Assembly: GCA_018402665.1 (NCBI GenBank)
Contig: JAGYIN010000003.1
Coordinates: 62,001-126,000 of the forward strand
DNA length: 64,000 bases
Reading direction: 5' to 3'
Source of the DNA: Schleiferiaceae bacterium
Lineage (GTDB): Bacteria; Bacteroidota; Bacteroidia; Flavobacteriales; Schleiferiaceae
The position numbers and the translations under genes were made by a program. The first letter of the stretch is position 1. The number at the start of each line of letters is the position of its first letter. The notes below the pieces were generated by a model that worked only from the letters and a program-made list of their open reading frames with translations, did not search any database and had not been told where the DNA came from. This document shows, one piece after another, positions 1 through 64,000 of this stretch.

Positions 1-341
1 ACGGTGTTATAATTGCCGCACAGTATACATCTGCCAATGGGAATTATGTGAAAGTTCGCCATAACAGCACCCATACCACGCAATACCTGCACATGAGTAA
101 AATCAAGCCGGGTATTAACAATGGTGTGCGCGTGAAACAGGGCGACGTCATCGGGTATGTAGGTTCTACGGGCTTAGCCACCGGTCCACACGTATGTTAC
201 CGCTTTTGGGTAAATGGAAAGCAGGTAGATCCGTACCAGCAGAAGTTACCTGATGCCAAGCCGCTTGAAGACGACAGAATGGAAGCCTACAAGTCGTACA
301 TGTCTAAATTGAAAAAAGAATTGGACTCCCTTACCCAATAA
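1..341 (+). CDS. M23/LytM-like peptidase domain protein, 3' fragment
   Basis: The reading frame is open from the window edge (frame of base 3) to TAA at 339-341, so this is the C-terminal end of a gene that starts outside. About 112 residues are visible. The pattern TQYLHMSKI, then GVRVKQGDVIGYVGSTG, then GPHVCYRFW is the end of a LytM/M23 beta-sheet domain, which in active members cuts peptidoglycan cross-bridges. In the usual final zinc motif HxH the second histidine is cysteine here (H-V-C), so zinc binding may be altered; the upstream HxxxD ligands are outside the window. The gene overlaps the end of leuS tail-to-tail by 11 bases. The family call is firm; whether it is an active enzyme is open. 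Confidence 0.85.
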   Translation, partial: GVIIAAQYTSANGNYVKVRHNSTHTTQYLHMSKIKPGINNGVRVKQGDVIGYVGSTGLATGPHVCYRFWVNGKQVDPYQQKLPDAKPLEDDRMEAYKSYMSKLKKELDSLTQ

Positions 342-3090
342 CGATATTGATAATACGTCCAGGTACGACAATCATTTTGCGTATTTGCTTCTCACCAATC
401 TGTTCTATGGTCCGAGGGTCTTCGAGAACTGCTTTTTCAATGGCATCTTTATCCATGTCCAGCGGTAATTCTAATTGGAAACGTACTTTTCCATTGAAAG
501 AAACCGGGTAATTCTTACTGCTTTCGATTAAATAACTTTCGTTGTGTTGCGGGTAAGACGCATGGGTCACAGAACCTGTACCGCCTAATTTTTCCCAGAG
601 CTCTTCTGCTAAATGAGGCGCAAACGGCGCGATGAGTCGAACTAGTGGTTCAAGCACTTCTCTGTTATTTGCCTTTAACTCCGTCAATTCATTCGTAGCG
701 ATCATGAAAGCACTCACCGAAGTATTGAAACTGAAGTTTTCAATATCCTCGCCTACCTTTTTAATACAGGTATGTGCTGCTTTAAGCGCTTTTTTATCTG
801 CAGGGGCATCGCTGACCGCAAAGGTACCGTCCCTATGAAAGAGCTTCCAGAATTTACGTTGGAATCCCGCAACACCGCTTAATCCCTGAGTATTCCATGG
901 TTTACTCTGTTCAATGGGTCCTAGGAACATTTCATACATGCGGAGTACATCGGCGCCATATTTTAAGACAATTTCGTCGGGATTTGTCACGTTGAATTTC
1001 GATTTGGACATTTTTTCCACCTCCCGACTGCAGATGTACTTCCCTTCTTCCAAAATGAATTCTGCACTCTTGTATTCTTCACGCCAATTTTTAAATGCTT
1101 CCACATCCAATTCATCGCCATGCAAGAAACTTACATCCGCATGCAGTGGATGCGTTTCGTACTGGTCTTTCAAGCCTGCACTTACGAACGTATTTGTGCC
1201 ATTGATGCAATGCACAAAGGCACTGATGCCCTGAATCATCCCCTGATTGATGAGTTTTTTAAACGGCTCATCAAAAGTAATATGGCCTAAATCATACAGC
1301 GCTTTTGTCCAAAACCTGGAGTAGAGCAGATGGCCGGTAGCGTGTTCAGAGCCGCCCACATAAAGATCGACCTGATTCCAGTACGCTACAGTTGACGCAC
1401 CAGCAAATTCGTTCTCATTGTGTGCATCCATATAACGCAAGAAGTACCAGGAAGATCCGGCCCAACCGGGCATGGTGGTGGTTTCTAGAGGGTATCCGTT
1501 GTACGTCCAGTTTTCCGCTCGGGCCAATGGCGGTTCCCCATCTTCAGTAGGTAGGTAAGCATCTACTGCGGGCAGTGTCAATGGAAGATCTTCGAGCGGT
1601 AGCGTTTTTGGAATCCCATTTTCGTAAAATACAGGAATGGGCTCGCCCCAATACCGTTGGCGGCCGAAGATGGCATCACGCAGTTTAAACTGTGTAGCGC
1701 CTTTTCCGTAGCCAATTTCTTCTAAATGTTCAATCATTTTTTCCTTCGCGTCCCTGCAATCCATGCCGTCGAGAAATCCTGAATTCACCATTTTACCCGA
1801 TTTCGCATCGTAGCTCTCCTTTGTAATATCACCTCCTTCAACTACTTCCACGATAGGAAGGTCAAAGTGCTTAGCAAAGGCATAGTCTCTGCTGTCGTGC
1901 GCAGGCACAGCCATCACCGCCCCTGTTCCATAGCTGGCTAATACATAATCACCTATCCATATGGGTACAAGTGCTTTGGTCATAGGGTGAAGTGCATAGG
2001 CACCGGTAAAACAGCCACTGATGGTTTTTGTATCTGCCATTCGATCGCGCTCACTGCGCGATGCGGCTCTTTCTTTATAGACTGCTACGGCCTCGCTGCG
2101 CTCGGCCGTTGTAATAGCGTCGACTAATTCGTGCTCAGGTGCAAGTGTTAAAAAAGTGGCACCAAAAAGCGTGTCGGGACGAGTCGAAAAAACTTCGATC
2201 TGTCCGGGGTGGTCTTGAATGTCAAAAAACAGCGCGGCTCCTACAGACTTACCAATCCAATTGCGCTGCGTCTCTTTTAGCGCATTGCTCCAGTCGATAC
2301 GTTCCAGTCCTTCCAGCAGGCGGTCTGCAAATGCGGTAATGCGCATGGACCACTGCATCATTTTTTTCTGAACTACGGGATGGCCGCCTCTTTCACTTAC
2401 ACCATCTTTTACTTCATCATTTGCCAGTACGGTTCCCAATGCCGGACACCAGTTTACATTACTTTCGCTGCGGTAGGCCAAGCGGTAATTTAAGAGTACC
2501 TCAGATCGGTCTTTTTCGTTCAAGCCCCTCCACTGCTCCGCGGTAAGCACGATTGCTTCGGTTTCTGCAGCCCGAAGCCCCTTCGTTCCGTGTTCATTCA
2601 AATGTTGAATGAGGGAATTAATGTGACGACTTTTTCCGCTGGAATGGTCATACCAAGCATCAAAAAGTTGAATAAAAATCCACTGTGTCCATTTGTAATA
2701 CGACGGGTCGGTGGTTTTAAATTCACGCGACCAGTCCAAACCAAAACCAATGTTGTCCAATTGCTCGCGGTAGCGGGCGGTGTTGATTGCAGTGGTTTTT
2801 TCCGGGTGTTGGCCGGTTTGAATGGCGTACTGTTCAGCTGGAAGGCCGAAGGCATCGTAGCCCATGGGATGCAGTACATTGAAACCTTTTTGCTTTTTGT
2901 AGCGGCCGTAAATATCTGAGGCTATGTATCCTAGCGGATGTCCTACGTGCAATCCTGCACCTGAAGGATAGGGGAACATGTCCAACACGTAAAACTTGGG
3001 TTGGTCACTCGAGTTTGGAGCATGATAGGTGCCGTTTTTGGCCCAAATCTGCTGCCATTTTTTATCTATTTCGTTGTGGTTGTACTCCAT
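331..3090 (-). CDS. leuS: Leucyl-tRNA synthetase
   Basis: Cytoplasmic class I aminoacyl-tRNA synthetase that charges tRNA-Leu. 919 residues from the start chosen here. The class I HIGH-type motif is HVGH at residues 48-51, the KMSKS loop is at about residue 692, and between them lies the CP1 editing domain (for example TRPDTLFGATF, YGTGAVMAVPAHD). The frame stays open 29 codons further upstream, but MEYNHNEIDKKWQQIW is the usual N-terminus, so the ATG at 3090 is preferred. The length fits Bacteroidota LeuRS, which carries extra sequence around NWCPALGTVLANDEV. It diverges from ftsX with 69 bases between the start codons. No frameshift or missing motif is seen. Confidence 0.97.
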   Translation of the reverse strand: MEYNHNEIDKKWQQIWAKNGTYHAPNSSDQPKFYVLDMFPYPSGAGLHVGHPLGYIASDIYGRYKKQKGFNVLHPMGYDAFGLPAEQYAIQTGQHPEKTTAINTARYREQLDNIGFGLDWSREFKTTDPSYYKWTQWIFIQLFDAWYDHSSGKSRHINSLIQHLNEHGTKGLRAAETEAIVLTAEQWRGLNEKDRSEVLLNYRLAYRSESNVNWCPALGTVLANDEVKDGVSERGGHPVVQKKMMQWSMRITAFADRLLEGLERIDWSNALKETQRNWIGKSVGAALFFDIQDHPGQIEVFSTRPDTLFGATFLTLAPEHELVDAITTAERSEAVAVYKERAASRSERDRMADTKTISGCFTGAYALHPMTKALVPIWIGDYVLASYGTGAVMAVPAHDSRDYAFAKHFDLPIVEVVEGGDITKESYDAKSGKMVNSGFLDGMDCRDAKEKMIEHLEEIGYGKGATQFKLRDAIFGRQRYWGEPIPVFYENGIPKTLPLEDLPLTLPAVDAYLPTEDGEPPLARAENWTYNGYPLETTTMPGWAGSSWYFLRYMDAHNENEFAGASTVAYWNQVDLYVGGSEHATGHLLYSRFWTKALYDLGHITFDEPFKKLINQGMIQGISAFVHCINGTNTFVSAGLKDQYETHPLHADVSFLHGDELDVEAFKNWREEYKSAEFILEEGKYICSREVEKMSKSKFNVTNPDEIVLKYGADVLRMYEMFLGPIEQSKPWNTQGLSGVAGFQRKFWKLFHRDGTFAVSDAPADKKALKAAHTCIKKVGEDIENFSFNTSVSAFMIATNELTELKANNREVLEPLVRLIAPFAPHLAEELWEKLGGTGSVTHASYPQHNESYLIESSKNYPVSFNGKVRFQLELPLDMDKDAIEKAVLEDPRTIEQIGEKQIRKMIVVPGRIINIVIG

Positions 3091-3159
3091 AGCGTTAAAG
3101 AAGTGTTGAACATGCGCGAAATTAGTGAATGCGCCGCTAGATTTACTATTTTCGCTGCA

Positions 3160-4038
3160 ATGAGTTCCAAAGAACAAAAATTCACTTCTTCGCGCGTTCG
3201 GTCGTCGTACCTGTCCGTTGTCGTTTCCATGACCCTCGTCTTGTTTGTACTCGGCGTGTTGGGTTCGCTCGTATTTTCCGCAAAGGCATTGGCTCAGGCT
3301 GTACGAGAAAACTTCACGTTTACCTTGGTATTGGATGAATCGGTTCCAGAAGAAGAGTTGCGGACATTGGTAAAGTCACAGCAGTTAGCGGACTACGCGA
3401 AAAGTGCTGAATTGGTCACAAAAGAAGAGGCTGCAGTGGCACTTCAGGCGGATTTAGGTGAAGATTTTGTGGAATTCTTAGGATATAATCCACTCTCAAA
3501 TACAGTGGACTTGCATTTGAACGGCACTTTTGTGGCTTCGGGTAACCTTGAAGAACTTCGGGAATCGCTCCTAAATGAGGCGTATATCGACGATGTACTT
3601 TACGATCCTGACCTTATTACACTCGTTAATCAAAACATTGAAAAAATCAGTTGGGTACTGGGTGGAGCAGTTTTCGTTTTGCTGCTGGTTGCCTTGGCTT
3701 TAATCAATTCAAGCATACGACTGACCATCTACTCGAAGCGATTCTTGTTAAAGACCATGCAATTGGTCGGGGCAACTTCGGCGTTTATCAGAAGGCCGTA
3801 TCTTTTGAATAGTTTATTTTTAGGCCTGCTTAGTGCTGTATTGAGCATGGGATTGCTCATCGCCTTAGGTAGGGTGCTGGGAACGTATTTCCCTGCACTT
3901 TTAGCACTCTTCGAACGTCAAACTATTCTGGTAGTATTTGCTGCCTTATTGTCTATAGGTTTGCTAGTGCCTGGAGTTTCCACTGCCATTGCGATCCGTA
4001 AATATTTGAAATTAAGAACGAACGAATTATACTATTGA
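3160..4038 (+). CDS. ftsX: Cell division protein FtsX (ABC permease-like)
   Basis: Inner-membrane partner of the FtsE ATPase; together they act at the septum and control peptidoglycan hydrolases. 292 residues: a short cytoplasmic N-terminus, a transmembrane helix at about residues 19-40, an extracytoplasmic domain to about residue 165, then three C-terminal membrane helices as in the FtsX fold. The frame is open upstream, into the leuS promoter region and leuS itself, but MSSKEQKFTSSRVRSSY is a normal start for this family, so ATG 3160 is used. It is first in ftsX-DUF3098-uppP-truB, an order familiar from Flavobacteriales. FtsE is not in the window. Confidence 0.92.
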   Translation: MSSKEQKFTSSRVRSSYLSVVVSMTLVLFVLGVLGSLVFSAKALAQAVRENFTFTLVLDESVPEEELRTLVKSQQLADYAKSAELVTKEEAAVALQADLGEDFVEFLGYNPLSNTVDLHLNGTFVASGNLEELRESLLNEAYIDDVLYDPDLITLVNQNIEKISWVLGGAVFVLLLVALALINSSIRLTIYSKRFLLKTMQLVGATSAFIRRPYLLNSLFLGLLSAVLSMGLLIALGRVLGTYFPALLALFERQTILVVFAALLSIGLLVPGVSTAIAIRKYLKLRTNELYY

Positions 4039-4040
4039 CC

Positions 4041-4274
4041 ATGGAAAATAAAGATACTTTCCTTTTTGACCGCAGAAAATATATCGTACTGATCGCTGGA
4101 TTGGTCATGCTAGCTATCGGGTTTGCATTAATGCTTGGTGGCGGCGCAGAAGCGCCGGACGAATTCAACGAAGAGATTTTCGGTACACAGCGCATCGGCG
4201 TTGCGCCATGGTTCATTTTTATTGGATTATTGTTGCCTATCGCAGCAATTATGATGAAGAAAAAGGAAGATTAA
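4041..4274 (+). CDS. Small membrane protein, DUF3098 family
   Basis: A 77-residue protein with two predicted membrane helices (about residues 15-35 and 53-70) joined by a short acidic segment (APDEFNEEIF) and ending in KKKED. The ATG at 4041 follows the ftsX stop by two bases; an in-frame TTG at 4035 would overlap ftsX but is less likely. Its position between ftsX and uppP matches DUF3098 proteins of Bacteroidota. The function is unknown; the place in the operon suggests a link to division or envelope synthesis, which is inference only. Confidence 0.85.
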   Translation: MENKDTFLFDRRKYIVLIAGLVMLAIGFALMLGGGAEAPDEFNEEIFGTQRIGVAPWFIFIGLLLPIAAIMMKKKED

Positions 4275-4283
4275 TTTTTCGAT

Positions 4284-5084
4284 ATGACGCCAATTCAAGC
4301 CTTAATTCTAGGCCTTATTCAAGGCCTCACGGAATTCTTGCCAGTAAGTTCTTCGGGTCACCTTGAAATAGGAAAAGCACTTTTTGGTCTCGAGATGTCC
4401 GGCGCACAAAGTCTGACCTTTGATGTCGTTGTTCACGCTGGAACGGCACTGTCTACCATCGTCGTTTTTCGGAAGGATATTGCTGAAATTATTACTGGGT
4501 TATTGAAATTCAAATGGAATACGGAGACAAAATTTGCGAGTTTCGTCTTGATTTCCATGGTTCCTGCCGCTTTTATAGGATTAGTCTTCGAAGAAGAGAT
4601 CGGTGCGCTATTTGAGGGCCAATTACTTTTGATCGGTGCAATGTTAGCGCTCACAGGACTGTTGCTTTTTCTTGCGGACCGCGCGAAAGAAACGCGTAAA
4701 AGTGTTCAAGGGATTGATGCGTTTGTCGTAGGATTGGCTCAAGCGGTTGCGATTCTACCGGGAATTTCCCGCAGTGGGGCAACCATTTCCACCTCTGTAC
4801 TGCTAGGTATAGACCGTGCAAAGGCTGCACGATTCTCTTTTCTAATGGTGCTTCCCATAATCCTGGGTAAAGCATTTTTAGATGCAAAAGATATTGTCGC
4901 AGGAGAGACTATGGGCGAAGAAGTCAGCGGTGCCGTTTTAATTATTGGTTTATTGGCTGCTTTCCTTAGTGGAGTTGTAGCATGTAATTGGATGGTGGCG
5001 CTTGTGAAGCGCAGTCAACTGAAATATTTCTCTTACTACTGTTTCGCGGTGGCTGCCATCGTGTTGATCAGTCAACTCGTCTAA
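4284..5084 (+). CDS. uppP: Undecaprenyl-diphosphate phosphatase (BacA/UppP)
   Basis: Polytopic inner-membrane enzyme that removes one phosphate from undecaprenyl diphosphate, regenerating the lipid carrier for peptidoglycan and surface glycans. 266 residues, normal length. Family motifs are present: GLTEFLPVSSSGHLE near the N-terminus and PGISRSGATIS in the second half, which hold the catalytic Glu, Ser, His and Arg residues. About eight hydrophobic helices. It sits 9 bases after the DUF3098 gene and 3 bases before truB, so it is almost certainly co-transcribed with them. Overexpressed homologues give bacitracin tolerance; here the context is housekeeping. Confidence 0.96.
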   Translation: MTPIQALILGLIQGLTEFLPVSSSGHLEIGKALFGLEMSGAQSLTFDVVVHAGTALSTIVVFRKDIAEIITGLLKFKWNTETKFASFVLISMVPAAFIGLVFEEEIGALFEGQLLLIGAMLALTGLLLFLADRAKETRKSVQGIDAFVVGLAQAVAILPGISRSGATISTSVLLGIDRAKAARFSFLMVLPIILGKAFLDAKDIVAGETMGEEVSGAVLIIGLLAAFLSGVVACNWMVALVKRSQLKYFSYYCFAVAAIVLISQLV

Positions 5085-5087
5085 GCT

Positions 5088-5789
5088 TTGACTAAAGCAT
5101 CGATATTGGCCGGGGAAGTCCTGCTGGTGGACAAACCTCTCGAGTGGACCAGCTTTCAAGCGGTCGCGAAGATTCGTTTTACCCTTCAAAAAGAATGGGG
5201 TCTTAAAAAGCTTAAAGTAGGACATGCTGGTACGCTCGATCCCCTTGCGACGGGGTTGCTGATCATTTGTGTCGGTAAAAAGACCAAAGAGATCGCTGGT
5301 TTTATGGGACAGAAAAAGGAGTATGTCGCTGAAATTACTTTTGGTGGAACCACGCCGTCGTATGATTTAGAAAGTGAAATTGATGCCACCTATCCAACCG
5401 AGCATATTACTGCTGCCGCAATAACAGAGATACTTCCTCAATTTCAGGGAGAAATTCAGCAATATCCACCCATCTTTTCAGCCATCAAACAAGGAGGTGT
5501 CCGCATGTACGAAAAAGCGCGTGCTGGCGAAGAAGTGATTGTGGAGCCGCGTACGGTTCAAATTGATGAACTAGAAATTTTATCTTTTTCAGATCATGTA
5601 CTAAAGCTACGTGTGCTTTGCGGTAAAGGAACGTACATCCGCTCTTTAGCGCACGACCTAGGCAAGGCACTGCATTCTGGGGCGCATTTGAGTGGTTTAC
5701 GTAGAACGAAAATCGGGTCCTTCACTGCCGATGGCGCAAAGAACCCGATGGAATGGTCTGCGTATTTTAAGTCCTCCTTGGAAGGCTAG
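5088..5789 (+). CDS. truB: tRNA pseudouridine(55) synthase
   Basis: Converts uridine 55 in the T-loop of tRNAs to pseudouridine. 233 residues. The TruB core is clear: GEVLLVDKPLEWTSF at the N-terminus, VGHAGTLDPLATGLL with the catalytic Asp, and KGTYIRSLAHDLG later. It lacks an extended C-terminal PUA domain, as is common in Bacteroidota. The best start is TTG at 5088, three bases after the uppP stop; no ATG lies before the conserved region. It is last in the ftsX operon and its stop overlaps by four bases the end of the convergent orphan gene. Confidence 0.95.
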   Translation: MTKASILAGEVLLVDKPLEWTSFQAVAKIRFTLQKEWGLKKLKVGHAGTLDPLATGLLIICVGKKTKEIAGFMGQKKEYVAEITFGGTTPSYDLESEIDATYPTEHITAAAITEILPQFQGEIQQYPPIFSAIKQGGVRMYEKARAGEEVIVEPRTVQIDELEILSFSDHVLKLRVLCGKGTYIRSLAHDLGKALHSGAHLSGLRRTKIGSFTADGAKNPMEWSAYFKSSLEG

Positions 5790-6508
5790 TCTAAATAGTT
5801 GCTTTTCCAGAGATTCGCATTGAAATTTTTCATTCTGCTAAAGCCGTACAGTGCAGTCATCGCACCCGTTGAAAAGACCATCCAAAAGAAGAAGATTACA
5901 CGAAGGTGTAGTATGGTTCCTGTGTCTTTTGGTCCTCGAATTAGGCTTTCTGGAAAGAGTAGAGCTACTGCCAAACAAAATCCAAAGACGGTCTTCATTA
6001 GGCTTTCAAAATCTCTGAATGGATACACCAAAGCTTTACGTAATGGGTGCAAGTCGTTACCCCATTTGGCCAGCAGGTAATGATAGCCGCCGCCCATAGG
6101 GACGAAAAGCAAGGGGTCCTTGTCTTTTTCAGCCAATTTGAACATGCCGGCGGGCGCAATCATTTTGAATCCTTTAATCTCGCGGCCTTGTGCAGCTTCA
6201 AAATCCTTGACTGCATCTAAGGCTTCTGCTGGGAAGGTTCCGTTGAAGTGTTTGGAATCTAAGAAGCGAAGACGGTAGTCAACGCATAGTTTTTTGATGT
6301 CCGAGATGTGGTAAATTCGTTCCGTTTCAAGGGCATCAAAGTTCAACGACTCCAAGTCGCCGGTCGATTCAAAGAGGTTTTCCAAAATGCGGGCTCCATC
6401 AGAAGGCGCGTTAAGTAAAGTTTTGAATCCGTCCAGCACGTCCAGATGAGCTGAAGTTTCGTTTTTCGAGCGCTGATCGCTCAACTTTTGGTGTAGATTA
6501 ACTCCCAT
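5786..6508 (-). CDS. Unrecognised membrane-anchored protein
   Basis: 240 residues that I cannot assign to a family. The N-terminal 160 residues are soluble and charged, with segments such as ETERIYHISDIKKLC, GFKMIAPAGMFKL and VPMGGGYHYLLAKWG. They are followed by two hydrophobic helices at about residues 170-188 and 200-222 and a short basic tail. No signal peptide is seen. It stands alone between truB (convergent, 4-base overlap) and queA (divergent). Codon use and the clean frame support a real gene. A two-helix membrane protein with a large cytoplasmic domain is the safest description. Confidence 0.7.
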   Translation of the reverse strand: MGVNLHQKLSDQRSKNETSAHLDVLDGFKTLLNAPSDGARILENLFESTGDLESLNFDALETERIYHISDIKKLCVDYRLRFLDSKHFNGTFPAEALDAVKDFEAAQGREIKGFKMIAPAGMFKLAEKDKDPLLFVPMGGGYHYLLAKWGNDLHPLRKALVYPFRDFESLMKTVFGFCLAVALLFPESLIRGPKDTGTILHLRVIFFFWMVFSTGAMTALYGFSRMKNFNANLWKSNYLD

Positions 6509-6607
6509 AATAATATGTTTGAATGCGTGCGTTCAATCCATGTGTGGCGAGTAGGTTTAACAAATGTCGGTATTGCATTGTTTAAAATCAATTGGTTCTT
6601 ATAAAAC

Positions 6608-6637
6608 TTGACAAGGGGGCTGTCGAAATCGTATATT
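6608..6637 (+). promoter_or_regulatory. Promoter upstream of queA
   Basis: TTGACA at 6608-6613 and TATATT at 6632-6637 with an 18-base spacer, about 40 bases before the queA ATG. The second box reads on as TATATTTA, one base from the Bacteroidota -7 consensus TAnnTTTG. This is a pattern match only. Confidence 0.45.
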
Positions 6638-6677
6638 TACCGTTTTTTTAATATTAATTTTTCAAAGCCCGTAAGCT

Positions 6678-7733
6678 ATGAAAATGAAACTCTCACACTT
6701 TGCCTATGACCTTCCAAAGGAGCTTATAGCGCAAGAACCCACAATTCACCGCGATGATAGTCGCTTAATGGTCGTACACAAAGACACCGGTGAAATTGAA
6801 CACAAGCACTTTCACGAAGTCATCGATTATTTCGACGATGGCGACGTAATGGTCCTCAACAACACCAAAGTTTTTCCTGCTAGAATGTGGGGAAACAAGG
6901 AGAAAACCGGTGCGCGCATCGAAGTTTTCTTACTTCGCGAGTTGAATTCAGAGAGCCGTTTGTGGGATGTGCTGGTAGATCCGGCGCGTAAAATTCGAAT
7001 CGGCAACAAATTGTACTTTGGCGACGACGACTCTTTAGTAGCTGAGGTTATTGACAATACCACATCGCGCGGGAGAACACTGCGCTTCCTCTTTGACGGT
7101 AGCTATGAAGAGTTCCGCGCGAAATTGAAGGAAATGGGGGAAACGCCCTTGCCTAAATACATCGATCGCGAGCCGACAGAAGAAGACGGCGAACGTTACC
7201 AAACCATCTTTGCAAAGGTTGAAGGTGCCGTTGCGGCGCCTGTAGCCGGACTGCATTTCTCTAAACACCTGATGAAGCGTTTAGAAATTAAGGGTGTTCA
7301 TTTGCCGGAATTGACCCACCACGTAGGTCTGGGTACGTTCCGTCCGGTTGAGGTGGAAGATTTGAGCAAACACAAGATGGATAGCGAGCAGTATTTCTTG
7401 CCTCAAAGCACGGCAGATACTATTAACACGGCCTTAGCAGAAAAACGTAGGGTATGTGCTATTGGGACGACGACCGTTCGTACCATCGAGAGCTCGTTAA
7501 CCACAGGCGGCCGCGTAACCGGTAGTGAAGGTTGGACCAACAAATTCATTTTCCCTCCTTATGAAATACAAGTGCCTGATGCGATGGTGACTAACTTCCA
7601 TCCTCCTGGCTCGACTTTATTAATGATGAACAGCGCAATGTTGGGACACGACCTTGCCATGCACGCGATCAACGAAGCAATAAAAGAGAAATACCGTTTC
7701 CTCGCTTTCGGAGATGCCATGTTGATCATCTAA
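6678..7733 (+). CDS. queA: S-adenosylmethionine:tRNA ribosyltransferase-isomerase
   Basis: Transfers and rearranges the ribosyl group of S-adenosylmethionine onto 7-aminomethyl-7-deazaguanine in tRNA, giving epoxyqueuosine. 351 residues, normal length. Typical segments: [12 protein letters not shown] at the N-terminus, [30 protein letters not shown]-type motif (here [17 protein letters not shown]) and [14 protein letters not shown] near the C-terminus. A second ATG (MKLSHF) lies two codons in and could also serve. The Tgt enzyme acting earlier in the same pathway is also in this window (57896-59026) but in a separate operon. A hairpin terminator follows. Confidence 0.96.
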
Positions 7734-7759
7734 TCGACAGATTGAAATGCGTAATTAAG

Positions 7760-7790
7760 GCCCTGCAGTAGCTACTGTGGGGCTTTTTTA
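7760..7790 (+). terminator. Rho-independent terminator after queA
   Basis: A 10-base-pair stem (GCCCTGCAGT at 7760-7769 with ACTGTGGGGC at 7774-7783, two G-T pairs) with an AGCT loop, followed by six T. It also covers the end of the convergent glycosyltransferase gene. Confidence 0.85.
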
Positions 7791-8867
7791 TTGTGCAGTG
7801 GTGAAGGCGTGTAGATAGCTTGAGGCAACATGTTCCCAATTAAAATGTGCCGAAATTCGCTCGCGAGATAGACGGGACTGTTCCTCCCGGATTGCATTAG
7901 ATGGACGTTGTGTTAACAATAGGGCCAACGCTTCTTCGTCTTTCCATAAAGCGCCAAGTCCTCCTAAAACACTTGCGTTAAATGGATTCTCATGAGCCAA
8001 TACCATGGCACCAGCCCCCATGGCCTCGAGCAGGGCAGGGTTGGTACCACCTACGCTGTGTCCATGCAGATAAAATGTTGCACGCGTACGAAGGGCATTA
8101 AGTAGGGTTTTATCGTAAATGGTGCCCGCGTAAATAATGTTGGCTTCGGGAAAGGTGGCTTTAAGTTTACGACCGTGGCGTGTCGTGTAATCACCAACGG
8201 TTACGAGTGTTTCTCCCGTGCTCGCTGCAGCATCGAGAATCTCAAATACGTGATTATCGGGCTGTATACGTCCAATATGAAGGTGGAAGTTATCTGTGGG
8301 TAAGTGGTTGTGTTGTAAAATCTCGATGGCGCCGGTAGGTTCTTCTACAATTTCACTTCCGTAAGCGATAGTGGATGTGGGTACTTTGTATTTGCTGAGG
8401 TATTTGGCAATCTCTGGATTGTCAGCAACTAAAAGTTTTGAACGCTTCGCGGCTCGTCGCTCGCTCCATTGTAAGAAAATGGAGAGTGGCCCGGCATATT
8501 TGGCTCTTTGGTGCTCTAAACCGTCCATATTCGTAACCGTTTTATGCTTCGGCCAGAGAAAGGACCAAATCCCGCTCGTTGTGTAGCCCAATTGAAGAAT
8601 GACGTCGAAATTCTTTCTTCGCGCGTCCATGATGCACAACAAATCGTAGATAAATTGGCCCGCAAGACCTAGGCGCTTTTCTGGATTGAAAACGTGACAA
8701 ATCTGTACCCCTTTGAATTCAGCGACCTTCTCTGGGTGATTGCTAATGGTGTAAACCACCACTTCATGACCCGCTTTTACCCATAACGGTGCGGTGTGGG
8801 CGGCCATTTCTTCAAAGCCTCCGTATCGGTTTGGAATCCCTCTGGATCCTAGCACTGCAATCTTCAC
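7788..8867 (-). CDS. Glycosyltransferase family 4 with DUF1972-type N-terminus
   Basis: Predicted cytoplasmic sugar transferase using a nucleotide sugar. 359 residues. The N-terminus MKIAVLGSRGIPNRYGGFEE is the signature of the DUF1972 domain found in rhamnosyl- and related transferases. The second half holds the GT4 donor-binding region, with HGHSVGGTNPALLEAMGAG as the EX7E-type segment. No membrane helix is seen. It stands next to, but diverges from, radC and the glycan-modification operon at 9575-15273, and may act on the same polysaccharide. The acceptor and sugar cannot be read from the sequence. Confidence 0.9.
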   Translation of the reverse strand: MKIAVLGSRGIPNRYGGFEEMAAHTAPLWVKAGHEVVVYTISNHPEKVAEFKGVQICHVFNPEKRLGLAGQFIYDLLCIMDARRKNFDVILQLGYTTSGIWSFLWPKHKTVTNMDGLEHQRAKYAGPLSIFLQWSERRAAKRSKLLVADNPEIAKYLSKYKVPTSTIAYGSEIVEEPTGAIEILQHNHLPTDNFHLHIGRIQPDNHVFEILDAAASTGETLVTVGDYTTRHGRKLKATFPEANIIYAGTIYDKTLLNALRTRATFYLHGHSVGGTNPALLEAMGAGAMVLAHENPFNASVLGGLGALWKDEEALALLLTQRPSNAIREEQSRLSRERISAHFNWEHVASSYLHAFTTAQ

Positions 8868-8939
8868 TCGTTAAAAGTAGGATATTTCTTCCGTCTCTCT
8901 TAGTTTAATAAGTACCCCGTTAATGAAAATCCAACAGAC

Positions 8940-9575
8940 ATGGAAAAACAATCCTTTTTTGAAGCATCGCGGCAGTGGTCGCAGGCAAAGTTATTGAGCT
9001 ATATTTTGAATGCTGGTGCCCGATTTCAGGGTGTCGATGAGCTGGAATCCTCATTAAATGAATACTTTTTAGATTTTAATCGAATCCTTCAAGTGGATGA
9101 AGATGCCTTGAGGGAAATTAAAGGGATTGGACCTACAAAGGCAAAACAAATCATGGCCGTTTTAGCCTTGCATCAAGCGTGGAGTGCACCCAAGCCACTT
9201 AAAGAGGTGATTCGAAAAAGTGCAGATGCGTATCAGCATTTTAAAAGTCTAGAATTTCCGGCGCACGAAGAGTTTCATGTTTTGTATTTGAACCGAGCGC
9301 ACGCCCCATTGGCGCGACACCAATTGTTCAAGGGAGGATTGACGGGTACCGTAACGGATGTGCGTTTAATTCTCAAACGGGCATTGCATTGGAATGCGAC
9401 AGCAATCATTGTCGCCCACAATCACCCGAGTGGATCGTTGCAACCCAGTGAAAACGATAAGCGGATGACACGAAAATTAAGCGCTGCTGCAGATACTTTA
9501 GATATCAAGTTGCTGGACCACTTAATTGTGGCCGGTAGTGGCTACTTTAGCTTTTCAGATCAGGGATTATTGTAA
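8940..9575 (+). CDS. radC: RadC family JAB/MPN domain protein
   Basis: 211 residues. The N-terminal part has a helix-hairpin-helix stretch (LREIKGIGPTKAKQIM). The C-terminal MPN+ (JAMM) metalloprotease-like domain keeps the full metal motif H-x-H-x7-S-x2-D as H160, H162, S170 and D173 (HNHPSGSLQPSENDKR). RadC was named for DNA repair, but that role was later withdrawn in E. coli and the real activity is unsettled. The protein is slightly shorter than the usual 220-230 residues. Its TAA shares one base with the ATG of the next gene, so it is translationally linked to the glycan operon, although a functional link is doubtful. Confidence 0.92.
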   Translation: MEKQSFFEASRQWSQAKLLSYILNAGARFQGVDELESSLNEYFLDFNRILQVDEDALREIKGIGPTKAKQIMAVLALHQAWSAPKPLKEVIRKSADAYQHFKSLEFPAHEEFHVLYLNRAHAPLARHQLFKGGLTGTVTDVRLILKRALHWNATAIIVAHNHPSGSLQPSENDKRMTRKLSAAADTLDIKLLDHLIVAGSGYFSFSDQGLL

Positions 9576-10783
9576 TGGGAGCATTGGCCTACAGTCAGCG
9601 ATGGGTTGCATTTTTTAAGAAGTACGACCATTGGCGCTATTTTTTTGCGGAGTGGAATAAAATCGTGTACTTAAAATCGTACCGCAAGCACCACAACACG
9701 GGTGCTCTTGAAAAGTCCCTGCATCACGGCATACGCTGGCTTATTCATAGCATCTCTAGGGGTACCGATCGCGGATCTGGAACCTACTACCATCACAGCG
9801 GTTGGACGTCATCGTATCCTGAAACTACAGGCTATATCATTCCGACACTAGTACGCTATGCTCAAAATGAAGAGGGTCCCTGGGCGAAAAACGCCGAGAC
9901 TGCAGCATTGGAAGCTGGAAAATGGCTGCTGGAAATACAGCATACAGACGGCGGTTGGCCGGGCGGCTACATGCACCAAAAACGAGGCGCTTTGGTGTTC
10001 AATACGGGCCAAATTCTTCGTGGCATGCGTGCGCTTTATCTTTTTACAGGAGAAGAAAAATACAAAGCGTCGGCACACCGAGCAATCCTATGGGTGTGGA
10101 AACAATTGGACGCTGAAGGTAAATTCTCTTCGAATGATTTCATGGGTGCGGTGCGCGTCTATGGGACCTATGTGGTAGCGCCCATTCTAGAGTGGTTGCC
10201 ACACTTTGATGCAGATAAAGACGGTTGGGAAGCAAAGGCTCGATTGCATTTAGATTGGGTGTTGACGCAGCAGCAGGATAACTTCTGGCTGGCCAATTGT
10301 GACAATACCGAACATAAAAACCATAAACCCATCATTCATACCATCGCCTACACACTCGACGGGTTGTTTGATTCCGGAGGTCTGTTAAAGGATGAGAAGT
10401 ATAGGAATGCGGCCATTGGTGGCGCCGAAATACTGGCGCAGAAATTTATAGAACGTGGATTATTGCACGGTAGATATGATAAGGGGTGGCACGGTTCGGA
10501 AGCGTTTATACCCACGGGCGGTGCCCAGTTGGCCATCCTTTGGCATAAAATTTCGAGGGCAGATACAAAGGCTTTCTGGGCAGAGGAGGCACGGAGTAGT
10601 ATGAATGTTTTACTTTCTGTTATTGCGACTAATGGAGCGCGCACGGCGCTCGATGTAGGAGGTGCTTTACAAGGTTCTTTCCCTATGTGGGGCAGGTATG
10701 AAACCTTTGGTTTGCCGAATTGGGCGACCAAATACATGGCAGATAGTTTGATGAATGAATTAAATTGGTCTAATGAGCGCTAG
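9575..10783 (+). CDS. Alpha/alpha-toroid protein of a surface-glycan cluster
   Basis: 402 residues without signal peptide. It contains repeated helical-hairpin segments typical of six-hairpin/toroid enzymes: LEIQHTDGGWPGGYM, GQILRGMRALYLFTGEEKY, HTIAYTLDGLFDSGGLL and GGAQLAILWHKIS. Homologues sit in polysaccharide clusters and, as I recall, often carry the misleading database label delta-aminolevulinic acid dehydratase; nothing here resembles HemB. An epimerase, lyase or glycosidase-like role on a lipid-linked or cytoplasmic glycan is possible but unproven. It overlaps radC by one base and the next gene by 11 bases, so the block is translated as a unit. Confidence 0.75.
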   Translation: MGALAYSQRWVAFFKKYDHWRYFFAEWNKIVYLKSYRKHHNTGALEKSLHHGIRWLIHSISRGTDRGSGTYYHHSGWTSSYPETTGYIIPTLVRYAQNEEGPWAKNAETAALEAGKWLLEIQHTDGGWPGGYMHQKRGALVFNTGQILRGMRALYLFTGEEKYKASAHRAILWVWKQLDAEGKFSSNDFMGAVRVYGTYVVAPILEWLPHFDADKDGWEAKARLHLDWVLTQQQDNFWLANCDNTEHKNHKPIIHTIAYTLDGLFDSGGLLKDEKYRNAAIGGAEILAQKFIERGLLHGRYDKGWHGSEAFIPTGGAQLAILWHKISRADTKAFWAEEARSSMNVLLSVIATNGARTALDVGGALQGSFPMWGRYETFGLPNWATKYMADSLMNELNWSNER

Positions 10784-11672
10784 AGATATTTTAAGGTCCT
10801 TAGTTCCTTCCGCTGTTTTAGCTTGGAACCGCCGTCGTAAAAAAGATCAGGTACGAAAAACACTCGCGAAAAAGAAAGATTCCGGTGAGACCTGGACGAA
10901 AGAGCGTTTGGTCCGTTCATTGCGTGCTGCAGGGGTTCAAGAGGGGGCAGATCTACTCGTACACAGTTCGATGAGCGCTATAGGCTACGTTGAAGGAGGA
11001 CCCAAAACTGTGGTGGACGCATTGCGTGAAGTCATAGGTCCGAATGCGAATCTTCTCATGCCTACCAGTCCAGTAACGACACTTCAGGCGATGCACCCAC
11101 AAGAGGTATTTCAAGTACTTGAAACTCCCAGTAAAATGGGTGCCATAACAGAGTACTTTCGAACGCAGGTTGCTACTGAGCGCAGTGCCCATCCGTTAGA
11201 GCCTGTTGCCGTTGATGGACCGGATGCATTGATGTACGTGAAAGGGCACCATACGGATGGAACACCTTATGGATTGCAAAGTCCATGGAGGAAGCATTTG
11301 GATAGCGGTGGACAGTTGCTCTACATAGGCACTACACTCATCAATAGCGGTACTAGTTTACACGCGGTTGAAGATGCAATTGGATGGAAATCGTTTTCAT
11401 TTCCCATCTATTTAGAGGATAGTAAGCCATTTCCAGTACAATTGAAAGACGGCAGAAATGTTACGGTAGTAACCAAATGCCACAATCCTGAGGTGAGTGC
11501 GCTCCGTAAATGCGACGGTCTCATTCCGTTGCTTGAAACAAAAGGGGCCCTTACTCGTGTTGCTATTGGGGAAGCTCCGGCTTTACTTGCGGATGCAAAG
11601 GCCTTTAAAAGGGTTTTACTGGATGCCTATAAAGAGAATGGAACAACTATGTATACGCCACAAGGCTCATGA
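10773..11672 (+). CDS. AAC(3)-family acetyltransferase, probably sugar-modifying
   Basis: 299 residues with the aminoglycoside N3-acetyltransferase fold: LLVHSSMSAIGYVEGGPKTVVDAL near residue 70, LLMPTSP, TERSAHPLEPVAVDG, and HAVEDAIG with the conserved His-x-x-Glu. An N-terminal basic stretch (WNRRRKKDQVRK) precedes the domain. Family members outside resistance elements acetylate amino sugars or other amines. The position between a toroid protein, an SDR and a deacetylase-like protein makes glycan acetylation far likelier than drug resistance. It overlaps the upstream gene by 11 bases and the downstream SDR by 4 bases (ATGA). Confidence 0.82.
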   Translation: MSARDILRSLVPSAVLAWNRRRKKDQVRKTLAKKKDSGETWTKERLVRSLRAAGVQEGADLLVHSSMSAIGYVEGGPKTVVDALREVIGPNANLLMPTSPVTTLQAMHPQEVFQVLETPSKMGAITEYFRTQVATERSAHPLEPVAVDGPDALMYVKGHHTDGTPYGLQSPWRKHLDSGGQLLYIGTTLINSGTSLHAVEDAIGWKSFSFPIYLEDSKPFPVQLKDGRNVTVVTKCHNPEVSALRKCDGLIPLLETKGALTRVAIGEAPALLADAKAFKRVLLDAYKENGTTMYTPQGS

Positions 11673-12382
11673 GAAATATACTATTAACAGGCGGTGGTGG
11701 TGGCATTGCTAAAGCCATTGCTTCTTTATTGGCTGCGGAACCGTTTCGATTGTTGTTAACCACTCGGGAAGGAAATGCGCTAGAATCGTTTTGTCAAGAA
11801 AACAACATACAAGCGGAGGTTTTTAGTGCGGACCTCACCCTGCAAGAAGATGTAGAAGCCCTCTTTGATTGGGCGAAGACTTTTGGTGGTGTGGACGTAC
11901 TGATAAATAATGCCGGTATTTCTCACGCGGCTGCTTCTTGGAAGCTGAGCGCTGAAGAAATGCATCGTTTAATGGAAGTTAATTTTTACAGCGCAGTACG
12001 CTGCACACAACTTGCCCTTCAAGGCATGCGATTAAAAGGCTATGGCAGAATCATTTCCGTAAGCTCTGTAGTTGCGCATAAACCGGCTTTTGGCACCAGT
12101 GCCTACACGGCATCAAAAAGTGCGCTGGAAGGTTATATGCGTGGGGTGGCGTTGGACGTATCCACTCAAGGAATTACGGCGAACACTATTGCCTATGGAT
12201 ACATGAATGCAGGCATGTTAAATGATGTGCCTCAACCCATTTTAGACGAAATCAGAAAGGGCATACCTCAAGACCATTTTGGTCGGCCTGAACAGATTGT
12301 TGCAGCCCTTAAGTATTTGATAAATAGCGAATATACTACCGGGCAAACCCTTCATATAAATGGCGGTCAATGGATGCCCTAA
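11669..12382 (+). CDS. Short-chain dehydrogenase/reductase (FabG-like)
   Basis: 237 residues. NAD(P)-binding glycine motif TGGGGGIAKA at the N-terminus, NNAG in the middle, SVSSV for the catalytic Ser, and YTASKSALEG for the Tyr-x3-Lys pair. The C-terminus (TGQTLHINGGQWMP) is typical of FabG-type reductases. Inside this operon it probably reduces a sugar-linked or acyl intermediate; a role in ordinary fatty-acid synthesis is less likely because no fatty-acid genes are near. It starts at ATG 11669, within the stop of the upstream gene, and ends 13 bases inside the next gene. Confidence 0.88.
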   Translation: MRNILLTGGGGGIAKAIASLLAAEPFRLLLTTREGNALESFCQENNIQAEVFSADLTLQEDVEALFDWAKTFGGVDVLINNAGISHAAASWKLSAEEMHRLMEVNFYSAVRCTQLALQGMRLKGYGRIISVSSVVAHKPAFGTSAYTASKSALEGYMRGVALDVSTQGITANTIAYGYMNAGMLNDVPQPILDEIRKGIPQDHFGRPEQIVAALKYLINSEYTTGQTLHINGGQWMP

Positions 12383-13665
12383 TAGCGCTATATACTCCTC
12401 AGCTCACGAACCGTTTTAAATGGGCGGCAAAGGTGTTTTTTAAAAATGCCATGCGGCTTGATTTGGTCATCTATACCTCAGAAGAAGCCTTTGCGAAAGC
12501 GGAAGGGATTAAGGTGAATTATTCGCCTGAGATGCGACAAGATGCGTTCAATATTAGTCCACAGGGTTTACTTTGGGAGCACGAGATTTCGGATCAAGAA
12601 TTCTACACTTCAGATTGGGAAGGAATGCCTGTTTTTTGCCAACGTCAGATCGGTGATCTTCCATTTGACCCGTTGGCAGCAACGTTTTACCTCGTATCCC
12701 GCTACGAAGAATATTTGCCCTTCATCCCGGATGAGCACGGTCGCTTTCCGGCAAAGCAGAGTTTTGCTTTTAGCAGTGGCTTTTTATCGCGTCCGCTGGT
12801 GGGAGAGTGGGCGTTGGCTGTGGGAAAACGTTTACTGGGTGACCAATTCGAATTGGCCCAACATTACGACTACCTCACTACGGTGGATATCGACAACCTT
12901 TTTGCGTACAAGGGTAAAGGTGCGCTTCGCACTATAGGAGCACTTGCTAAGGATATACGTAGCGGTTCCTTTTGGAAACTCAAGGAACGAGTGTCGACCC
13001 TTTTTAATCTTCGACGCGATCCCTATGATACGTTTCGTAAACAGCGCAATTGGAATAAGACGCACGGGATCAAAGCCATTTATTTCATGCTCTTCGCACC
13101 CTTTGGTCCAAAGGATAGAAATGTGAGTCCACACAGTACCGAAGCGGCTGTGAAGCTCCGCGAAATTGCGGATTGGTCAGCGGTGGGTATTCATCCGAGC
13201 TATGCTTCGAACAGCGATGCAGAAAAAGTGCAGAAAGAGCGCGTGCAGCTCCAAGAAGTTTTAAGAAGACCCGTGATCCATTCACGCCAACACTACCTCA
13301 GAATGCGTACCCCACAAACTTTCAGGAATTTGGTGGATTTAGGGGTGAAAGAAGAACACAGTATGGGGTTCACCTACACTCCGGGCTTTAGATCAAGCAT
13401 GGCATGTTCCTACACGTTTTATGATTTGGAAATGGAGGCAGAATTGCCGCTGCTCATTAGACCTTTTGCCTTCATGGACATCACATATGCACATTTGCGC
13501 CCAGAGGAGGCGGCAGAAGAAATGAAGCAATGGATCCCAAGAGTTAAAGAGGTCGGCGGTACGCTCATCTCAGTGTGGCACAATAGAACTTTCTCAGAAC
13601 ACGAGGTACAGTGGAAAGGCTGGCCTGAAACCTATAAAACATTTATTCATGCCGCTCAACCTTAG
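12370..13665 (+). CDS. Polysaccharide deacetylase-like protein (DUF7033 type)
   Basis: 431 residues. The N-terminal 140 residues (QDAFNISPQGLLWEHEI, DPLAATFYLVSRYEEYL) match the domain that precedes NodB-like deacetylases in Bacteroidota. The second part has YDYLTTVDIDNLFAYKG with an Asp-x-Asp pair, VGIHPSYAS, and HSRQHYLR, the places where the metal-dependent deacetylase fold has its Asp and His ligands. The C-terminus gives the strand LISVWHNRTF. No signal peptide, so it is likely cytoplasmic. Deacetylation of an amino sugar would pair logically with the AAC(3)-like acetyltransferase two genes upstream. It overlaps its neighbours by 13 and 17 bases. Confidence 0.78.
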   Translation: MDALIALYTPQLTNRFKWAAKVFFKNAMRLDLVIYTSEEAFAKAEGIKVNYSPEMRQDAFNISPQGLLWEHEISDQEFYTSDWEGMPVFCQRQIGDLPFDPLAATFYLVSRYEEYLPFIPDEHGRFPAKQSFAFSSGFLSRPLVGEWALAVGKRLLGDQFELAQHYDYLTTVDIDNLFAYKGKGALRTIGALAKDIRSGSFWKLKERVSTLFNLRRDPYDTFRKQRNWNKTHGIKAIYFMLFAPFGPKDRNVSPHSTEAAVKLREIADWSAVGIHPSYASNSDAEKVQKERVQLQEVLRRPVIHSRQHYLRMRTPQTFRNLVDLGVKEEHSMGFTYTPGFRSSMACSYTFYDLEMEAELPLLIRPFAFMDITYAHLRPEEAAEEMKQWIPRVKEVGGTLISVWHNRTFSEHEVQWKGWPETYKTFIHAAQP

Positions 13666-14581
13666 GTATTTAGATCATAAAGAAATAGATTTTGAGCGAT
13701 GGGATCGGTGCGTTGGTGCGCGCAATAAACCGCAACCCTATGGTTTTAGCTGGTATTTAAATTGGGTAGCTCCAGGCTGGACCGCGGTCGTCTATGGCGA
13801 TTATGAAGCCGTTTTACCGGTATTCCCCCAAGTTAAAAAGGGATTTACTTTTACTACTCGTCCTTACGGTACACAAGCACTAGGTCCTTTTGCGACTATA
13901 CCACTTAGCGCTGAATGGACTCAAGATTTTATTGAACGCGTCATGGCTGAGGTCCAGTACGGTGAATTCTTTATTTCTCCGGAAGTACCACGACCTGGGC
14001 ATTGGACGGGGCAAACCTTTTCAAACTTTGTGCTGAATACGAACGTCCCCTATGAGCAATTAAAAGGTGGCTACTCCGCACAAACGAAACGAAATCTAAA
14101 AAAGGCCGAAAAGGCGAAATTGGATTTTGGGAATTGGCCTACGGTGCAAGATTTGATCAGATTGTGGCAAAATACGACGCAAGAGCGCACGCAAATCACC
14201 GATGAAAATATGCGCAGCTTGGGTAAAGTTTTGGAGTTTTGTGTGTATCAAAAGCGAGGTCAGATACTCGCTGCCTATGGAGAGGGAAACAGTTTAGTCG
14301 CCGGCCAATTTTGGGTGCAGTGGCAAGGCCGTTCCACCTTATTGCTAAATGCGAGTACTTCCGAGGGTAAAGCGATCGGGGCACCAACATTGCTCATAGA
14401 TCAAATGATACAATCAAAGGCAGGATTAGACCATTGCATTGATTTTGAAGGAAGCAGCATACCCGGACTTGCGCGCTTTTATCAAGGCTTTGGCGCATCC
14501 GATGAACCTTTTTACTTCCATGTCGATAACCGTTTGCCCTGGTGGTCAAAATGGATGAAACCTAAAACAACACAGTCGTGA
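13649..14581 (+). CDS. FemAB/GNAT-like acyltransferase
   Basis: 310 residues. The middle segment GGYSAQTKRNLKKAEKAKLD is the pattern seen before the acyl-acceptor domain in FemAB-like transferases, and CIDFEGSSIPGLARFYQGFGA near the C-terminus matches the conserved DFEGS-x-IPG region of these proteins. Such proteins transfer an amino acid or acyl group to peptidoglycan or a sugar. Here the neighbours favour a glycan acceptor. No membrane helix is seen. It overlaps the preceding gene by 17 bases and its TGA overlaps the GTG start of the HAD gene (GTGA). Confidence 0.78.
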   Translation: MPLNLRYLDHKEIDFERWDRCVGARNKPQPYGFSWYLNWVAPGWTAVVYGDYEAVLPVFPQVKKGFTFTTRPYGTQALGPFATIPLSAEWTQDFIERVMAEVQYGEFFISPEVPRPGHWTGQTFSNFVLNTNVPYEQLKGGYSAQTKRNLKKAEKAKLDFGNWPTVQDLIRLWQNTTQERTQITDENMRSLGKVLEFCVYQKRGQILAAYGEGNSLVAGQFWVQWQGRSTLLLNASTSEGKAIGAPTLLIDQMIQSKAGLDHCIDFEGSSIPGLARFYQGFGASDEPFYFHVDNRLPWWSKWMKPKTTQS

Positions 14582-15273
14582 GGTACAAGCATTTATTTTT
14601 TGACTGGGATCACACCCTATGGGATTTTGAAAAGAATTCCGAGATGTCTCTTCGCAATCTCTTTGTTGATTTAGGCTTGCAAGCGCTTGGTATGCCTTCT
14701 TTTGAATTGTTTTTTGAGAAATACATAACAATCAATGATTTGAAATGGGATTTGTACCGTCAAGGAGAAATCACCAAGCAAGGTCTGCGCGAATCTCGTT
14801 TTCAAGAAACCTTTGCGCACTTTGGCGTGAAGGCCGATGATGTGGCTTGGACACTGGAAACCCGATACATTGATGAAACCCCGTATCAAAATCATTTGAT
14901 TGATGGTGCCAGGGAAATGCTGGAAACCCTTAAGGCACGGGGCTACTGCATGCACATCATTACTAACGGCTTCCATGAAAGCCAAAACATAAAGTTCGCT
15001 GAAAGTGGACTGGAGCCGCTGTTCGATGTTTTATTGTGTAGCGATCAGGTTGGCGTAAATAAGCCCGATGCGAAGATTTTCCGTCGTGCGCTTCAGCTTG
15101 CGGGCGCCGATCGCAAAGAGAGTCTGATGATTGGTGATAACCTCATTGCGGATTGCGTCGGCGCCCGCGAGCAAGGAATTGATCAAGTCTTCTTCAATCC
15201 GAAACGAATAAAACACACCGAAAAAATCACATACGAGATTGAGGATTTAAAAGAATTGTTGGAGATCGTATAG
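14578..15273 (+). CDS. yjjG: YjjG-family HAD nucleotidase/phosphatase
   Basis: 231 residues. HAD motif I is FFDWDHTLWDFE with D9 and D11; motif II is IITNGF; motif III/IV lies in KPDAKIF and MIGDNLIADCVGA. The Trp-rich N-terminus and the length match YjjG, a 5'-nucleotidase that clears non-canonical pyrimidine nucleotides. It could instead be a sugar phosphatase for the operon in which it stands last. The start is GTG 14578, forced by a four-base overlap with the upstream stop; no other start fits the motif I distance as well. Confidence 0.88.
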   Translation: MRYKHLFFDWDHTLWDFEKNSEMSLRNLFVDLGLQALGMPSFELFFEKYITINDLKWDLYRQGEITKQGLRESRFQETFAHFGVKADDVAWTLETRYIDETPYQNHLIDGAREMLETLKARGYCMHIITNGFHESQNIKFAESGLEPLFDVLLCSDQVGVNKPDAKIFRRALQLAGADRKESLMIGDNLIADCVGAREQGIDQVFFNPKRIKHTEKITYEIEDLKELLEIV

Positions 15274-15338
15274 TCCGTTTGTCCGCGGTGCTGCACAAAA
15301 TTCCATCTCCAGTGTTACCAAATTAAATACAGTAAAAC

Positions 15339-16199
15339 ATGCCAGTAGTACGCGCTTTACCTGCCTATGAAGTGATGATGGGCGACCACCCATTAAAACA
15401 ACCCTTACCTACACAAAGTGTAGATCAAATTGATCCCTTTTTATTGATCCACCACCATGCGAATCAAGTTCCCGCGGGAACGGATCGTTGGAATGCAGGC
15501 GTTGGTCCGCATCCGCACCGAGGCTTTTCACCCGTGACCTTTATGTGGTCGGGTGGCGTGCATCACAGAGACAGTCGCGGGAATAATAGCATAGTCGATG
15601 ATGGCGGGGTACAGTGGATGGATGCTGGTTTGGGCATCATTCACAGCGAACGTCCGCCGGCAAAATTGGCCGAAGAAGGCGGTATGCAGGAGATCATTCA
15701 AATCTGGATCAATACCCCAAGCGCGCGAAAGATGGACGAGCCGAAATACATGCCGTTACAAAAAGCCGAAATGCCAGAGGTCCCTGGCCATCCTGATTTT
15801 CGGATTACTTCTGGAACCCCTGTCGTTGATGCATCCGAAGGCCCATTAAAATCTTCGTATCCCATTACTGCAGCACACGGAGCCATGGAGGCTGACGTTG
15901 CGGCGACCTTTGAGGTGAAATCTGGAGAAAACGGTTTGCTGTATTTGCTTGACGGCGCAGGACATTTAGAGGGTTACGGTTTGATTGAAGCGCATATGTT
16001 GTACCAGCTCAATGCAGGCACGTATACGTTCACTCCTTCTGAAAAGACGAAGGTGTTCTTTATTGCTGCGGCGCCCATCAATGAGAAGGTGGAGAGTTAT
16101 GGACCTTTCGTGATGACGAATCAGACCGAGATTATGGAAGCCATGCGCGATTACCAGCAAGGTAAAATGGGCTTTTTAGTAGAACGCGATTTACCGTAA
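15339..16199 (+). CDS. Pirin family protein
   Basis: 286 residues, bicupin fold. The N-terminal cupin has the metal-binding pattern HPHRGFSPVTFM (HPHRG at residues 58-62), HHRDSRGN and GIIHSE. Bacterial pirins bind iron or another metal; some act as quercetin dioxygenases or as regulators of metabolic enzymes. Nothing in the sequence tells which applies here. It is a single gene between the glycan operon (66-base gap) and rlmN, with no terminator seen on either side. Confidence 0.93.
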   Translation: MPVVRALPAYEVMMGDHPLKQPLPTQSVDQIDPFLLIHHHANQVPAGTDRWNAGVGPHPHRGFSPVTFMWSGGVHHRDSRGNNSIVDDGGVQWMDAGLGIIHSERPPAKLAEEGGMQEIIQIWINTPSARKMDEPKYMPLQKAEMPEVPGHPDFRITSGTPVVDASEGPLKSSYPITAAHGAMEADVAATFEVKSGENGLLYLLDGAGHLEGYGLIEAHMLYQLNAGTYTFTPSEKTKVFFIAAAPINEKVESYGPFVMTNQTEIMEAMRDYQQGKMGFLVERDLP

Positions 16200-16211
16200 T
16201 TCGATGCCGTG

Positions 16212-16223
16212 GGCCAATTGGCC
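16212..16223. repeat. Perfect 12-base palindrome at the rlmN promoter
   Basis: GGCCAATTGGCC, self-complementary, ends five bases before the TATCTTTG box of rlmN and so lies in the core promoter. It could be an operator for a dimeric regulator or chance. Confidence 0.4.
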
Positions 16224-16228
16224 TCTCG

Positions 16229-16236
16229 TATCTTTG
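16229..16236 (+). promoter_or_regulatory. -7 box of the rlmN promoter
   Basis: TATCTTTG fits the Bacteroidota consensus TAnnTTTG exactly. It ends four bases before the GTG start codon, so the mRNA would begin at or next to the start codon. No clear -33 TTG is visible at the usual distance. Confidence 0.5.
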
Positions 16237-16240
16237 CCTT

Positions 16241-17290
16241 GTGGGAGAAATTAAAAAAGACATTCGTACGCTAAGTCAAGAAGGCATAATCGCCTTCTTT
16301 GAATCGCACGGTGAAAAGGCCTTTAGAGCAAAGCAGGTGTATCAATGGCTTTGGCAAAAAAGTGCCAACAGCTTTGAAGAAATGACGAATCTCAGCAAGG
16401 CCACACGCGAATTGTTGAATGCCCATTTCGAATTCAAGCAGTTGGAGGTGGATGTTATGCAACAGTCGAGCGACGGTACCATTAAGAATGCTGTGAAGTT
16501 GCACGATGGCGCCTTCGTTGAATCCGTATTGATACCCACAGAGAAACGCATTACGGCATGTGTGAGCTCGCAGGTTGGGTGCAGTTTAGACTGCACGTTC
16601 TGCGCGACAGCGGGGTTAAAGCGTATGCGAAATTTAGATCCCGATGAGATCTACGATCAAGTTGTGGTGATTGACCGTCAAGGTAAAGAACACTTCGGCA
16701 GGCCTTTGACGAACATTGTTTTTATGGGGATGGGCGAACCGCTACTCAACTACAATAACGTGCTCGCGGCCATTGATAAAATTACGGACCCAAAAGGGTT
16801 GGGTATGTCCCCAAAGCGCATCACTCTGAGCACGATTGGTGTGCCGAAGCTGATCAAGAAAATGGCCGATGATGGTGTACGATTCGGTCTTGCCATTTCA
16901 CTCCACAGTGCGATTGAAGAAAAACGCGCGAAATTGATGCCTTTAGCCCATCGCAGTACTACACTGGTGGATTTGCGCGAAAGTTTACAGTACTGGTATG
17001 CGAAAACCGGCCGAGGCGTCACGTTTGAATATGTGATTTGGCGCGATATCAACGATACCGAAGAAGATGCCGTTGCATTGGCAAAATTCTGTGGCGCCAT
17101 TCCTACTAAAGTGAACATCATTCAGTACAATCCGATCGATAACGGCCCCTATACACAAGCATCTCAAGCTGCTGTGGATATGTACAAACGCATATTAGAG
17201 GAACGTCGTATCGTCGCTACAGTGCGCCATTCGCGCGGACAGGATATTGACGCGGCATGCGGGCAATTGGCGAATAAAACCGAAGCATAG
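16241..17290 (+). CDS. rlmN: Dual-specificity RNA methyltransferase RlmN
   Basis: Radical SAM enzyme that methylates C2 of adenosine 2503 in 23S rRNA and A37 in some tRNAs. 349 residues. The iron-sulfur motif C-x3-C-x2-C is C114, C118, C121 (CSLDCTFC); GMGEPLLN is the SAM-binding glycine motif; a conserved Cys near residue 340 (DAACGQL) is the one that forms the covalent RNA adduct. GTG 16241 is the only start that covers the conserved KKDIRTLSQEG N-terminus. There is almost no room for a leader between the promoter box and this codon. Its 23S targets are the two rRNA operons further downstream. Confidence 0.95.
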   Translation: MGEIKKDIRTLSQEGIIAFFESHGEKAFRAKQVYQWLWQKSANSFEEMTNLSKATRELLNAHFEFKQLEVDVMQQSSDGTIKNAVKLHDGAFVESVLIPTEKRITACVSSQVGCSLDCTFCATAGLKRMRNLDPDEIYDQVVVIDRQGKEHFGRPLTNIVFMGMGEPLLNYNNVLAAIDKITDPKGLGMSPKRITLSTIGVPKLIKKMADDGVRFGLAISLHSAIEEKRAKLMPLAHRSTTLVDLRESLQYWYAKTGRGVTFEYVIWRDINDTEEDAVALAKFCGAIPTKVNIIQYNPIDNGPYTQASQAAVDMYKRILEERRIVATVRHSRGQDIDAACGQLANKTEA

Positions 17291-17433
17291 CCTCCGAATT
17301 CCTGGGCAAGCGGTGCTCACGTTCTCGTAAATCCCAAAATTCTGGTTGTGGAAAAGTGCTACTTTTTCACATTATTTGGAAGTAACGACAGAAGGGTCCA
17401 ATTTGAAGAGAAACAACTTCAAAAACCTTCATC

Positions 17434-19053
17434 ATGCTCGTAACCCTTCAGTCTGGCTTAGTCCAGTTCCTTCATGCAACTCCCATAACTGTAGAGGTCA
17501 GTATCACCCGTGGAATTAAATATTTCATCGTTGGTCTTGCCGATACCGCTTTAAAGGAGAGCAAACAACGGATCTATACGGCTATTAAAAACACCCAGTT
17601 TCATTGGCCAGGCCAACGCATCACCATTAATCTCGCACCGACGACGACGCGAAAATTTGGTACACTGCTGGAATTGCCTATTGCTTTGGGTGTATTGGCT
17701 GCAAGTGGGCAGTTCCCCACGGACCGTTTAGAAGCGTACCTCATTGTAGGGACCTTGGGTTTAGATGGAGGCGTTGTACCCGTTGAACAGCCCTATCAAT
17801 TGCTTGAGTTGGCAAAAAGATTGGGTAAAAAGGGGGTTGTTTTAAACACGTACAGTGCGCAGCACACCTACCTAAACGAGCGCCAACACCCTGCGCTGTG
17901 CGTGGTCCGTTCTTTGAAAGAGGCCGTTTCCTTTTTTCAAACCGGACAGCTTCCAGCAGCGGCTAACGCCGCGCTCCGGCCACCTCAACCTCAGTCAGCG
18001 CAGTGGAGACAGGAGCGTGCTGCCTTTGGTTGTTTTTCAGAGGTGGCCGGCCAGCGCCCGCTAAAGCGGGCGCTGGAAGTAGCTGCTGCAGGCGGACATC
18101 ACGCGTTGATTGTGGGGCCGCCAGGAGTGGGAAAAACGATGCTTTGTCAACGTCTGCCGTCTATTTTACCTCCGATCACCCCCTGTGACCAACCGTGGCT
18201 CAATGGCATTCATTCTTCGGGAACCAGCGAAGAAAACCCTTTAGTATTTCAAAACCTACGTCCTTTTTTAAAACGCAGTCCACCATTGACTAAACGCCAA
18301 TTGCTCGGTTCACTCCCCGATACAGCAGGGCAGGTGGTTCAGCAATTCCGCAAAGCGCTGGTTCCATTAGACCCTCCTGTTGCAGCGCCCAAGGTGCTTG
18401 GGGATGTATTGGCAACTTTGGGAGGTGTGTATTGTATTGATGAACTCCATACTACTAGCGCGCGCATTCGGGACATGTTACTCCAGCCTATGAACGATCA
18501 TGTCCATCAGCTCATAGGGATAATGAATCCATGCCATTGTGGAAATTTCGGTCATCACGACCGGAAATGCCGGTGTACGGCTTCGTCATTATCTGGTTTT
18601 CAAGGTATGCTCAGCGGTGCACTCTTAGAACGTTTTGATATGTACCTGTTCGTACCATCCATGAGTTGGCAAGAAGAGGATGCAACGGAACGTTCAGCGG
18701 TTATTTACCGACGTGTTCAAGCGGCATGGCTTAGACAAATACAGCGACAAGGCAAGCAAAATGCACAATTAAGCTTGGATGAATTAGAGGCGTATTCAAT
18801 GATGACTAAAAGGGATTGGCGGGCCTATTACAGAATGGCTGCGCGCTACAACCTATCGAACCGAGCGCAGCGAAATTTGTTGGCATTGTCCCGAACTTTA
18901 GCAGATTTAGACGGTGTGGAAGCGGTTACGATGCAGCACATTGTTGCCGGTTTGGCGCTTATGAACCCAGATCGACGTGAATACAATCAAAGTTTTGATG
19001 CCATGGGGATGCCAGAAGTACAAAGGGTTCAGACCAGAGGCACTCGGGCTTAA
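17434..19053 (+). CDS. comM: Divergent YifB/ComM-type AAA+ ATPase
   Basis: 539 residues, normal length for the Mg-chelatase-like ComM/YifB family; ComM is a helicase that helps integrate transforming DNA. The N-terminal ChlI domain (VEVSITRGIKYFIVGLAD, INLAPTTTRKFG) is typical. Walker A GPPGVGKT is at residues 228-235 and Walker B ends at D336-E337 (CIDEL). The NPC-x-CG cysteine cluster and the LLERFD arginine are kept. The stretch that normally reads RPFRAPHHT is RPFLKRSPPLTKR, and the usual LDELPEF is IDELHTT. Single gene, stop shared with the end of a convergent gene. Function in this strain is likely but the motif drift is real. Confidence 0.85.
   Translation: MLVTLQSGLVQFLHATPITVEVSITRGIKYFIVGLADTALKESKQRIYTAIKNTQFHWPGQRITINLAPTTTRKFGTLLELPIALGVLAASGQFPTDRLEAYLIVGTLGLDGGVVPVEQPYQLLELAKRLGKKGVVLNTYSAQHTYLNERQHPALCVVRSLKEAVSFFQTGQLPAAANAALRPPQPQSAQWRQERAAFGCFSEVAGQRPLKRALEVAAAGGHHALIVGPPGVGKTMLCQRLPSILPPITPCDQPWLNGIHSSGTSEENPLVFQNLRPFLKRSPPLTKRQLLGSLPDTAGQVVQQFRKALVPLDPPVAAPKVLGDVLATLGGVYCIDELHTTSARIRDMLLQPMNDHVHQLIGIMNPCHCGNFGHHDRKCRCTASSLSGFQGMLSGALLERFDMYLFVPSMSWQEEDATERSAVIYRRVQAAWLRQIQRQGKQNAQLSLDELEAYSMMTKRDWRAYYRMAARYNLSNRAQRNLLALSRTLADLDGVEAVTMQHIVAGLALMNPDRREYNQSFDAMGMPEVQRVQTRGTRA
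18051..18076. repeat. 12-base-pair perfect hairpin inside comM
   Basis: Arms CCAGCGCCCGCT (18051-18062) and AGCGGGCGCTGG (18065-18076) with a two-base AA spacer. It encodes the conserved segment GQRPLKRALE just before Walker A. No T-run follows, so it is not a standard terminator. Confidence 0.8.
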
Positions 19054-19640
19054 CGTCGCCAGCTAGGATCTTTAGGATCGGGTGCGTTTTTCGTCCACTC
19101 AATAGGTCCATTGCATCCCAGTTCTACGACCATAGCATTCGGGCTGCCAAACACACCCAGCATGCTGCTGCGCCATACTCTGAACTCTTCGATGTCCACG
19201 CTGTAGCAGCTCAAGGTAAGTATGGCGATGTAATTCTTCTCAATGATGATGATGCCCGGAACGATATGATCCACGGTGCGGTAGTCTCGGCCGGGAGTGA
19301 TTCTTTTGTCGCCGATGAATTCTTTGAACCAGAATTTGAGCGCATATTTCAATTCTTCCTCGTCCTCATAAGCATAGGTGCTGAGATCGTATTTTGGCTT
19401 AACGTTGTTTCCTAAGTCGTTTAACTCTTTTTCAATTTGCTTGAGCTGGAAATACGAATGATGGATGAATTGGGTTTCTGGTAAAACACCGTAATCCGGC
19501 TCATTACCGTTGAGCTCCTTAATTTTATAATTCGCGGCCTGTTCTTCAAGAAATAAGGCGGTGCGTTGTTTCAATTCCTCCGCTTGCCCGTAGGACAGGA
19601 GTGGTGCGAATGCGAGTAAAGTGAAAATAAGTGTTTTCAT
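19050..19640 (-). CDS. Unrecognised secreted protein
   Basis: 196 residues with a clear signal peptide (MKTLIFTLLAFAPLLSYGQA, cleavage after SYG or GQA). The mature part is rich in charged and aromatic residues and has a beta-strand pattern in its second half (HIVPGIIIIEKNYIAILTLSCY), with two cysteines (SCYSV and LGCNG) that could form a disulfide. I do not recognise a family. The ATG overlaps the folC stop by four bases (ATGA), so it is the last gene of exbB-exbD-tonB-folC, and its own stop overlaps the end of comM. Probably periplasmic or outer-membrane associated. Confidence 0.7.
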   Translation of the reverse strand: MKTLIFTLLAFAPLLSYGQAEELKQRTALFLEEQAANYKIKELNGNEPDYGVLPETQFIHHSYFQLKQIEKELNDLGNNVKPKYDLSTYAYEDEEELKYALKFWFKEFIGDKRITPGRDYRTVDHIVPGIIIIEKNYIAILTLSCYSVDIEEFRVWRSSMLGVFGSPNAMVVELGCNGPIEWTKNAPDPKDPSWRR

Positions 19641-20836
19641 ATTTTTAAATCTGCTACGACAAAAGTGCTGCCTCCTACAAAGATAAGGTCATCTGCTTTT
19701 GCATGTTGTACGGCCGTTTGTAATGCTTCTTCAACGCTGGAATACGCGGTTCCATGATATCCACTAGATAAGGCTATTTCAGCGAGCGCTGCTGCAGCGA
19801 GCGTTCGTGGACTGCGAGTAGAAGTCCAGTAAAAGGAATCCGTTTTTGGAAATAAGCTCAAGGCTTTGGCATGTTCTTTATCTGCGGCCATTCCTAGCAC
19901 CCAATGGACGTGGTTTGCTGCTTCGTGGGCCTGCTTAACGATGTGCTTCAATGCATGCTCGTTGTGTCCTGTATCGCAAATAATGATTGGGTTGGCGCCA
20001 ATTTGTTGCCAGCGACCTTGTAGTCCGGTATTCTGAATTACTCTACTAAATCCTAGTTCCCATAAGGCACGCTCTTCGGGAAATAATAATGCGAGCGCTG
20101 TGGCGGCGGTATTGCTATTAAACACCTGATAGTTGCCCGTTAAGTCGGTAGCAATATCTAAGGGTGCGCTCCAGAAAAGTGGCGCGTTTTTAGCGCGTGC
20201 ATGTCTTGTAAAAACCTCTTGGGTTTCCGCATGTTTTTCGCCGATAATGACAGGAACACCATCTTTCATAATGCCTGCTTTCTCTGAAGCAATAGCACCT
20301 AAGGTATTGCCGAGCCATTGGGTATGGTCGAGTCCGATGTTGGTGATGATGGTCAATTCAGGAAGGCAAATGTTTGTGGCATCTAGCCTGCCGCCCATGC
20401 CGGTTTCTAAAATAATCCAATCCACAGTTTCCTGCTCAAACCATGATAGGGCCAGCATGGTCGTAAGCTCAAAGAAGCTGAATCCACCGGCCGTGAAGAA
20501 GTCTTTATTTGTTTCCACGAATTGACACACATAGTCTTCCGGGACGAGCGTAGTGCCAATTTTAGCACGTTCTCTAAAGTCAAAGAGATGCGGGGAGGAG
20601 AAGACACCGACACGAAGCCCCATCTCTTTCATTCCTGAGGCAAGCAAATGCACAGTGGAGCCCTTACCGTTGGTGCCTGCCACATGTATGGTTGGTATCT
20701 TTTTACCAGGAAAGTTCAATTCTTTCCATAAGGCCAGCGGACCTTCTAGACCAATTTTATAGTCTTTCGTTCCCCCGTCTCGCTGAAAATTAGGTACTGC
20801 ATCGAACAGCCACTGCACTGCTTGTTCGTACGTCAT
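19637..20836 (-). CDS. folC: Folylpolyglutamate synthase / dihydrofolate synthase
   Basis: Adds glutamate to folates (and to dihydropteroate) with ATP. 399 residues from ATG 20836. The Mur-ligase-type P-loop is GTNGKGST at residues 54-61, followed by SSPHLFDFRER, LETGMGGRLDATN and ITNIGLDHTQWLG, all typical of FolC. The frame is open 21 codons upstream but that part would lie inside tonB; MTYEQAVQWLFDAVPNFQR is the standard N-terminus. Its start overlaps the tonB stop by four bases. Confidence 0.95.
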   Translation of the reverse strand: MTYEQAVQWLFDAVPNFQRDGGTKDYKIGLEGPLALWKELNFPGKKIPTIHVAGTNGKGSTVHLLASGMKEMGLRVGVFSSPHLFDFRERAKIGTTLVPEDYVCQFVETNKDFFTAGGFSFFELTTMLALSWFEQETVDWIILETGMGGRLDATNICLPELTIITNIGLDHTQWLGNTLGAIASEKAGIMKDGVPVIIGEKHAETQEVFTRHARAKNAPLFWSAPLDIATDLTGNYQVFNSNTAATALALLFPEERALWELGFSRVIQNTGLQGRWQQIGANPIIICDTGHNEHALKHIVKQAHEAANHVHWVLGMAADKEHAKALSLFPKTDSFYWTSTRSPRTLAAAALAEIALSSGYHGTAYSSVEEALQTAVQHAKADDLIFVGGSTFVVADLKI

Positions 20837-21693
20837 TGCAATTCGAAACGGTAGACAATAAATCCAACACGACGACTGTTCCCTGCATCTGCACTCCATT
20901 TAGAATTGCGCGCGGCAACCTTCGCTTTATTCACTAGACAGGTATTGGAACCAAAATTAGATTTGGGTAATGAATCCGGAATTTGATTATTTGGAGCGAG
21001 TTCCGCTTCATAAACGCTTCCGGCCTCTGTAACCGCAATTTTAATGACCACGACACCTTCATAATTACAGCCCGTTTCTGGTTCAGGTAAGTTGATAGGC
21101 GTTCCAGACATCCAATATTTACCATTTCCACCAGCTCCGCCGTTCCCGGTTCTGTTTGGACTTAATGGATCGCCGTTGGGGTCGCCTTGATCACCGCCGC
21201 CTGTGGTTTCACCTTCACCTTGGCCTGTTCCATTGCGGGTGGTATTGAACATACGATTCAACCGTTCTTGTTGGCGTTGACGCTCCAATTCTTCTACAGT
21301 GGGCTGAGGATCCGGTTCGGGCTCCTGAACGGTTTCTTTCGGTTTTTCAGTTTCTTCCTTAGGCTGCTCGACCACTTCCTCAGGTGGGGTTGGAGTGGGA
21401 TCATCGGTAGATTCAATAACGGGGGCGTCCTCAACATCCTGGGTAACCACCTTTTCTTGTACTGGTGGAGTTTCTACAGGAGTTGCAGGCGTTGGTGGGG
21501 GAATAGTGGGAGCAGCTTGCGTATTTTGTCCAGCCCCCGTTTCTTCATACCCAAAATTAATTGCAATTCCTTCCTCTGGAGGTGGGTCTTGGTAGGTTAA
21601 GCCATAAAACGCAAACCAAAGCATGAGTAGGATGTGGACGATGACCGTCCAAACCTTTGCCTTGTTTTTATTGCGTTGCTCGTTAAATGCCAT
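20833..21693 (-). CDS. tonB: Energy transducer TonB
   Basis: 286 residues. One N-terminal membrane helix at about residues 14-32, then a long periplasmic stretch rich in Pro, Glu and Thr (about 45-140, with many EPDPQPT-like repeats), a Gly/Asn-rich linker, and a C-terminal domain (EGVVVIKIAVTEAGSVYEAEL) resembling the TonB/TolA C-terminal fold. With ExbB and ExbD directly upstream it should pass proton-motive energy to outer-membrane TonB-dependent transporters. No such receptor is encoded here. It starts two bases after the exbD stop and overlaps folC by four bases. Confidence 0.88.
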   Translation of the reverse strand: MAFNEQRNKNKAKVWTVIVHILLMLWFAFYGLTYQDPPPEEGIAINFGYEETGAGQNTQAAPTIPPPTPATPVETPPVQEKVVTQDVEDAPVIESTDDPTPTPPEEVVEQPKEETEKPKETVQEPEPDPQPTVEELERQRQQERLNRMFNTTRNGTGQGEGETTGGGDQGDPNGDPLSPNRTGNGGAGGNGKYWMSGTPINLPEPETGCNYEGVVVIKIAVTEAGSVYEAELAPNNQIPDSLPKSNFGSNTCLVNKAKVAARNSKWSADAGNSRRVGFIVYRFELQ

Positions 21694-21695
21694 GC

Positions 21696-22097
21696 CTATT
21701 TTGGATCAGTTGCGATGATCATTTTTAGATTGTTCCGGTAACCTATATCCAAAAGTCGTACCGTTTCTCCGGTAGGAACGCTTTGATCTGCGCGCAGAAC
21801 CACTACTGCTTGTTCGCCGTCGGTTAACTTTCGGGCTTCAGCCATTAGACGTTGTTCGACCTGGTCGTAGCCGACAATGGTTCCATTTACGTCAAATTCT
21901 AATGCTTCATTCACGGTGAGGGTAATGTTTTTCTTTTTAACGGTCTGTGCACCGCTTTTTGGCAAAATAATATCAAGCGCGCTTGAAGTCACCAGGGTAG
22001 AGGCGAGAATAAAGAAGATGAGTAATAGGAAGACCAAATCGGTCATGGAGGACATGTTGACTTCGGCGCTAACCTTGCTTCTGCTGCGTAAATTCAT
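21696..22097 (-). CDS. exbD: Biopolymer transport protein ExbD
   Basis: 133 residues: a short cytoplasmic N-terminus, one membrane helix at about residues 16-38 with the conserved Asp (SSMTDLVFLLLIFF) that carries protons, and a periplasmic domain (VVLRADQSVPTGETVRLLDI) typical of ExbD/TolR. It forms the energising complex with ExbB (10 bases upstream) and TonB (2 bases downstream). Confidence 0.95.
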   Translation of the reverse strand: MNLRSRSKVSAEVNMSSMTDLVFLLLIFFILASTLVTSSALDIILPKSGAQTVKKKNITLTVNEALEFDVNGTIVGYDQVEQRLMAEARKLTDGEQAVVVLRADQSVPTGETVRLLDIGYRNNLKMIIATDPK

Positions 22098-22107
22098 AGC
22101 GTTGTTT

Positions 22108-22806
22108 TTAGGCCGGTTCGTGCAATAAGTCTAGAAAGGCCATTGCGCTGTCCTCCAGTTTGTAAACCACGCGATCCACACGAGTTACTAGGAAGTTGTA
22201 TCCGAAATAGGCGATAATACCCACTAAAAGACCGGCAACGGTCGTGGTCATGGCCGTATAAATACCTTCGGCCATCATATCCAGCTTGATTTGACCGCCT
22301 GCGTTGGCCATTTCCTTAAAGGTCAAAATCATACCAATAACGGTTCCTAAGAAACCGATCATAGGCGCCCCACCGGAAATGGTTGCGAGCATAGGGAGAC
22401 CCTTTTCTAATCGGGTAACTTCCAGTTTTCCTTGGTTTTCGATCGCCTGAGTGATGTCGCCAAGCGGTTTGCCAATTCTGGTAATGCCTTTTTCAATCAT
22501 TCGAGCTACAGGCGTACTTTCTGCAGTACATAAAGCCTGCGCAGCATCCAGTTTACCATCCATCACCATGTCCTTGATATTGTTCATGAAGTTGGGGTCC
22601 ACCTTATTTGCATTGCGAATGGCGCCAAAACGTTCGAGGAAGATGTATACCGCGAAGATGCTCAGTATACCGAGGAACGTCATAATTAGAATACCACCAA
22701 TACCTCCTGAAGTCATTAACTCCAATATGGACATGGTTTTCTCTGTAGGTTCTTCAGCTATTACGGCCTCTGCACCGGTTTGAATTTGTAGAAATAGTGT
22801 GCTCAT
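22108..22806 (-). CDS. exbB: MotA/TolQ/ExbB proton channel protein
   Basis: 232 residues. An N-terminal hydrophobic helix at about residues 32-56, a cytoplasmic loop (EKGITRIGKPLGDITQAIENQGKLEV region), and two further helices at about 140-165 and 185-210, with ATISGGAPMIGFLGTVIGM, the ExbB family signature. It is the first gene of the exbB-exbD-tonB-folC operon. The spacing to exbD is 10 bases. Confidence 0.95.
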   Translation of the reverse strand: MSTLFLQIQTGAEAVIAEEPTEKTMSILELMTSGGIGGILIMTFLGILSIFAVYIFLERFGAIRNANKVDPNFMNNIKDMVMDGKLDAAQALCTAESTPVARMIEKGITRIGKPLGDITQAIENQGKLEVTRLEKGLPMLATISGGAPMIGFLGTVIGMILTFKEMANAGGQIKLDMMAEGIYTAMTTTVAGLLVGIIAYFGYNFLVTRVDRVVYKLEDSAMAFLDLLHEPA

Positions 22807-22832
22807 TTGTTTTGACTGATTTACTCAAAAAT

Positions 22833-22867
22833 CCATAAAAAGAAAGCCCCCGCAACGCGGGGGCTTT
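22833..22867 (-). terminator. Rho-independent terminator after nhaD
   Basis: Arms AAAGCCCCCG (22843-22852) and CGGGGGCTTT (22858-22867) form a perfect 10-base-pair stem. On the minus strand it is followed by a T-rich run. It separates nhaD from exbB. Confidence 0.88.
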
Positions 22868-22893
22868 TGAAATATCAACAAGATGAATACCTT

Positions 22894-24204
22894 CTAAAAC
22901 AATGTGCGTTCTAGGATGTAAACAGCCGCCCCTGCAAAGTATCCAACGAGCGCAAGCAGTGAAATATTCTTCAAATACCAACCAAATGGTATTTTTTCTA
23001 ATCCCATCACAGCAACCCCGGCTGCAGAGCCGATAATCAAAGCAGAACCGCCGGTTCCTGCGCAGTAGGCGAGGAATTGCCAAAAGACGCCGTCTTGCAT
23101 AAATAGGCCGTCGGCAGTGACTTCATACATTCCCATTGCAGCGGCGACGAGCGGTACGTTATCTACGATGGAAGAAAGTAGACCGATGATGATGCTTACG
23201 ATGAATACACCGCCTTCAGTATCCGTGCCGATGCTGTTGTCTAGGGCTACGGCGAGATCGCCTAATTGGCCCATGCTTTGAAGCGACGCTACGGCGAGTA
23301 GAATTCCCAAGAAAAACAACACTGAAGGGGTGTCGATTTTCTGCAAAACCCCTAGGGGGCTCAAATGATGTCTTACATCTGCTGGCTTTCTGCGGTGCAT
23401 GCGGTCTGTGATGATCCAAAGCACACCTAAGGAAAGCATCATTCCCATGAAAGGAGGTAAGTGAGTTACGGTTTTAAAAATAGGAACGAAAATGAGTCCA
23501 GCAACACCGGCGAAAAACACGAAATTGCGTTCAAAAGGTGTCGTCGGGTCCGTATAGTGTTCAGCAGTTTCTGCTTTCATGGGCCGCGTTACATTTCCTT
23601 TTAATCGGAAAGAGAGAATGGCCAAGGGCGCTAGAAGTGTGAAGAGTGATGGAAGAATGAGGTCCGTAACTATAGCTCCAGCAGTGATCTGTCCTTTGAT
23701 CCAAAGCATGGTCGTAGTGACATCACCGATAGGCGACCAAGCCCCTCCAGCATTTGCAGCGACTACAACCATCCCTGCGAAGAACCATCTGTCCTTTTGA
23801 TCCTCAATGAGTTTTCGTAGTAAACTCACCATAACGATGGAGGTTGTAAGATTGTCAAGGGCAGCGGAGAAGAAGAAACTAAGAATACCGATGATCCACA
23901 TCAGCTTTACTTTATTCGTAGTCTTTATTTTGTCCGTAATTACCGAAAACCCTTCATGCGCATCCACCAATTCGACGATGGTCATGGCTCCGATCAAGAA
24001 GAATAAAATCGAAGAAATCTCACTGAGGTGGTGTAACAGTTCGCCTTCGACCTCGTGTACGTGATGACTCGTGAGAACGTAGAGGGTCCAGGTTACTACG
24101 CCAGTAACTAGGGCAGCGGCAGCTTTGTCAATTTTTAACTGGTGTTCGAAAGCGATCGCGGCGTATCCTAGAACAAATACAACCAGCATTAAAGTGTAGA
24201 TCAT
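22894..24204 (-). CDS. nhaD: Sodium:proton antiporter NhaD
   Basis: 436 residues with about twelve membrane helices. The NhaD-type segments are clear: ALDNLTTSIVMVSLLRK, ANAGGAWSPIGDVTTTMLW and SSIVDNVPLVAAAMGMY, which carry the charged residues of the ion path. It expels Na+ (or Li+) in exchange for protons at the inner membrane, as expected in a marine or brackish bacterium. Its ATG shares one base with the stop of the Glu-type dehydrogenase upstream (TAATG), so the two are translationally coupled. A strong terminator follows. Confidence 0.94.
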   Translation of the reverse strand: MIYTLMLVVFVLGYAAIAFEHQLKIDKAAAALVTGVVTWTLYVLTSHHVHEVEGELLHHLSEISSILFFLIGAMTIVELVDAHEGFSVITDKIKTTNKVKLMWIIGILSFFFSAALDNLTTSIVMVSLLRKLIEDQKDRWFFAGMVVVAANAGGAWSPIGDVTTTMLWIKGQITAGAIVTDLILPSLFTLLAPLAILSFRLKGNVTRPMKAETAEHYTDPTTPFERNFVFFAGVAGLIFVPIFKTVTHLPPFMGMMLSLGVLWIITDRMHRRKPADVRHHLSPLGVLQKIDTPSVLFFLGILLAVASLQSMGQLGDLAVALDNSIGTDTEGGVFIVSIIIGLLSSIVDNVPLVAAAMGMYEVTADGLFMQDGVFWQFLAYCAGTGGSALIIGSAAGVAVMGLEKIPFGWYLKNISLLALVGYFAGAAVYILERTLF

Positions 24205-25430
24205 TATATGAGCAGTTTCAGAGCGTTAGTGTATGCTTTAAATGTAATAAGTTTTGTTTGATTATCAATAGTGTGAACGTCGCGAAGTGCATTGAAAATG
24301 GTGTTAGAAACGTCTTCAAATATTGCTTCATCTTCAACTACGGCATCCTCTTGCATTAAATAGCCAAAAACCCGCGCCATTCCACAATTGGAAATAAAGT
24401 CAGGAATTACAGCACATTTCGAGTCCGCGAGTTCAGCAATTGGGCCGTAGAATATCTCTTGGTCCGCAAACGGAACATTTGCCCCAGAGGAAATTACTTC
24501 CAGTCCGTTGTCTAACATTTGGGCCAATTGCATTCTATTGACGAGTCGCGAAGCCGCTGCAGGAATGAACACTTCAGCTCCCATCGACCAGATTTTCTTA
24601 TTCACTTCTTCAAAGGAAAGCATGTTTGGCGCGGCCAAAGCGTTGCCTTCTTTAGCATTGAATAGATGAGTGATTTCGTCGAAAGTATATCCTTCAGGAT
24701 CCATGAGCCCTCCAACTTTATCGATAATACCGACCACTTTTGCACCCATTTGACTCAGGTAGTAGGCCGCGCCTGATGCAACGTTCCCCCATCCTTGAAT
24801 AATCACTCTTTTTTGTGTGAGGTCTCCGCCCCATATTGCGTAGAAATGTTCGACGCTCATTGCGGTTCCATAGCCTGTGATTAAATCACCCACTTTAAAG
24901 TTGCCGACTTTTGAAGGGGTAAGTCGTTCCGCATTTACGGTAAGGCTCACACCATTTTGGAGTTGTTTTATTTTACGTGCTTTAGCGAAATCTCCTGGCT
25001 GGTAATGGCCGTTAAGAACGCCTTCTTGCGGATGAAGAATACCCAGTTCACTGGTAATGGGGATAACTTCAGTTTTCTGATCCACATTGAGATCACCACC
25101 GGTGCCATAGTAATTTTTAAGTAGCGGGTAAATTGCTTTATACCAGCGTTTTAATACACCTTCTTTGCGCGGGTCATTAGGGTCGAAATCGATACCGCTT
25201 TTTGCACCGCCTATAGCAGGTCCTGCTACGGTGAATTTGATTTCCATGGTTTTGGCTAGCGAAAGGACTTCATTTTCTGTAAGTCCAGAACGCATTCTTG
25301 TACCGCCACCAGCGGCTCCACCTCGAAGGGAATTAATGACCACCCAGCCTTTAGCTTCGGTTTCAGCGTCGTGCCAGTGGAAGACCACTTCTGCGGGGCG
25401 CTCTTCAAAAGCGCGTAGTTGTTCTTTCAT
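24204..25430 (-). CDS. Glu/Leu/Phe/Val-type amino-acid dehydrogenase
   Basis: 408 residues. Oxidative deamination of an L-amino acid with NAD(P). The catalytic lysine lies in GPAIGGAKSGIDFDP, the glycine-rich entry SLRGGAAGGGTRMR is typical, and the dinucleotide fold begins at VIIQGWGNVASGAAYYL. The length and the very N-terminal motif resemble the Bacteroidota subgroup that is usually annotated only at family level; glutamate or a branched-chain amino acid are both possible substrates. It is the first gene of a two-gene unit with nhaD. Confidence 0.9.
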   Translation of the reverse strand: MKEQLRAFEERPAEVVFHWHDAETEAKGWVVINSLRGGAAGGGTRMRSGLTENEVLSLAKTMEIKFTVAGPAIGGAKSGIDFDPNDPRKEGVLKRWYKAIYPLLKNYYGTGGDLNVDQKTEVIPITSELGILHPQEGVLNGHYQPGDFAKARKIKQLQNGVSLTVNAERLTPSKVGNFKVGDLITGYGTAMSVEHFYAIWGGDLTQKRVIIQGWGNVASGAAYYLSQMGAKVVGIIDKVGGLMDPEGYTFDEITHLFNAKEGNALAAPNMLSFEEVNKKIWSMGAEVFIPAAASRLVNRMQLAQMLDNGLEVISSGANVPFADQEIFYGPIAELADSKCAVIPDFISNCGMARVFGYLMQEDAVVEDEAIFEDVSNTIFNALRDVHTIDNQTKLITFKAYTNALKLLI

Positions 25431-25454
25431 TTAGTGCTCTGTTATAAGGGAGCC

Positions 25455-25462
25455 TAAAGGTA
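25455..25462 (-). promoter_or_regulatory. Possible -7 box for the dehydrogenase-nhaD unit
   Basis: On the minus strand TACCTTTA, one base off TAnnTTTG, lies 24 bases before the start codon at 25430. Weak evidence. Confidence 0.3.
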
Positions 25463-25466
25463 CGTT

Positions 25467-26519
25467 TTAGGGGTGAAATACAGTGCCAGAACTGTGCCAT
25501 ATTCCGCTACCTGTAGTGGTGCCAATGACATTCATCTTGCCTATAAAGCGCTCGTATCCGAGCAGCGCAAAGACAATGGCTTCTTTTGCTTCGATAATGG
25601 TTTTCTCAGGCAATACGATGTCTACACCATTATCTTCTATCGCTTGTAAAAGGGTGGTATTGAAAGCCCCGCCGCCCGTTACTATGGTGCGCTTCCCCGC
25701 CAAATGCATGCCGATTTGATCTGCCATGTGTTGAACACAGGTGGCTAAGGCATCCTTCGGTGCGAGAACATCAACAAGCTCAATGAAAGTTTCATCAATC
25801 CATTCCTGACCCAAGCTTTTGGGGGCAGGCAGGTCGTAATAGGGGAGGCTGTTTAATTGGTCCAAAACCCATGGGTTAATGCGACCTTGACGTGCGAAAA
25901 GCCCATTTTTATCGTATTCCTGGCCCAATTCGTTGGCGAAGCCATTTAAAACTCTATTCAGTGGGCAAATGTCGAACGCCGCAGAAATACCGTCGCTTAG
26001 CAGTGGCGCCCCCAAACTACAGTTGGCAAAACCACCTAAGTTGAGTGCGGCCTCATAACTTCCAAAGAGTTTATGATCTCCAAATGGGACGAGCGGAGCA
26101 CCTTGGCCACCCAGCAACACGTCTTGAACTCTGAAATTGGTTACCAGCGGAAGTCCGGTAGTTGTGGCAATTTCTGGCAGGCAGCCGGCCTGGAAGGTAA
26201 GTTTCTGATCGGGTTTGTGAAAAATAGTTTGGCCGTGGCTCGCAACTAAATCAATGTTCCCGTCAAAATCGACCTGAATGCTGCGAATGACTTCCGTAGT
26301 CCATGCCGCGAAAGCAGCCGAGGCATCTGCGCTTAAATGGGTGTTTTCATAGGTTGCTTCAATGCATTTCTTTAGTGCTTCAGGGTAGGGTAAACATTTG
26401 AAATACAGTAGTTTCCATTCTGTTTCGGGATCCTCTGAAAATTGGACCACAGCGGCATCCATCCCATCGAGTGAGGTTCCGCTCATTAAGCCTAAAACAT
26501 TGACGTGTGCGTTGTACAT
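25467..26519 (-). CDS. anmK: Anhydro-N-acetylmuramic acid kinase
   Basis: Recycles cell-wall 1,6-anhydro-MurNAc by cleaving and phosphorylating it to MurNAc-6-phosphate. 350 residues from ATG 26519. The AnmK signature GLMSGTSLDGMDAAVV is at residues 10-25, followed by ASHGQTIFHKP, DVLLGGQGAPLVPFGD and TGGGAFNTTLL. The frame is open far upstream, but that part would lie antisense inside the acyl-CoA dehydrogenase gene and lacks family similarity. It is divergent from that gene with a 31-base gap. Confidence 0.95.
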   Translation of the reverse strand: MYNAHVNVLGLMSGTSLDGMDAAVVQFSEDPETEWKLLYFKCLPYPEALKKCIEATYENTHLSADASAAFAAWTTEVIRSIQVDFDGNIDLVASHGQTIFHKPDQKLTFQAGCLPEIATTTGLPLVTNFRVQDVLLGGQGAPLVPFGDHKLFGSYEAALNLGGFANCSLGAPLLSDGISAAFDICPLNRVLNGFANELGQEYDKNGLFARQGRINPWVLDQLNSLPYYDLPAPKSLGQEWIDETFIELVDVLAPKDALATCVQHMADQIGMHLAGKRTIVTGGGAFNTTLLQAIEDNGVDIVLPEKTIIEAKEAIVFALLGYERFIGKMNVIGTTTGSGIWHSSGTVFHP

Positions 26520-26550
26520 TTGCAATACCCAATAATAAACAGAATAATCG

Positions 26551-27696
26551 ATGAACTTCAACCTATCAGAGGAGCATTTGATGATTCGTGATGCAGCGCG
26601 CGATTTCGCGCAAACCGAGCTGTTACCCGGAGTCATTGAAAGAGATGAAAAGCAGGAATTCCCTGCAGAACAAATTAAAAAACTTGGCGAATTAGGCTTC
26701 ATGGGCATGATGGTATCACCAGAGAATGGTGGTTCCGGGATGGATACTATGAGTTACGTTCTGGCCATGGAGGAATTGTCGAAAATAGATGCTTCGGCGT
26801 CTGTAGTAGTGAGTGTTAATAATAGTTTGGTTTGTTGGGGGCTTGAAACCTTCGGATCTGCTGAGCAAAAAGCGAAATACCTACCTCGTCTTGCCTCCGG
26901 AGAAATCATTGGCTCTTTCTGTTTGAGTGAGCCCGAAGCAGGTTCGGATGCAACTTCTCAAGCGACCACCGCTGTGGATATGGGCGACCATTATTTACTG
27001 AATGGAACGAAGAACTGGATCACGAACGGTGGTACTTGTGAAATTGCGCTAGTAATTGCACAGACGGATCGTGAAAAAGGACACCGCGGAATCAATGCCT
27101 TGATTGTAGAGAAGGGCATGGAAGGATTCGTGGTTGGTAAGAAAGAAGATAAATTAGGTATCCGTGGATCGGATACGCACACGTTACTCTTTAACGATGT
27201 GAAGGTGCCTAAGGCAAATAGAATTGGTGAAGACGGCTTCGGCTTTAAGTTCGCTATGAAAACCTTAAGTGGCGGACGCATCGGTATCGCGGCTCAAGCT
27301 TTAGGTATTGCTCAGGGAGCACTTGATTTGGCACTGAGCTATTCAAAGGAACGCACCACGTTTGGAAAACCTATTCACGAGCATCAAGCCATCGCCTTTA
27401 AGTTGGCGGATATGGAGATGAAGATTGAACAGGCTAGACTTCTCGTATATAAAGCGGCTTGGTTGAAGGATCAGGGCATGCCTTACGACAAAGAAAGTGC
27501 GATGGCAAAATTGGCCGCGTCAGAAGCCGCAATGTGGGTTTCTACAGAAGCCGTTCAAGTGCACGGTGGATACGGTTTCGTTAAGGAATACCATGTAGAG
27601 CGTTTGATGCGTGATGCAAAAATCACTCAGATTTATGAAGGTACTTCAGAGATCCAACGCATCGTGATTTCGCGTGATATGATCAAGAATTCTTAA
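26551..27696 (+). CDS. Acyl-CoA dehydrogenase
   Basis: 381 residues, FAD-dependent first step of beta-oxidation or of branched-chain acyl-CoA breakdown. Typical segments: FCLSEPEAGSDA, WITNGG, RERTTFGKPI-like SKERTTFGKPIHEHQ, VQVHGGYGF and IYEGTSEIQRIV; the Glu in the last one is the catalytic base position of short-chain (butyryl-type) enzymes. The start ATG 26551 gives the usual MNFNLSEEHLMIRD N-terminus. It is a single gene; electron-transfer flavoprotein genes are not in the window. Its stop is adjacent to the murF stop. Confidence 0.95.
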   Translation: MNFNLSEEHLMIRDAARDFAQTELLPGVIERDEKQEFPAEQIKKLGELGFMGMMVSPENGGSGMDTMSYVLAMEELSKIDASASVVVSVNNSLVCWGLETFGSAEQKAKYLPRLASGEIIGSFCLSEPEAGSDATSQATTAVDMGDHYLLNGTKNWITNGGTCEIALVIAQTDREKGHRGINALIVEKGMEGFVVGKKEDKLGIRGSDTHTLLFNDVKVPKANRIGEDGFGFKFAMKTLSGGRIGIAAQALGIAQGALDLALSYSKERTTFGKPIHEHQAIAFKLADMEMKIEQARLLVYKAAWLKDQGMPYDKESAMAKLAASEAAMWVSTEAVQVHGGYGFVKEYHVERLMRDAKITQIYEGTSEIQRIVISRDMIKNS

Positions 27697-28971
27697 TTAA
27701 AGCAAGGGTAGGAGTTGCTCAAGTGCAATTCCTCTTGAACCTTTCAATAAAATAGCGGCGTCCTTTGGGGCGCCGTTTTCTTTCCAATACGATTCTAGAT
27801 CTCCGGTCGTCTCGAATTGTAGGCCCTGCCAAGCGGCAAGGCCGAAGTGTTTGCCCACGAGGATACAACGCTCTTCCATATTTGTCCGTTGGACCAATTC
27901 TACAATCGCCTGGTGTTCCACGGCGCTTGCTTCACCCAGTTCAAACATATCGCCCAACACCATCCATCCGTCCTTATGCCATTTAGCAAAATTTTCAATG
28001 GAGAGCGACATGCTCGTTGGGTTTGCATTGTAGGCATCTAATAAAACCCGATTCGAAGCAGTTTTTCGCCATTCAACTCTATTCATAGCAGGCACATAGT
28101 CGATCAAAGCCTGCACTATAGCAGGCGCGGGGACATCAAAGTAGCGCCCCAGCGCTACTGCTGCTGCGAGATTCGTACAATTAAAGGAACCACTGAGGTT
28201 GCTTTTAACAGTATAGGATGTTGTCGCTATTGAAAACTGGATGCCTGCAAATTCATCGTGCTCTTCTATGGCATAGGTGAATTGCGCATTGGTTTTTCCA
28301 AATGTCGTGCGACGGCAAGCTGCACTTTTTTCCAATTGTATCGCATCGTCCGCATTGACTAAGGCCAAACCTTTCGGGGTCTGTGCGATGTAATCATACA
28401 GTTCGCTTTTGCCTTTAATGATGCCTTCTACACCGCCAAATCCTTCGAGGTGTGCCTTCCCATAATTAGTAATGTATCCGAGAGATGGCTCCGCAATGGA
28501 TGCTAGAAGCCCAATTTCTTTTTGATGATTTGCGCCCATTTCAACAATGAGTATCTCGGTTTCTTTCGGCGCGCTGAGTATCGTTAGCGGCACCCCAATA
28601 TGGTTGTTGAAGTTGCCTTTTGTAGCATGGACCTTATACTTAGTTTTTAGAACAGCGTGGAACAATTCTTTAGTGGTAGTCTTCCCATTGCTCCCCGTCA
28701 GTCCTATTGTTGGTAGGTTCAAGTGACGTCTGTAGTCAAGCGCACATTGTTGCAGCGCCGCGAGTACGTCGCTTACTTTAATAAGGCGTTCGTCATTACC
28801 TACGTGCTCGTCTACAACAGCAAACGCGGCTCCCGCCTCTAGCGCTTGCAGTGCAAAAGTGTTGCCATTGAATGAGGCACCTTTAAGTGCAAAGAATACG
28901 CTTCCAGGTTGAATGGACCGGGTATCCGTGCAAACGCTGCCACAAGAAAGGAAAGCTTCAAATACTTGCAT
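27697..28971 (-). CDS. murF: UDP-N-acetylmuramoyl-tripeptide:D-alanyl-D-alanine ligase
   Basis: Last cytoplasmic step of peptidoglycan precursor synthesis. 424 residues. N-terminal substrate domain with VCTDTRSIQPGSVFFALKG, ATP-binding GLTGSNGKTTTKEL at about residue 90, then EMGANHQKEI and the C-terminal ligase domain (LLDAYNANPTSM, VLGDMFELG). Starts at ATG 28971, just downstream of the gldJ terminator. The gldJ-murF neighbourhood is familiar from other Flavobacteriia. Confidence 0.96.
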   Translation of the reverse strand: MQVFEAFLSCGSVCTDTRSIQPGSVFFALKGASFNGNTFALQALEAGAAFAVVDEHVGNDERLIKVSDVLAALQQCALDYRRHLNLPTIGLTGSNGKTTTKELFHAVLKTKYKVHATKGNFNNHIGVPLTILSAPKETEILIVEMGANHQKEIGLLASIAEPSLGYITNYGKAHLEGFGGVEGIIKGKSELYDYIAQTPKGLALVNADDAIQLEKSAACRRTTFGKTNAQFTYAIEEHDEFAGIQFSIATTSYTVKSNLSGSFNCTNLAAAVALGRYFDVPAPAIVQALIDYVPAMNRVEWRKTASNRVLLDAYNANPTSMSLSIENFAKWHKDGWMVLGDMFELGEASAVEHQAIVELVQRTNMEERCILVGKHFGLAAWQGLQFETTGDLESYWKENGAPKDAAILLKGSRGIALEQLLPLL

Positions 28972-29004
28972 AGTGTAAGATTGTTCTGTTAAGGAAAGTT
29001 AAGG

Positions 29005-29036
29005 CACAAAAAAGCCCCACTCGAAGGTGGGGCTTT
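29005..29036 (-). terminator. Rho-independent terminator after gldJ
   Basis: Arms AAAGCCCCAC (29011-29020) and GTGGGGCTTT (29027-29036), six-base loop; on the minus strand it is followed by a run of T. It ends the PorP-GldJ transcript before murF. Confidence 0.9.
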
Positions 29037-29059
29037 AAAATTCTTAACGAAAATGCCAA

Positions 29060-30640
29060 TTACATTTTGTAACGTTTGAAGTTGTGGCGTTTCACTTTTG
29101 CAGGACGCTTACTTCTATTGCTACTTTGGTTTTGGAAGCCTACGCGGTCCATTGCACAACGGAAGCCAATGTAATCCGTGCTTTGGTCCTCTTCAAGGTA
29201 GCGACGTGTACCTGGGCTTAACCAGTATGCACGGTCTTTCCAGCTACCGCCTTTGTATACACGCGTAGTGTTACCAATGAGCGTTTTATTGCCGTAATCA
29301 TACATAGCTGCTTCACCTTCTTCAACCGGATTTTCGTAGTTCTTAGAACTTTCGTTATCACCGTCGAGGTAATCACGGTAATCGCCTTTTTGGTAATTGC
29401 GACGTTTTACATTTTCTTCTACAGTCACTGAACGTACTGGAAGTTGGCCCGGTAGACGAACGATAACAGTATCACCGTTGCGGACTTCTTTTTGTGGATC
29501 TTGTAAAACCTCTAAAGAACCAATGTCTTGGTAGTTATTATCGAAGGTTTTGAATTCATTACCACGGAAGGCACGGAAATCAGTAACGTCGTAAGAGTTG
29601 GCAGGGCGGTAGATGTCCAATACCCATTCTGCAACGTTACCAGCCATGTCGTACAGACCAAAGTCGTTTGGAGGGTAGAAACGAACTTGCATCGTAACAT
29701 CTGCTTGGTCATTCAACCAACCTGATGTACCCATGTTATCACCGCGACCTCTTTTATAGTTGGCGAGTATATCGCCACGATCTTGTTTATCTGGGTTACG
29801 CGTCGCGTTTCCGTTCCAAGTGTATTTGTTCTTGTCAACGACGCGGTTGTAAATACGCTTACCACCATCCGCATACGCTGCGTATTCCCATTCTGCTTCC
29901 GTCGGAAGGCGGTATTTAGGAAGAACGATACCGTCTTCAATACGCGCTGGACGGCCTTCTTTTCCGAAGGCAGAGTTCGGATTGAGATCTTTGAGTCCTT
30001 TTTTGTTTTGAGCTACATACTCTTGCTTGTAGAGGTACACTTCAGTGTTGAAGTGATCCGCATCCATTTGCTCAGGTAATTCTCTAAGAATGCCTTCTTT
30101 GATTAAGATGGATTCATTAACGCGGTCCGTTCTCCATGAACAGTAGCGCTGTGCTTGCAGCCAATTCACACCTACTACAGGGTAGTAGTTGTACGCGGGG
30201 TGACGCAGGTAGTTTTCTACGAAGTTATCGTTGTATGCCAATTTATCTCTCCACACTAAGGTATCAGGCAGTGCAGAACGGTAGATTTCTGGGTAATAAT
30301 CGTAGTCGTAAACGCGACGTAGCCAGTAGAGGTATTCGCGGTAATCTAGATTGGTCACCTCATTTTCATCCATATAGAATGAACTTACAGTAACGCGACG
30401 TGGAACATTGTTCCAATCCTTGATAAAGTCTTCTTCGACTTGACCCATCATAAACGTACCACCTTCGACGAATACAAGACCCGGTCCTGTTTCTTGTCCT
30501 TGGTAGCTTAGATTTGCTTGAAATCCACCGTTGTTTTTGTTGTTGATTGCCCAGCCCGTTGAATTTGATTCAGGGCCCGCACAACTCGCGAGAAGCGCAG
30601 CTGAAATAGTGGCAATTGAAAACTGGATAAACTTATTCAT
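29060..30640 (-). CDS. gldJ: Gliding/type IX secretion lipoprotein GldJ
   Basis: 526 residues. A lipoprotein signal with lipobox LASC (Cys at about residue 20), then GWAINNKNNGGFQ, a GldJ feature, and a formylglycine-generating-enzyme (FGE) sulfatase fold: FVEGGTFMMGQ, DENEVTNLDYREY, YRLPTEAEWEYAAYADGG, MAGNVAEWV and VYKGGSWKDRAYW. The two active-site cysteines of true FGE enzymes are missing in the GGSW region, so it is structural, not catalytic. GldJ is needed for type IX secretion and gliding in Flavobacterium. It follows a PorP/SprF-like gene by 23 bases; porU and porV diverge nearby, as in other flavobacteria. GldK is the alternative, but the N-terminus and context favour GldJ. Confidence 0.9.
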   Translation of the reverse strand: MNKFIQFSIATISAALLASCAGPESNSTGWAINNKNNGGFQANLSYQGQETGPGLVFVEGGTFMMGQVEEDFIKDWNNVPRRVTVSSFYMDENEVTNLDYREYLYWLRRVYDYDYYPEIYRSALPDTLVWRDKLAYNDNFVENYLRHPAYNYYPVVGVNWLQAQRYCSWRTDRVNESILIKEGILRELPEQMDADHFNTEVYLYKQEYVAQNKKGLKDLNPNSAFGKEGRPARIEDGIVLPKYRLPTEAEWEYAAYADGGKRIYNRVVDKNKYTWNGNATRNPDKQDRGDILANYKRGRGDNMGTSGWLNDQADVTMQVRFYPPNDFGLYDMAGNVAEWVLDIYRPANSYDVTDFRAFRGNEFKTFDNNYQDIGSLEVLQDPQKEVRNGDTVIVRLPGQLPVRSVTVEENVKRRNYQKGDYRDYLDGDNESSKNYENPVEEGEAAMYDYGNKTLIGNTTRVYKGGSWKDRAYWLSPGTRRYLEEDQSTDYIGFRCAMDRVGFQNQSSNRSKRPAKVKRHNFKRYKM

Positions 30641-30663
30641 ATGATAAACAGTTGTTAGGCTTC

Positions 30664-31650
30664 TTAGAATTTAGGGCACTTGAGTGCTTTTAGTTTGCTG
30701 CGGCGCGAACGGCAAGGGAATTTGTATCCCATACTGACTTCATGTGCACCGCCTAGGGTATTAGTTAAGTCACTAATGGTGTAATCATAGCTGTAACCGA
30801 AAGTCCAAGGCAAATCAGGGGGTGTGATTCCCAAAATGAAAATCACTGCATCCGGGTTGAAACTTCCCTGGCGCAAGGCAAGACCGCCTGCTAATGGTCC
30901 GCGTGCGAAACTTACACCTGCCGTTAGCTGTGATGCAGCACCTTGTTGTTGGTACACTACATTAGGAACGATGTAAGACTGTAAACTATTGTGTAGGCGC
31001 TTTCTTCCCAATGGGATGTTTGCACCTGCATGTGCGGTCAATTTTAATGGAAGACGGCTTTGGCTTAAGAACGCTTCATTGGGTTCTGTAAGGTGATGAC
31101 CTACAACGCCAATGTACCAACGCTCTGTAAATCCTAGCATACCGAAGCTTAGGTCCAGGTGGTTATTGTAATTGTTGCCCGGAGCTACTTCGCTTGTAGG
31201 TAGAACGAATCCGTAGAAGGGATCGATCATATCTGGGAACGTGAACTGATTCCAATCCAACGTGCGCTGGCGGAAGGTTGCTTGAAAACCACTCAATAAC
31301 GTAAAATGACGATTAACTTCTAAATGGTAACTGTACACACCACTTACTTCAGTTAAGTTCAATGCTCCATTTCCAGCATCATCCTTGAGTGCCATGATAG
31401 CAACTCCACCGTTTAATTTATCGACATATTGGTCGTAAGAAGCAGAGTAGGATTGGTAAATTCCGAGCTCAGGATACTGATTTCTGTAATTACTGTGTAC
31501 CGTAGGGCATCTTTCTAGACCCGCAAATGCTGGATTTAGATAGATTGGATTGGCATAATACTGGCTGAAGTGTGCATCTTGAGCAAAGCTCAAAGTGCTA
31601 AAAATCAAGCCTGTAGCCAATGTTAGTATGCGCGTTTTCACTGCGTTCAT
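30664..31650 (-). CDS. PorP/SprF family type IX secretion membrane protein
   Basis: 328 residues. A signal peptide ending in FSTLSFAQD, then QDAHFSQYYANPIYLNPAFAGL, the hallmark of PorP/SprF proteins, and a beta-barrel-like remainder with alternating strands. Family members are outer-membrane components: PorP belongs to the core type IX machine and SprF paralogues pair with single large substrates such as SprB. Because it is in one unit with gldJ it may be a core component, but many paralogues exist and the role is not fixed. It is divergent from porU with 125 bases between starts. Confidence 0.9.
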   Translation of the reverse strand: MNAVKTRILTLATGLIFSTLSFAQDAHFSQYYANPIYLNPAFAGLERCPTVHSNYRNQYPELGIYQSYSASYDQYVDKLNGGVAIMALKDDAGNGALNLTEVSGVYSYHLEVNRHFTLLSGFQATFRQRTLDWNQFTFPDMIDPFYGFVLPTSEVAPGNNYNNHLDLSFGMLGFTERWYIGVVGHHLTEPNEAFLSQSRLPLKLTAHAGANIPLGRKRLHNSLQSYIVPNVVYQQQGAASQLTAGVSFARGPLAGGLALRQGSFNPDAVIFILGITPPDLPWTFGYSYDYTISDLTNTLGGAHEVSMGYKFPCRSRRSKLKALKCPKF

Positions 31651-31762
31651 GAATTAACCTATGTTTTCAAGCAACAAGTATAAGCAAAAAAAGTACGATT
31701 TGCACTTGCTTGACGTTCCTCTTTAAACGCTTTTTTTAGGCCGATTGTTATCTATTACACAT

Positions 31763-31770
31763 TAGATTTG
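31763..31770 (+). promoter_or_regulatory. -7 box of the porU promoter
   Basis: TAGATTTG matches TAnnTTTG exactly and ends five bases before the GTG start of porU. A TTG at 31745-31747 is 15 bases upstream of the box, shorter than the usual spacing. Confidence 0.5.
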
Positions 31771-31775
31771 TCAGA

Positions 31776-34700
31776 GTGAAAAAAATCATAGCGCTTCTTG
31801 GTGTCCTTTTGTTCCCGATTTTGGTCGCGGGTCAGATGTCCTTTGATACGGGTACCTACGTTCGATTTAAAACCTTAAATCACGGAATTTCTGGACCCCA
31901 ATACGGAAGACAAGCGTCATCTGGCTTGTACATGATGAGTGGTCGAGAGGTTTTAGATTTAGGCATTCTTTCAGAATTGTCTCGGAACGAATCCCTAGAA
32001 ATACGTTGTCGATTAGACGGAACACTTTCTCCGCAAAATAGCGCCAACGAGCCTATAGGCGGTGATTTTTCGATTCCTTACTACATCGTTGATAGCGACT
32101 CCATTGTTGATAATGCTACGGAATTCTGGTTCTACGTGCCGCCGAGCTACACGCTGAATTATGATGCTGCTTCAGGTAAGTCGTTCTACCTTGCTAACCC
32201 ATTCAGCGATCAAAAATACTTCTTAGTCAGTGGCGGGAATACTGCCTACCAGGGCGTTTCTCCAGAAATAGTGCCGGAACAAGACAGTTCTAGAGCATTG
32301 AATGCTCGTGCGAGTTGGGTTTACGATACTGCGATGTACAATCTTGTTGGAACTGGTCGCAGGTGGATGGGTGAATTGTTTGATTTTACGACCACTCGAG
32401 TGTATGATTTTCGCGAACGCACTGCCCTGAATAACTCCGGTGCTAATCGGCCCGTGTCCGGAAGCACAATAAAAGTTCAGATTAAAGCCGTTGCACGCTC
32501 GAGCATCAGCGAGACGAAACTGATTGTGCACTATGGCGCACAAAGTGAGACCGTAACTTTCCCGGCGGTACAAACGGGGTCGGTAAGTAATTACGTGCAG
32601 GAAAAACTGCTCAATGTAGATTTCACTGCAGATCAAAGCACAACGCTTACCATTACCTATGATAAAGCAGGGGACAATGCTGCAGCCATGTGGCTGGATG
32701 AAATGATCGTAGATTGGGAGACCTCGGAGGCAGAGGTATGTCCGAATCAATTTATGGTTAATCAGCCTCGTGGTGCAGGAAACTACTCGTACTTTGAAGT
32801 AGAGGGGAGCAGTTGTTTAAGGATTTTTGGTTTAGAAAATCAACGGATTACCACCCATGTGGAACCCGCGGTTGTAACTTCTCTAGGTCCGGATCGAACC
32901 AGGAGCAAGTGGTATTCTCACGAGGACTTATCCCGAACGTATATGATCGGTGATTGTAATGAGCCACTAGCATATGTGGTGGATGAGAAAGTGAACCTTG
33001 GCGAAATCGGATCGGCAACTTTTACAGATTTGGATGGCATAGCAAGTATCATTATTACCCCCGATTCTTTACTCCATGCTGCAAGTGATCTTGCGGAATT
33101 GGAACGCGCGTCAGGAGTTACTGCTGAAGTGGTTTCACTATCCTATATCTATGATGTAATGAATACGGGAAATCCCGATATCGGCGCCATTAGAAAATTC
33201 CTTGTGAAAGCTTATGCCGATTACAATTCGCTCAAATACCTCACATTGTTAGGTGATGCCTCATATGATTACAAGGGCATACTTTCTGGCGCGAATTCAA
33301 ATGTGGTCCCTACCTACCACACCAATGCGAGTTTCTCGTTGATCACTTCGTACATCACAGATGATTTTTACGGGTATTTGGATTCCGGGGAAAGCGTGAA
33401 TTGGTTTCTGGATGATTTAGATATTGGTATTGGTAGAATTCCAGTACGAACGGTAAGTGAGGCAGAAGAAGCGGTCGCGAAAATTGCAAATTACATGACG
33501 GGGGCCGACCGGTTCGGACCCTGGCGTGCCCGTGGGATTTTTGTGGTGGATGATGCCGATGAACCCTGGGAAAAGGAATTCGCGGTGTATCAAGACCGAT
33601 TGGCAAAAACTTTGGACACGACAAGAGCGGAATTGAATCAAATTAAAATCTACTCCGACGCATATTTGCAGGATACCAAGCCGGGTTCGCAGCGTTATCC
33701 AGAGGCGCGTCAAGCCCTATTCAATGAAGTAGAACAAGGAGCTTTAGCCGTTTCCTTTGTTGGTCATGGGGGTGAGGTAGGATGGACTACTGAACGCATA
33801 TTGCAATTGGAAGATATCAACGGATGGAATAACACCTCGAAGCAGCCGGTCGTTACGACTATTACTTGTGAATTTACCCGATTCGACGATCCCTTGCGCG
33901 TCAGTGCTGGTGAACAATTGTTTTTGAATCCAAACGGTGGAGCTATAGGGTTGTTTTCGACCACTCGAAGTGTTTTTGCAACCAACAGTACGTATGCATT
34001 GAATGCCTTGTTGAATGAGGAAATGATGCAATTAGACAACCCAAGATTAGGCGATGTCCTCCGAGAAACGAAAAACAACAACAATAGCGGGGATAAAATT
34101 AAGTTTTCACTCATCGGTGATGCTGCCTTACCACTGGCGCGTCCAAAACATCAAATGAGTTTCGATACCCTAAACGGTATGGCCTGGTCGGATTTTCAAG
34201 ATACGCTGAAAGCGCTTTCATGGGTGCAAATTCAGGGCAGTGTGCGGGATGTACAGAGCGGATCGTTGTTGAATAATTTTAATGGAAAAGCTTGGGTGAC
34301 CGTCTTCGATAAGCCGCAAATGCAACAAACGAAGGTGAATGATCAAAGTGGCACGCCGTTTAATTTTACGACACAAAACAATGCCGTGTTTAAAGGCCAA
34401 GCCAGCGTGGTGAACGGGCGGTATACCGTGGCTTTTAGAGTTCCTTTAGATATTAATTTGAGTTACGGTCCTCCAAAGATCAGTGCCTACGCTACAGATT
34501 ACGAGACGGACGCTTGGGGCGCTTCGAACGACCAATTAATGGGTGGTATTTTCGACGGCCTTATCACGGATACGGAAGGTCCTGAGGTGCGGTTGTTTAT
34601 GAATGATACTGCGTTCATCCCGGGCAGTAGTGTTGAATCGGATGCCACTGGCCTGGGTTTACTTTACGATGAAAGTGGAATCAATGCCGTGGGCTTGGGA

Positions 34701-35225
34701 ATCGGCCACAACATGACCCTTACATTGGATGGGGAGGCAATCAATGTGAACGATTATTATGAATCGGATTTAGATGATTTTACGCGTGGATCGTTGCGTT
34801 ATCCATTCAATGACCTTGCATTAGGCGAACATACCTTGTCCCTGCGCGCTTGGGACGTTCTGAATCAATGGGGTTACGACAGCATTGCGTTTGTTGTAAT
34901 AGAACCCAGCACTCCCATTTTAGAGCAGTTGCTCGCTTTTCCAAACCCCTTCACGGATCAGGTAAAATTCCAATTGACCCATCAAGAGCAGGGCGAAGAG
35001 GGCGAGTTAAAAGTTTCCGTTACGAACAATCAGGGCCAATTGGTTTGGCAACGCACACAAACCTTGCGTTTAAATGATGCTACAACACAGTTGCCTACCT
35101 TTACCATGTCGGAACAACCGGGTCAAACTCCCGGGGCGGGATTTTATTCTGTACGGGTGGAATGGACGCGATTAATTGATGGAAAATCGGCTACAATACA
35201 AGAAAAGCTCATATATATACGTTAA
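31776..35225 (+). CDS. porU: Type IX secretion system sortase PorU
   Basis: 1149 residues. PorU cleaves the C-terminal sorting domain of type IX cargo and attaches the cargo to surface lipopolysaccharide. A signal peptide starts at GTG 31776 (MKKIIALLGVLLFPILVAGQ). The gingipain-like C25 protease domain has the catalytic His at 664 (FVGHGGEVGW) and Cys at 698 (TITCEFTRFDDP). The C-terminal part has beta-sandwich domains and ends LIYIR. The signal peptide fixes the start. porV follows after 26 bases. Confidence 0.94.
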   Translation: MKKIIALLGVLLFPILVAGQMSFDTGTYVRFKTLNHGISGPQYGRQASSGLYMMSGREVLDLGILSELSRNESLEIRCRLDGTLSPQNSANEPIGGDFSIPYYIVDSDSIVDNATEFWFYVPPSYTLNYDAASGKSFYLANPFSDQKYFLVSGGNTAYQGVSPEIVPEQDSSRALNARASWVYDTAMYNLVGTGRRWMGELFDFTTTRVYDFRERTALNNSGANRPVSGSTIKVQIKAVARSSISETKLIVHYGAQSETVTFPAVQTGSVSNYVQEKLLNVDFTADQSTTLTITYDKAGDNAAAMWLDEMIVDWETSEAEVCPNQFMVNQPRGAGNYSYFEVEGSSCLRIFGLENQRITTHVEPAVVTSLGPDRTRSKWYSHEDLSRTYMIGDCNEPLAYVVDEKVNLGEIGSATFTDLDGIASIIITPDSLLHAASDLAELERASGVTAEVVSLSYIYDVMNTGNPDIGAIRKFLVKAYADYNSLKYLTLLGDASYDYKGILSGANSNVVPTYHTNASFSLITSYITDDFYGYLDSGESVNWFLDDLDIGIGRIPVRTVSEAEEAVAKIANYMTGADRFGPWRARGIFVVDDADEPWEKEFAVYQDRLAKTLDTTRAELNQIKIYSDAYLQDTKPGSQRYPEARQALFNEVEQGALAVSFVGHGGEVGWTTERILQLEDINGWNNTSKQPVVTTITCEFTRFDDPLRVSAGEQLFLNPNGGAIGLFSTTRSVFATNSTYALNALLNEEMMQLDNPRLGDVLRETKNNNNSGDKIKFSLIGDAALPLARPKHQMSFDTLNGMAWSDFQDTLKALSWVQIQGSVRDVQSGSLLNNFNGKAWVTVFDKPQMQQTKVNDQSGTPFNFTTQNNAVFKGQASVVNGRYTVAFRVPLDINLSYGPPKISAYATDYETDAWGASNDQLMGGIFDGLITDTEGPEVRLFMNDTAFIPGSSVESDATGLGLLYDESGINAVGLGIGHNMTLTLDGEAINVNDYYESDLDDFTRGSLRYPFNDLALGEHTLSLRAWDVLNQWGYDSIAFVVIEPSTPILEQLLAFPNPFTDQVKFQLTHQEQGEEGELKVSVTNNQGQLVWQRTQTLRLNDATTQLPTFTMSEQPGQTPGAGFYSVRVEWTRLIDGKSATIQEKLIYIR

Positions 35226-35251
35226 ACTTGCGCTGCAAGAAGCTATTACAC

Positions 35252-36418
35252 ATGAAAAAACTCAGTTTAGCACTGCTTATCCTCGCTACAACCGTTAAGG
35301 TTTCAGCCCAGAACGATTTGAAATACAATGTGGTAACTACCGCTGTTCCCATTTTATTGGTGAGCCCAGATTCTCGGGCCGGTGCCATGGGTGATGTGGG
35401 TGTTGCGAGCACGCCTGATGCAAATTCAAGCGCTTGGAATCCCGCGAAATTAGCTTTCCTAGAAAATAAAAAGGCTTCTATGGCGCTATCCTATACGCCG
35501 TGGATGTCAAAATTGGTCCCAGATATAGATTTAGCGTATGTAAATTACACGAAAGCATTGAGTGACCGTCAAGGAATCAGTGCATCATTGCGTTATTTCT
35601 CATTGGGAGAGATCAACTTTACAGACGAGCAAGGCAATAGCATGGGTACCTTCAATCCCTATGAGTTTTACTTCGATGTGGCCTACGCCTTGAAATTAAG
35701 TGATCATTGGAGCGCGGGAACGGCACTTCGTTGGATCTTTTCTGATATAGCACAAGGTCAAGTGGTCCAGGGATTGCAAACTAAACCAGGACAAAGCGGT
35801 GCAGCGGACTTAGGTTTCTACTACCAAGGGGATTACAAAAACATCAAAGGCGGACGTCGCCAAGCATTCTCCGCAGGTATAGCAATGACGAACCTCGGGG
35901 CTAAAATCGCATATTCAGAAAGCGGTAACGCTGATTTCTTACCTACAAACTTCCGTGTAGGCGGTGGGTACCACCTCGAAATAGATGATTACAACAAACT
36001 GTCTGTGTATCTCGATATCAACCGACTCTTAGTTCCGACACCACCACTATTAGGAACCAACGGCGAAATCATCGCTGGGGTGGATGATAATGATCTTACG
36101 CCACTCATGGGAGTCTTTGAGAGTTTCAACCCAGCATCAAAGCCAGGCGGATTCGAAGAAATGCTGCAAGAGAACATTTATAACTTCGGTATGGAGTACA
36201 AATACAACGACTTCTTATTTGCGCGCACGGGCTACTTGCATGAGCACAAACTCAAGGGCAATCGTCAGTACGTTACTTTAGGTTTTGGTCTCGCCTATCA
36301 GGTATTTACCATAGATATGGCCTATTTGATTCCAGCGAGTCCAACCACACGCTCACCTTTAGAGAATACCTTACGTTTCTCTATGGCCTTCAATATTGAC
36401 GGATTCTTAGCGCAATAG
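35252..36418 (+). CDS. porV: Type IX secretion outer membrane channel protein PorV (LptO)
   Basis: 388 residues. A signal peptide (MKKLSLALLILATTVKVSAQ) fixes the ATG at 35252; the frame is open eight codons upstream but without a signal. The mature start ITTAVPILLVSPDSRAGAMGDVG-like segment (VVTTAVPILLVSPDSRAG) and ASTPDANSSAWNPAKLAF are PorV/FadL-like signatures, followed by a 14-strand type barrel pattern and a C-terminal strand ending in DGFLAQ. PorV shuttles cargo from the translocon to PorU, the adjacent upstream gene. Stop to next start: 126 bases, with a promoter for pdhA. Confidence 0.94.
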   Translation: MKKLSLALLILATTVKVSAQNDLKYNVVTTAVPILLVSPDSRAGAMGDVGVASTPDANSSAWNPAKLAFLENKKASMALSYTPWMSKLVPDIDLAYVNYTKALSDRQGISASLRYFSLGEINFTDEQGNSMGTFNPYEFYFDVAYALKLSDHWSAGTALRWIFSDIAQGQVVQGLQTKPGQSGAADLGFYYQGDYKNIKGGRRQAFSAGIAMTNLGAKIAYSESGNADFLPTNFRVGGGYHLEIDDYNKLSVYLDINRLLVPTPPLLGTNGEIIAGVDDNDLTPLMGVFESFNPASKPGGFEEMLQENIYNFGMEYKYNDFLFARTGYLHEHKLKGNRQYVTLGFGLAYQVFTIDMAYLIPASPTTRSPLENTLRFSMAFNIDGFLAQ

Positions 36419-36490
36419 TCCAATTTTTACCGATTTAGCAAAGTTTCGCAACTTTAATTTCATCGTGCAGAACTAAATATACAAAGTTGT

Positions 36491-36520
36491 TTTGCTAGGT
36501 GGGCTTTTGCGTTATTTTTG
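36491..36520 (+). promoter_or_regulatory. Promoter of pdhA-pdhC
   Basis: TTTG at 36491-36494, 18-base spacer, then TATTTTTG at 36513-36520, an exact fit to the Bacteroidota TTTG/TAnnTTTG promoter, 24 bases before the pdhA ATG. Confidence 0.65.
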
Positions 36521-36544
36521 CTCCCACAAAACACATCGATAGAA

Positions 36545-37540
36545 ATGGCAAAAAAGCGCATCACAAAAGCTACTTACCTGAAATGGTACGAAGACATGCT
36601 CTTCTGGAGAAAGTTCGAAGACATGGCAGCAGCCTTGTACATCCAACAGAAAATCCGTGGTTTCCTTCACCTCTACAACGGTCAAGAAGCTATTCTAGCA
36701 GGTTCTGCCTATGCTATGGAAGAGGGTGATAATATGATTACCGCTTACAGAAACCATGTTCAACCTATGGCTTTGGGTGAAGATCCAAGACGCATCATGG
36801 CTGAGCTAATGGGAAAAGTAACGGGAACCTCTCGTGGGAAAGGTGGCTCAATGCACATGTTCTCTCCAGATAAAGGTTTTTGGGGTGGACACGGTATTGT
36901 TGGTGGTCAAATTCCGTTAGGTGCGGGTCTTGCTTTTGCAGATAAGTATTTGGGACGTACTAATGTAACCTTAACTTACATGGGTGATGGCGCCATCCGT
37001 CAAGGAGCCTGGCACGAAACTGCTAACCTTGCGATGCTATGGAAATTGCCTGTAGTCTTCTGTGTTGAAAACAATGGATACGCCATGGGAACTTCTGTCG
37101 AGCGCACTGCCGGCCACACGCCAATTCATAAGTTGGGGGAGGCGTACGATATGCCAAACCGTGCTGTAGACGGCATGGATCCAATCGCGGTGTATGACGC
37201 AGTGTATGAAGCTTCAGAACGTGCACGTCGCGGAGATGGACCGACCTTATTAGAAATCAGAACCTACCGCTATAAAGGACACTCCATGTCAGATCCTCAG
37301 AAGTACAGAACAAAAGAGGAAGTGGCAGAGTACCAAGCAAAAGATCCTATTACGCTTTGTTTGAATATGATTCAAGAGAAAAATTGGGCGACACAGGAAG
37401 AAATCGATTCTATCAATCAGCGTGTGAAAGAGCTGGTTGCAGAATGTGTGAAATTCGCTGAAGAAAGCGATTTCCCTGATGCTTCTGAATTGTACCAAGG
37501 GATTTACGCTCAAGAAGATTACCCATTCATCAAAAACTAA
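36545..37540 (+). CDS. pdhA: Pyruvate dehydrogenase E1 component, alpha subunit
   Basis: 331 residues. Thiamine-diphosphate enzyme that decarboxylates pyruvate and passes the acetyl group to E2 lipoamide. The cofactor motif is GDGAIRQGAWHETANLAMLWKLP-type (GDG to ENN), with VFCVENNGYAMGTSVERTA following. The start ATG 36545 gives MAKKRITKATYL. The E1 beta gene, needed for activity, does not follow; the next gene, six bases on, is E2. In Flavobacteriia the beta subunit is usually encoded elsewhere. Confidence 0.95.
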   Translation: MAKKRITKATYLKWYEDMLFWRKFEDMAAALYIQQKIRGFLHLYNGQEAILAGSAYAMEEGDNMITAYRNHVQPMALGEDPRRIMAELMGKVTGTSRGKGGSMHMFSPDKGFWGGHGIVGGQIPLGAGLAFADKYLGRTNVTLTYMGDGAIRQGAWHETANLAMLWKLPVVFCVENNGYAMGTSVERTAGHTPIHKLGEAYDMPNRAVDGMDPIAVYDAVYEASERARRGDGPTLLEIRTYRYKGHSMSDPQKYRTKEEVAEYQAKDPITLCLNMIQEKNWATQEEIDSINQRVKELVAECVKFAEESDFPDASELYQGIYAQEDYPFIKN

Positions 37541-37546
37541 TTCTAG

Positions 37547-38842
37547 ATGGCGACAGTAATTAATATGCCAAGACTTTCCGACACCATGACTGAAGGTGTT
37601 GTAGCAAAGTGGCACAAGCAAATTGGTGATTCTGTTAATGAAGGCGATTTATTGGCTGAAATTGAGACCGATAAAGCAACGATGGAATTCGAAGCTTTTC
37701 CTGGACAAGAAGGGAAGCTACTCTACATAGGAACGGGTGAGGGGGAAACTGCACCTGTGGATACCGTATTAGCAATTCTCGGTGAGGACGGCGAGGACAT
37801 TGAAGCATTAAAAGGTGGTGAAGCAACGGCTCCTGCTGCGGCAACGGAAGCGCCAGCTGCTCCAGCACCTGCTGCTCCAGCAGCTCCAGCCCCGGCACCT
37901 GCAGCTACGTCTGCTCCAGCTCCGGTTGCTGCGGCGGCTCCAGCGGCATTTGCTCCAGTGGCGACAGAAACCGACGGCAGTATCAAAGCATCTCCATTGG
38001 CTCGTAAACTGGCCGCTGAAAAAGGTGTAGATCTTGCCATGGTAAAAGGAAGCGGCGATCACGGACGTATCGTGAAAAGAGATATTGACAGCTTTAATCC
38101 TGCTATTCACTCTTCGCCACAGCCTGGTATCGCTATGGCGCCAGCAGCACCTGTAGGTGAAGAAAGCTTTACAGATACTCCGGTAAGTCAAATGCGCAAG
38201 GTAATTGCAAGCCGTTTATCAGAAAGTAAAAACACCGCACCACATTTCTATGTCACCATGGACATTGATATGGATAATGCTATTGCAGCGCGCAAAGCAA
38301 TGAACGCAAGCGGTGAGGTCAAGATATCTTTCAACGATCTAGTGGTAAAGGCATGTGCGTTAGCACTCAAAAAGCATCCGGTAATTAACAGTTCTTGGAT
38401 GGGCGACTTTATTCGCGCAAACCACCATGTACACATTGGCGTTGCAGTAGCGATTGAAGATGGACTATTGGTTCCTGTACTTCGTCACGCTGACCAAATG
38501 CCACTTGCGACAATCTCAGCAAGTGTAAAAGATTTGGCAGGTAAAGCGAAAGATAAAAAGTTGCAGCCTTCGGATTGGGAGGGCAATACCTTCACGATCT
38601 CCAACCTAGGGATGTTCGGTGTGGAAGAATTCACCGCTATTGTTAATCCACCGGATGCAGGTATTCTTGCTGTAGGAGGGATCAAACAAGTTCCTGTAGT
38701 AAAGGATGGACAAGTGGTTCCAGGGAATGTAATGAAAGTAACCTTGAGCTTAGATCACCGTGTGGCAGACGGCGCAAGCGGTGCTGCATTCTTGCAATCG
38801 GTCAAAGGTTTCTTGGAGAATCCAGTTACAATGTTGGTGTAA
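37547..38842 (+). CDS. pdhC: Pyruvate dehydrogenase E2, dihydrolipoamide acetyltransferase
   Basis: 431 residues. One lipoyl domain (residues 1-78) with the lipoylated lysine at K43 (EIETDKATMEF), an Ala/Pro-rich linker at about 88-138, an E3-binding domain (ASPLARKLAAEKGVD, GSGDHGRIVKRDI), and the catalytic domain ending with LDHRVADGASGA, which holds the active-site His and Asp. The acyl group goes to CoA to form acetyl-CoA. A strong terminator follows at 38866-38897, so pdhA-pdhC is a two-gene unit. Confidence 0.95.
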   Translation: MATVINMPRLSDTMTEGVVAKWHKQIGDSVNEGDLLAEIETDKATMEFEAFPGQEGKLLYIGTGEGETAPVDTVLAILGEDGEDIEALKGGEATAPAAATEAPAAPAPAAPAAPAPAPAATSAPAPVAAAAPAAFAPVATETDGSIKASPLARKLAAEKGVDLAMVKGSGDHGRIVKRDIDSFNPAIHSSPQPGIAMAPAAPVGEESFTDTPVSQMRKVIASRLSESKNTAPHFYVTMDIDMDNAIAARKAMNASGEVKISFNDLVVKACALALKKHPVINSSWMGDFIRANHHVHIGVAVAIEDGLLVPVLRHADQMPLATISASVKDLAGKAKDKKLQPSDWEGNTFTISNLGMFGVEEFTAIVNPPDAGILAVGGIKQVPVVKDGQVVPGNVMKVTLSLDHRVADGASGAAFLQSVKGFLENPVTMLV

Positions 38843-38865
38843 AACCAATTTACTTTTAATATTAC

Positions 38866-38897
38866 ACGGCCCAGACAACAAGTCTGGGCCGTTTTTG
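38866..38897 (+). terminator. Rho-independent terminator after pdhC
   Basis: Perfect 11-base-pair stem, ACGGCCCAGAC (38866-38876) with GTCTGGGCCGT (38882-38892), five-base loop, then a T-run. Confidence 0.92.
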
Positions 38898-38934
38898 TAT
38901 ACATATATAGTACATAACAAAATCAAATGGGCAT

Positions 38935-39606
38935 ATGGGAGTAGTTTGGATCACGGGTGCATCAAGAGGAATCGGTTTTGCTACCACTGTAAAGTTCCTT
39001 TCTGAAGGATGGGAAGTGGTTGTCTTAACGCGAGCCGTTGAAAAATTGGACGCCCTGAAAAGGGACTATCCGGATCGATTACACATTTGTAAGCTGGATC
39101 TCATGCAACTCGACGGGGTCCAATTGCCCAATCTTCCCGTAGACATCCTCATCAACAATGCAGGTGCATTGGTCAACAAGCCACTTTCAGAGGTTTCTCT
39201 GGCCGATTTGCAGAAAAGTTATGGTGTAAATGTCTTTGGTCCCTATCTCCTCATACAGAAATTGCTCCCTAAATTCACTGAAAAGGCACACGTAGTCAAC
39301 ATAAGTTCCGTGGGCGGTATTCAAGGTAGCGTAAAATTCGCCGGATTATCGGTATACAGTTCTGCAAAAGGAGCCATAAATGTGCTCACTGAATGCCTCC
39401 AAACGGAGTTTGAGCAGAATACACAATGGTCATTTAATGCACTTGCGTTGGGAGCGGTCCAGACAGAAATGCTAAATGAGGCCTTCCCAGGCCTACAAGC
39501 GCCCCTTCAACCGGAGCAATTAAGTCCTTTCATATTTGCCTTTGCAACCACTGCACACCTCGTGATGCGTGGAAAAGTGCTCCCTGTTTCAATGTCAACT
39601 CCTTGA
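38935..39606 (+). CDS. Short-chain dehydrogenase/reductase
   Basis: 223 residues. TGASRGIGFAT cofactor motif, NNAG, SSVGG with the catalytic Ser, and YSSAKGAINVL with Tyr-x3-Lys. The C-terminus (LVMRGKVLPVSMSTP) is unlike FabG, and the substrate cannot be told. It is a single gene between the pdhC terminator and the first rRNA operon; its stop is about 50 bases before the first rRNA promoter. Confidence 0.88.
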   Translation: MGVVWITGASRGIGFATTVKFLSEGWEVVVLTRAVEKLDALKRDYPDRLHICKLDLMQLDGVQLPNLPVDILINNAGALVNKPLSEVSLADLQKSYGVNVFGPYLLIQKLLPKFTEKAHVVNISSVGGIQGSVKFAGLSVYSSAKGAINVLTECLQTEFEQNTQWSFNALALGAVQTEMLNEAFPGLQAPLQPEQLSPFIFAFATTAHLVMRGKVLPVSMSTP

Positions 39607-39653
39607 TAACGAGAAGTCAAGAAAAAAGTAAAAAAAAAAGAGGTTTGTACTGG

Positions 39654-39683
39654 TTGAATAAAGGGATTAGTACAATACATTTG
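39654..39683 (+). promoter_or_regulatory. rRNA operon 1 promoter P1
   Basis: TTG at 39654-39656, 19-base spacer, TACATTTG at 39676-39683. Exact match to the Bacteroidota promoter. The 438 bases from 39606 to the 16S start hold this, two further promoters, a boxA-like site and a leader hairpin; no gene was seen. Confidence 0.65.
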
Positions 39684-39757
39684 CACCCGCTTTGGAAGCA
39701 AAGCATGTTCTTTAAACAACCGGGAAAAACAAAGAAAAATTAAATTTTCACTTTGTG

Positions 39758-39787
39758 TTGCAAGTGTCGGAATTCATTCTACATTTG
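39758..39787 (+). promoter_or_regulatory. rRNA operon 1 promoter P2
   Basis: TTG at 39758-39760, 19-base spacer, TACATTTG at 39780-39787. Same geometry as P1. Confidence 0.65.
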
Positions 39788-39907
39788 CCACCCCGAACGA
39801 AACGCCTTTAGAGCGCTACTTCAAACCAGCTAACGAGCCGGTTTTTTAAAACTAGAAATAGTTCTAAAAAGTAGTTGGAAAGCGAGTGTCATTACCACAA
39901 CGGTTTA

Positions 39908-39915
39908 TACATTTG
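39908..39915 (+). promoter_or_regulatory. rRNA operon 1 promoter P3 (-7 box)
   Basis: TACATTTG, followed by GCCGCC as in operon 2. No good -33 TTG at the normal spacing; weaker than P1 and P2. Confidence 0.5.
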
Positions 39916-39953
39916 CCGCCCCTAATCGCAAGAGAGGGACATTAAGAAAAGAA

Positions 39954-40000
39954 GTTCTTTACATATTGGTTTAAGAAACAAGGAATGCAAAAAACCTTGT
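39954..40000 (+). promoter_or_regulatory. rRNA leader: boxA-like site and hairpin
   Basis: GTTCTTTACATATTGG at 39954-39969 resembles the boxA antitermination element and recurs before 23S and in operon 2. A hairpin ACAAGG/CCTTGT (39978-39983 with 39995-40000) follows. Confidence 0.5.
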
Positions 40001-40043
40001 CAATTATCTTTGAAGTTAATAGCTAGGACACAAACAACACATT

Positions 40044-41546
<1,503 letters not shown>

Positions 41547-41615
41547 AAAGATTGCTATGGACTTAATTTTAATTATGAGGTTTCTTTCTTTCTTGTTTTC
41601 AATCAAAGGTCCTGA

Positions 41616-41686
41616 AGTCCTCAGCTCATTGCTAGAGCGCCACACTGATAATAGAGGTCATACTCTGAGAGTCCACCTGAGACTTG
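41616..41686 (+). tRNA. tRNA-Ile(GAT), operon 1 (damaged copy)
   Basis: In the 16S-23S spacer. AGCTC in the D-arm, CTGATAAT giving anticodon GAT, and an acceptor 3' arm near GAGACT. Several bases are missing or changed relative to the operon 2 copy; identity rests on position and anticodon. Confidence 0.75.
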
Positions 41687-41703
41687 GCAAGTAGATACAG
41701 AAA

Positions 41704-41770
41704 GGGAATTAGCCTAGCCAATAGAGCGCCTGTTTGCACGCAGGAGGCCACTGTCTGACCTGATATTCCA
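41704..41770 (+). tRNA. tRNA-Ala(TGC), operon 1 (damaged copy)
   Basis: GGGAATTAG start, TTTGCACGC anticodon arm (anticodon TGC), and GATATTCC at the 3' arm, in the usual place after tRNA-Ile. It carries indels in the D- and T-arms. Confidence 0.75.
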
Positions 41771-41798
41771 CAACGGTCTCTTGACCCAGATTGGGAAA

Positions 41799-41815
41799 GT
41801 TCTTTGACATATTGG
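41799..41815 (+). promoter_or_regulatory. boxA-like site before 23S, operon 1
   Basis: GTTCTTTGACATATTGG, the clean form of the element also seen before each 16S. Confidence 0.5.
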
Positions 41816-41839
41816 TACTACAAAGTAAGCGTCTTAAGA

Positions 41840-44640
<2,801 letters not shown>

Positions 44641-44689
44641 CTAGAGTATGTTCATATACCAATGTGTTACCCATCAAAACCATTTAAAG

Positions 44690-44794
44690 TTTATGGTACA
44701 TGCAGTGTGGATCACCTCTTCCCATTCCTGAACAGAGAAGCGTGCATACACTTGCGCTGATGGTACTGGGTTTCCGGGAGAGGGTCGCTGCCAT
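44690..44794 (+). rRNA. rrf: 5S ribosomal RNA, operon 1
   Basis: About 105 bases, TTATGGTACATGCAGTGTGG... to GGGTCGCTGCC; several bases shorter than the operon 2 copy. CCCATTCC-GAACAGAGAAG core is recognisable with one inserted T. Confidence 0.85.
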
Positions 44795-44799
44795 TTTTC

Positions 44800-44837
44800 A
44801 GACCCAGAATCAGTCTCACTAGGTTGGCTTCTTTTTT
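44800..44837 (+). terminator. Degraded copy of the rRNA terminator, operon 1
   Basis: Same layout as the operon 2 terminator (ACCCAG ... CTAGGTTGG ... T-run) but with inserted and changed bases that weaken the stem. Confidence 0.5.
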
Positions 44838-44874
44838 ACACTTCAAATAGTAGCAATTAAACTGACGAATAAGG

Positions 44875-44905
44875 TTGTGGAGGTTTAAAAACCGTTGCAC
44901 ATTTG
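44875..44905 (+). promoter_or_regulatory. rRNA operon 2 promoter, upstream
   Basis: TTG at 44875-44877, 20-base spacer, CACATTTG at 44898-44905 (one base off TAnnTTTG), followed by GCCG as in operon 1. The 365 bases from the first 5S to the second 16S hold the terminator, two promoter-like sites and the leader; no gene was seen. Confidence 0.45.
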
Positions 44906-45022
44906 CCGTCCCAATTGAGTTATCGAGAAATGGGCAACAATAAAAGGCAGATTTCAACGTGTTCTCACCAGACAAAAAATGTCTAAAATAAATTACGGTA
45001 ATGTTTAGTAACAAAACTAATT

Positions 45023-45033
45023 GTAGCATTTGC
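45023..45033 (+). promoter_or_regulatory. rRNA operon 2 promoter, downstream (imperfect -7 box)
   Basis: TAGCATTTG, followed by GCCGCCC, at the same place as P3 of operon 1 relative to the leader. The extra base in the box is likely a consensus error. Confidence 0.4.
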
Positions 45034-45068
45034 CGCCCAATCGAGAGAAAGGGACATTAAGAAAAGAA

Positions 45069-45115
45069 GTTCTTTTACATATTGGCTGGCGAAACAAGGA
45101 TCAAAAACTCCTTGT
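45069..45115 (+). promoter_or_regulatory. rRNA leader of operon 2: boxA-like site and hairpin
   Basis: GTTCTTTTACATATTGG at 45069-45085 and an ACAAGG/CCTTGT hairpin at about 45094-45115, matching operon 1. Confidence 0.5.
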
Positions 45116-45158
45116 CAATTATCTTGAAGTTAATAGGCTAGATACAAACAAATACATT

Positions 45159-46676
<1,518 letters not shown>

Positions 46677-46749
46677 AAGATTTAGTTATGACTCAATTTT
46701 AATGAGGTTTTTCTTTCTTGCCTTCTTTAAATCAAATACAACCTTCTGA

Positions 46750-46826
46750 AGTCTCGTAGCTCAGCCGTTAGAGTTACCACAATTGATAATGTAGAGGTCG
46801 TGGCGGTCTGAGCCTGTCTGAGACTA
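46750..46826 (+). tRNA. tRNA-Ile(GAT), operon 2
   Basis: Starts AGTCTCGTAGCTCAGC, anticodon arm contains TTGATAAT (anticodon GAT), ends CTGTCTGAGACTAC. Closer to a normal tRNA than the operon 1 copy, with small insertions in the anticodon stem and T-arm. Confidence 0.8.
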
Positions 46827-46842
46827 CAAGTAGATACAGAAA

Positions 46843-46913
46843 GGGGAATTAGGTCAGCTTGGCTAGAGCGCCTGCTCTGCACGTGGAGGTCATCGGTCTG
46901 ACCTGATATTCTG
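46843..46913 (+). tRNA. tRNA-Ala(TGC), operon 2
   Basis: GGGGAATTAGGTCAGCTTGG start, CTCTGCACG anticodon arm (TGC), ATCGGTCTGACCTGATATTC 3' part. Small errors in the D-arm and T-loop. Confidence 0.8.
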
Positions 46914-46941
46914 CTAACACTTCTTAATTAGAGATCAGAAA

Positions 46942-46959
46942 GTTCTTTGATATATTGGT
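46942..46959 (+). promoter_or_regulatory. boxA-like site before 23S, operon 2
   Basis: GTTCTTTGATATATTGGT, one base different from operon 1. Confidence 0.5.
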
Positions 46960-46986
46960 ATGAGTTATATAAAGTAAAGGTCTTAA

Positions 46987-49785
46987 GTAATTACAAACGG
47001 CGGATGCCTTATTGCAGGAGGCGATGAAGGATGATGGAAGCTGCGATAAGCTACGAGGAGGTATATAACCTTGATACGGATTTGAATGGGGCAAAACTCG
47101 GCCGGGTTGGAAGACCAGTCACCGAAAGGAGCAAACCCGGAGAACTGAAACATCTATACCCGGAGGAAGAGTATATTGAATTAATGATTCCGATAGTAGC
47201 GGCGAGTTGTGGGAAATCGGAAGAGCCCAAACCAATCTTATTTCTGGCAAGGTTGGGGGCTGTAGGACCACGATGTGAGATGTGTTCCAAGGAATTAGAA
47301 TCAACTGGAAAGCTAAGTCTGAGGGAGGAACCCGTGGCAAAAAGGAATTATTTCGTGTGGTATCCTGAGTAGGGCGGGACATGTGGGAAACTTGGTCTAA
47401 CTCCGCCAGTCCATCTGATAAGGCTAAATACTCCAAAGACTGATAGTGAACTAGTAACGTGAGGGAAAGGTGAAAGGCACCCGAATAAGGAGGAATAGGA
47501 TCTAAAACCGTTTGACATAAGCGGTCGGCACCATAAGATGTGACGGCGCGCCTTTTGGGTATAATGATCCTGTACGAGTTACTCGTCACTGGCAAGGTTG
47601 GCGACTTCCAGGTCCGCAGCCACAGCAAGTCTGAATAGCGGTAGTCAGTGGCGGTGAGCGAAACTGAGTGATCACCCATGGCAGAAGAAGCTCTGCAAGA
47701 CAGATGAGGACCGGAACCGGCTGGATGCTGAAAGTCTTCGGATGACCTGTGGGTGGGGGTGAAAGGCCAATCAAACCTGGAAATAGCCTGTTCTCCCTGA
47801 AATGCTTTTAGGAGCAGCGTTAGTGTTGTTAGAGTAGGGAGGTAGAGCTACTGGTTGGAGGGGGCTTCATCACCACGCCAACCAACCCGGAATGCTGGCT
47901 GCATTTGTTTCTATAGCAGGAGGGTAAGAAAAGCATATCCATGGTCTGAGAGGGAAAGAACCCAGACCATCTGCTAAGGTCCTCAAAATGGTACTTTTAA
48001 GTTGATCAAACGTGGCTGACTGCTTAGACAGCTAGGATGCTGGGTTTAAAGCAGCCATCATTTTAAAGAGTGCGCAACAGCTCAATAAATGAGCGGACCA
48101 TGAAGTACAATCGGGGTACAAGTGAGACCAATGGGGCCAAATGTGGACATGAAAAATGGGTAGGGAGCATCTGAATGCGCCGAAGGTGAATCAGGAGGTT
48201 TGCTGGAGCGGCTAGAAAGAAAACGTCGAGGAATGAGAATGACAAAGGGGTGAGAAACCCATTTGGCCGAAAATCTAAGGTTCCTTAGCCATGCTAATCA
48301 GCTGAGGGTTAGTCGCGACCCATATGAACCTGAACGGGGTAGTCGATGGACAACAGGTTAATATTCCCACTTGTTTATACTTCGCGATGGGGTGACGATG
48401 TAATTGAAAGCACCGCGCACCGGACGGAATAGTGCTGAAGACTGCATTCAGGAACTGCAGGCAAACTCGCAGATCCCGGAGAAGGTCGATAGTATCACTC
48501 AAGAGTCTCGGATACCTGATAGTGGCCTAAACATCCAAGAAAACCCTGCTTCCGTGGTATAAACAACGCGTACCAACTGACACAGGTAGGATGGATGTGA
48601 GAATCTCACAGCTCGAGGATTCATGGCTAAGGAATCCAGCGTGTATTGGTCCTGCACCTGGGAGAAGGGACGCCCGCTTCCGGCAGGCCGCAGTGTGAAA
48701 AGGCCCAGGCGACCGTTTATCAAAACACAGACTTGCCAAATCGGGAAAGATGATGGGTGAGTCCGACACCGCCCTGCGCTGGAAGTGTTGGCGTGAGAGA
48801 TGTTAGCTTCGGCGAAGCATTGAATTGAAGCCTTTGTGCAACGGCGGCCGCAATTATAACTGGTCCAAGGTAGCGCGAAATTCCTTGTCGGGTAAAAGTT
48901 CCGACCTGCATGAATGGTGTAATGATCTGGGCACCGTCTCAGCCATGAGCTCGGTGAAATTGTGGAAAATGGTGAAGATGCTGATTACCCGCAGCGGGAC
49001 GAAAAGACCCCAGAACCTTCACTACAACTTTGTATTGATACTGATAAGATGTAGGATAGGTGGGAGACTGAAGTCGTTGTCGCCAGGCAGCGGAGTCATC
49101 CTTGAAAGACCACCCTTCGCTTGTTTGATGCCCACCGGTATGTGGACAGTGCATGGTGGGTAGTTTGATCGGGGTGGTCGCCTCCAAAAGAGTAATGGAG
49201 GCTTTCAAAGGCATCTCAGCACGCTGCAACCGTACGTAGAGTGCAATGGCACAAGGATGTCGACCGTGGTGACTACAATAAGTCGAGCAGGTAATGGTGC
49301 GAGGACATAGTGATCCGGTGGTTCCGGCATGGAAGGCCATCGTCAAAGGATAAAAGGTACCCGGGGATAACAGGCTGATCTCCCAAGAGCTCACATCGAC
49401 GGGGGCTGGTACCTCGATGTCGGCCTGCCTGATCCTGGGGCTGGAGAAGGTCCCAGGCTGGGCTGTCTGCCCATTGTGCGGGCACGCGAGCTGGTTCAGA
49501 ACGTCGCAGATGTCTGGTCTCAATTGCCAAGGTTGGAAATCTGAGAGGAGTTGACTCAGTAATGAGAGGACTGAGTTGACAGCCCCAGTGTACTCATGCT
49601 CAGCGCCAGAAGCATTGCAGGTAGCTTTATTGGTTGATAAGCACTGAAAGCATATATGCTGTAGCTTCCACCTCAAGATGAGATTTCCTTGAAGGGTCGT
49701 TCGAGGACGTTGATAGGCCTAGTGTAAAGGTGCAATGTCATAGCCGAGAAGTACCTAATTACCCGTGGCCTTCAAGACGAAGACT
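46987..49785 (+). rRNA. rrl: 23S ribosomal RNA, operon 2 (error-laden copy)
   Basis: Begins near GTAATTACAAACGGCGGATGCC and ends near the GGCCTTCAAGACGAAGAC segment. The conserved GGGGATAACAGGCTGATCTCC is present, but the sarcin-ricin loop ACGAGAGGAC reads ATGAGAGGAC, and the segment that reads CGCCCATTAAAGTGG in operon 1 is TGCCCATTGTGCGGG. End points are estimated. Confidence 0.95.
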
Positions 49786-49833
49786 TTATATGTTCATATA
49801 CCAATGTGTTAACGCATTTAAACTTATTTAAAG

Positions 49834-49942
<109 letters not shown>

Positions 49943-49948
49943 TTTCAG

Positions 49949-49981
49949 ACCCAATCTAGTTCTACTAGGTTGGGTTTTTTT
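49949..49981 (+). terminator. Rho-independent terminator of rRNA operon 2
   Basis: ACCCAATCTAGT pairs with ACTAGGTTGGGT (12 base pairs, one G-T) around a TCT loop, followed by seven T. Confidence 0.92.
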
Positions 49982-49998
49982 ATGCGCTAAAGTTTCGC

Positions 49999-50033
49999 TT
50001 TGGACGTTATTGAGCCATTATTGTTTAAGTTTA
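49999..50033 (+). promoter_or_regulatory. Possible promoter of the porin-like gene
   Basis: TTTG at 49999-50002 and TAAGTTTA at 50026-50033 (one base off TAnnTTTG), 23-base spacer; the box ends seven bases before the ATG. Confidence 0.4.
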
Positions 50034-50040
50034 CGCCTGT

Positions 50041-51978
50041 ATGAGGCCATATCTACTTTCATTATTCGTATTGCTCTCAACCTCAATGGTTGGCCAAGTG
50101 GATTCTACTTTACTTGAGGATATTGATACCTTGGTTTCATTACCGAACACCGGAGTTAAAGTGGATGGCTATAGATACGTTTCGTATCCATATAATAGCA
50201 AGGGGTATTACCTATACCAAATAGATCGCTGGGATTCGTTGACAGTGCTGTTGGACAGGAAAGCGGAGGACGAGATTTGGTTGCAGGATTCATGGAATTG
50301 GACCGAAAGGGAAAATTCTGCTATTGGTGGACTTTCTTATAATTCCTTACAGCCCATAGTGAATTCCGGGTTAGACGGTTGGCATAGATTTTCCAAAAGC
50401 TATTCGGAGATGCCACGCGATTTTCGTTCGTCCTCTCCTCGTTCGGATTTGCGACTTCATACCGGTATAGGTGGTGGGCAAGTCTTTGGTATTACGGCAC
50501 TCTCACCGGTTGATTCAACTAAACAGTTGTACGTCGATTACTTACGTAACAATACTTTGGGATTGTTTCGTAATGAAGGTACAGATGGCCATGAGTTGCA
50601 TTTTTCGATTAAGCAATTGGATTCTTATAATATTTGGACGCAAGCGAAATTGGAGGTGGCTTATTTCAATTCGAGATCAGGTCAGAATGGAGGGTTGTCT
50701 AGTCCGACTCTATTCGAAAGTAATGTGCCCACACTGAGGCGGAATTTCGCCGTTAACGATGGTGAAGGATTGCTTTTTGAAGAGGAATTAGACATTAAGT
50801 ATTGGGCTAGGTTGGACGCATTGGGTTCTCCAAATTTGAATGGTAGTATATCGATTAATTCAAAGAGTTGGGCTGTGAATAATTCTACCTCGGCAGCCGA
50901 ATACTTCTGGGACAGTACAGGTACAGCTCCAACGGTAAAGCAACGTACTCTGAGGTATTCTGATTCTTTGAGGTTGACCAAAGTGCAGGTGGACTTTTCT
51001 CATAGCCTTGCATTAAATGGTCCAATAAGACGGCCTTTTCCAGGCTTTATTGAGACTAGTTTGGCCACGGGTTTAGAGCATTTGCAGAGTAATTCCTTGG
51101 GATGGGATGGATTTAGAAGAGATTCGGTTCATTTTACGCAAGCCTTTGATTCGGATGTTAGACCCTTTGTTCGAGGTCGTATCATGCTTGGGAACATCTC
51201 CATACAGAGTTTTAAATACAGGGCCATATTCAATTTCAATGCCTTGGGATACAATGCCGGTGCATTTGATGCCTCGGTTAGCGCGAAGTTCTTTTCTGTA
51301 CCAGGGGAATTATCACTACAATGGAACATTTTACGCCAACCTCAGATGTACCGATTTGAGCAGTTGTACGGCCATTCGTACGACTTAAGATCCATTGATG
51401 TGCCCTATTTTAAAAATGAGGGAAAAGCACATTGGATTTTGGGTGAGAAATGGATAAAGGAAGGGGTAGTCTACGGTGCACAGATGAGCGGTATGCGCTA
51501 TTTCGAATCCTTTGACCAATTATCTACTTGGGACGGTTTGTATAGCAGGATTCAGTTTGGTGTACGCAGTGATGAAGAGGGATGGAATGCCTGCGTTCAA
51601 GGATATGGCGCCTACAAATCTTCGTTTGGAGGATTTGCTACACCGAATTGGGGCGGATTCACAGAAGTGAATTACAAAACCAGCATAGGGACGAAGTTTG
51701 AATGGAAGGCCGGTATAAACGTAAGTATGGAAGATGCTTTCTATACACCAACGTATTTAGTGGGTGTCCCTATTTGGGCCATGCAAACCGATTATTTAGC
51801 AGGGAGTTATCCTTGGGCAACAGCTTACTTTGAAGCACGAATAGCGAATTTTATCGCAGGCGTGAGAGTCGTAAATGCCCTAGAGGGATTAACAAATTAC
51901 AATTACTATGCTTTCGGTGCAACACCAAGGACGGACCGTTGGGTTCAACTGAGTGCGCGCTGGACCTTGTTCAACTAG
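50041..51978 (+). CDS. Putative outer-membrane porin-like protein
   Basis: 645 residues. Signal peptide (MRPYLLSLFVLLSTSMVGQV). The N-terminal 140 residues are variable, then long amphipathic beta-strands (LRLHTGIGGGQVFGI, FVRGRIMLGNISIQSFKYR, WVQLSARWTLFN) suggest a large barrel whose last residue is aromatic-Asn. The length and pattern match the putative porin family of Flavobacteriia; no TonB box or plug domain is seen. It stands alone after the second rRNA terminator and ends four bases into the convergent gene. Substrate unknown. Confidence 0.75.
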   Translation: MRPYLLSLFVLLSTSMVGQVDSTLLEDIDTLVSLPNTGVKVDGYRYVSYPYNSKGYYLYQIDRWDSLTVLLDRKAEDEIWLQDSWNWTERENSAIGGLSYNSLQPIVNSGLDGWHRFSKSYSEMPRDFRSSSPRSDLRLHTGIGGGQVFGITALSPVDSTKQLYVDYLRNNTLGLFRNEGTDGHELHFSIKQLDSYNIWTQAKLEVAYFNSRSGQNGGLSSPTLFESNVPTLRRNFAVNDGEGLLFEEELDIKYWARLDALGSPNLNGSISINSKSWAVNNSTSAAEYFWDSTGTAPTVKQRTLRYSDSLRLTKVQVDFSHSLALNGPIRRPFPGFIETSLATGLEHLQSNSLGWDGFRRDSVHFTQAFDSDVRPFVRGRIMLGNISIQSFKYRAIFNFNALGYNAGAFDASVSAKFFSVPGELSLQWNILRQPQMYRFEQLYGHSYDLRSIDVPYFKNEGKAHWILGEKWIKEGVVYGAQMSGMRYFESFDQLSTWDGLYSRIQFGVRSDEEGWNACVQGYGAYKSSFGGFATPNWGGFTEVNYKTSIGTKFEWKAGINVSMEDAFYTPTYLVGVPIWAMQTDYLAGSYPWATAYFEARIANFIAGVRVVNALEGLTNYNYYAFGATPRTDRWVQLSARWTLFN

Positions 51979-53267
51979 GTCTTCTGTGGCGGCTTCTTCG
52001 CTGCAGGGAAAAGAATGTTATTTAGAATTAAGCGGTAGCCCGGACTGTTAGGGTGGTTGCTAAGATCCGTGTGTGGATCGCCTACGCGGTGCTGGTAATC
52101 TTCTGGATCGTGACCACCATAGAAAGTCCAGTAACCCTTGCCTTGCGTGCCATGAATATAACGTGCTGCACCATCGACGGCATTGGAGCCTAATATGGTA
52201 GTGGTTGGTTTTAATGTTTTGGGTAAGAATGCCGTGGTTTGGCCATAAAAGGCCTTGACAAGGTCGGTGTGGTTCTGAACTAAAATGGTTGGTATGACAT
52301 CGTATTTCGCACTGAAGTCGAAGAGCTCAAAGTAGTCGTTGTCTTCTTTCATGGAACGTACACGGCGGTCTGTAATATCGATGTTTGAATATTCATACCG
52401 AAGGGGATTGGTTTCTAAGGTGAAATCTTTGAAGGCAAAGCAAGGAGCGTAGTCGAGCTGGTAGGCCGCGCCTGGCGCCATGGGATCTCCATCAAACATA
52501 CTTTCACAAATATCTGTTTTTTGTGCGGCCAATGCGATGTCGTATGAATCGGTAGCACTGCACATAGCGAACAGGAAGCCGCCATTTTCCACAAAGGTTG
52601 CTATCGTTTTAGCGACAGCGAGTTTTTGCTGGCTTACTTTAGGGAAGCCCATTTCGATCGCTGCAGCTTCAAAACTAGCTTTCTGATTGATGTACCAAGC
52701 TGCATCTCTATAAGAACCATAGAATTTACCGTATTGTCCAGTGAAGTCTTCGTGATGCAAGTGCAGCCACTGGTAGTCGCCGAGGCTGCCGTCGAGGACT
52801 TCTGTGTCGTAGATGGTGGTAAACGGGATATCGGCATATTCTAAAACCATCGTAACGGCATCGTCCCAGGGCTGTGCACCGTCTGGAGAATAAACGGCGA
52901 TTTTTGGGACCCGTTGTAGTGCGACCGTATTGGTGTTCTTGGCGGGACTTTTTAGATCGGCCATGAGTTTGACCAATTGGGCGGCCGAGCTCGTTTCGTA
53001 AGACACGCCTCGAAGAAGCGCCTGTTGAATGAGTTTTGAATCGGCGTTTAAAATCGCGAAAGAGCCTCCTCTATAATTCAAAAGCCAATGGCAATCGTAC
53101 CCGTCTTCTATGGCGTTGTAAAGGAGGCCATAGGCTTTGAGGTGGTCGCGTTGTTGGCTTTCGTCCATGGGAATAAGGACTTGGGCAGAAAGTGTTGGAG
53201 TTAAGAACGAGAGCGCCCACAATAGTACGCTCAATAGAACAGAGTGCGTTTTGTGGTTAGTGTGCAT
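51975..53267 (-). CDS. Secreted GATase-like protein (often labelled asparagine synthetase B)
   Basis: 430 residues with a signal peptide (SVLLSVLLWALSFLTPTLSAQ). The mature start VLIPMDESQQRDHLKAYGLLYNAI, the LLNYRGGSFAI segment and the overall length match a Bacteroidota family that, as I recall, is often named asparagine synthetase B; no AsnB N-terminal Cys or PPi-motif is present, so the name is not supported. The middle has KIAVYSPDGAQPWDDAV and FVENGGFLFAMCSATDSYD, which looks like the nucleophile elbow of a class I glutamine-amidotransferase fold with a candidate Cys. Catalysis is inference. It follows dnaB by three bases. Confidence 0.75.
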   Translation of the reverse strand: MHTNHKTHSVLLSVLLWALSFLTPTLSAQVLIPMDESQQRDHLKAYGLLYNAIEDGYDCHWLLNYRGGSFAILNADSKLIQQALLRGVSYETSSAAQLVKLMADLKSPAKNTNTVALQRVPKIAVYSPDGAQPWDDAVTMVLEYADIPFTTIYDTEVLDGSLGDYQWLHLHHEDFTGQYGKFYGSYRDAAWYINQKASFEAAAIEMGFPKVSQQKLAVAKTIATFVENGGFLFAMCSATDSYDIALAAQKTDICESMFDGDPMAPGAAYQLDYAPCFAFKDFTLETNPLRYEYSNIDITDRRVRSMKEDNDYFELFDFSAKYDVIPTILVQNHTDLVKAFYGQTTAFLPKTLKPTTTILGSNAVDGAARYIHGTQGKGYWTFYGGHDPEDYQHRVGDPHTDLSNHPNSPGYRLILNNILFPAAKKPPQKT

Positions 53268-53270
53268 GGC

Positions 53271-54812
53271 TTAGAAAGGTACGTCGCCGCCGTCAAGTCC
53301 CGGTGTAGGAAGGTTGGTGTAACCGCCAGTATCGTCGGAATTGAATCCTCCCGATCCGTATCCGGGACCGTCGTTCATTTTACTCTCCATCGTGATGGTA
53401 TCACCTTGGTCAAGATCAGAGAATTTAGCCAGTTCCCCGATAAAGCGCAAGCGTACATCATCGAGCGAACCGTTTCTGTGCTTGGCAATGATGATTTCTG
53501 CTTGTCCCATGGAGGCATCGCCATCTTCCCATTCTTCTATTCCGTAGTATTCTGGACGGTATATAAAGCTTACGATATCGGCATCCTGCTCGATTGCACC
53601 AGATTCACGCAAATCAGAGAGCTGCGGACGTTTTGAGGTGGAACGCGTTTCAACAGCACGTGAGAGCTGTGAAAGGGCGATTACCGGTACGTTCAATTCC
53701 TTTGCAACGGATTTGAGCGAGCGGGAGATGGTGGAGATTTCCTGCTCTCGGTTTCCTTGAGCTTTGGAACCTCCTACAGTCATGAGCTGCAAGTAGTCGA
53801 TGATGATTAAATCCAAGCCTTGGGTGGAGTGAAGACGACGCACTTTAGCACGAAGGTCGAAAACGCTTAAGGCTGGCGTATCGTCAATAAAGAGTTTCGC
53901 TTTTTCGAGGTCTTTGACACCAGAGGTTAGTTGGTTCCATTCGCCATCGGTGAGGTCTCCTTTACGTAGTTTTTCTGAGTTGATGCCGGTTTCGGAAGAA
54001 ATGATACGGGTGATCAATTGGACCGAAGACATTTCAAGCGAAAATACGGCCACGCGCTTTTTATGATCAATAGCCATATTTCGAGCCATCGAAAGTACAA
54101 ATGCCGTTTTCCCCATACCTGGACGAGCGGCTAGAATGATTAAATCCGAAGGTTGCCATCCGGAAGTCACGCGGTCCAATGCGGCAAAGCCTGAAGGAAC
54201 ACCGGAAAGGCCTTCCTGTTTCGAAATGGTTTCGATTCGATCCAAAGCTTGACGAATCAGATCTTCAGCACTTTCGTAATTCCGTTTGAGGTTGCCTTGC
54301 GCCACTTCGAAAAGCTTTTGCTCAGAGGTGTCGAGAAGTTCTAGAACGTCTGTGGTCTCGTCAAAGGCACTTTCAATAATTTCACTAGAAATACGGACCA
54401 ATTCTCTTTGGATGTGCTTCTGTAAAACGATGCGAGAGTGGTACTCAATGTGCGCACCTGAGCTGACTTTTTGACTCAATTGGGCCAGGTAACGCTCACC
54501 TCCGGCCTGCTTCATCAGACCTTCCTTACGTAATTCCGCAGCAACGGTCAGAATATCTACCGGTTGGTTATCTCCAAAAAGGCTGCCAATGGCTTTGTAA
54601 ATGAGCTGGTGTTGCTCTTTGTAAAACGCCTCTGGGTGAAGAATATCAATGACCCGTGAAAGTGCGTTTTTATCGATTAACAGGGCACCCAATACTGCTT
54701 CCTCCAAATCTATTGCTTGCGGAGGAATACGTCCTCCCGCAGTTAGATGGGTTGTTTTCCCGGAAGGTCTTCCAGGTGCACCAGCATTATTGTTATTGGG
54801 TTGTTCAGCCAC
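53271..54812 (-). CDS. dnaB: Replicative DNA helicase DnaB
   Basis: Hexameric 5'-3' helicase at the replication fork. 513 residues. N-terminal domain with PPQAIDLEEAVLGALLIDKNAL and a C-terminal RecA-like domain with Walker A ARPGMGKTAF, Walker B LIIIDYLQLM, SQLSRAVE and LRESGAIEQDADIV. A glycine-rich C-terminal tail (GPGYGSGGFNSDDTGGY) is unusual but common in related strains. It starts eight bases before the accA stop-end and belongs to the minus-strand cluster from tgt. Confidence 0.97.
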   Translation of the reverse strand: MAEQPNNNNAGAPGRPSGKTTHLTAGGRIPPQAIDLEEAVLGALLIDKNALSRVIDILHPEAFYKEQHQLIYKAIGSLFGDNQPVDILTVAAELRKEGLMKQAGGERYLAQLSQKVSSGAHIEYHSRIVLQKHIQRELVRISSEIIESAFDETTDVLELLDTSEQKLFEVAQGNLKRNYESAEDLIRQALDRIETISKQEGLSGVPSGFAALDRVTSGWQPSDLIILAARPGMGKTAFVLSMARNMAIDHKKRVAVFSLEMSSVQLITRIISSETGINSEKLRKGDLTDGEWNQLTSGVKDLEKAKLFIDDTPALSVFDLRAKVRRLHSTQGLDLIIIDYLQLMTVGGSKAQGNREQEISTISRSLKSVAKELNVPVIALSQLSRAVETRSTSKRPQLSDLRESGAIEQDADIVSFIYRPEYYGIEEWEDGDASMGQAEIIIAKHRNGSLDDVRLRFIGELAKFSDLDQGDTITMESKMNDGPGYGSGGFNSDDTGGYTNLPTPGLDGGDVPF

Positions 54813-54820
54813 AGTGGGTA

Positions 54821-55774
54821 TTATTCAGCAAAGACTCCCATGCTGAAGAATTTCTCCATACGCGCTTCGACGCGCTCTTGTGGATCCATTTTCAGAAGGA
54901 CTTTGGTATGTTTAGTAATTTCTCTTTTTACAATCTCGAACATGGCCTCGGGATTCGCATGAGCGCCACCCAGTGGTTCTTTGATGATGCCGTCAATGAG
55001 ACCGTTCTTTTTCATGTCTTTCGCCGTGAGTTTTAGCGCATCTGCAGCGGTTTCCTTGTAATCCCAAGTATGCCATAAAATAGATGAGCAACTCTCTGGC
55101 GAGATCACGCTATACCACGTGTTCTCAAGCATTAAAACTTTATCTCCAACACCGATGCCAATGGCACCACCTGAAGCGCCTTCACCAATGATGATGCAGA
55201 TGACAGGCACTTTAAGGCGCGACATCTCCATGATGTTTTTAGCAATTGCCTCACCCTGACCGCGTTCCTCAGCCTCAAGTCCTGGAAAAGCTCCAGGTGT
55301 ATCGATTAAAGTAACAATAGGTCTGCCAAATTTTTCGGCTTGTTTCATGAGGCGTAAGGCCTTGCGGTACCCTTCTGGGTTTGCCATACCGAAATTACGG
55401 TACTGACGCATTTTCGTATTGATCCCTTTTTGTTGACCAATAAACATGTAGGACTGATCGCCGATTTTACCCCAGCCTCCAATCATTGCTTTATCGTCTT
55501 TCACGCCGCGGTCTCCATGGAGCTCGATGAAGTTCCCTTCAGTAATGGCATTGATGTAGGCCTGAGTGTAAGGACGTTGTGGGTGACGGGACAATTGGAC
55601 ACGTTCCCACGCGCTCAAGTTGCCGTAAATTTTCTTTTTAGCCTCATCGAGTTTCTGGCGGATATCGTCGATGCTTTTCGCCATATCAACGCCGGTTTCA
55701 TCTGCCAGCTCTAATGCCTTAGACAGTTGAACTTCAAGTTCTTCGATGGGTTTTTCAAATGATAAATAATCCAT
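54821..55774 (-). CDS. accA: Acetyl-CoA carboxylase, carboxyltransferase alpha subunit
   Basis: 317 residues. With AccD it moves CO2 from biotin to acetyl-CoA, giving malonyl-CoA for fatty acids. Typical segments: [49 protein letters not shown] and [12 protein letters not shown]. The frame is open upstream with a TTG, but [14 protein letters not shown] is the standard start, ATG 55774. AccD is not in the window. A 38-base gap separates it from the transporter upstream, the widest gap in the cluster, so an extra promoter there is possible. Confidence 0.96.
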
Positions 55775-55812
55775 AATTACGTTCTGAATCAGTGGTGCAA
55801 AATACAAAGTCC

Positions 55813-56760
55813 TTAGGACCCGGACTTCCTTTTTTGTGCTTTTATAATCCCATTGGCGATCACGGTGCCTAAAATAATGAGTACGCCAAAGTAAAATTGG
55901 GGATTCATATTCTCTTCAGCTCCGAAAAGTAAGGCCGCGAGTAGAATGCCATAAACGGGTTCTAGATTAATGGCGAGCATGACACTAAAGGGGGAGAGGC
56001 GTTTGAGCAATTCGACACTTTTAATGAAGGGGTAGGCGGTACATAGGAGGGCTAAAAGCGCAAGAAACCACCAGTCGTTAGCGGTAGTTGCCCACAGTGT
56101 CATGGGGTTGTGACTTCCCGCTATAAGGTCATAGAGCGCTACACCGATGAAGGCGAAAGAGAGTTCCCAAAAGGTGACTTGAACGGGCAGCGGATAGCGT
56201 GCGACCAATTGTTTATTCAAAATACTAAAGCTCGCGCTTAGCGAGGCACTGAAAAGTGCGATGAGCAGGCCCAATTGGTAATTGGTCAATGAATAACCCG
56301 CCCAAGCGTAGGTTTTAATGGATGCCGCATTAGGTTCTTCATAAAAGACGATAACGATTCCAACAACCACTATAGCGCCAAGCCCCAGCTCAATAGGGTC
56401 CAATTTTCCTTTATTCAAAATGGGATGGAGCAAGGCCGAAAACAATGCGCCCGTTGAAACTCCCGCTAAAGTGATGCTGACATTGGCAATTTTAATGGCC
56501 CCAAAGAACGTGATCCAGTGTACAGCGATCAAAACCCCACACAAAGCCATGAACCACAATTCTTTGGCGCTGGCGTTGAACGGACGCTTTTTCCAAAGCA
56601 TGTACCCGGCAATGGCGACTGAGGTAAGTGCTGTTCTATTGAACACAAGCGAAAGGGCATCGATAGAAATATAGCGTCCTAAAATGGCGGTAAAACCCCA
56701 AATGAAGACGATGAAGTGAAGACTCAATTGGTCTTTGAAATGACTGCTCAGTGGTTGCAT
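55813..56760 (-). CDS. EamA-type drug/metabolite transporter
   Basis: 315 residues with about ten membrane helices in two repeats ([16 protein letters not shown], then the [18 protein letters not shown] half). EamA family signature [23 protein letters not shown]-type segment near the C-terminus. Likely an inner-membrane exporter or importer of a small metabolite; substrate not readable. Starts ten bases after the lptG stop and ends 38 bases before accA. Confidence 0.9.
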
Positions 56761-56769
56761 TCGAGAGAT

Positions 56770-57894
56770 TTATTTCGGCGCACTATGATAGCGCCAAAGT
56801 GCGATTGAAGCAAAAATGAGATTGGGTATCCAAACGGCAAATTCGGCGGGCTGAATCCCGATCCATTCCAAAGGTCCTCCCAATAAACCTTCAGCGCTGA
56901 GCAATCCTATCGTTGCAAACGTTTCGGAAAGCTGCATGAAAAAAATATAGATGGCCGTTAAAACCAGTCCTATTGCGATGTTCACACCCAGTCCGCCTCT
57001 TTTCTTCTGACTCGCGAGCCCTACGGCTAACAAAACAAAGACATAAGAACTGACGGGGTAGGAGGTCCGGCGTTGCATTTCCATTTGGTAGGATGCAATG
57101 TTTTCGTTGCCGGTGAGCTCTTCCTGAGCAATGAATCGGCTCAATTCTTTACTGTTCATGGTAGCAATGGAATTGAGCTTGGGTGCAATTTGCTCTGAGG
57201 TGAAGGCGAGGGCAGTGTCTATTCTACGACCGAAAGAGATCTGCTCTATCCCGTTGTCATCGAGCGTGCGGAGTCTGTAGTTGTCCAGACGCCAACGTCC
57301 AGTTGCGGTATCTAAGCGGACAAAATCCGCGGAGAGTTTGCTTTTAAGTTGGTGGTCTTCAAAAACCTCATAGGTCATTTGGTATCCGCTCTCGCGCACC
57401 CCGGAGAAGGTTTCAAAATAGACATAGTGCCCCGGCAGCACTTGGCGGTGCATTTTCTGACTGATCGGGCGGTTGACACCGGTCACGTACTTTTCTTCAA
57501 ATGCAATGCGTTTGATGTTCGTTTGTGGAACGAGCAAATGATTCAGCGTCAGCGATAGCGCGCAGATGATGGAGGCACCGATAAAATAGGGACGGAGCAG
57601 GCGACGGAAGCTGGTCCCTGAGGTTAAAATGGCTACGATTTCAGAATTGGACGCCATTCTAGAGGTGAACCAAATGGTCGAAATGAATAAAATCAGTGCG
57701 CTGAAAAGGTTGCCGTAAAAAGCGATGAAGTTGATGTAGTAATCAAAGATAATTTCGTTCATCGACGCGCCGTTTTGGAAATCGTCCAATTTCTCGCTGA
57801 TGTCGAAAACCACTGCAATGGAAAGAATCAATACCATCGTAAGGAAGAAACTCCCGATGAATTTGAGCAATATGTATCGATCCAATGTATTCAT
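56770..57894 (-). CDS. lptG: LptF/LptG family permease (YjgP/YjgQ)
   Basis: 374 residues. Three N-terminal helices (from MNTLDRYILLKFIGSFFLTM), a periplasmic beta-jellyroll (residues about 120-260, with GRRIDTALAF and VRLDTATGRWRL), and three C-terminal helices. LptF/LptG pull lipopolysaccharide from the inner membrane with LptB. Whether it is F or G is not certain; a partner is not in the window. The ATG is one base before the tgt stop-end, so the two are coupled. Confidence 0.88.
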   Translation of the reverse strand: MNTLDRYILLKFIGSFFLTMVLILSIAVVFDISEKLDDFQNGASMNEIIFDYYINFIAFYGNLFSALILFISTIWFTSRMASNSEIVAILTSGTSFRRLLRPYFIGASIICALSLTLNHLLVPQTNIKRIAFEEKYVTGVNRPISQKMHRQVLPGHYVYFETFSGVRESGYQMTYEVFEDHQLKSKLSADFVRLDTATGRWRLDNYRLRTLDDNGIEQISFGRRIDTALAFTSEQIAPKLNSIATMNSKELSRFIAQEELTGNENIASYQMEMQRRTSYPVSSYVFVLLAVGLASQKKRGGLGVNIAIGLVLTAIYIFFMQLSETFATIGLLSAEGLLGGPLEWIGIQPAEFAVWIPNLIFASIALWRYHSAPK

Positions 57895-57895
57895 A

Positions 57896-59026
57896 CTACA
57901 ACCGCTGCTCTAATTTTGGCAGTATTTGGTTTTTCCATGACGCAAAATCTCCTGCGATAATGTGTTCACGCGCCTGCTCCACAAGCCAGAGGTAGAAACG
58001 AATGTTGTGTAAAGAGGCAATTTGTGCCCCCAGACTCTCTTTGCTGTGGATGAGGTGACGTACATAGGCTTTGGTATACTGACTGTCTACGAAGCTTGTG
58101 CCGTTCGGATCCAGTGGCTCATGTACGTTCTCCCATTTTTTATTTCGCAGATTTAGGATGCCCTCACTTGTGAAGATTTGACCGTTGCGCCCATTTCTTG
58201 TGGGCATGACACAATCAAACATGTCTATTCCTAAACTGATGTTTTCTAATATGTTCGCGGGCGTGCCAACACCCATGAGATAACGCGGTTTATCCTTCGG
58301 TAGTATGGCACATGCCCCTGCGGCATGCTTGTACATTTCTTCTGCAGGCTCCCCAACACTCAGCCCGCCTATGGCATTGCCGTCGGCATTTTTACGCGCT
58401 ATATATTCCGCACTTTCGTTGCGTAAATCCTCGTAGGTGGAGCCCTGAATGATGGGAAAGAGGGTTTGTTCGTATCCGTAAAGTGGATCCGTTTCATTGA
58501 TTCTATTGAAACAACGGTCCAGCCATCTGTGCGTCATGTGCATCGATTGCTTAGCATAGTCATAGGTGCTGGGGTACGGCGGACATTCGTCAAATGCCAT
58601 AATAATATCTGCGCCGATTTCACGCTGAATGTCCATCACCCGCTCCGGTGTAAACAAATGTTTCGTGCCATCGATATGGCTTGCAAACGTTGCGCCTTCC
58701 TCCGTGATTTTGCGCTGATTCGCGAGGCTATACACCTGATAGCCGCCGCTATCCGTAAGAATGGGGCGGTCCCACCCATTGAATTTGTGCAACCCACCTG
58801 CTGCTTTTAAAATTTCCGTGCCCGGACGTAGAAAAAGGTGGTAGGTGTTTCCCAAGATGATTTGAGCCTGGGTATCTTCTCGTAAATCTTTAGTGTGCAC
58901 CCCTTTAACTGTGCCGGCGGTACCTACCGGCATAAATATGGGTGTCTGAATTATGCCGTGATCCGTCGTAATGGTTCCGGCACGTGCAGCACTCTTTGGG
59001 TCGTTGTGTTCTAAAGTAAATTTCAT
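57896..59026 (-). CDS. tgt: tRNA-guanine transglycosylase lacking the usual zinc cysteines
   Basis: Exchanges guanine 34 of tRNAs (GUN anticodons) for the queuine precursor preQ1. 376 residues from ATG 59026. Substrate-site motifs are intact: ILTDSGGYQVYSLA, GGLSVGEP, GVGTPANILENI and FDCVMPTRNGRNG. In the C-terminal zinc region, most bacterial enzymes have CxCxxC, then His; here the stretch is DPNGTSFVDSQYTKAYVRHL, with Gly, Ser and Asp in place of the three Cys, while the later His (SLHN) stays. QueA, acting later in the pathway, is at 6678. It heads the minus-strand cluster down to 51975. Confidence 0.95.
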   Translation of the reverse strand: MKFTLEHNDPKSAARAGTITTDHGIIQTPIFMPVGTAGTVKGVHTKDLREDTQAQIILGNTYHLFLRPGTEILKAAGGLHKFNGWDRPILTDSGGYQVYSLANQRKITEEGATFASHIDGTKHLFTPERVMDIQREIGADIIMAFDECPPYPSTYDYAKQSMHMTHRWLDRCFNRINETDPLYGYEQTLFPIIQGSTYEDLRNESAEYIARKNADGNAIGGLSVGEPAEEMYKHAAGACAILPKDKPRYLMGVGTPANILENISLGIDMFDCVMPTRNGRNGQIFTSEGILNLRNKKWENVHEPLDPNGTSFVDSQYTKAYVRHLIHSKESLGAQIASLHNIRFYLWLVEQAREHIIAGDFASWKNQILPKLEQRL

Positions 59027-59032
59027 TGTACG

Positions 59033-59040
59033 CAAAAGTA
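59033..59040 (-). promoter_or_regulatory. -7 box of the tgt promoter
   Basis: TACTTTTG on the minus strand, an exact TAnnTTTG match, ends six bases before the tgt ATG at 59026. Confidence 0.5.
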
Positions 59041-59052
59041 CGGCACCCGCGC

Positions 59053-59060
59053 TATCTTTG
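59053..59060 (+). promoter_or_regulatory. -7 box of the rsmG promoter
   Basis: TATCTTTG, exact match, ends four bases before the rsmG ATG at 59065. A TTG at 59026-59028 is 24 bases upstream. Confidence 0.5.
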
Positions 59061-59064
59061 GTCC

Positions 59065-59715
59065 ATGCAAACAGTAGAACTCATCTATTCACATTTTCCG
59101 GATTTGACCGAGCGCCAGCGGGACCAATTCGCAGCACTCCATGACTTATATACGGAATGGAACGCCAAGATCAACGTCATCTCCCGTAAGGACATGGAGT
59201 CTTTCTACGAGAAACACGTCTTACACTCTTTAGGCATCGCGAAGGTGTATTCCTTCCAGCCAGGACAAAAAGTGCTCGATGTTGGTACTGGAGGAGGGTT
59301 TCCCGGTATACCGCTCGCCATTCTTTTTCCGGAGACGCAATTCCATCTCGTGGATTCCATTGGAAAAAAAATCAAGGTAGTTTTGGCAGTGGCCGAAGCT
59401 TTAGGTCTTGAAAACGTTCGTGCAGATCACGGCCGCGCTGAAGAATTTAAAGGGCCGTATGACTTTGTGGTTTCACGTGCGGTGACCCAAATGCAACGTT
59501 TTGTACCCTGGATTAAAGGTAAAATTTCGCAAAAGAACCTGGATCCGGAAAGGGTCAATGGTTTATTGTATTTGAAGGGCGGTGACCTTGCAGAGGAGCT
59601 CGGCACTATGAAGGCTCGTATCTCCAACCTTTCGAATGTTTTCACTTCGGAATTCTTTGAAACGAAAAAAGTCGTCTACCTACCGAAAAGCGAAATCAAC
59701 CAATTTAGAGGATAA
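59065..59715 (+). CDS. rsmG: 16S rRNA (guanine-527-N7)-methyltransferase
   Basis: SAM-dependent methylation of G527 in 16S rRNA. 216 residues from ATG 59065. SAM motif I is VLDVGTGGGFPGIPLAILFP, followed by VDSIGKKIKVV and VVSRAVTQMQRF. The frame is open 13 codons upstream into the tgt start region, but MQTVELIYSHFPDLTERQ is the normal N-terminus. Loss of this gene gives mild streptomycin resistance in several bacteria. It is a single gene closed by a bidirectional terminator. Confidence 0.95.
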   Translation: MQTVELIYSHFPDLTERQRDQFAALHDLYTEWNAKINVISRKDMESFYEKHVLHSLGIAKVYSFQPGQKVLDVGTGGGFPGIPLAILFPETQFHLVDSIGKKIKVVLAVAEALGLENVRADHGRAEEFKGPYDFVVSRAVTQMQRFVPWIKGKISQKNLDPERVNGLLYLKGGDLAEELGTMKARISNLSNVFTSEFFETKKVVYLPKSEINQFRG

Positions 59716-59742
59716 AAAAAGGCGCCCATCGGGCGCCTTTTT
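59714..59742. terminator. Bidirectional terminator between rsmG and pruA
   Basis: GGCGCCC (59721-59727), ATC loop, GGGCGCC (59731-59737), with an A-run before and a T-run after, so it can act on both strands. Confidence 0.9.
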
Positions 59743-59764
59743 CATGCAATTCAAAATTTTTCGC

Positions 59765-61390
59765 TTAGCCCAAGAAAGGGTAGCGGTAGTCCGTAGGTGG
59801 AACCAACGTCTCTTTGATGGTGCGCGCATTGACCCAACGCAATAGGTTCAGGTACGATCCGGCTTTATCGTTCGTTCCCGATCCACGTGCACCTCCAAAT
59901 GGCTGTTGGCCTACGACAGCACCTGTAGGTTTATCGTTGATATAGAAATTACCGGCTGCATTTTCCAATGCTTTCGCAGCTTCAATTGCTTTGTAACGGT
60001 CACCAGAGAAAATGGAACCCGTTAAGGCGTAGTCAGAGGTGCTATCCACTAATTTGAGCATAGCGTCCCAATCTGCATCAGCATATACATAAATGGTCAA
60101 TACCGGGCCGAAGATCTCTTCTACCATGGTACGGAACTTAGGGTTTGACGTCACTACAACAGTGGGCTCAATAAAGTAACCCTTGCTCTTGTCGTATCCG
60201 CCTCCAGCGATGATTTCAGCGTCGCTTTGTTCTTTCACGTATTCGATGTACGAAGCAATTTTATCAAATGCTTTTTCATCAATAACAGCATTGATAAAGT
60301 TACCCATATCCTCAGGCGTACCCATTTTGAACGTAGCGATATCTGCAACCAATTCTTCTTTAACAGCAGGCCACATACTCTCAGGAATGTAAGCACGAGA
60401 TGCAGCGGAACATTTCTGACCTTGGAATTCGAAAGCTCCGCGGGCTAGCGCAGTACTTACTTCTTTGCTTTTTGCTGAAGGATGTGCAACAACAAAATCT
60501 TTTCCTCCTGTCTCCCCAACAATACGTGGGTAGCTGCGGTACTTTTTGATGTTTGCACCAATGGTGCCCCAAAGACTCTGGAATACACCGGTTGAGCCCG
60601 TAAAATGTATACCAGCAAACTCTTTATGGTTAAAGATCACATCACCAGCAACGGGTCCGCTAACGTACACGAGGTTGATGACACCTGCGGGAAGGCCAGC
60701 TTCTAAGAAGATGTCCATGACGACATTGGCAGAATAAATCTGAGAATTGGCCGGCTTCCATACCACGGTATTACCCATTAAGGCTGCGGAGGCTGGTAAA
60801 TTACCTGCAATGGCCGTAAAGTTGAACGGAGTCAAAGCAAACACAAAACCTTCTAACGGGCGGTATTCCAAACGGTTCCAAACGCCAACTGAACTTTCCG
60901 GTTGCTCACTGTAAATCTGGGTCATGTATTCCACGTTGTAACGCAAGAAGTCAACCAATTCACAAACGGAATCAATCTCGCTCTGGAAGCAATTTTTTCC
61001 TTGCGCTAACATGGTTGCAGCGTTCAAACGGTAGCGGTATTTCGTGCTGATTAATTCTGCGGCTTTCAAGAAAATGGCAGCGCGATGTTCCCAAGGCATA
61101 TCGGCCCATTGCTTGCGTGCTTCTAATGCTGCATCGATGGCTGCGCTCACGTGGCTTGCATCTCCTTTGTGGAAGACACCTAATTTGTGTTGGTGGTCAT
61201 GAGGTGGCGCAAGTTCGCCTAAATCACCAGTGCGTACTTCTTTGCCGCCGATGTACATGGGTACATCTACTGTGCTGTTGAACTGCTCTTTGTAGGCAGC
61301 TAGCAGCGCTTCACGCTCCGGAGTTCCTGGTGCGTAATCGTAAATGGGTTCGTTGGTGGCAGTGGGTACTTGAAAAATTCCGTTCGACAT
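59765..61390 (-). CDS. pruA: 1-pyrroline-5-carboxylate dehydrogenase
   Basis: Oxidises the proline-breakdown product pyrroline-5-carboxylate (as glutamate semialdehyde) to glutamate with NAD+. 541 residues. Motifs: VGETGGKDFVVAHPSA for the catalytic Glu, GQKCSAASRAYIP with the catalytic Cys, and NDKPTGAVVGQQPFGG-type segment near the end. The frame is open 47 codons upstream, but MSNGIFQVPTATNEPI fits related enzymes, so ATG 61390 is used. Glutamate made here could feed the Glu-type dehydrogenase at 24204. Proline dehydrogenase is not in the window. Confidence 0.96.
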   Translation of the reverse strand: MSNGIFQVPTATNEPIYDYAPGTPEREALLAAYKEQFNSTVDVPMYIGGKEVRTGDLGELAPPHDHQHKLGVFHKGDASHVSAAIDAALEARKQWADMPWEHRAAIFLKAAELISTKYRYRLNAATMLAQGKNCFQSEIDSVCELVDFLRYNVEYMTQIYSEQPESSVGVWNRLEYRPLEGFVFALTPFNFTAIAGNLPASAALMGNTVVWKPANSQIYSANVVMDIFLEAGLPAGVINLVYVSGPVAGDVIFNHKEFAGIHFTGSTGVFQSLWGTIGANIKKYRSYPRIVGETGGKDFVVAHPSAKSKEVSTALARGAFEFQGQKCSAASRAYIPESMWPAVKEELVADIATFKMGTPEDMGNFINAVIDEKAFDKIASYIEYVKEQSDAEIIAGGGYDKSKGYFIEPTVVVTSNPKFRTMVEEIFGPVLTIYVYADADWDAMLKLVDSTSDYALTGSIFSGDRYKAIEAAKALENAAGNFYINDKPTGAVVGQQPFGGARGSGTNDKAGSYLNLLRWVNARTIKETLVPPTDYRYPFLG

Positions 61391-61422
61391 ATTCGTGGGA
61401 TTTGGTTCTTTAATTGAAGTAC

Positions 61423-61430
61423 CAAAGTTA
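61423..61430 (-). promoter_or_regulatory. -7 box for pruA
   Basis: TAACTTTG on the minus strand, exact consensus, 32 bases before the chosen start. Confidence 0.45.
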
Positions 61431-61555
61431 CATACTAGAGATTGGAATTGCAGTAACTCTGAAAACGATTCACAGATGTCCTTAAATTGTTGATTACCCG
61501 TGAAAAATAACCTAAACTTTTCATCCCGCATCGATGTTGACTTTGCTCATCCGTG

Positions 61556-61563
61556 TAACTTTG
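61556..61563 (+). promoter_or_regulatory. -7 box for serC-serA
   Basis: TAACTTTG, exact consensus; a TTG at 61537-61539 lies 16 bases upstream. The box is 21 bases before the serC ATG at 61585. The pruA and serC boxes read outward from one 194-base gap. Confidence 0.5.
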
Positions 61564-61584
61564 TGTTTCACATTAATGCAAACT

Positions 61585-62655
61585 ATGAAAACGCATAATT
61601 TTTCCGCTGGACCTTGTATTCTACCGGGTCAAGTATTCGAGGAAGCATCTAAGGCATTGATCGACTTCGATAATTTAGGGCTCTCTGTCATCGAAATCTC
61701 ACACCGCAGTAAGAACTTTGTTGCAGTGATGGATGAAGCGGTGGCACTAGTAAAGGAACTTTTACAGGTTCCGGATACGCACGAAGTGGTCTTCCTTCAA
61801 GGTGGTGCTTCTTTACAATTCGCAATGGTCGCGTTCAATTTTTTGAGCGAAACGGGTACCGCGGAATACCTCGATACAGGCGCATGGGCATTTAAAGCGC
61901 ACAAAGAAGCAGCGGGTTTAGGTAGTGCGACTATTATCGCATCGTCGAAGCACAAGAATTATAATTTCATTCCAAAAGGCTATGCCATTAGCTCGGATGC
62001 GGATTACTTCCACTGTACCTCAAACAATACCATTTACGGTACACAAATGAAGTCTTTTCCCGAGACGAATGTGCCGATTATTTGCGATATGAGTTCCGAT
62101 ATTTTCTCTCGTTCGGTAGATGTAAGCAAATTTGATTTGATTTATGCGGGCGCCCAAAAGAACTTAGGTCCTGCTGGGGCAACGTTAGTGATTGTGCGCA
62201 AGGATGCCTTAGGGAAATCGGGCCGTTACATACCTACCATGCTAAAATACCAAACTCATATAGACAAAGGCAGCATGTTTAATACGCCTCCTGTATTCTC
62301 AGTATATGTCAGTATGTTGACTTTGCGCTGGTTGAAAGAAAACGGTGGCGTTGAAGCGATTGAAGCGCGCAATGCGGCTAAAGCAGCGCTGTTGTATAAC
62401 GAAATTGATCGCAATCCACTTTTTGTGGGGACTGCTGAGGTAGAGGACCGCTCTACGATGAATGCATGTTTCTTATTGAAAGATGAGGCGCACAAAACGG
62501 CCTTTGAAGCGCTGGTTAAAGCGGCTAAAATAAACGGAATTAACGGTCACCGCGATGTTGGTGGTTACCGTGCATCGATGTACAATGCATTAGGCTTAGA
62601 CAGTGTTCAGGCGTTAGTGGATTGTATGCAAGAATTAGAAAAAACACACGCATGA
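61585..62655 (+). CDS. serC: Phosphoserine aminotransferase
   Basis: PLP enzyme that turns 3-phosphohydroxypyruvate into phosphoserine; also used for vitamin B6. 356 residues from ATG 61585. [14 protein letters not shown] is the standard start, EISHRSKNF follows, and the PLP lysine is in [13 protein letters not shown]. The frame is open 17 codons upstream, including an ATG at 61576, but those residues lie in the promoter region. The stop overlaps the serA ATG (ATGA), so serC and serA are translationally coupled. Confidence 0.96.
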
Positions 62656-63602
62656 AAGTATTAGCAAACGACGGAATTTCAGCTTCGGGAATCGCAGCGA
62701 TAGAGGCTTCAGGGCACGAATTAATCACCACTAAAGTCGCTCAAGAGCAACTGGAAAGCTACATCAACGAACACCAGATTGATGTGGTTTTGGTGCGTTC
62801 AGCAACTACGGTGCGCAAGGAATTGATTGATGCGTGTCCTTCAATAAAAGGCATCGGTCGCGGTGGCGTAGGTATGGATAATATCGATGTGGCGTATGCG
62901 CGTGAGAAAGGCCTCAAAGTCTTTAATACGCCTGCAGCGTCTTCAGATTCTGTCGCGGAATTAGTGATGGGACACATGCGAACGTTGGTACGTTTCCTAC
63001 ACGACTCCAATAGAAACATGCCGCTCGACGGTGATTCAAAATTCGCGTCGTTGAAAAAAGCCTATGCCGGCGGGATGGAATTGCGCGGTAGAACTTTAGG
63101 TATTGTTGGATTCGGTCGCATCGGTCAAGCTTTGGCGAAATTGGCTATTGGTGCGGGAATGGAAGTCGTTTTCTCCGATATGCACAATGATCATATGGAT
63201 GTGGCATTGGAATTCTTTGACGGTCAATCGTTAAGCTTCACATGTAAGAATGTAGGCTTGGAAGGCGTGTTGGCACAATCGGATTTCATTTCACTACACG
63301 TTCCAGGCGGCGATTTGATTGGCGCAGCGGAAATTGCAAAAATGAAGGACGGTGTATTCTTATTAAATGCTGCGCGCGGCGGAGTAATTAATGAAGAGGC
63401 ATTGCTTGATGCGCTTGAGAGCGGCAAAGTAGCTGGAGCTGGACTAGATGTTTTCAAGAATGAGCCTACGCCTGCTGTAAAAGTATTAATGAATGGAAAA
63501 GTGAGTCTTACTCCGCACATTGGTGCAGCAACGGGGGAGGCACAAGATCGCATAGGGACTGAATTGGCATCCCATATTGATGCGCTCGCGGCAAGTCTTT
63601 AA
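62652..63602 (+). CDS. serA: D-3-phosphoglycerate dehydrogenase
   Basis: First step of serine synthesis: oxidises 3-phosphoglycerate to 3-phosphohydroxypyruvate with NAD+. 316 residues from ATG 62652. Cofactor motif [26 protein letters not shown] and the catalytic region [18 protein letters not shown] and [11 protein letters not shown]. The C-terminal ACT regulatory domain of long SerA is absent, so this is the short type without serine feedback through that domain. Ends with a strong terminator. SerB is not in the window. Confidence 0.94.
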
Positions 63603-63625
63603 CGACGACTCAAAACTTTTTGATG

Positions 63626-63659
63626 AGCCCTGCGGATTCCGCGGGGCTTTTCTTTTTTG
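63626..63659 (+). terminator. Rho-independent terminator after serA
   Basis: AGCCCTGCGG (63626-63635) pairs with CCGCGGGGCT (63639-63648), one G-T pair, ATT loop, then a T-rich run. Confidence 0.9.
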
Positions 63660-63701
63660 ATTGTGTAATTTCACTTCAAGAACCACCAACAGTATAGCGC
63701 T

Positions 63702-64000
63702 ATGCTCCGACCATTTAAAGCGGTACGTCCTACGCGAGACAAAGCTTACCTTGTAGCTACCCGTTCCTACATTACCTACGGTGCTGAGGAGCTCGATGAT
63801 AAATTGGAAAACAATCCGTACACGTTCCTGCACGTCATTAATCCAAACGCATTGCCGGATGCAAATTACAAGGACCGTTTCAGTGCGGTTCGTGGCCGTT
63901 ACAACCGTTTCGAGCAAGAAGGTATTTTCATGCAGGAAACCCATCCAACGTATTACCTCTACGAGCAGAAAACGCCAACGGCTACCTATACGGGTGTCAT
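63702..64000 (+). CDS. DUF1015 family protein, 5' part
   Basis: Open from ATG 63702 to the window end, about 99 residues seen. MLRPFKAVRPTRDKAYLVATRSY and LENNPYTFLHVINP are the N-terminal pattern of DUF1015, a family of uncharacterised proteins in many bacteria. The gene follows the serA terminator, and in other Bacteroidota, from memory, DUF1015 genes often stand next to serC-serA. Function unknown; a link to serine or phosphosugar metabolism is inference. The C-terminal part is outside the window. Confidence 0.85.
   Translation, partial: MLRPFKAVRPTRDKAYLVATRSYITYGAEELDDKLENNPYTFLHVINPNALPDANYKDRFSAVRGRYNRFEQEGIFMQETHPTYYLYEQKTPTATYTGV

Follow-up and report, generated by a model that had tools for sequence, protein, structure and literature searches.

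Do some Bacteroidota genes produce mRNAs that begin directly with the start codon? This question is raised by the window studied here, the whole 64,000-nucleotide stretch of Schleiferiaceae DNA that was analysed, in which rlmN, porU, tgt and rsmG carry a −7 box directly before their start codons (Table 1). The sequence-only reading had placed an exact TAnnTTTG box 4–6 nt before each of these four starts, and the coordinates and spacings, read back from the sequence, are all correct. The box is exact in all four genes and is conserved in their relatives. Identities of RlmN, PorU, Tgt and RsmG rest on NCBIfam scores above the curated cut-offs. A fifth gene, porin-like and starting at 50041, had been said to show the same arrangement with one mismatch. 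The single mismatch was found as described, but the spacing is 7 nt and thus falls outside 4–6, and TAnnTTTA at spacing 7, the type to which TAAGTTTA belongs, occurs once genome-wide, which is near background. For this gene the box may be a chance match, and a leaderless reading is only weakly supported, if at all. Leaderless boxes as a group are only mildly abundant in the window (4 observed, 1.8 expected, P ~0.10).

Table 1. Putative −7 boxes, the genes behind them and related features in the window
Feature	Position	Strand	Remarks
−7 box of rlmN, TATCTTTG	16229–16236	+	4 nt (CCTT) to GTG 16241; exact TAnnTTTG
rlmN, dual-specificity RNA methyltransferase	16241–17290	+	GTG start; NCBIfam TIGR00048; predicted leader 0 nt
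−7 box of porU, TAGATTTG	31763–31770	+	5 nt (TCAGA) to GTG 31776; exact TAnnTTTG
Candidate −33 element TTG	31745–31747	+	18 nt 5' of porU box; suggested by the sequence and relatives
porU, type IX secretion sortase	31776–35225	+	GTG start; NCBIfam NF033707; predicted leader 0–1 nt
−7 box of tgt, TACTTTTG	59040–59033	−	6 nt to ATG 59026; exact TAnnTTTG
tgt, tRNA-guanine transglycosylase	57896–59026	−	ATG start; NCBIfam TIGR00430; predicted leader 0–2 nt
Divergent intergenic region tgt/rsmG, 38 bp	59027–59064		contains both outward boxes
−7 box of rsmG, TATCTTTG	59053–59060	+	4 nt (GTCC) to ATG 59065; exact TAnnTTTG
rsmG, 16S rRNA m7G527 methyltransferase	59065–59715	+	ATG start; NCBIfam TIGR00138; predicted leader 0 nt
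Degenerate box TAAGTTTA, porin-like gene	50026–50033	+	one mismatch; 7 nt to ATG 50041; weak, not claimed

Boxes this close to start codons are far more frequent than chance allows. Open reading frames were called in 1.15 Mb of the 1.95 Mb draft host genome and the first ATG of each was taken as the start, which gave 923 usable upstream regions; 300 dinucleotide-preserving shuffles served as the null. At spacing 4–7 the box precedes 32 of the 923 genes, compared to 2.2 ± 1.4 in shuffled sequence (maximum 6), a 14-fold excess that bears out the expectation of a genome-wide frequency above that of shuffled sequence. A near-empty valley follows at spacing 8–14 (3 genes, 4.1 expected), and then a leadered class at 15–31 (91 genes, 9.4 expected). 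The box-to-start spacing in the host genome thus has two modes, leaderless and leadered, that are cleanly separated, and permuted boxes give no spacing peak. It is the position of the box relative to the start, not the number of boxes, that exceeds chance. A plain genome count of TAnnTTTGN(4–6)ATG contrasted only weakly with the reversed pattern (116 versus 91) because many matches sit away from gene starts; it was dropped in favour of counts that took the called gene starts as reference points.

When GTG and TTG starts were added, which changes the gene set slightly, there were 34 candidates: 29 with ATG, 2 with GTG and 3 with doubtful TTG starts. That two of the four window genes use GTG had been considered notable. 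The GTG starts are real, but the proportion is not notable, as the sample is small and the window holds both of the only two GTG cases among the ~34 candidates of the sampled genome. GTG at the leaderless position does recur in independent clades. The A-rich signal characteristic of leaders in the leadered genes is absent from the leaderless class: A is found at −13 to −11 in 55–66% of the former and 25–44% of the latter, a difference that arises partly by construction, since the box fills nearby positions. Positions +6 to +8 are A-rich in the leaderless class. Median codon adaptation is 0.597 for leaderless and 0.625 for leadered genes (P = 8e-5), an indicative value given a reference set of four genes. 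A −33 element shared by the leaderless class was not found, TTG at −33 being not enriched upstream of leaderless boxes in the host sample. RNA-modification genes are not significantly overrepresented among the leaderless candidates (5/34 versus 3/53, P = 0.25). Further host candidates include dnaX, prfB, recF, trmB, dusB, rbfA, pyrE, pyrR and panD; the candidate loci listed are L018:11083, L050:11986, L060:9760, L045:7934, L066:6669, L066:9288, L027:2344, L016:19250 and L064:17502.

The arrangement of rlmN is deeply conserved. Within the genus, 16 of 19 orthologues have an exact box at 4–5 nt, the start codon being GTG in six closely related species and ATG in the others. Among 80 genomes of named Flavobacteriia and Cytophagia, about half have the rlmN box 3–7 nt before the start, including Flavobacterium, Aequorivita, Leeuwenhoekiella (GTG), Spirosoma (GTG) and Mongoliibacter; some Flavobacterium rlmN genes read TAACTTTGCAGCATG, where the box precedes the start by 4 nt. 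In a class-wide sample, 37 of 66 genomes have the leaderless layout of rlmN, as do 27 of 46 families, the spacing usually being exactly 4. Six of these leaderless genes have GTG, only three genes of the sample have an exact box further upstream, and about half lack the exact layout. A set of 136 RlmN rows contains 76 leaderless cases, 52 of them at spacing exactly 4, and all 11 GTG cases are at spacing 4. On the tree of these 136 rows the trait changes 23 times, as compared to 44 with shuffled labels (minimum 36), and is therefore inherited but not fixed. Other families from the same loci behave differently. The queA family is leadered in 28 of 41 cases and leaderless in 1, and a nadE-like family is leadered in 10 of 28 and leaderless in none; the names of these controls were read from N-terminal sequences, not from a family-library search. 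Since the control families differ from rlmN, leader length appears to be a gene-specific trait. Judged from the sequences compared, the leaderless layout is a real and conserved arrangement of a minority of genes, and rlmN keeps it across much of Bacteroidia. RlmN also bears on taxonomy: the protein of a same-family genome (G027) shares 87% identity with that of an uncultured Owenweeksia, which suggests a place for the window in Flavobacteriales, near the family of Owenweeksia.

A polyprenyl-synthetase-like gene lies directly 3' of rlmN in many Flavobacteriia and has its box 5–9 nt, mostly 8 nt, before the ATG (for example L189:12142, L201:12155 and L210:12241). A spacing of 8 predicts a leader of 3–4 nt, in the range that otherwise seems to be avoided.

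The divergent pair tgt/rsmG is fixed within the genus. In all 23 members having the pair the start codons are 38–40 bp apart, with tgt at a spacing of exactly 6 and rsmG at exactly 4. Both the stretch from box to ATG and the middle of the gap vary in sequence among the 23 genomes, i.e. the spacing is fixed while the flanks are free. Because the genes diverge across a 38 bp gap, any longer leader must start inside the opposite gene. The two promoters would have to compete for the same DNA and should exclude each other. For porU, box, 5 nt and GTG are found in 17 of 17 same-genus rows that have GTG, down to ~52% protein identity, and four more members have ATG at 5–8 nt from the box. Upstream of this box TTGTTAT or a close variant is kept in relatives; at window positions 31720–31752, both TTGTTAT and AAACGCTTTTT are mostly retained within the genus. 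These elements may reflect additional regulation, since porU of F. psychrophilum is under an ECF-type promoter (PMC9723704).

A spacing peak at 4–7 beside a valley, together with spacings fixed in relatives, is the placement that leaderless transcription would produce. The boxes would be −7 elements of the Bacteroidota primary sigma factor (sigma-ABfr), with RNA polymerase initiating 4–6 bases 3' of the box. That transcription begins a few bases after the box agrees with work on F. johnsoniae, which puts the start site 4–5 nt past the box, with G at −5 (PMC6847099). By this rule transcription would begin with the A of ATG in rsmG, with the G of GTG in rlmN and with an A or G at the GTG of porU; for tgt it would begin at the ATG or 1–2 nt before it. 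Leaders of 0–2 nt are thus predicted for the four genes. Ribosomes would initiate in the leaderless mode on a 5'-terminal AUG or GUG. If the same offset holds generally, the valley at 8–14 corresponds to leaders of ~3–10 nt, so that genes would use leaders of roughly 0–3 nt or at least ~10 nt and avoid lengths in between. We consider it very probable that transcription of rlmN, porU, tgt and rsmG starts at the start codon or 1–2 nt before it, that the mRNAs are translated in the leaderless mode, and that leader length is a heritable, gene-specific trait.

Several other explanations have to be weighed against leaderless initiation at these genes. It is extremely unlikely that a 6-base motif in AT-rich upstream DNA matched by chance. 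It is true that the window has fewer TAnnTTTG matches overall than its shuffled versions (34 against a mean of 48.7), and that the exact box at 20958–20965 before ATG 20970 is a false positive of the bare pattern, antisense within the open reading frame 20833–21693. Nevertheless, the 14-fold excess at the leaderless spacing and the invariant spacing in relatives refute chance matching for tgt, rsmG, porU and rlmN. Standing beside the start codon, the box also occupies the place expected of a translation signal, and it might serve as such, or as a repressor site, rather than as a promoter. We regard this as very unlikely, as the identical octamer has a second peak 15–31 nt upstream, that of the leadered promoters, and is what experiments have defined as the −7 element (PMC9723704, PMC7366714, PMC6847099).

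Mis-assigned starts, with the true start downstream behind an ordinary leader, could be suspected from the two GTG codons and from an in-frame TTG inside the tgt box. However, RlmN shows conservation from residue 5 onwards and no variation from residue 7 (KRDIR region), sister species have ATG at the position of the host GTG, and Tgt and RsmG are conserved from residues 1–3. In the PorU translation a signal-peptide-like segment directly follows the GTG and would be lost with a downstream start. Orthologue N-termini thus fix the start codons at the predicted places, and mis-assignment is very unlikely. More weight is left for the reading in which the boxes are real promoters but longer transcripts, from read-through or second promoters, are mainly translated and the leaderless transcript is minor. 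A gene on the same strand ends at 16199, 41 bp ahead of rlmN, which may therefore also be read through from it into a leadered mRNA, and many promoters drive secondary transcripts. For tgt and rsmG, on the other hand, the divergent arrangement makes read-through impossible, and in the named set no rlmN has an exact box at 12–45 nt instead. We think this explanation unlikely. For all four genes we retain the prediction of transcript 5' ends at the start codon and 5'-terminal initiation.

Leaderless mRNA as such is already known in Bacteroidota. Mapped shares are 5.5% leaderless transcripts in F. psychrophilum, 3.7% with leaders <10 nt in B. thetaiotaomicron and 13% with leaders ≤10 nt in F. johnsoniae (PMC9723704, PMC7366714, PMC6847099). 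These organisms share with ours the phylum, the −7 box and leaderless or very short leaders, which are predicted here and make up ~4–13% of mapped transcripts there. A weak −33 element has been described for F. johnsoniae (PMC6847099). In our analysis the background-corrected leaderless share of exact-box promoters is ~26% in the host, 25% in a member of the same family and 15% and 4% in two other families of the order; leaderless gene counts outside the host are small (9, 11 and 3), and the comparison is like for like only within this four-genome set. With rlmN and the polyprenyl-synthetase gene behind it left aside, the share in the named loci is ~12% by hand estimate; it is inflated when these two genes are counted. 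Mapped and box-based shares are obtained by different methods. With this in mind, the exact-box share of ~26% differs from the mapped Bacteroidota, and deep conservation of individual genes is not reported in the accessible parts of those papers. A search of the main texts of published papers found no report of leaderless rlmN or of phylum-wide conservation of leaderless genes. What appears to be new is the gene-specific deep conservation and the high share.

Comparison with other bacteria concerns mainly GUG. Mycobacterial leaderless mRNAs have GUG as well as AUG at the 5' end (PMC4633059), the end predicted here; the phylum, sigma factor and promoter are different, and the mechanism was tested with reporters there, whereas here it is predicted from sequence. 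Leaderless mRNAs of E. coli also have a 5'-terminal start codon without a Shine-Dalgarno sequence, but E. coli strongly prefers AUG over GUG, and Bacteroidota in general do without Shine-Dalgarno use (PMC9031893). Mycobacteria use a leaderless GUG start efficiently, whereas E. coli does so poorly (PMC4633059, PMC9031893). The recurrent, conserved GTG suggests by analogy that Bacteroidota resemble mycobacteria in leaderless GUG use. The TA-led (leaderless) genes predicted across bacteria follow the same logic, their promoter box lying ~10–12 bp upstream of the start codon. The boxes searched for in that work were of the TANNNT type, and it classed many genes from Bacteroidetes as 'atypical' (PMC3160421).

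One could go further and propose that leaderless translation in Bacteroidota is not noise but defines a conserved regulatory class. Genes for enzymes modifying rRNA and tRNA would have retained their leaderless start for a long time, rlmN for as long as the class has existed, and synthesis of RlmN, Tgt and RsmG would be such that it depends on and feeds back on the state of the ribosome (e.g. the balance of 70S and initiation factors), with GUG as a true leaderless start. We consider this proposal improbable as a whole. Irrespective of it, the box helps in the annotation of start codons because it pins the start. Bacteroidota do without Shine-Dalgarno use, and these genes could help to show how their ribosomes select the start codon. 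The layout is fixed in the genus and, for rlmN, extends over many families, so that it can be studied in relatives that are in culture (Flavobacterium, Leeuwenhoekiella, Spirosoma), where putative leaderless GUG starts also occur.
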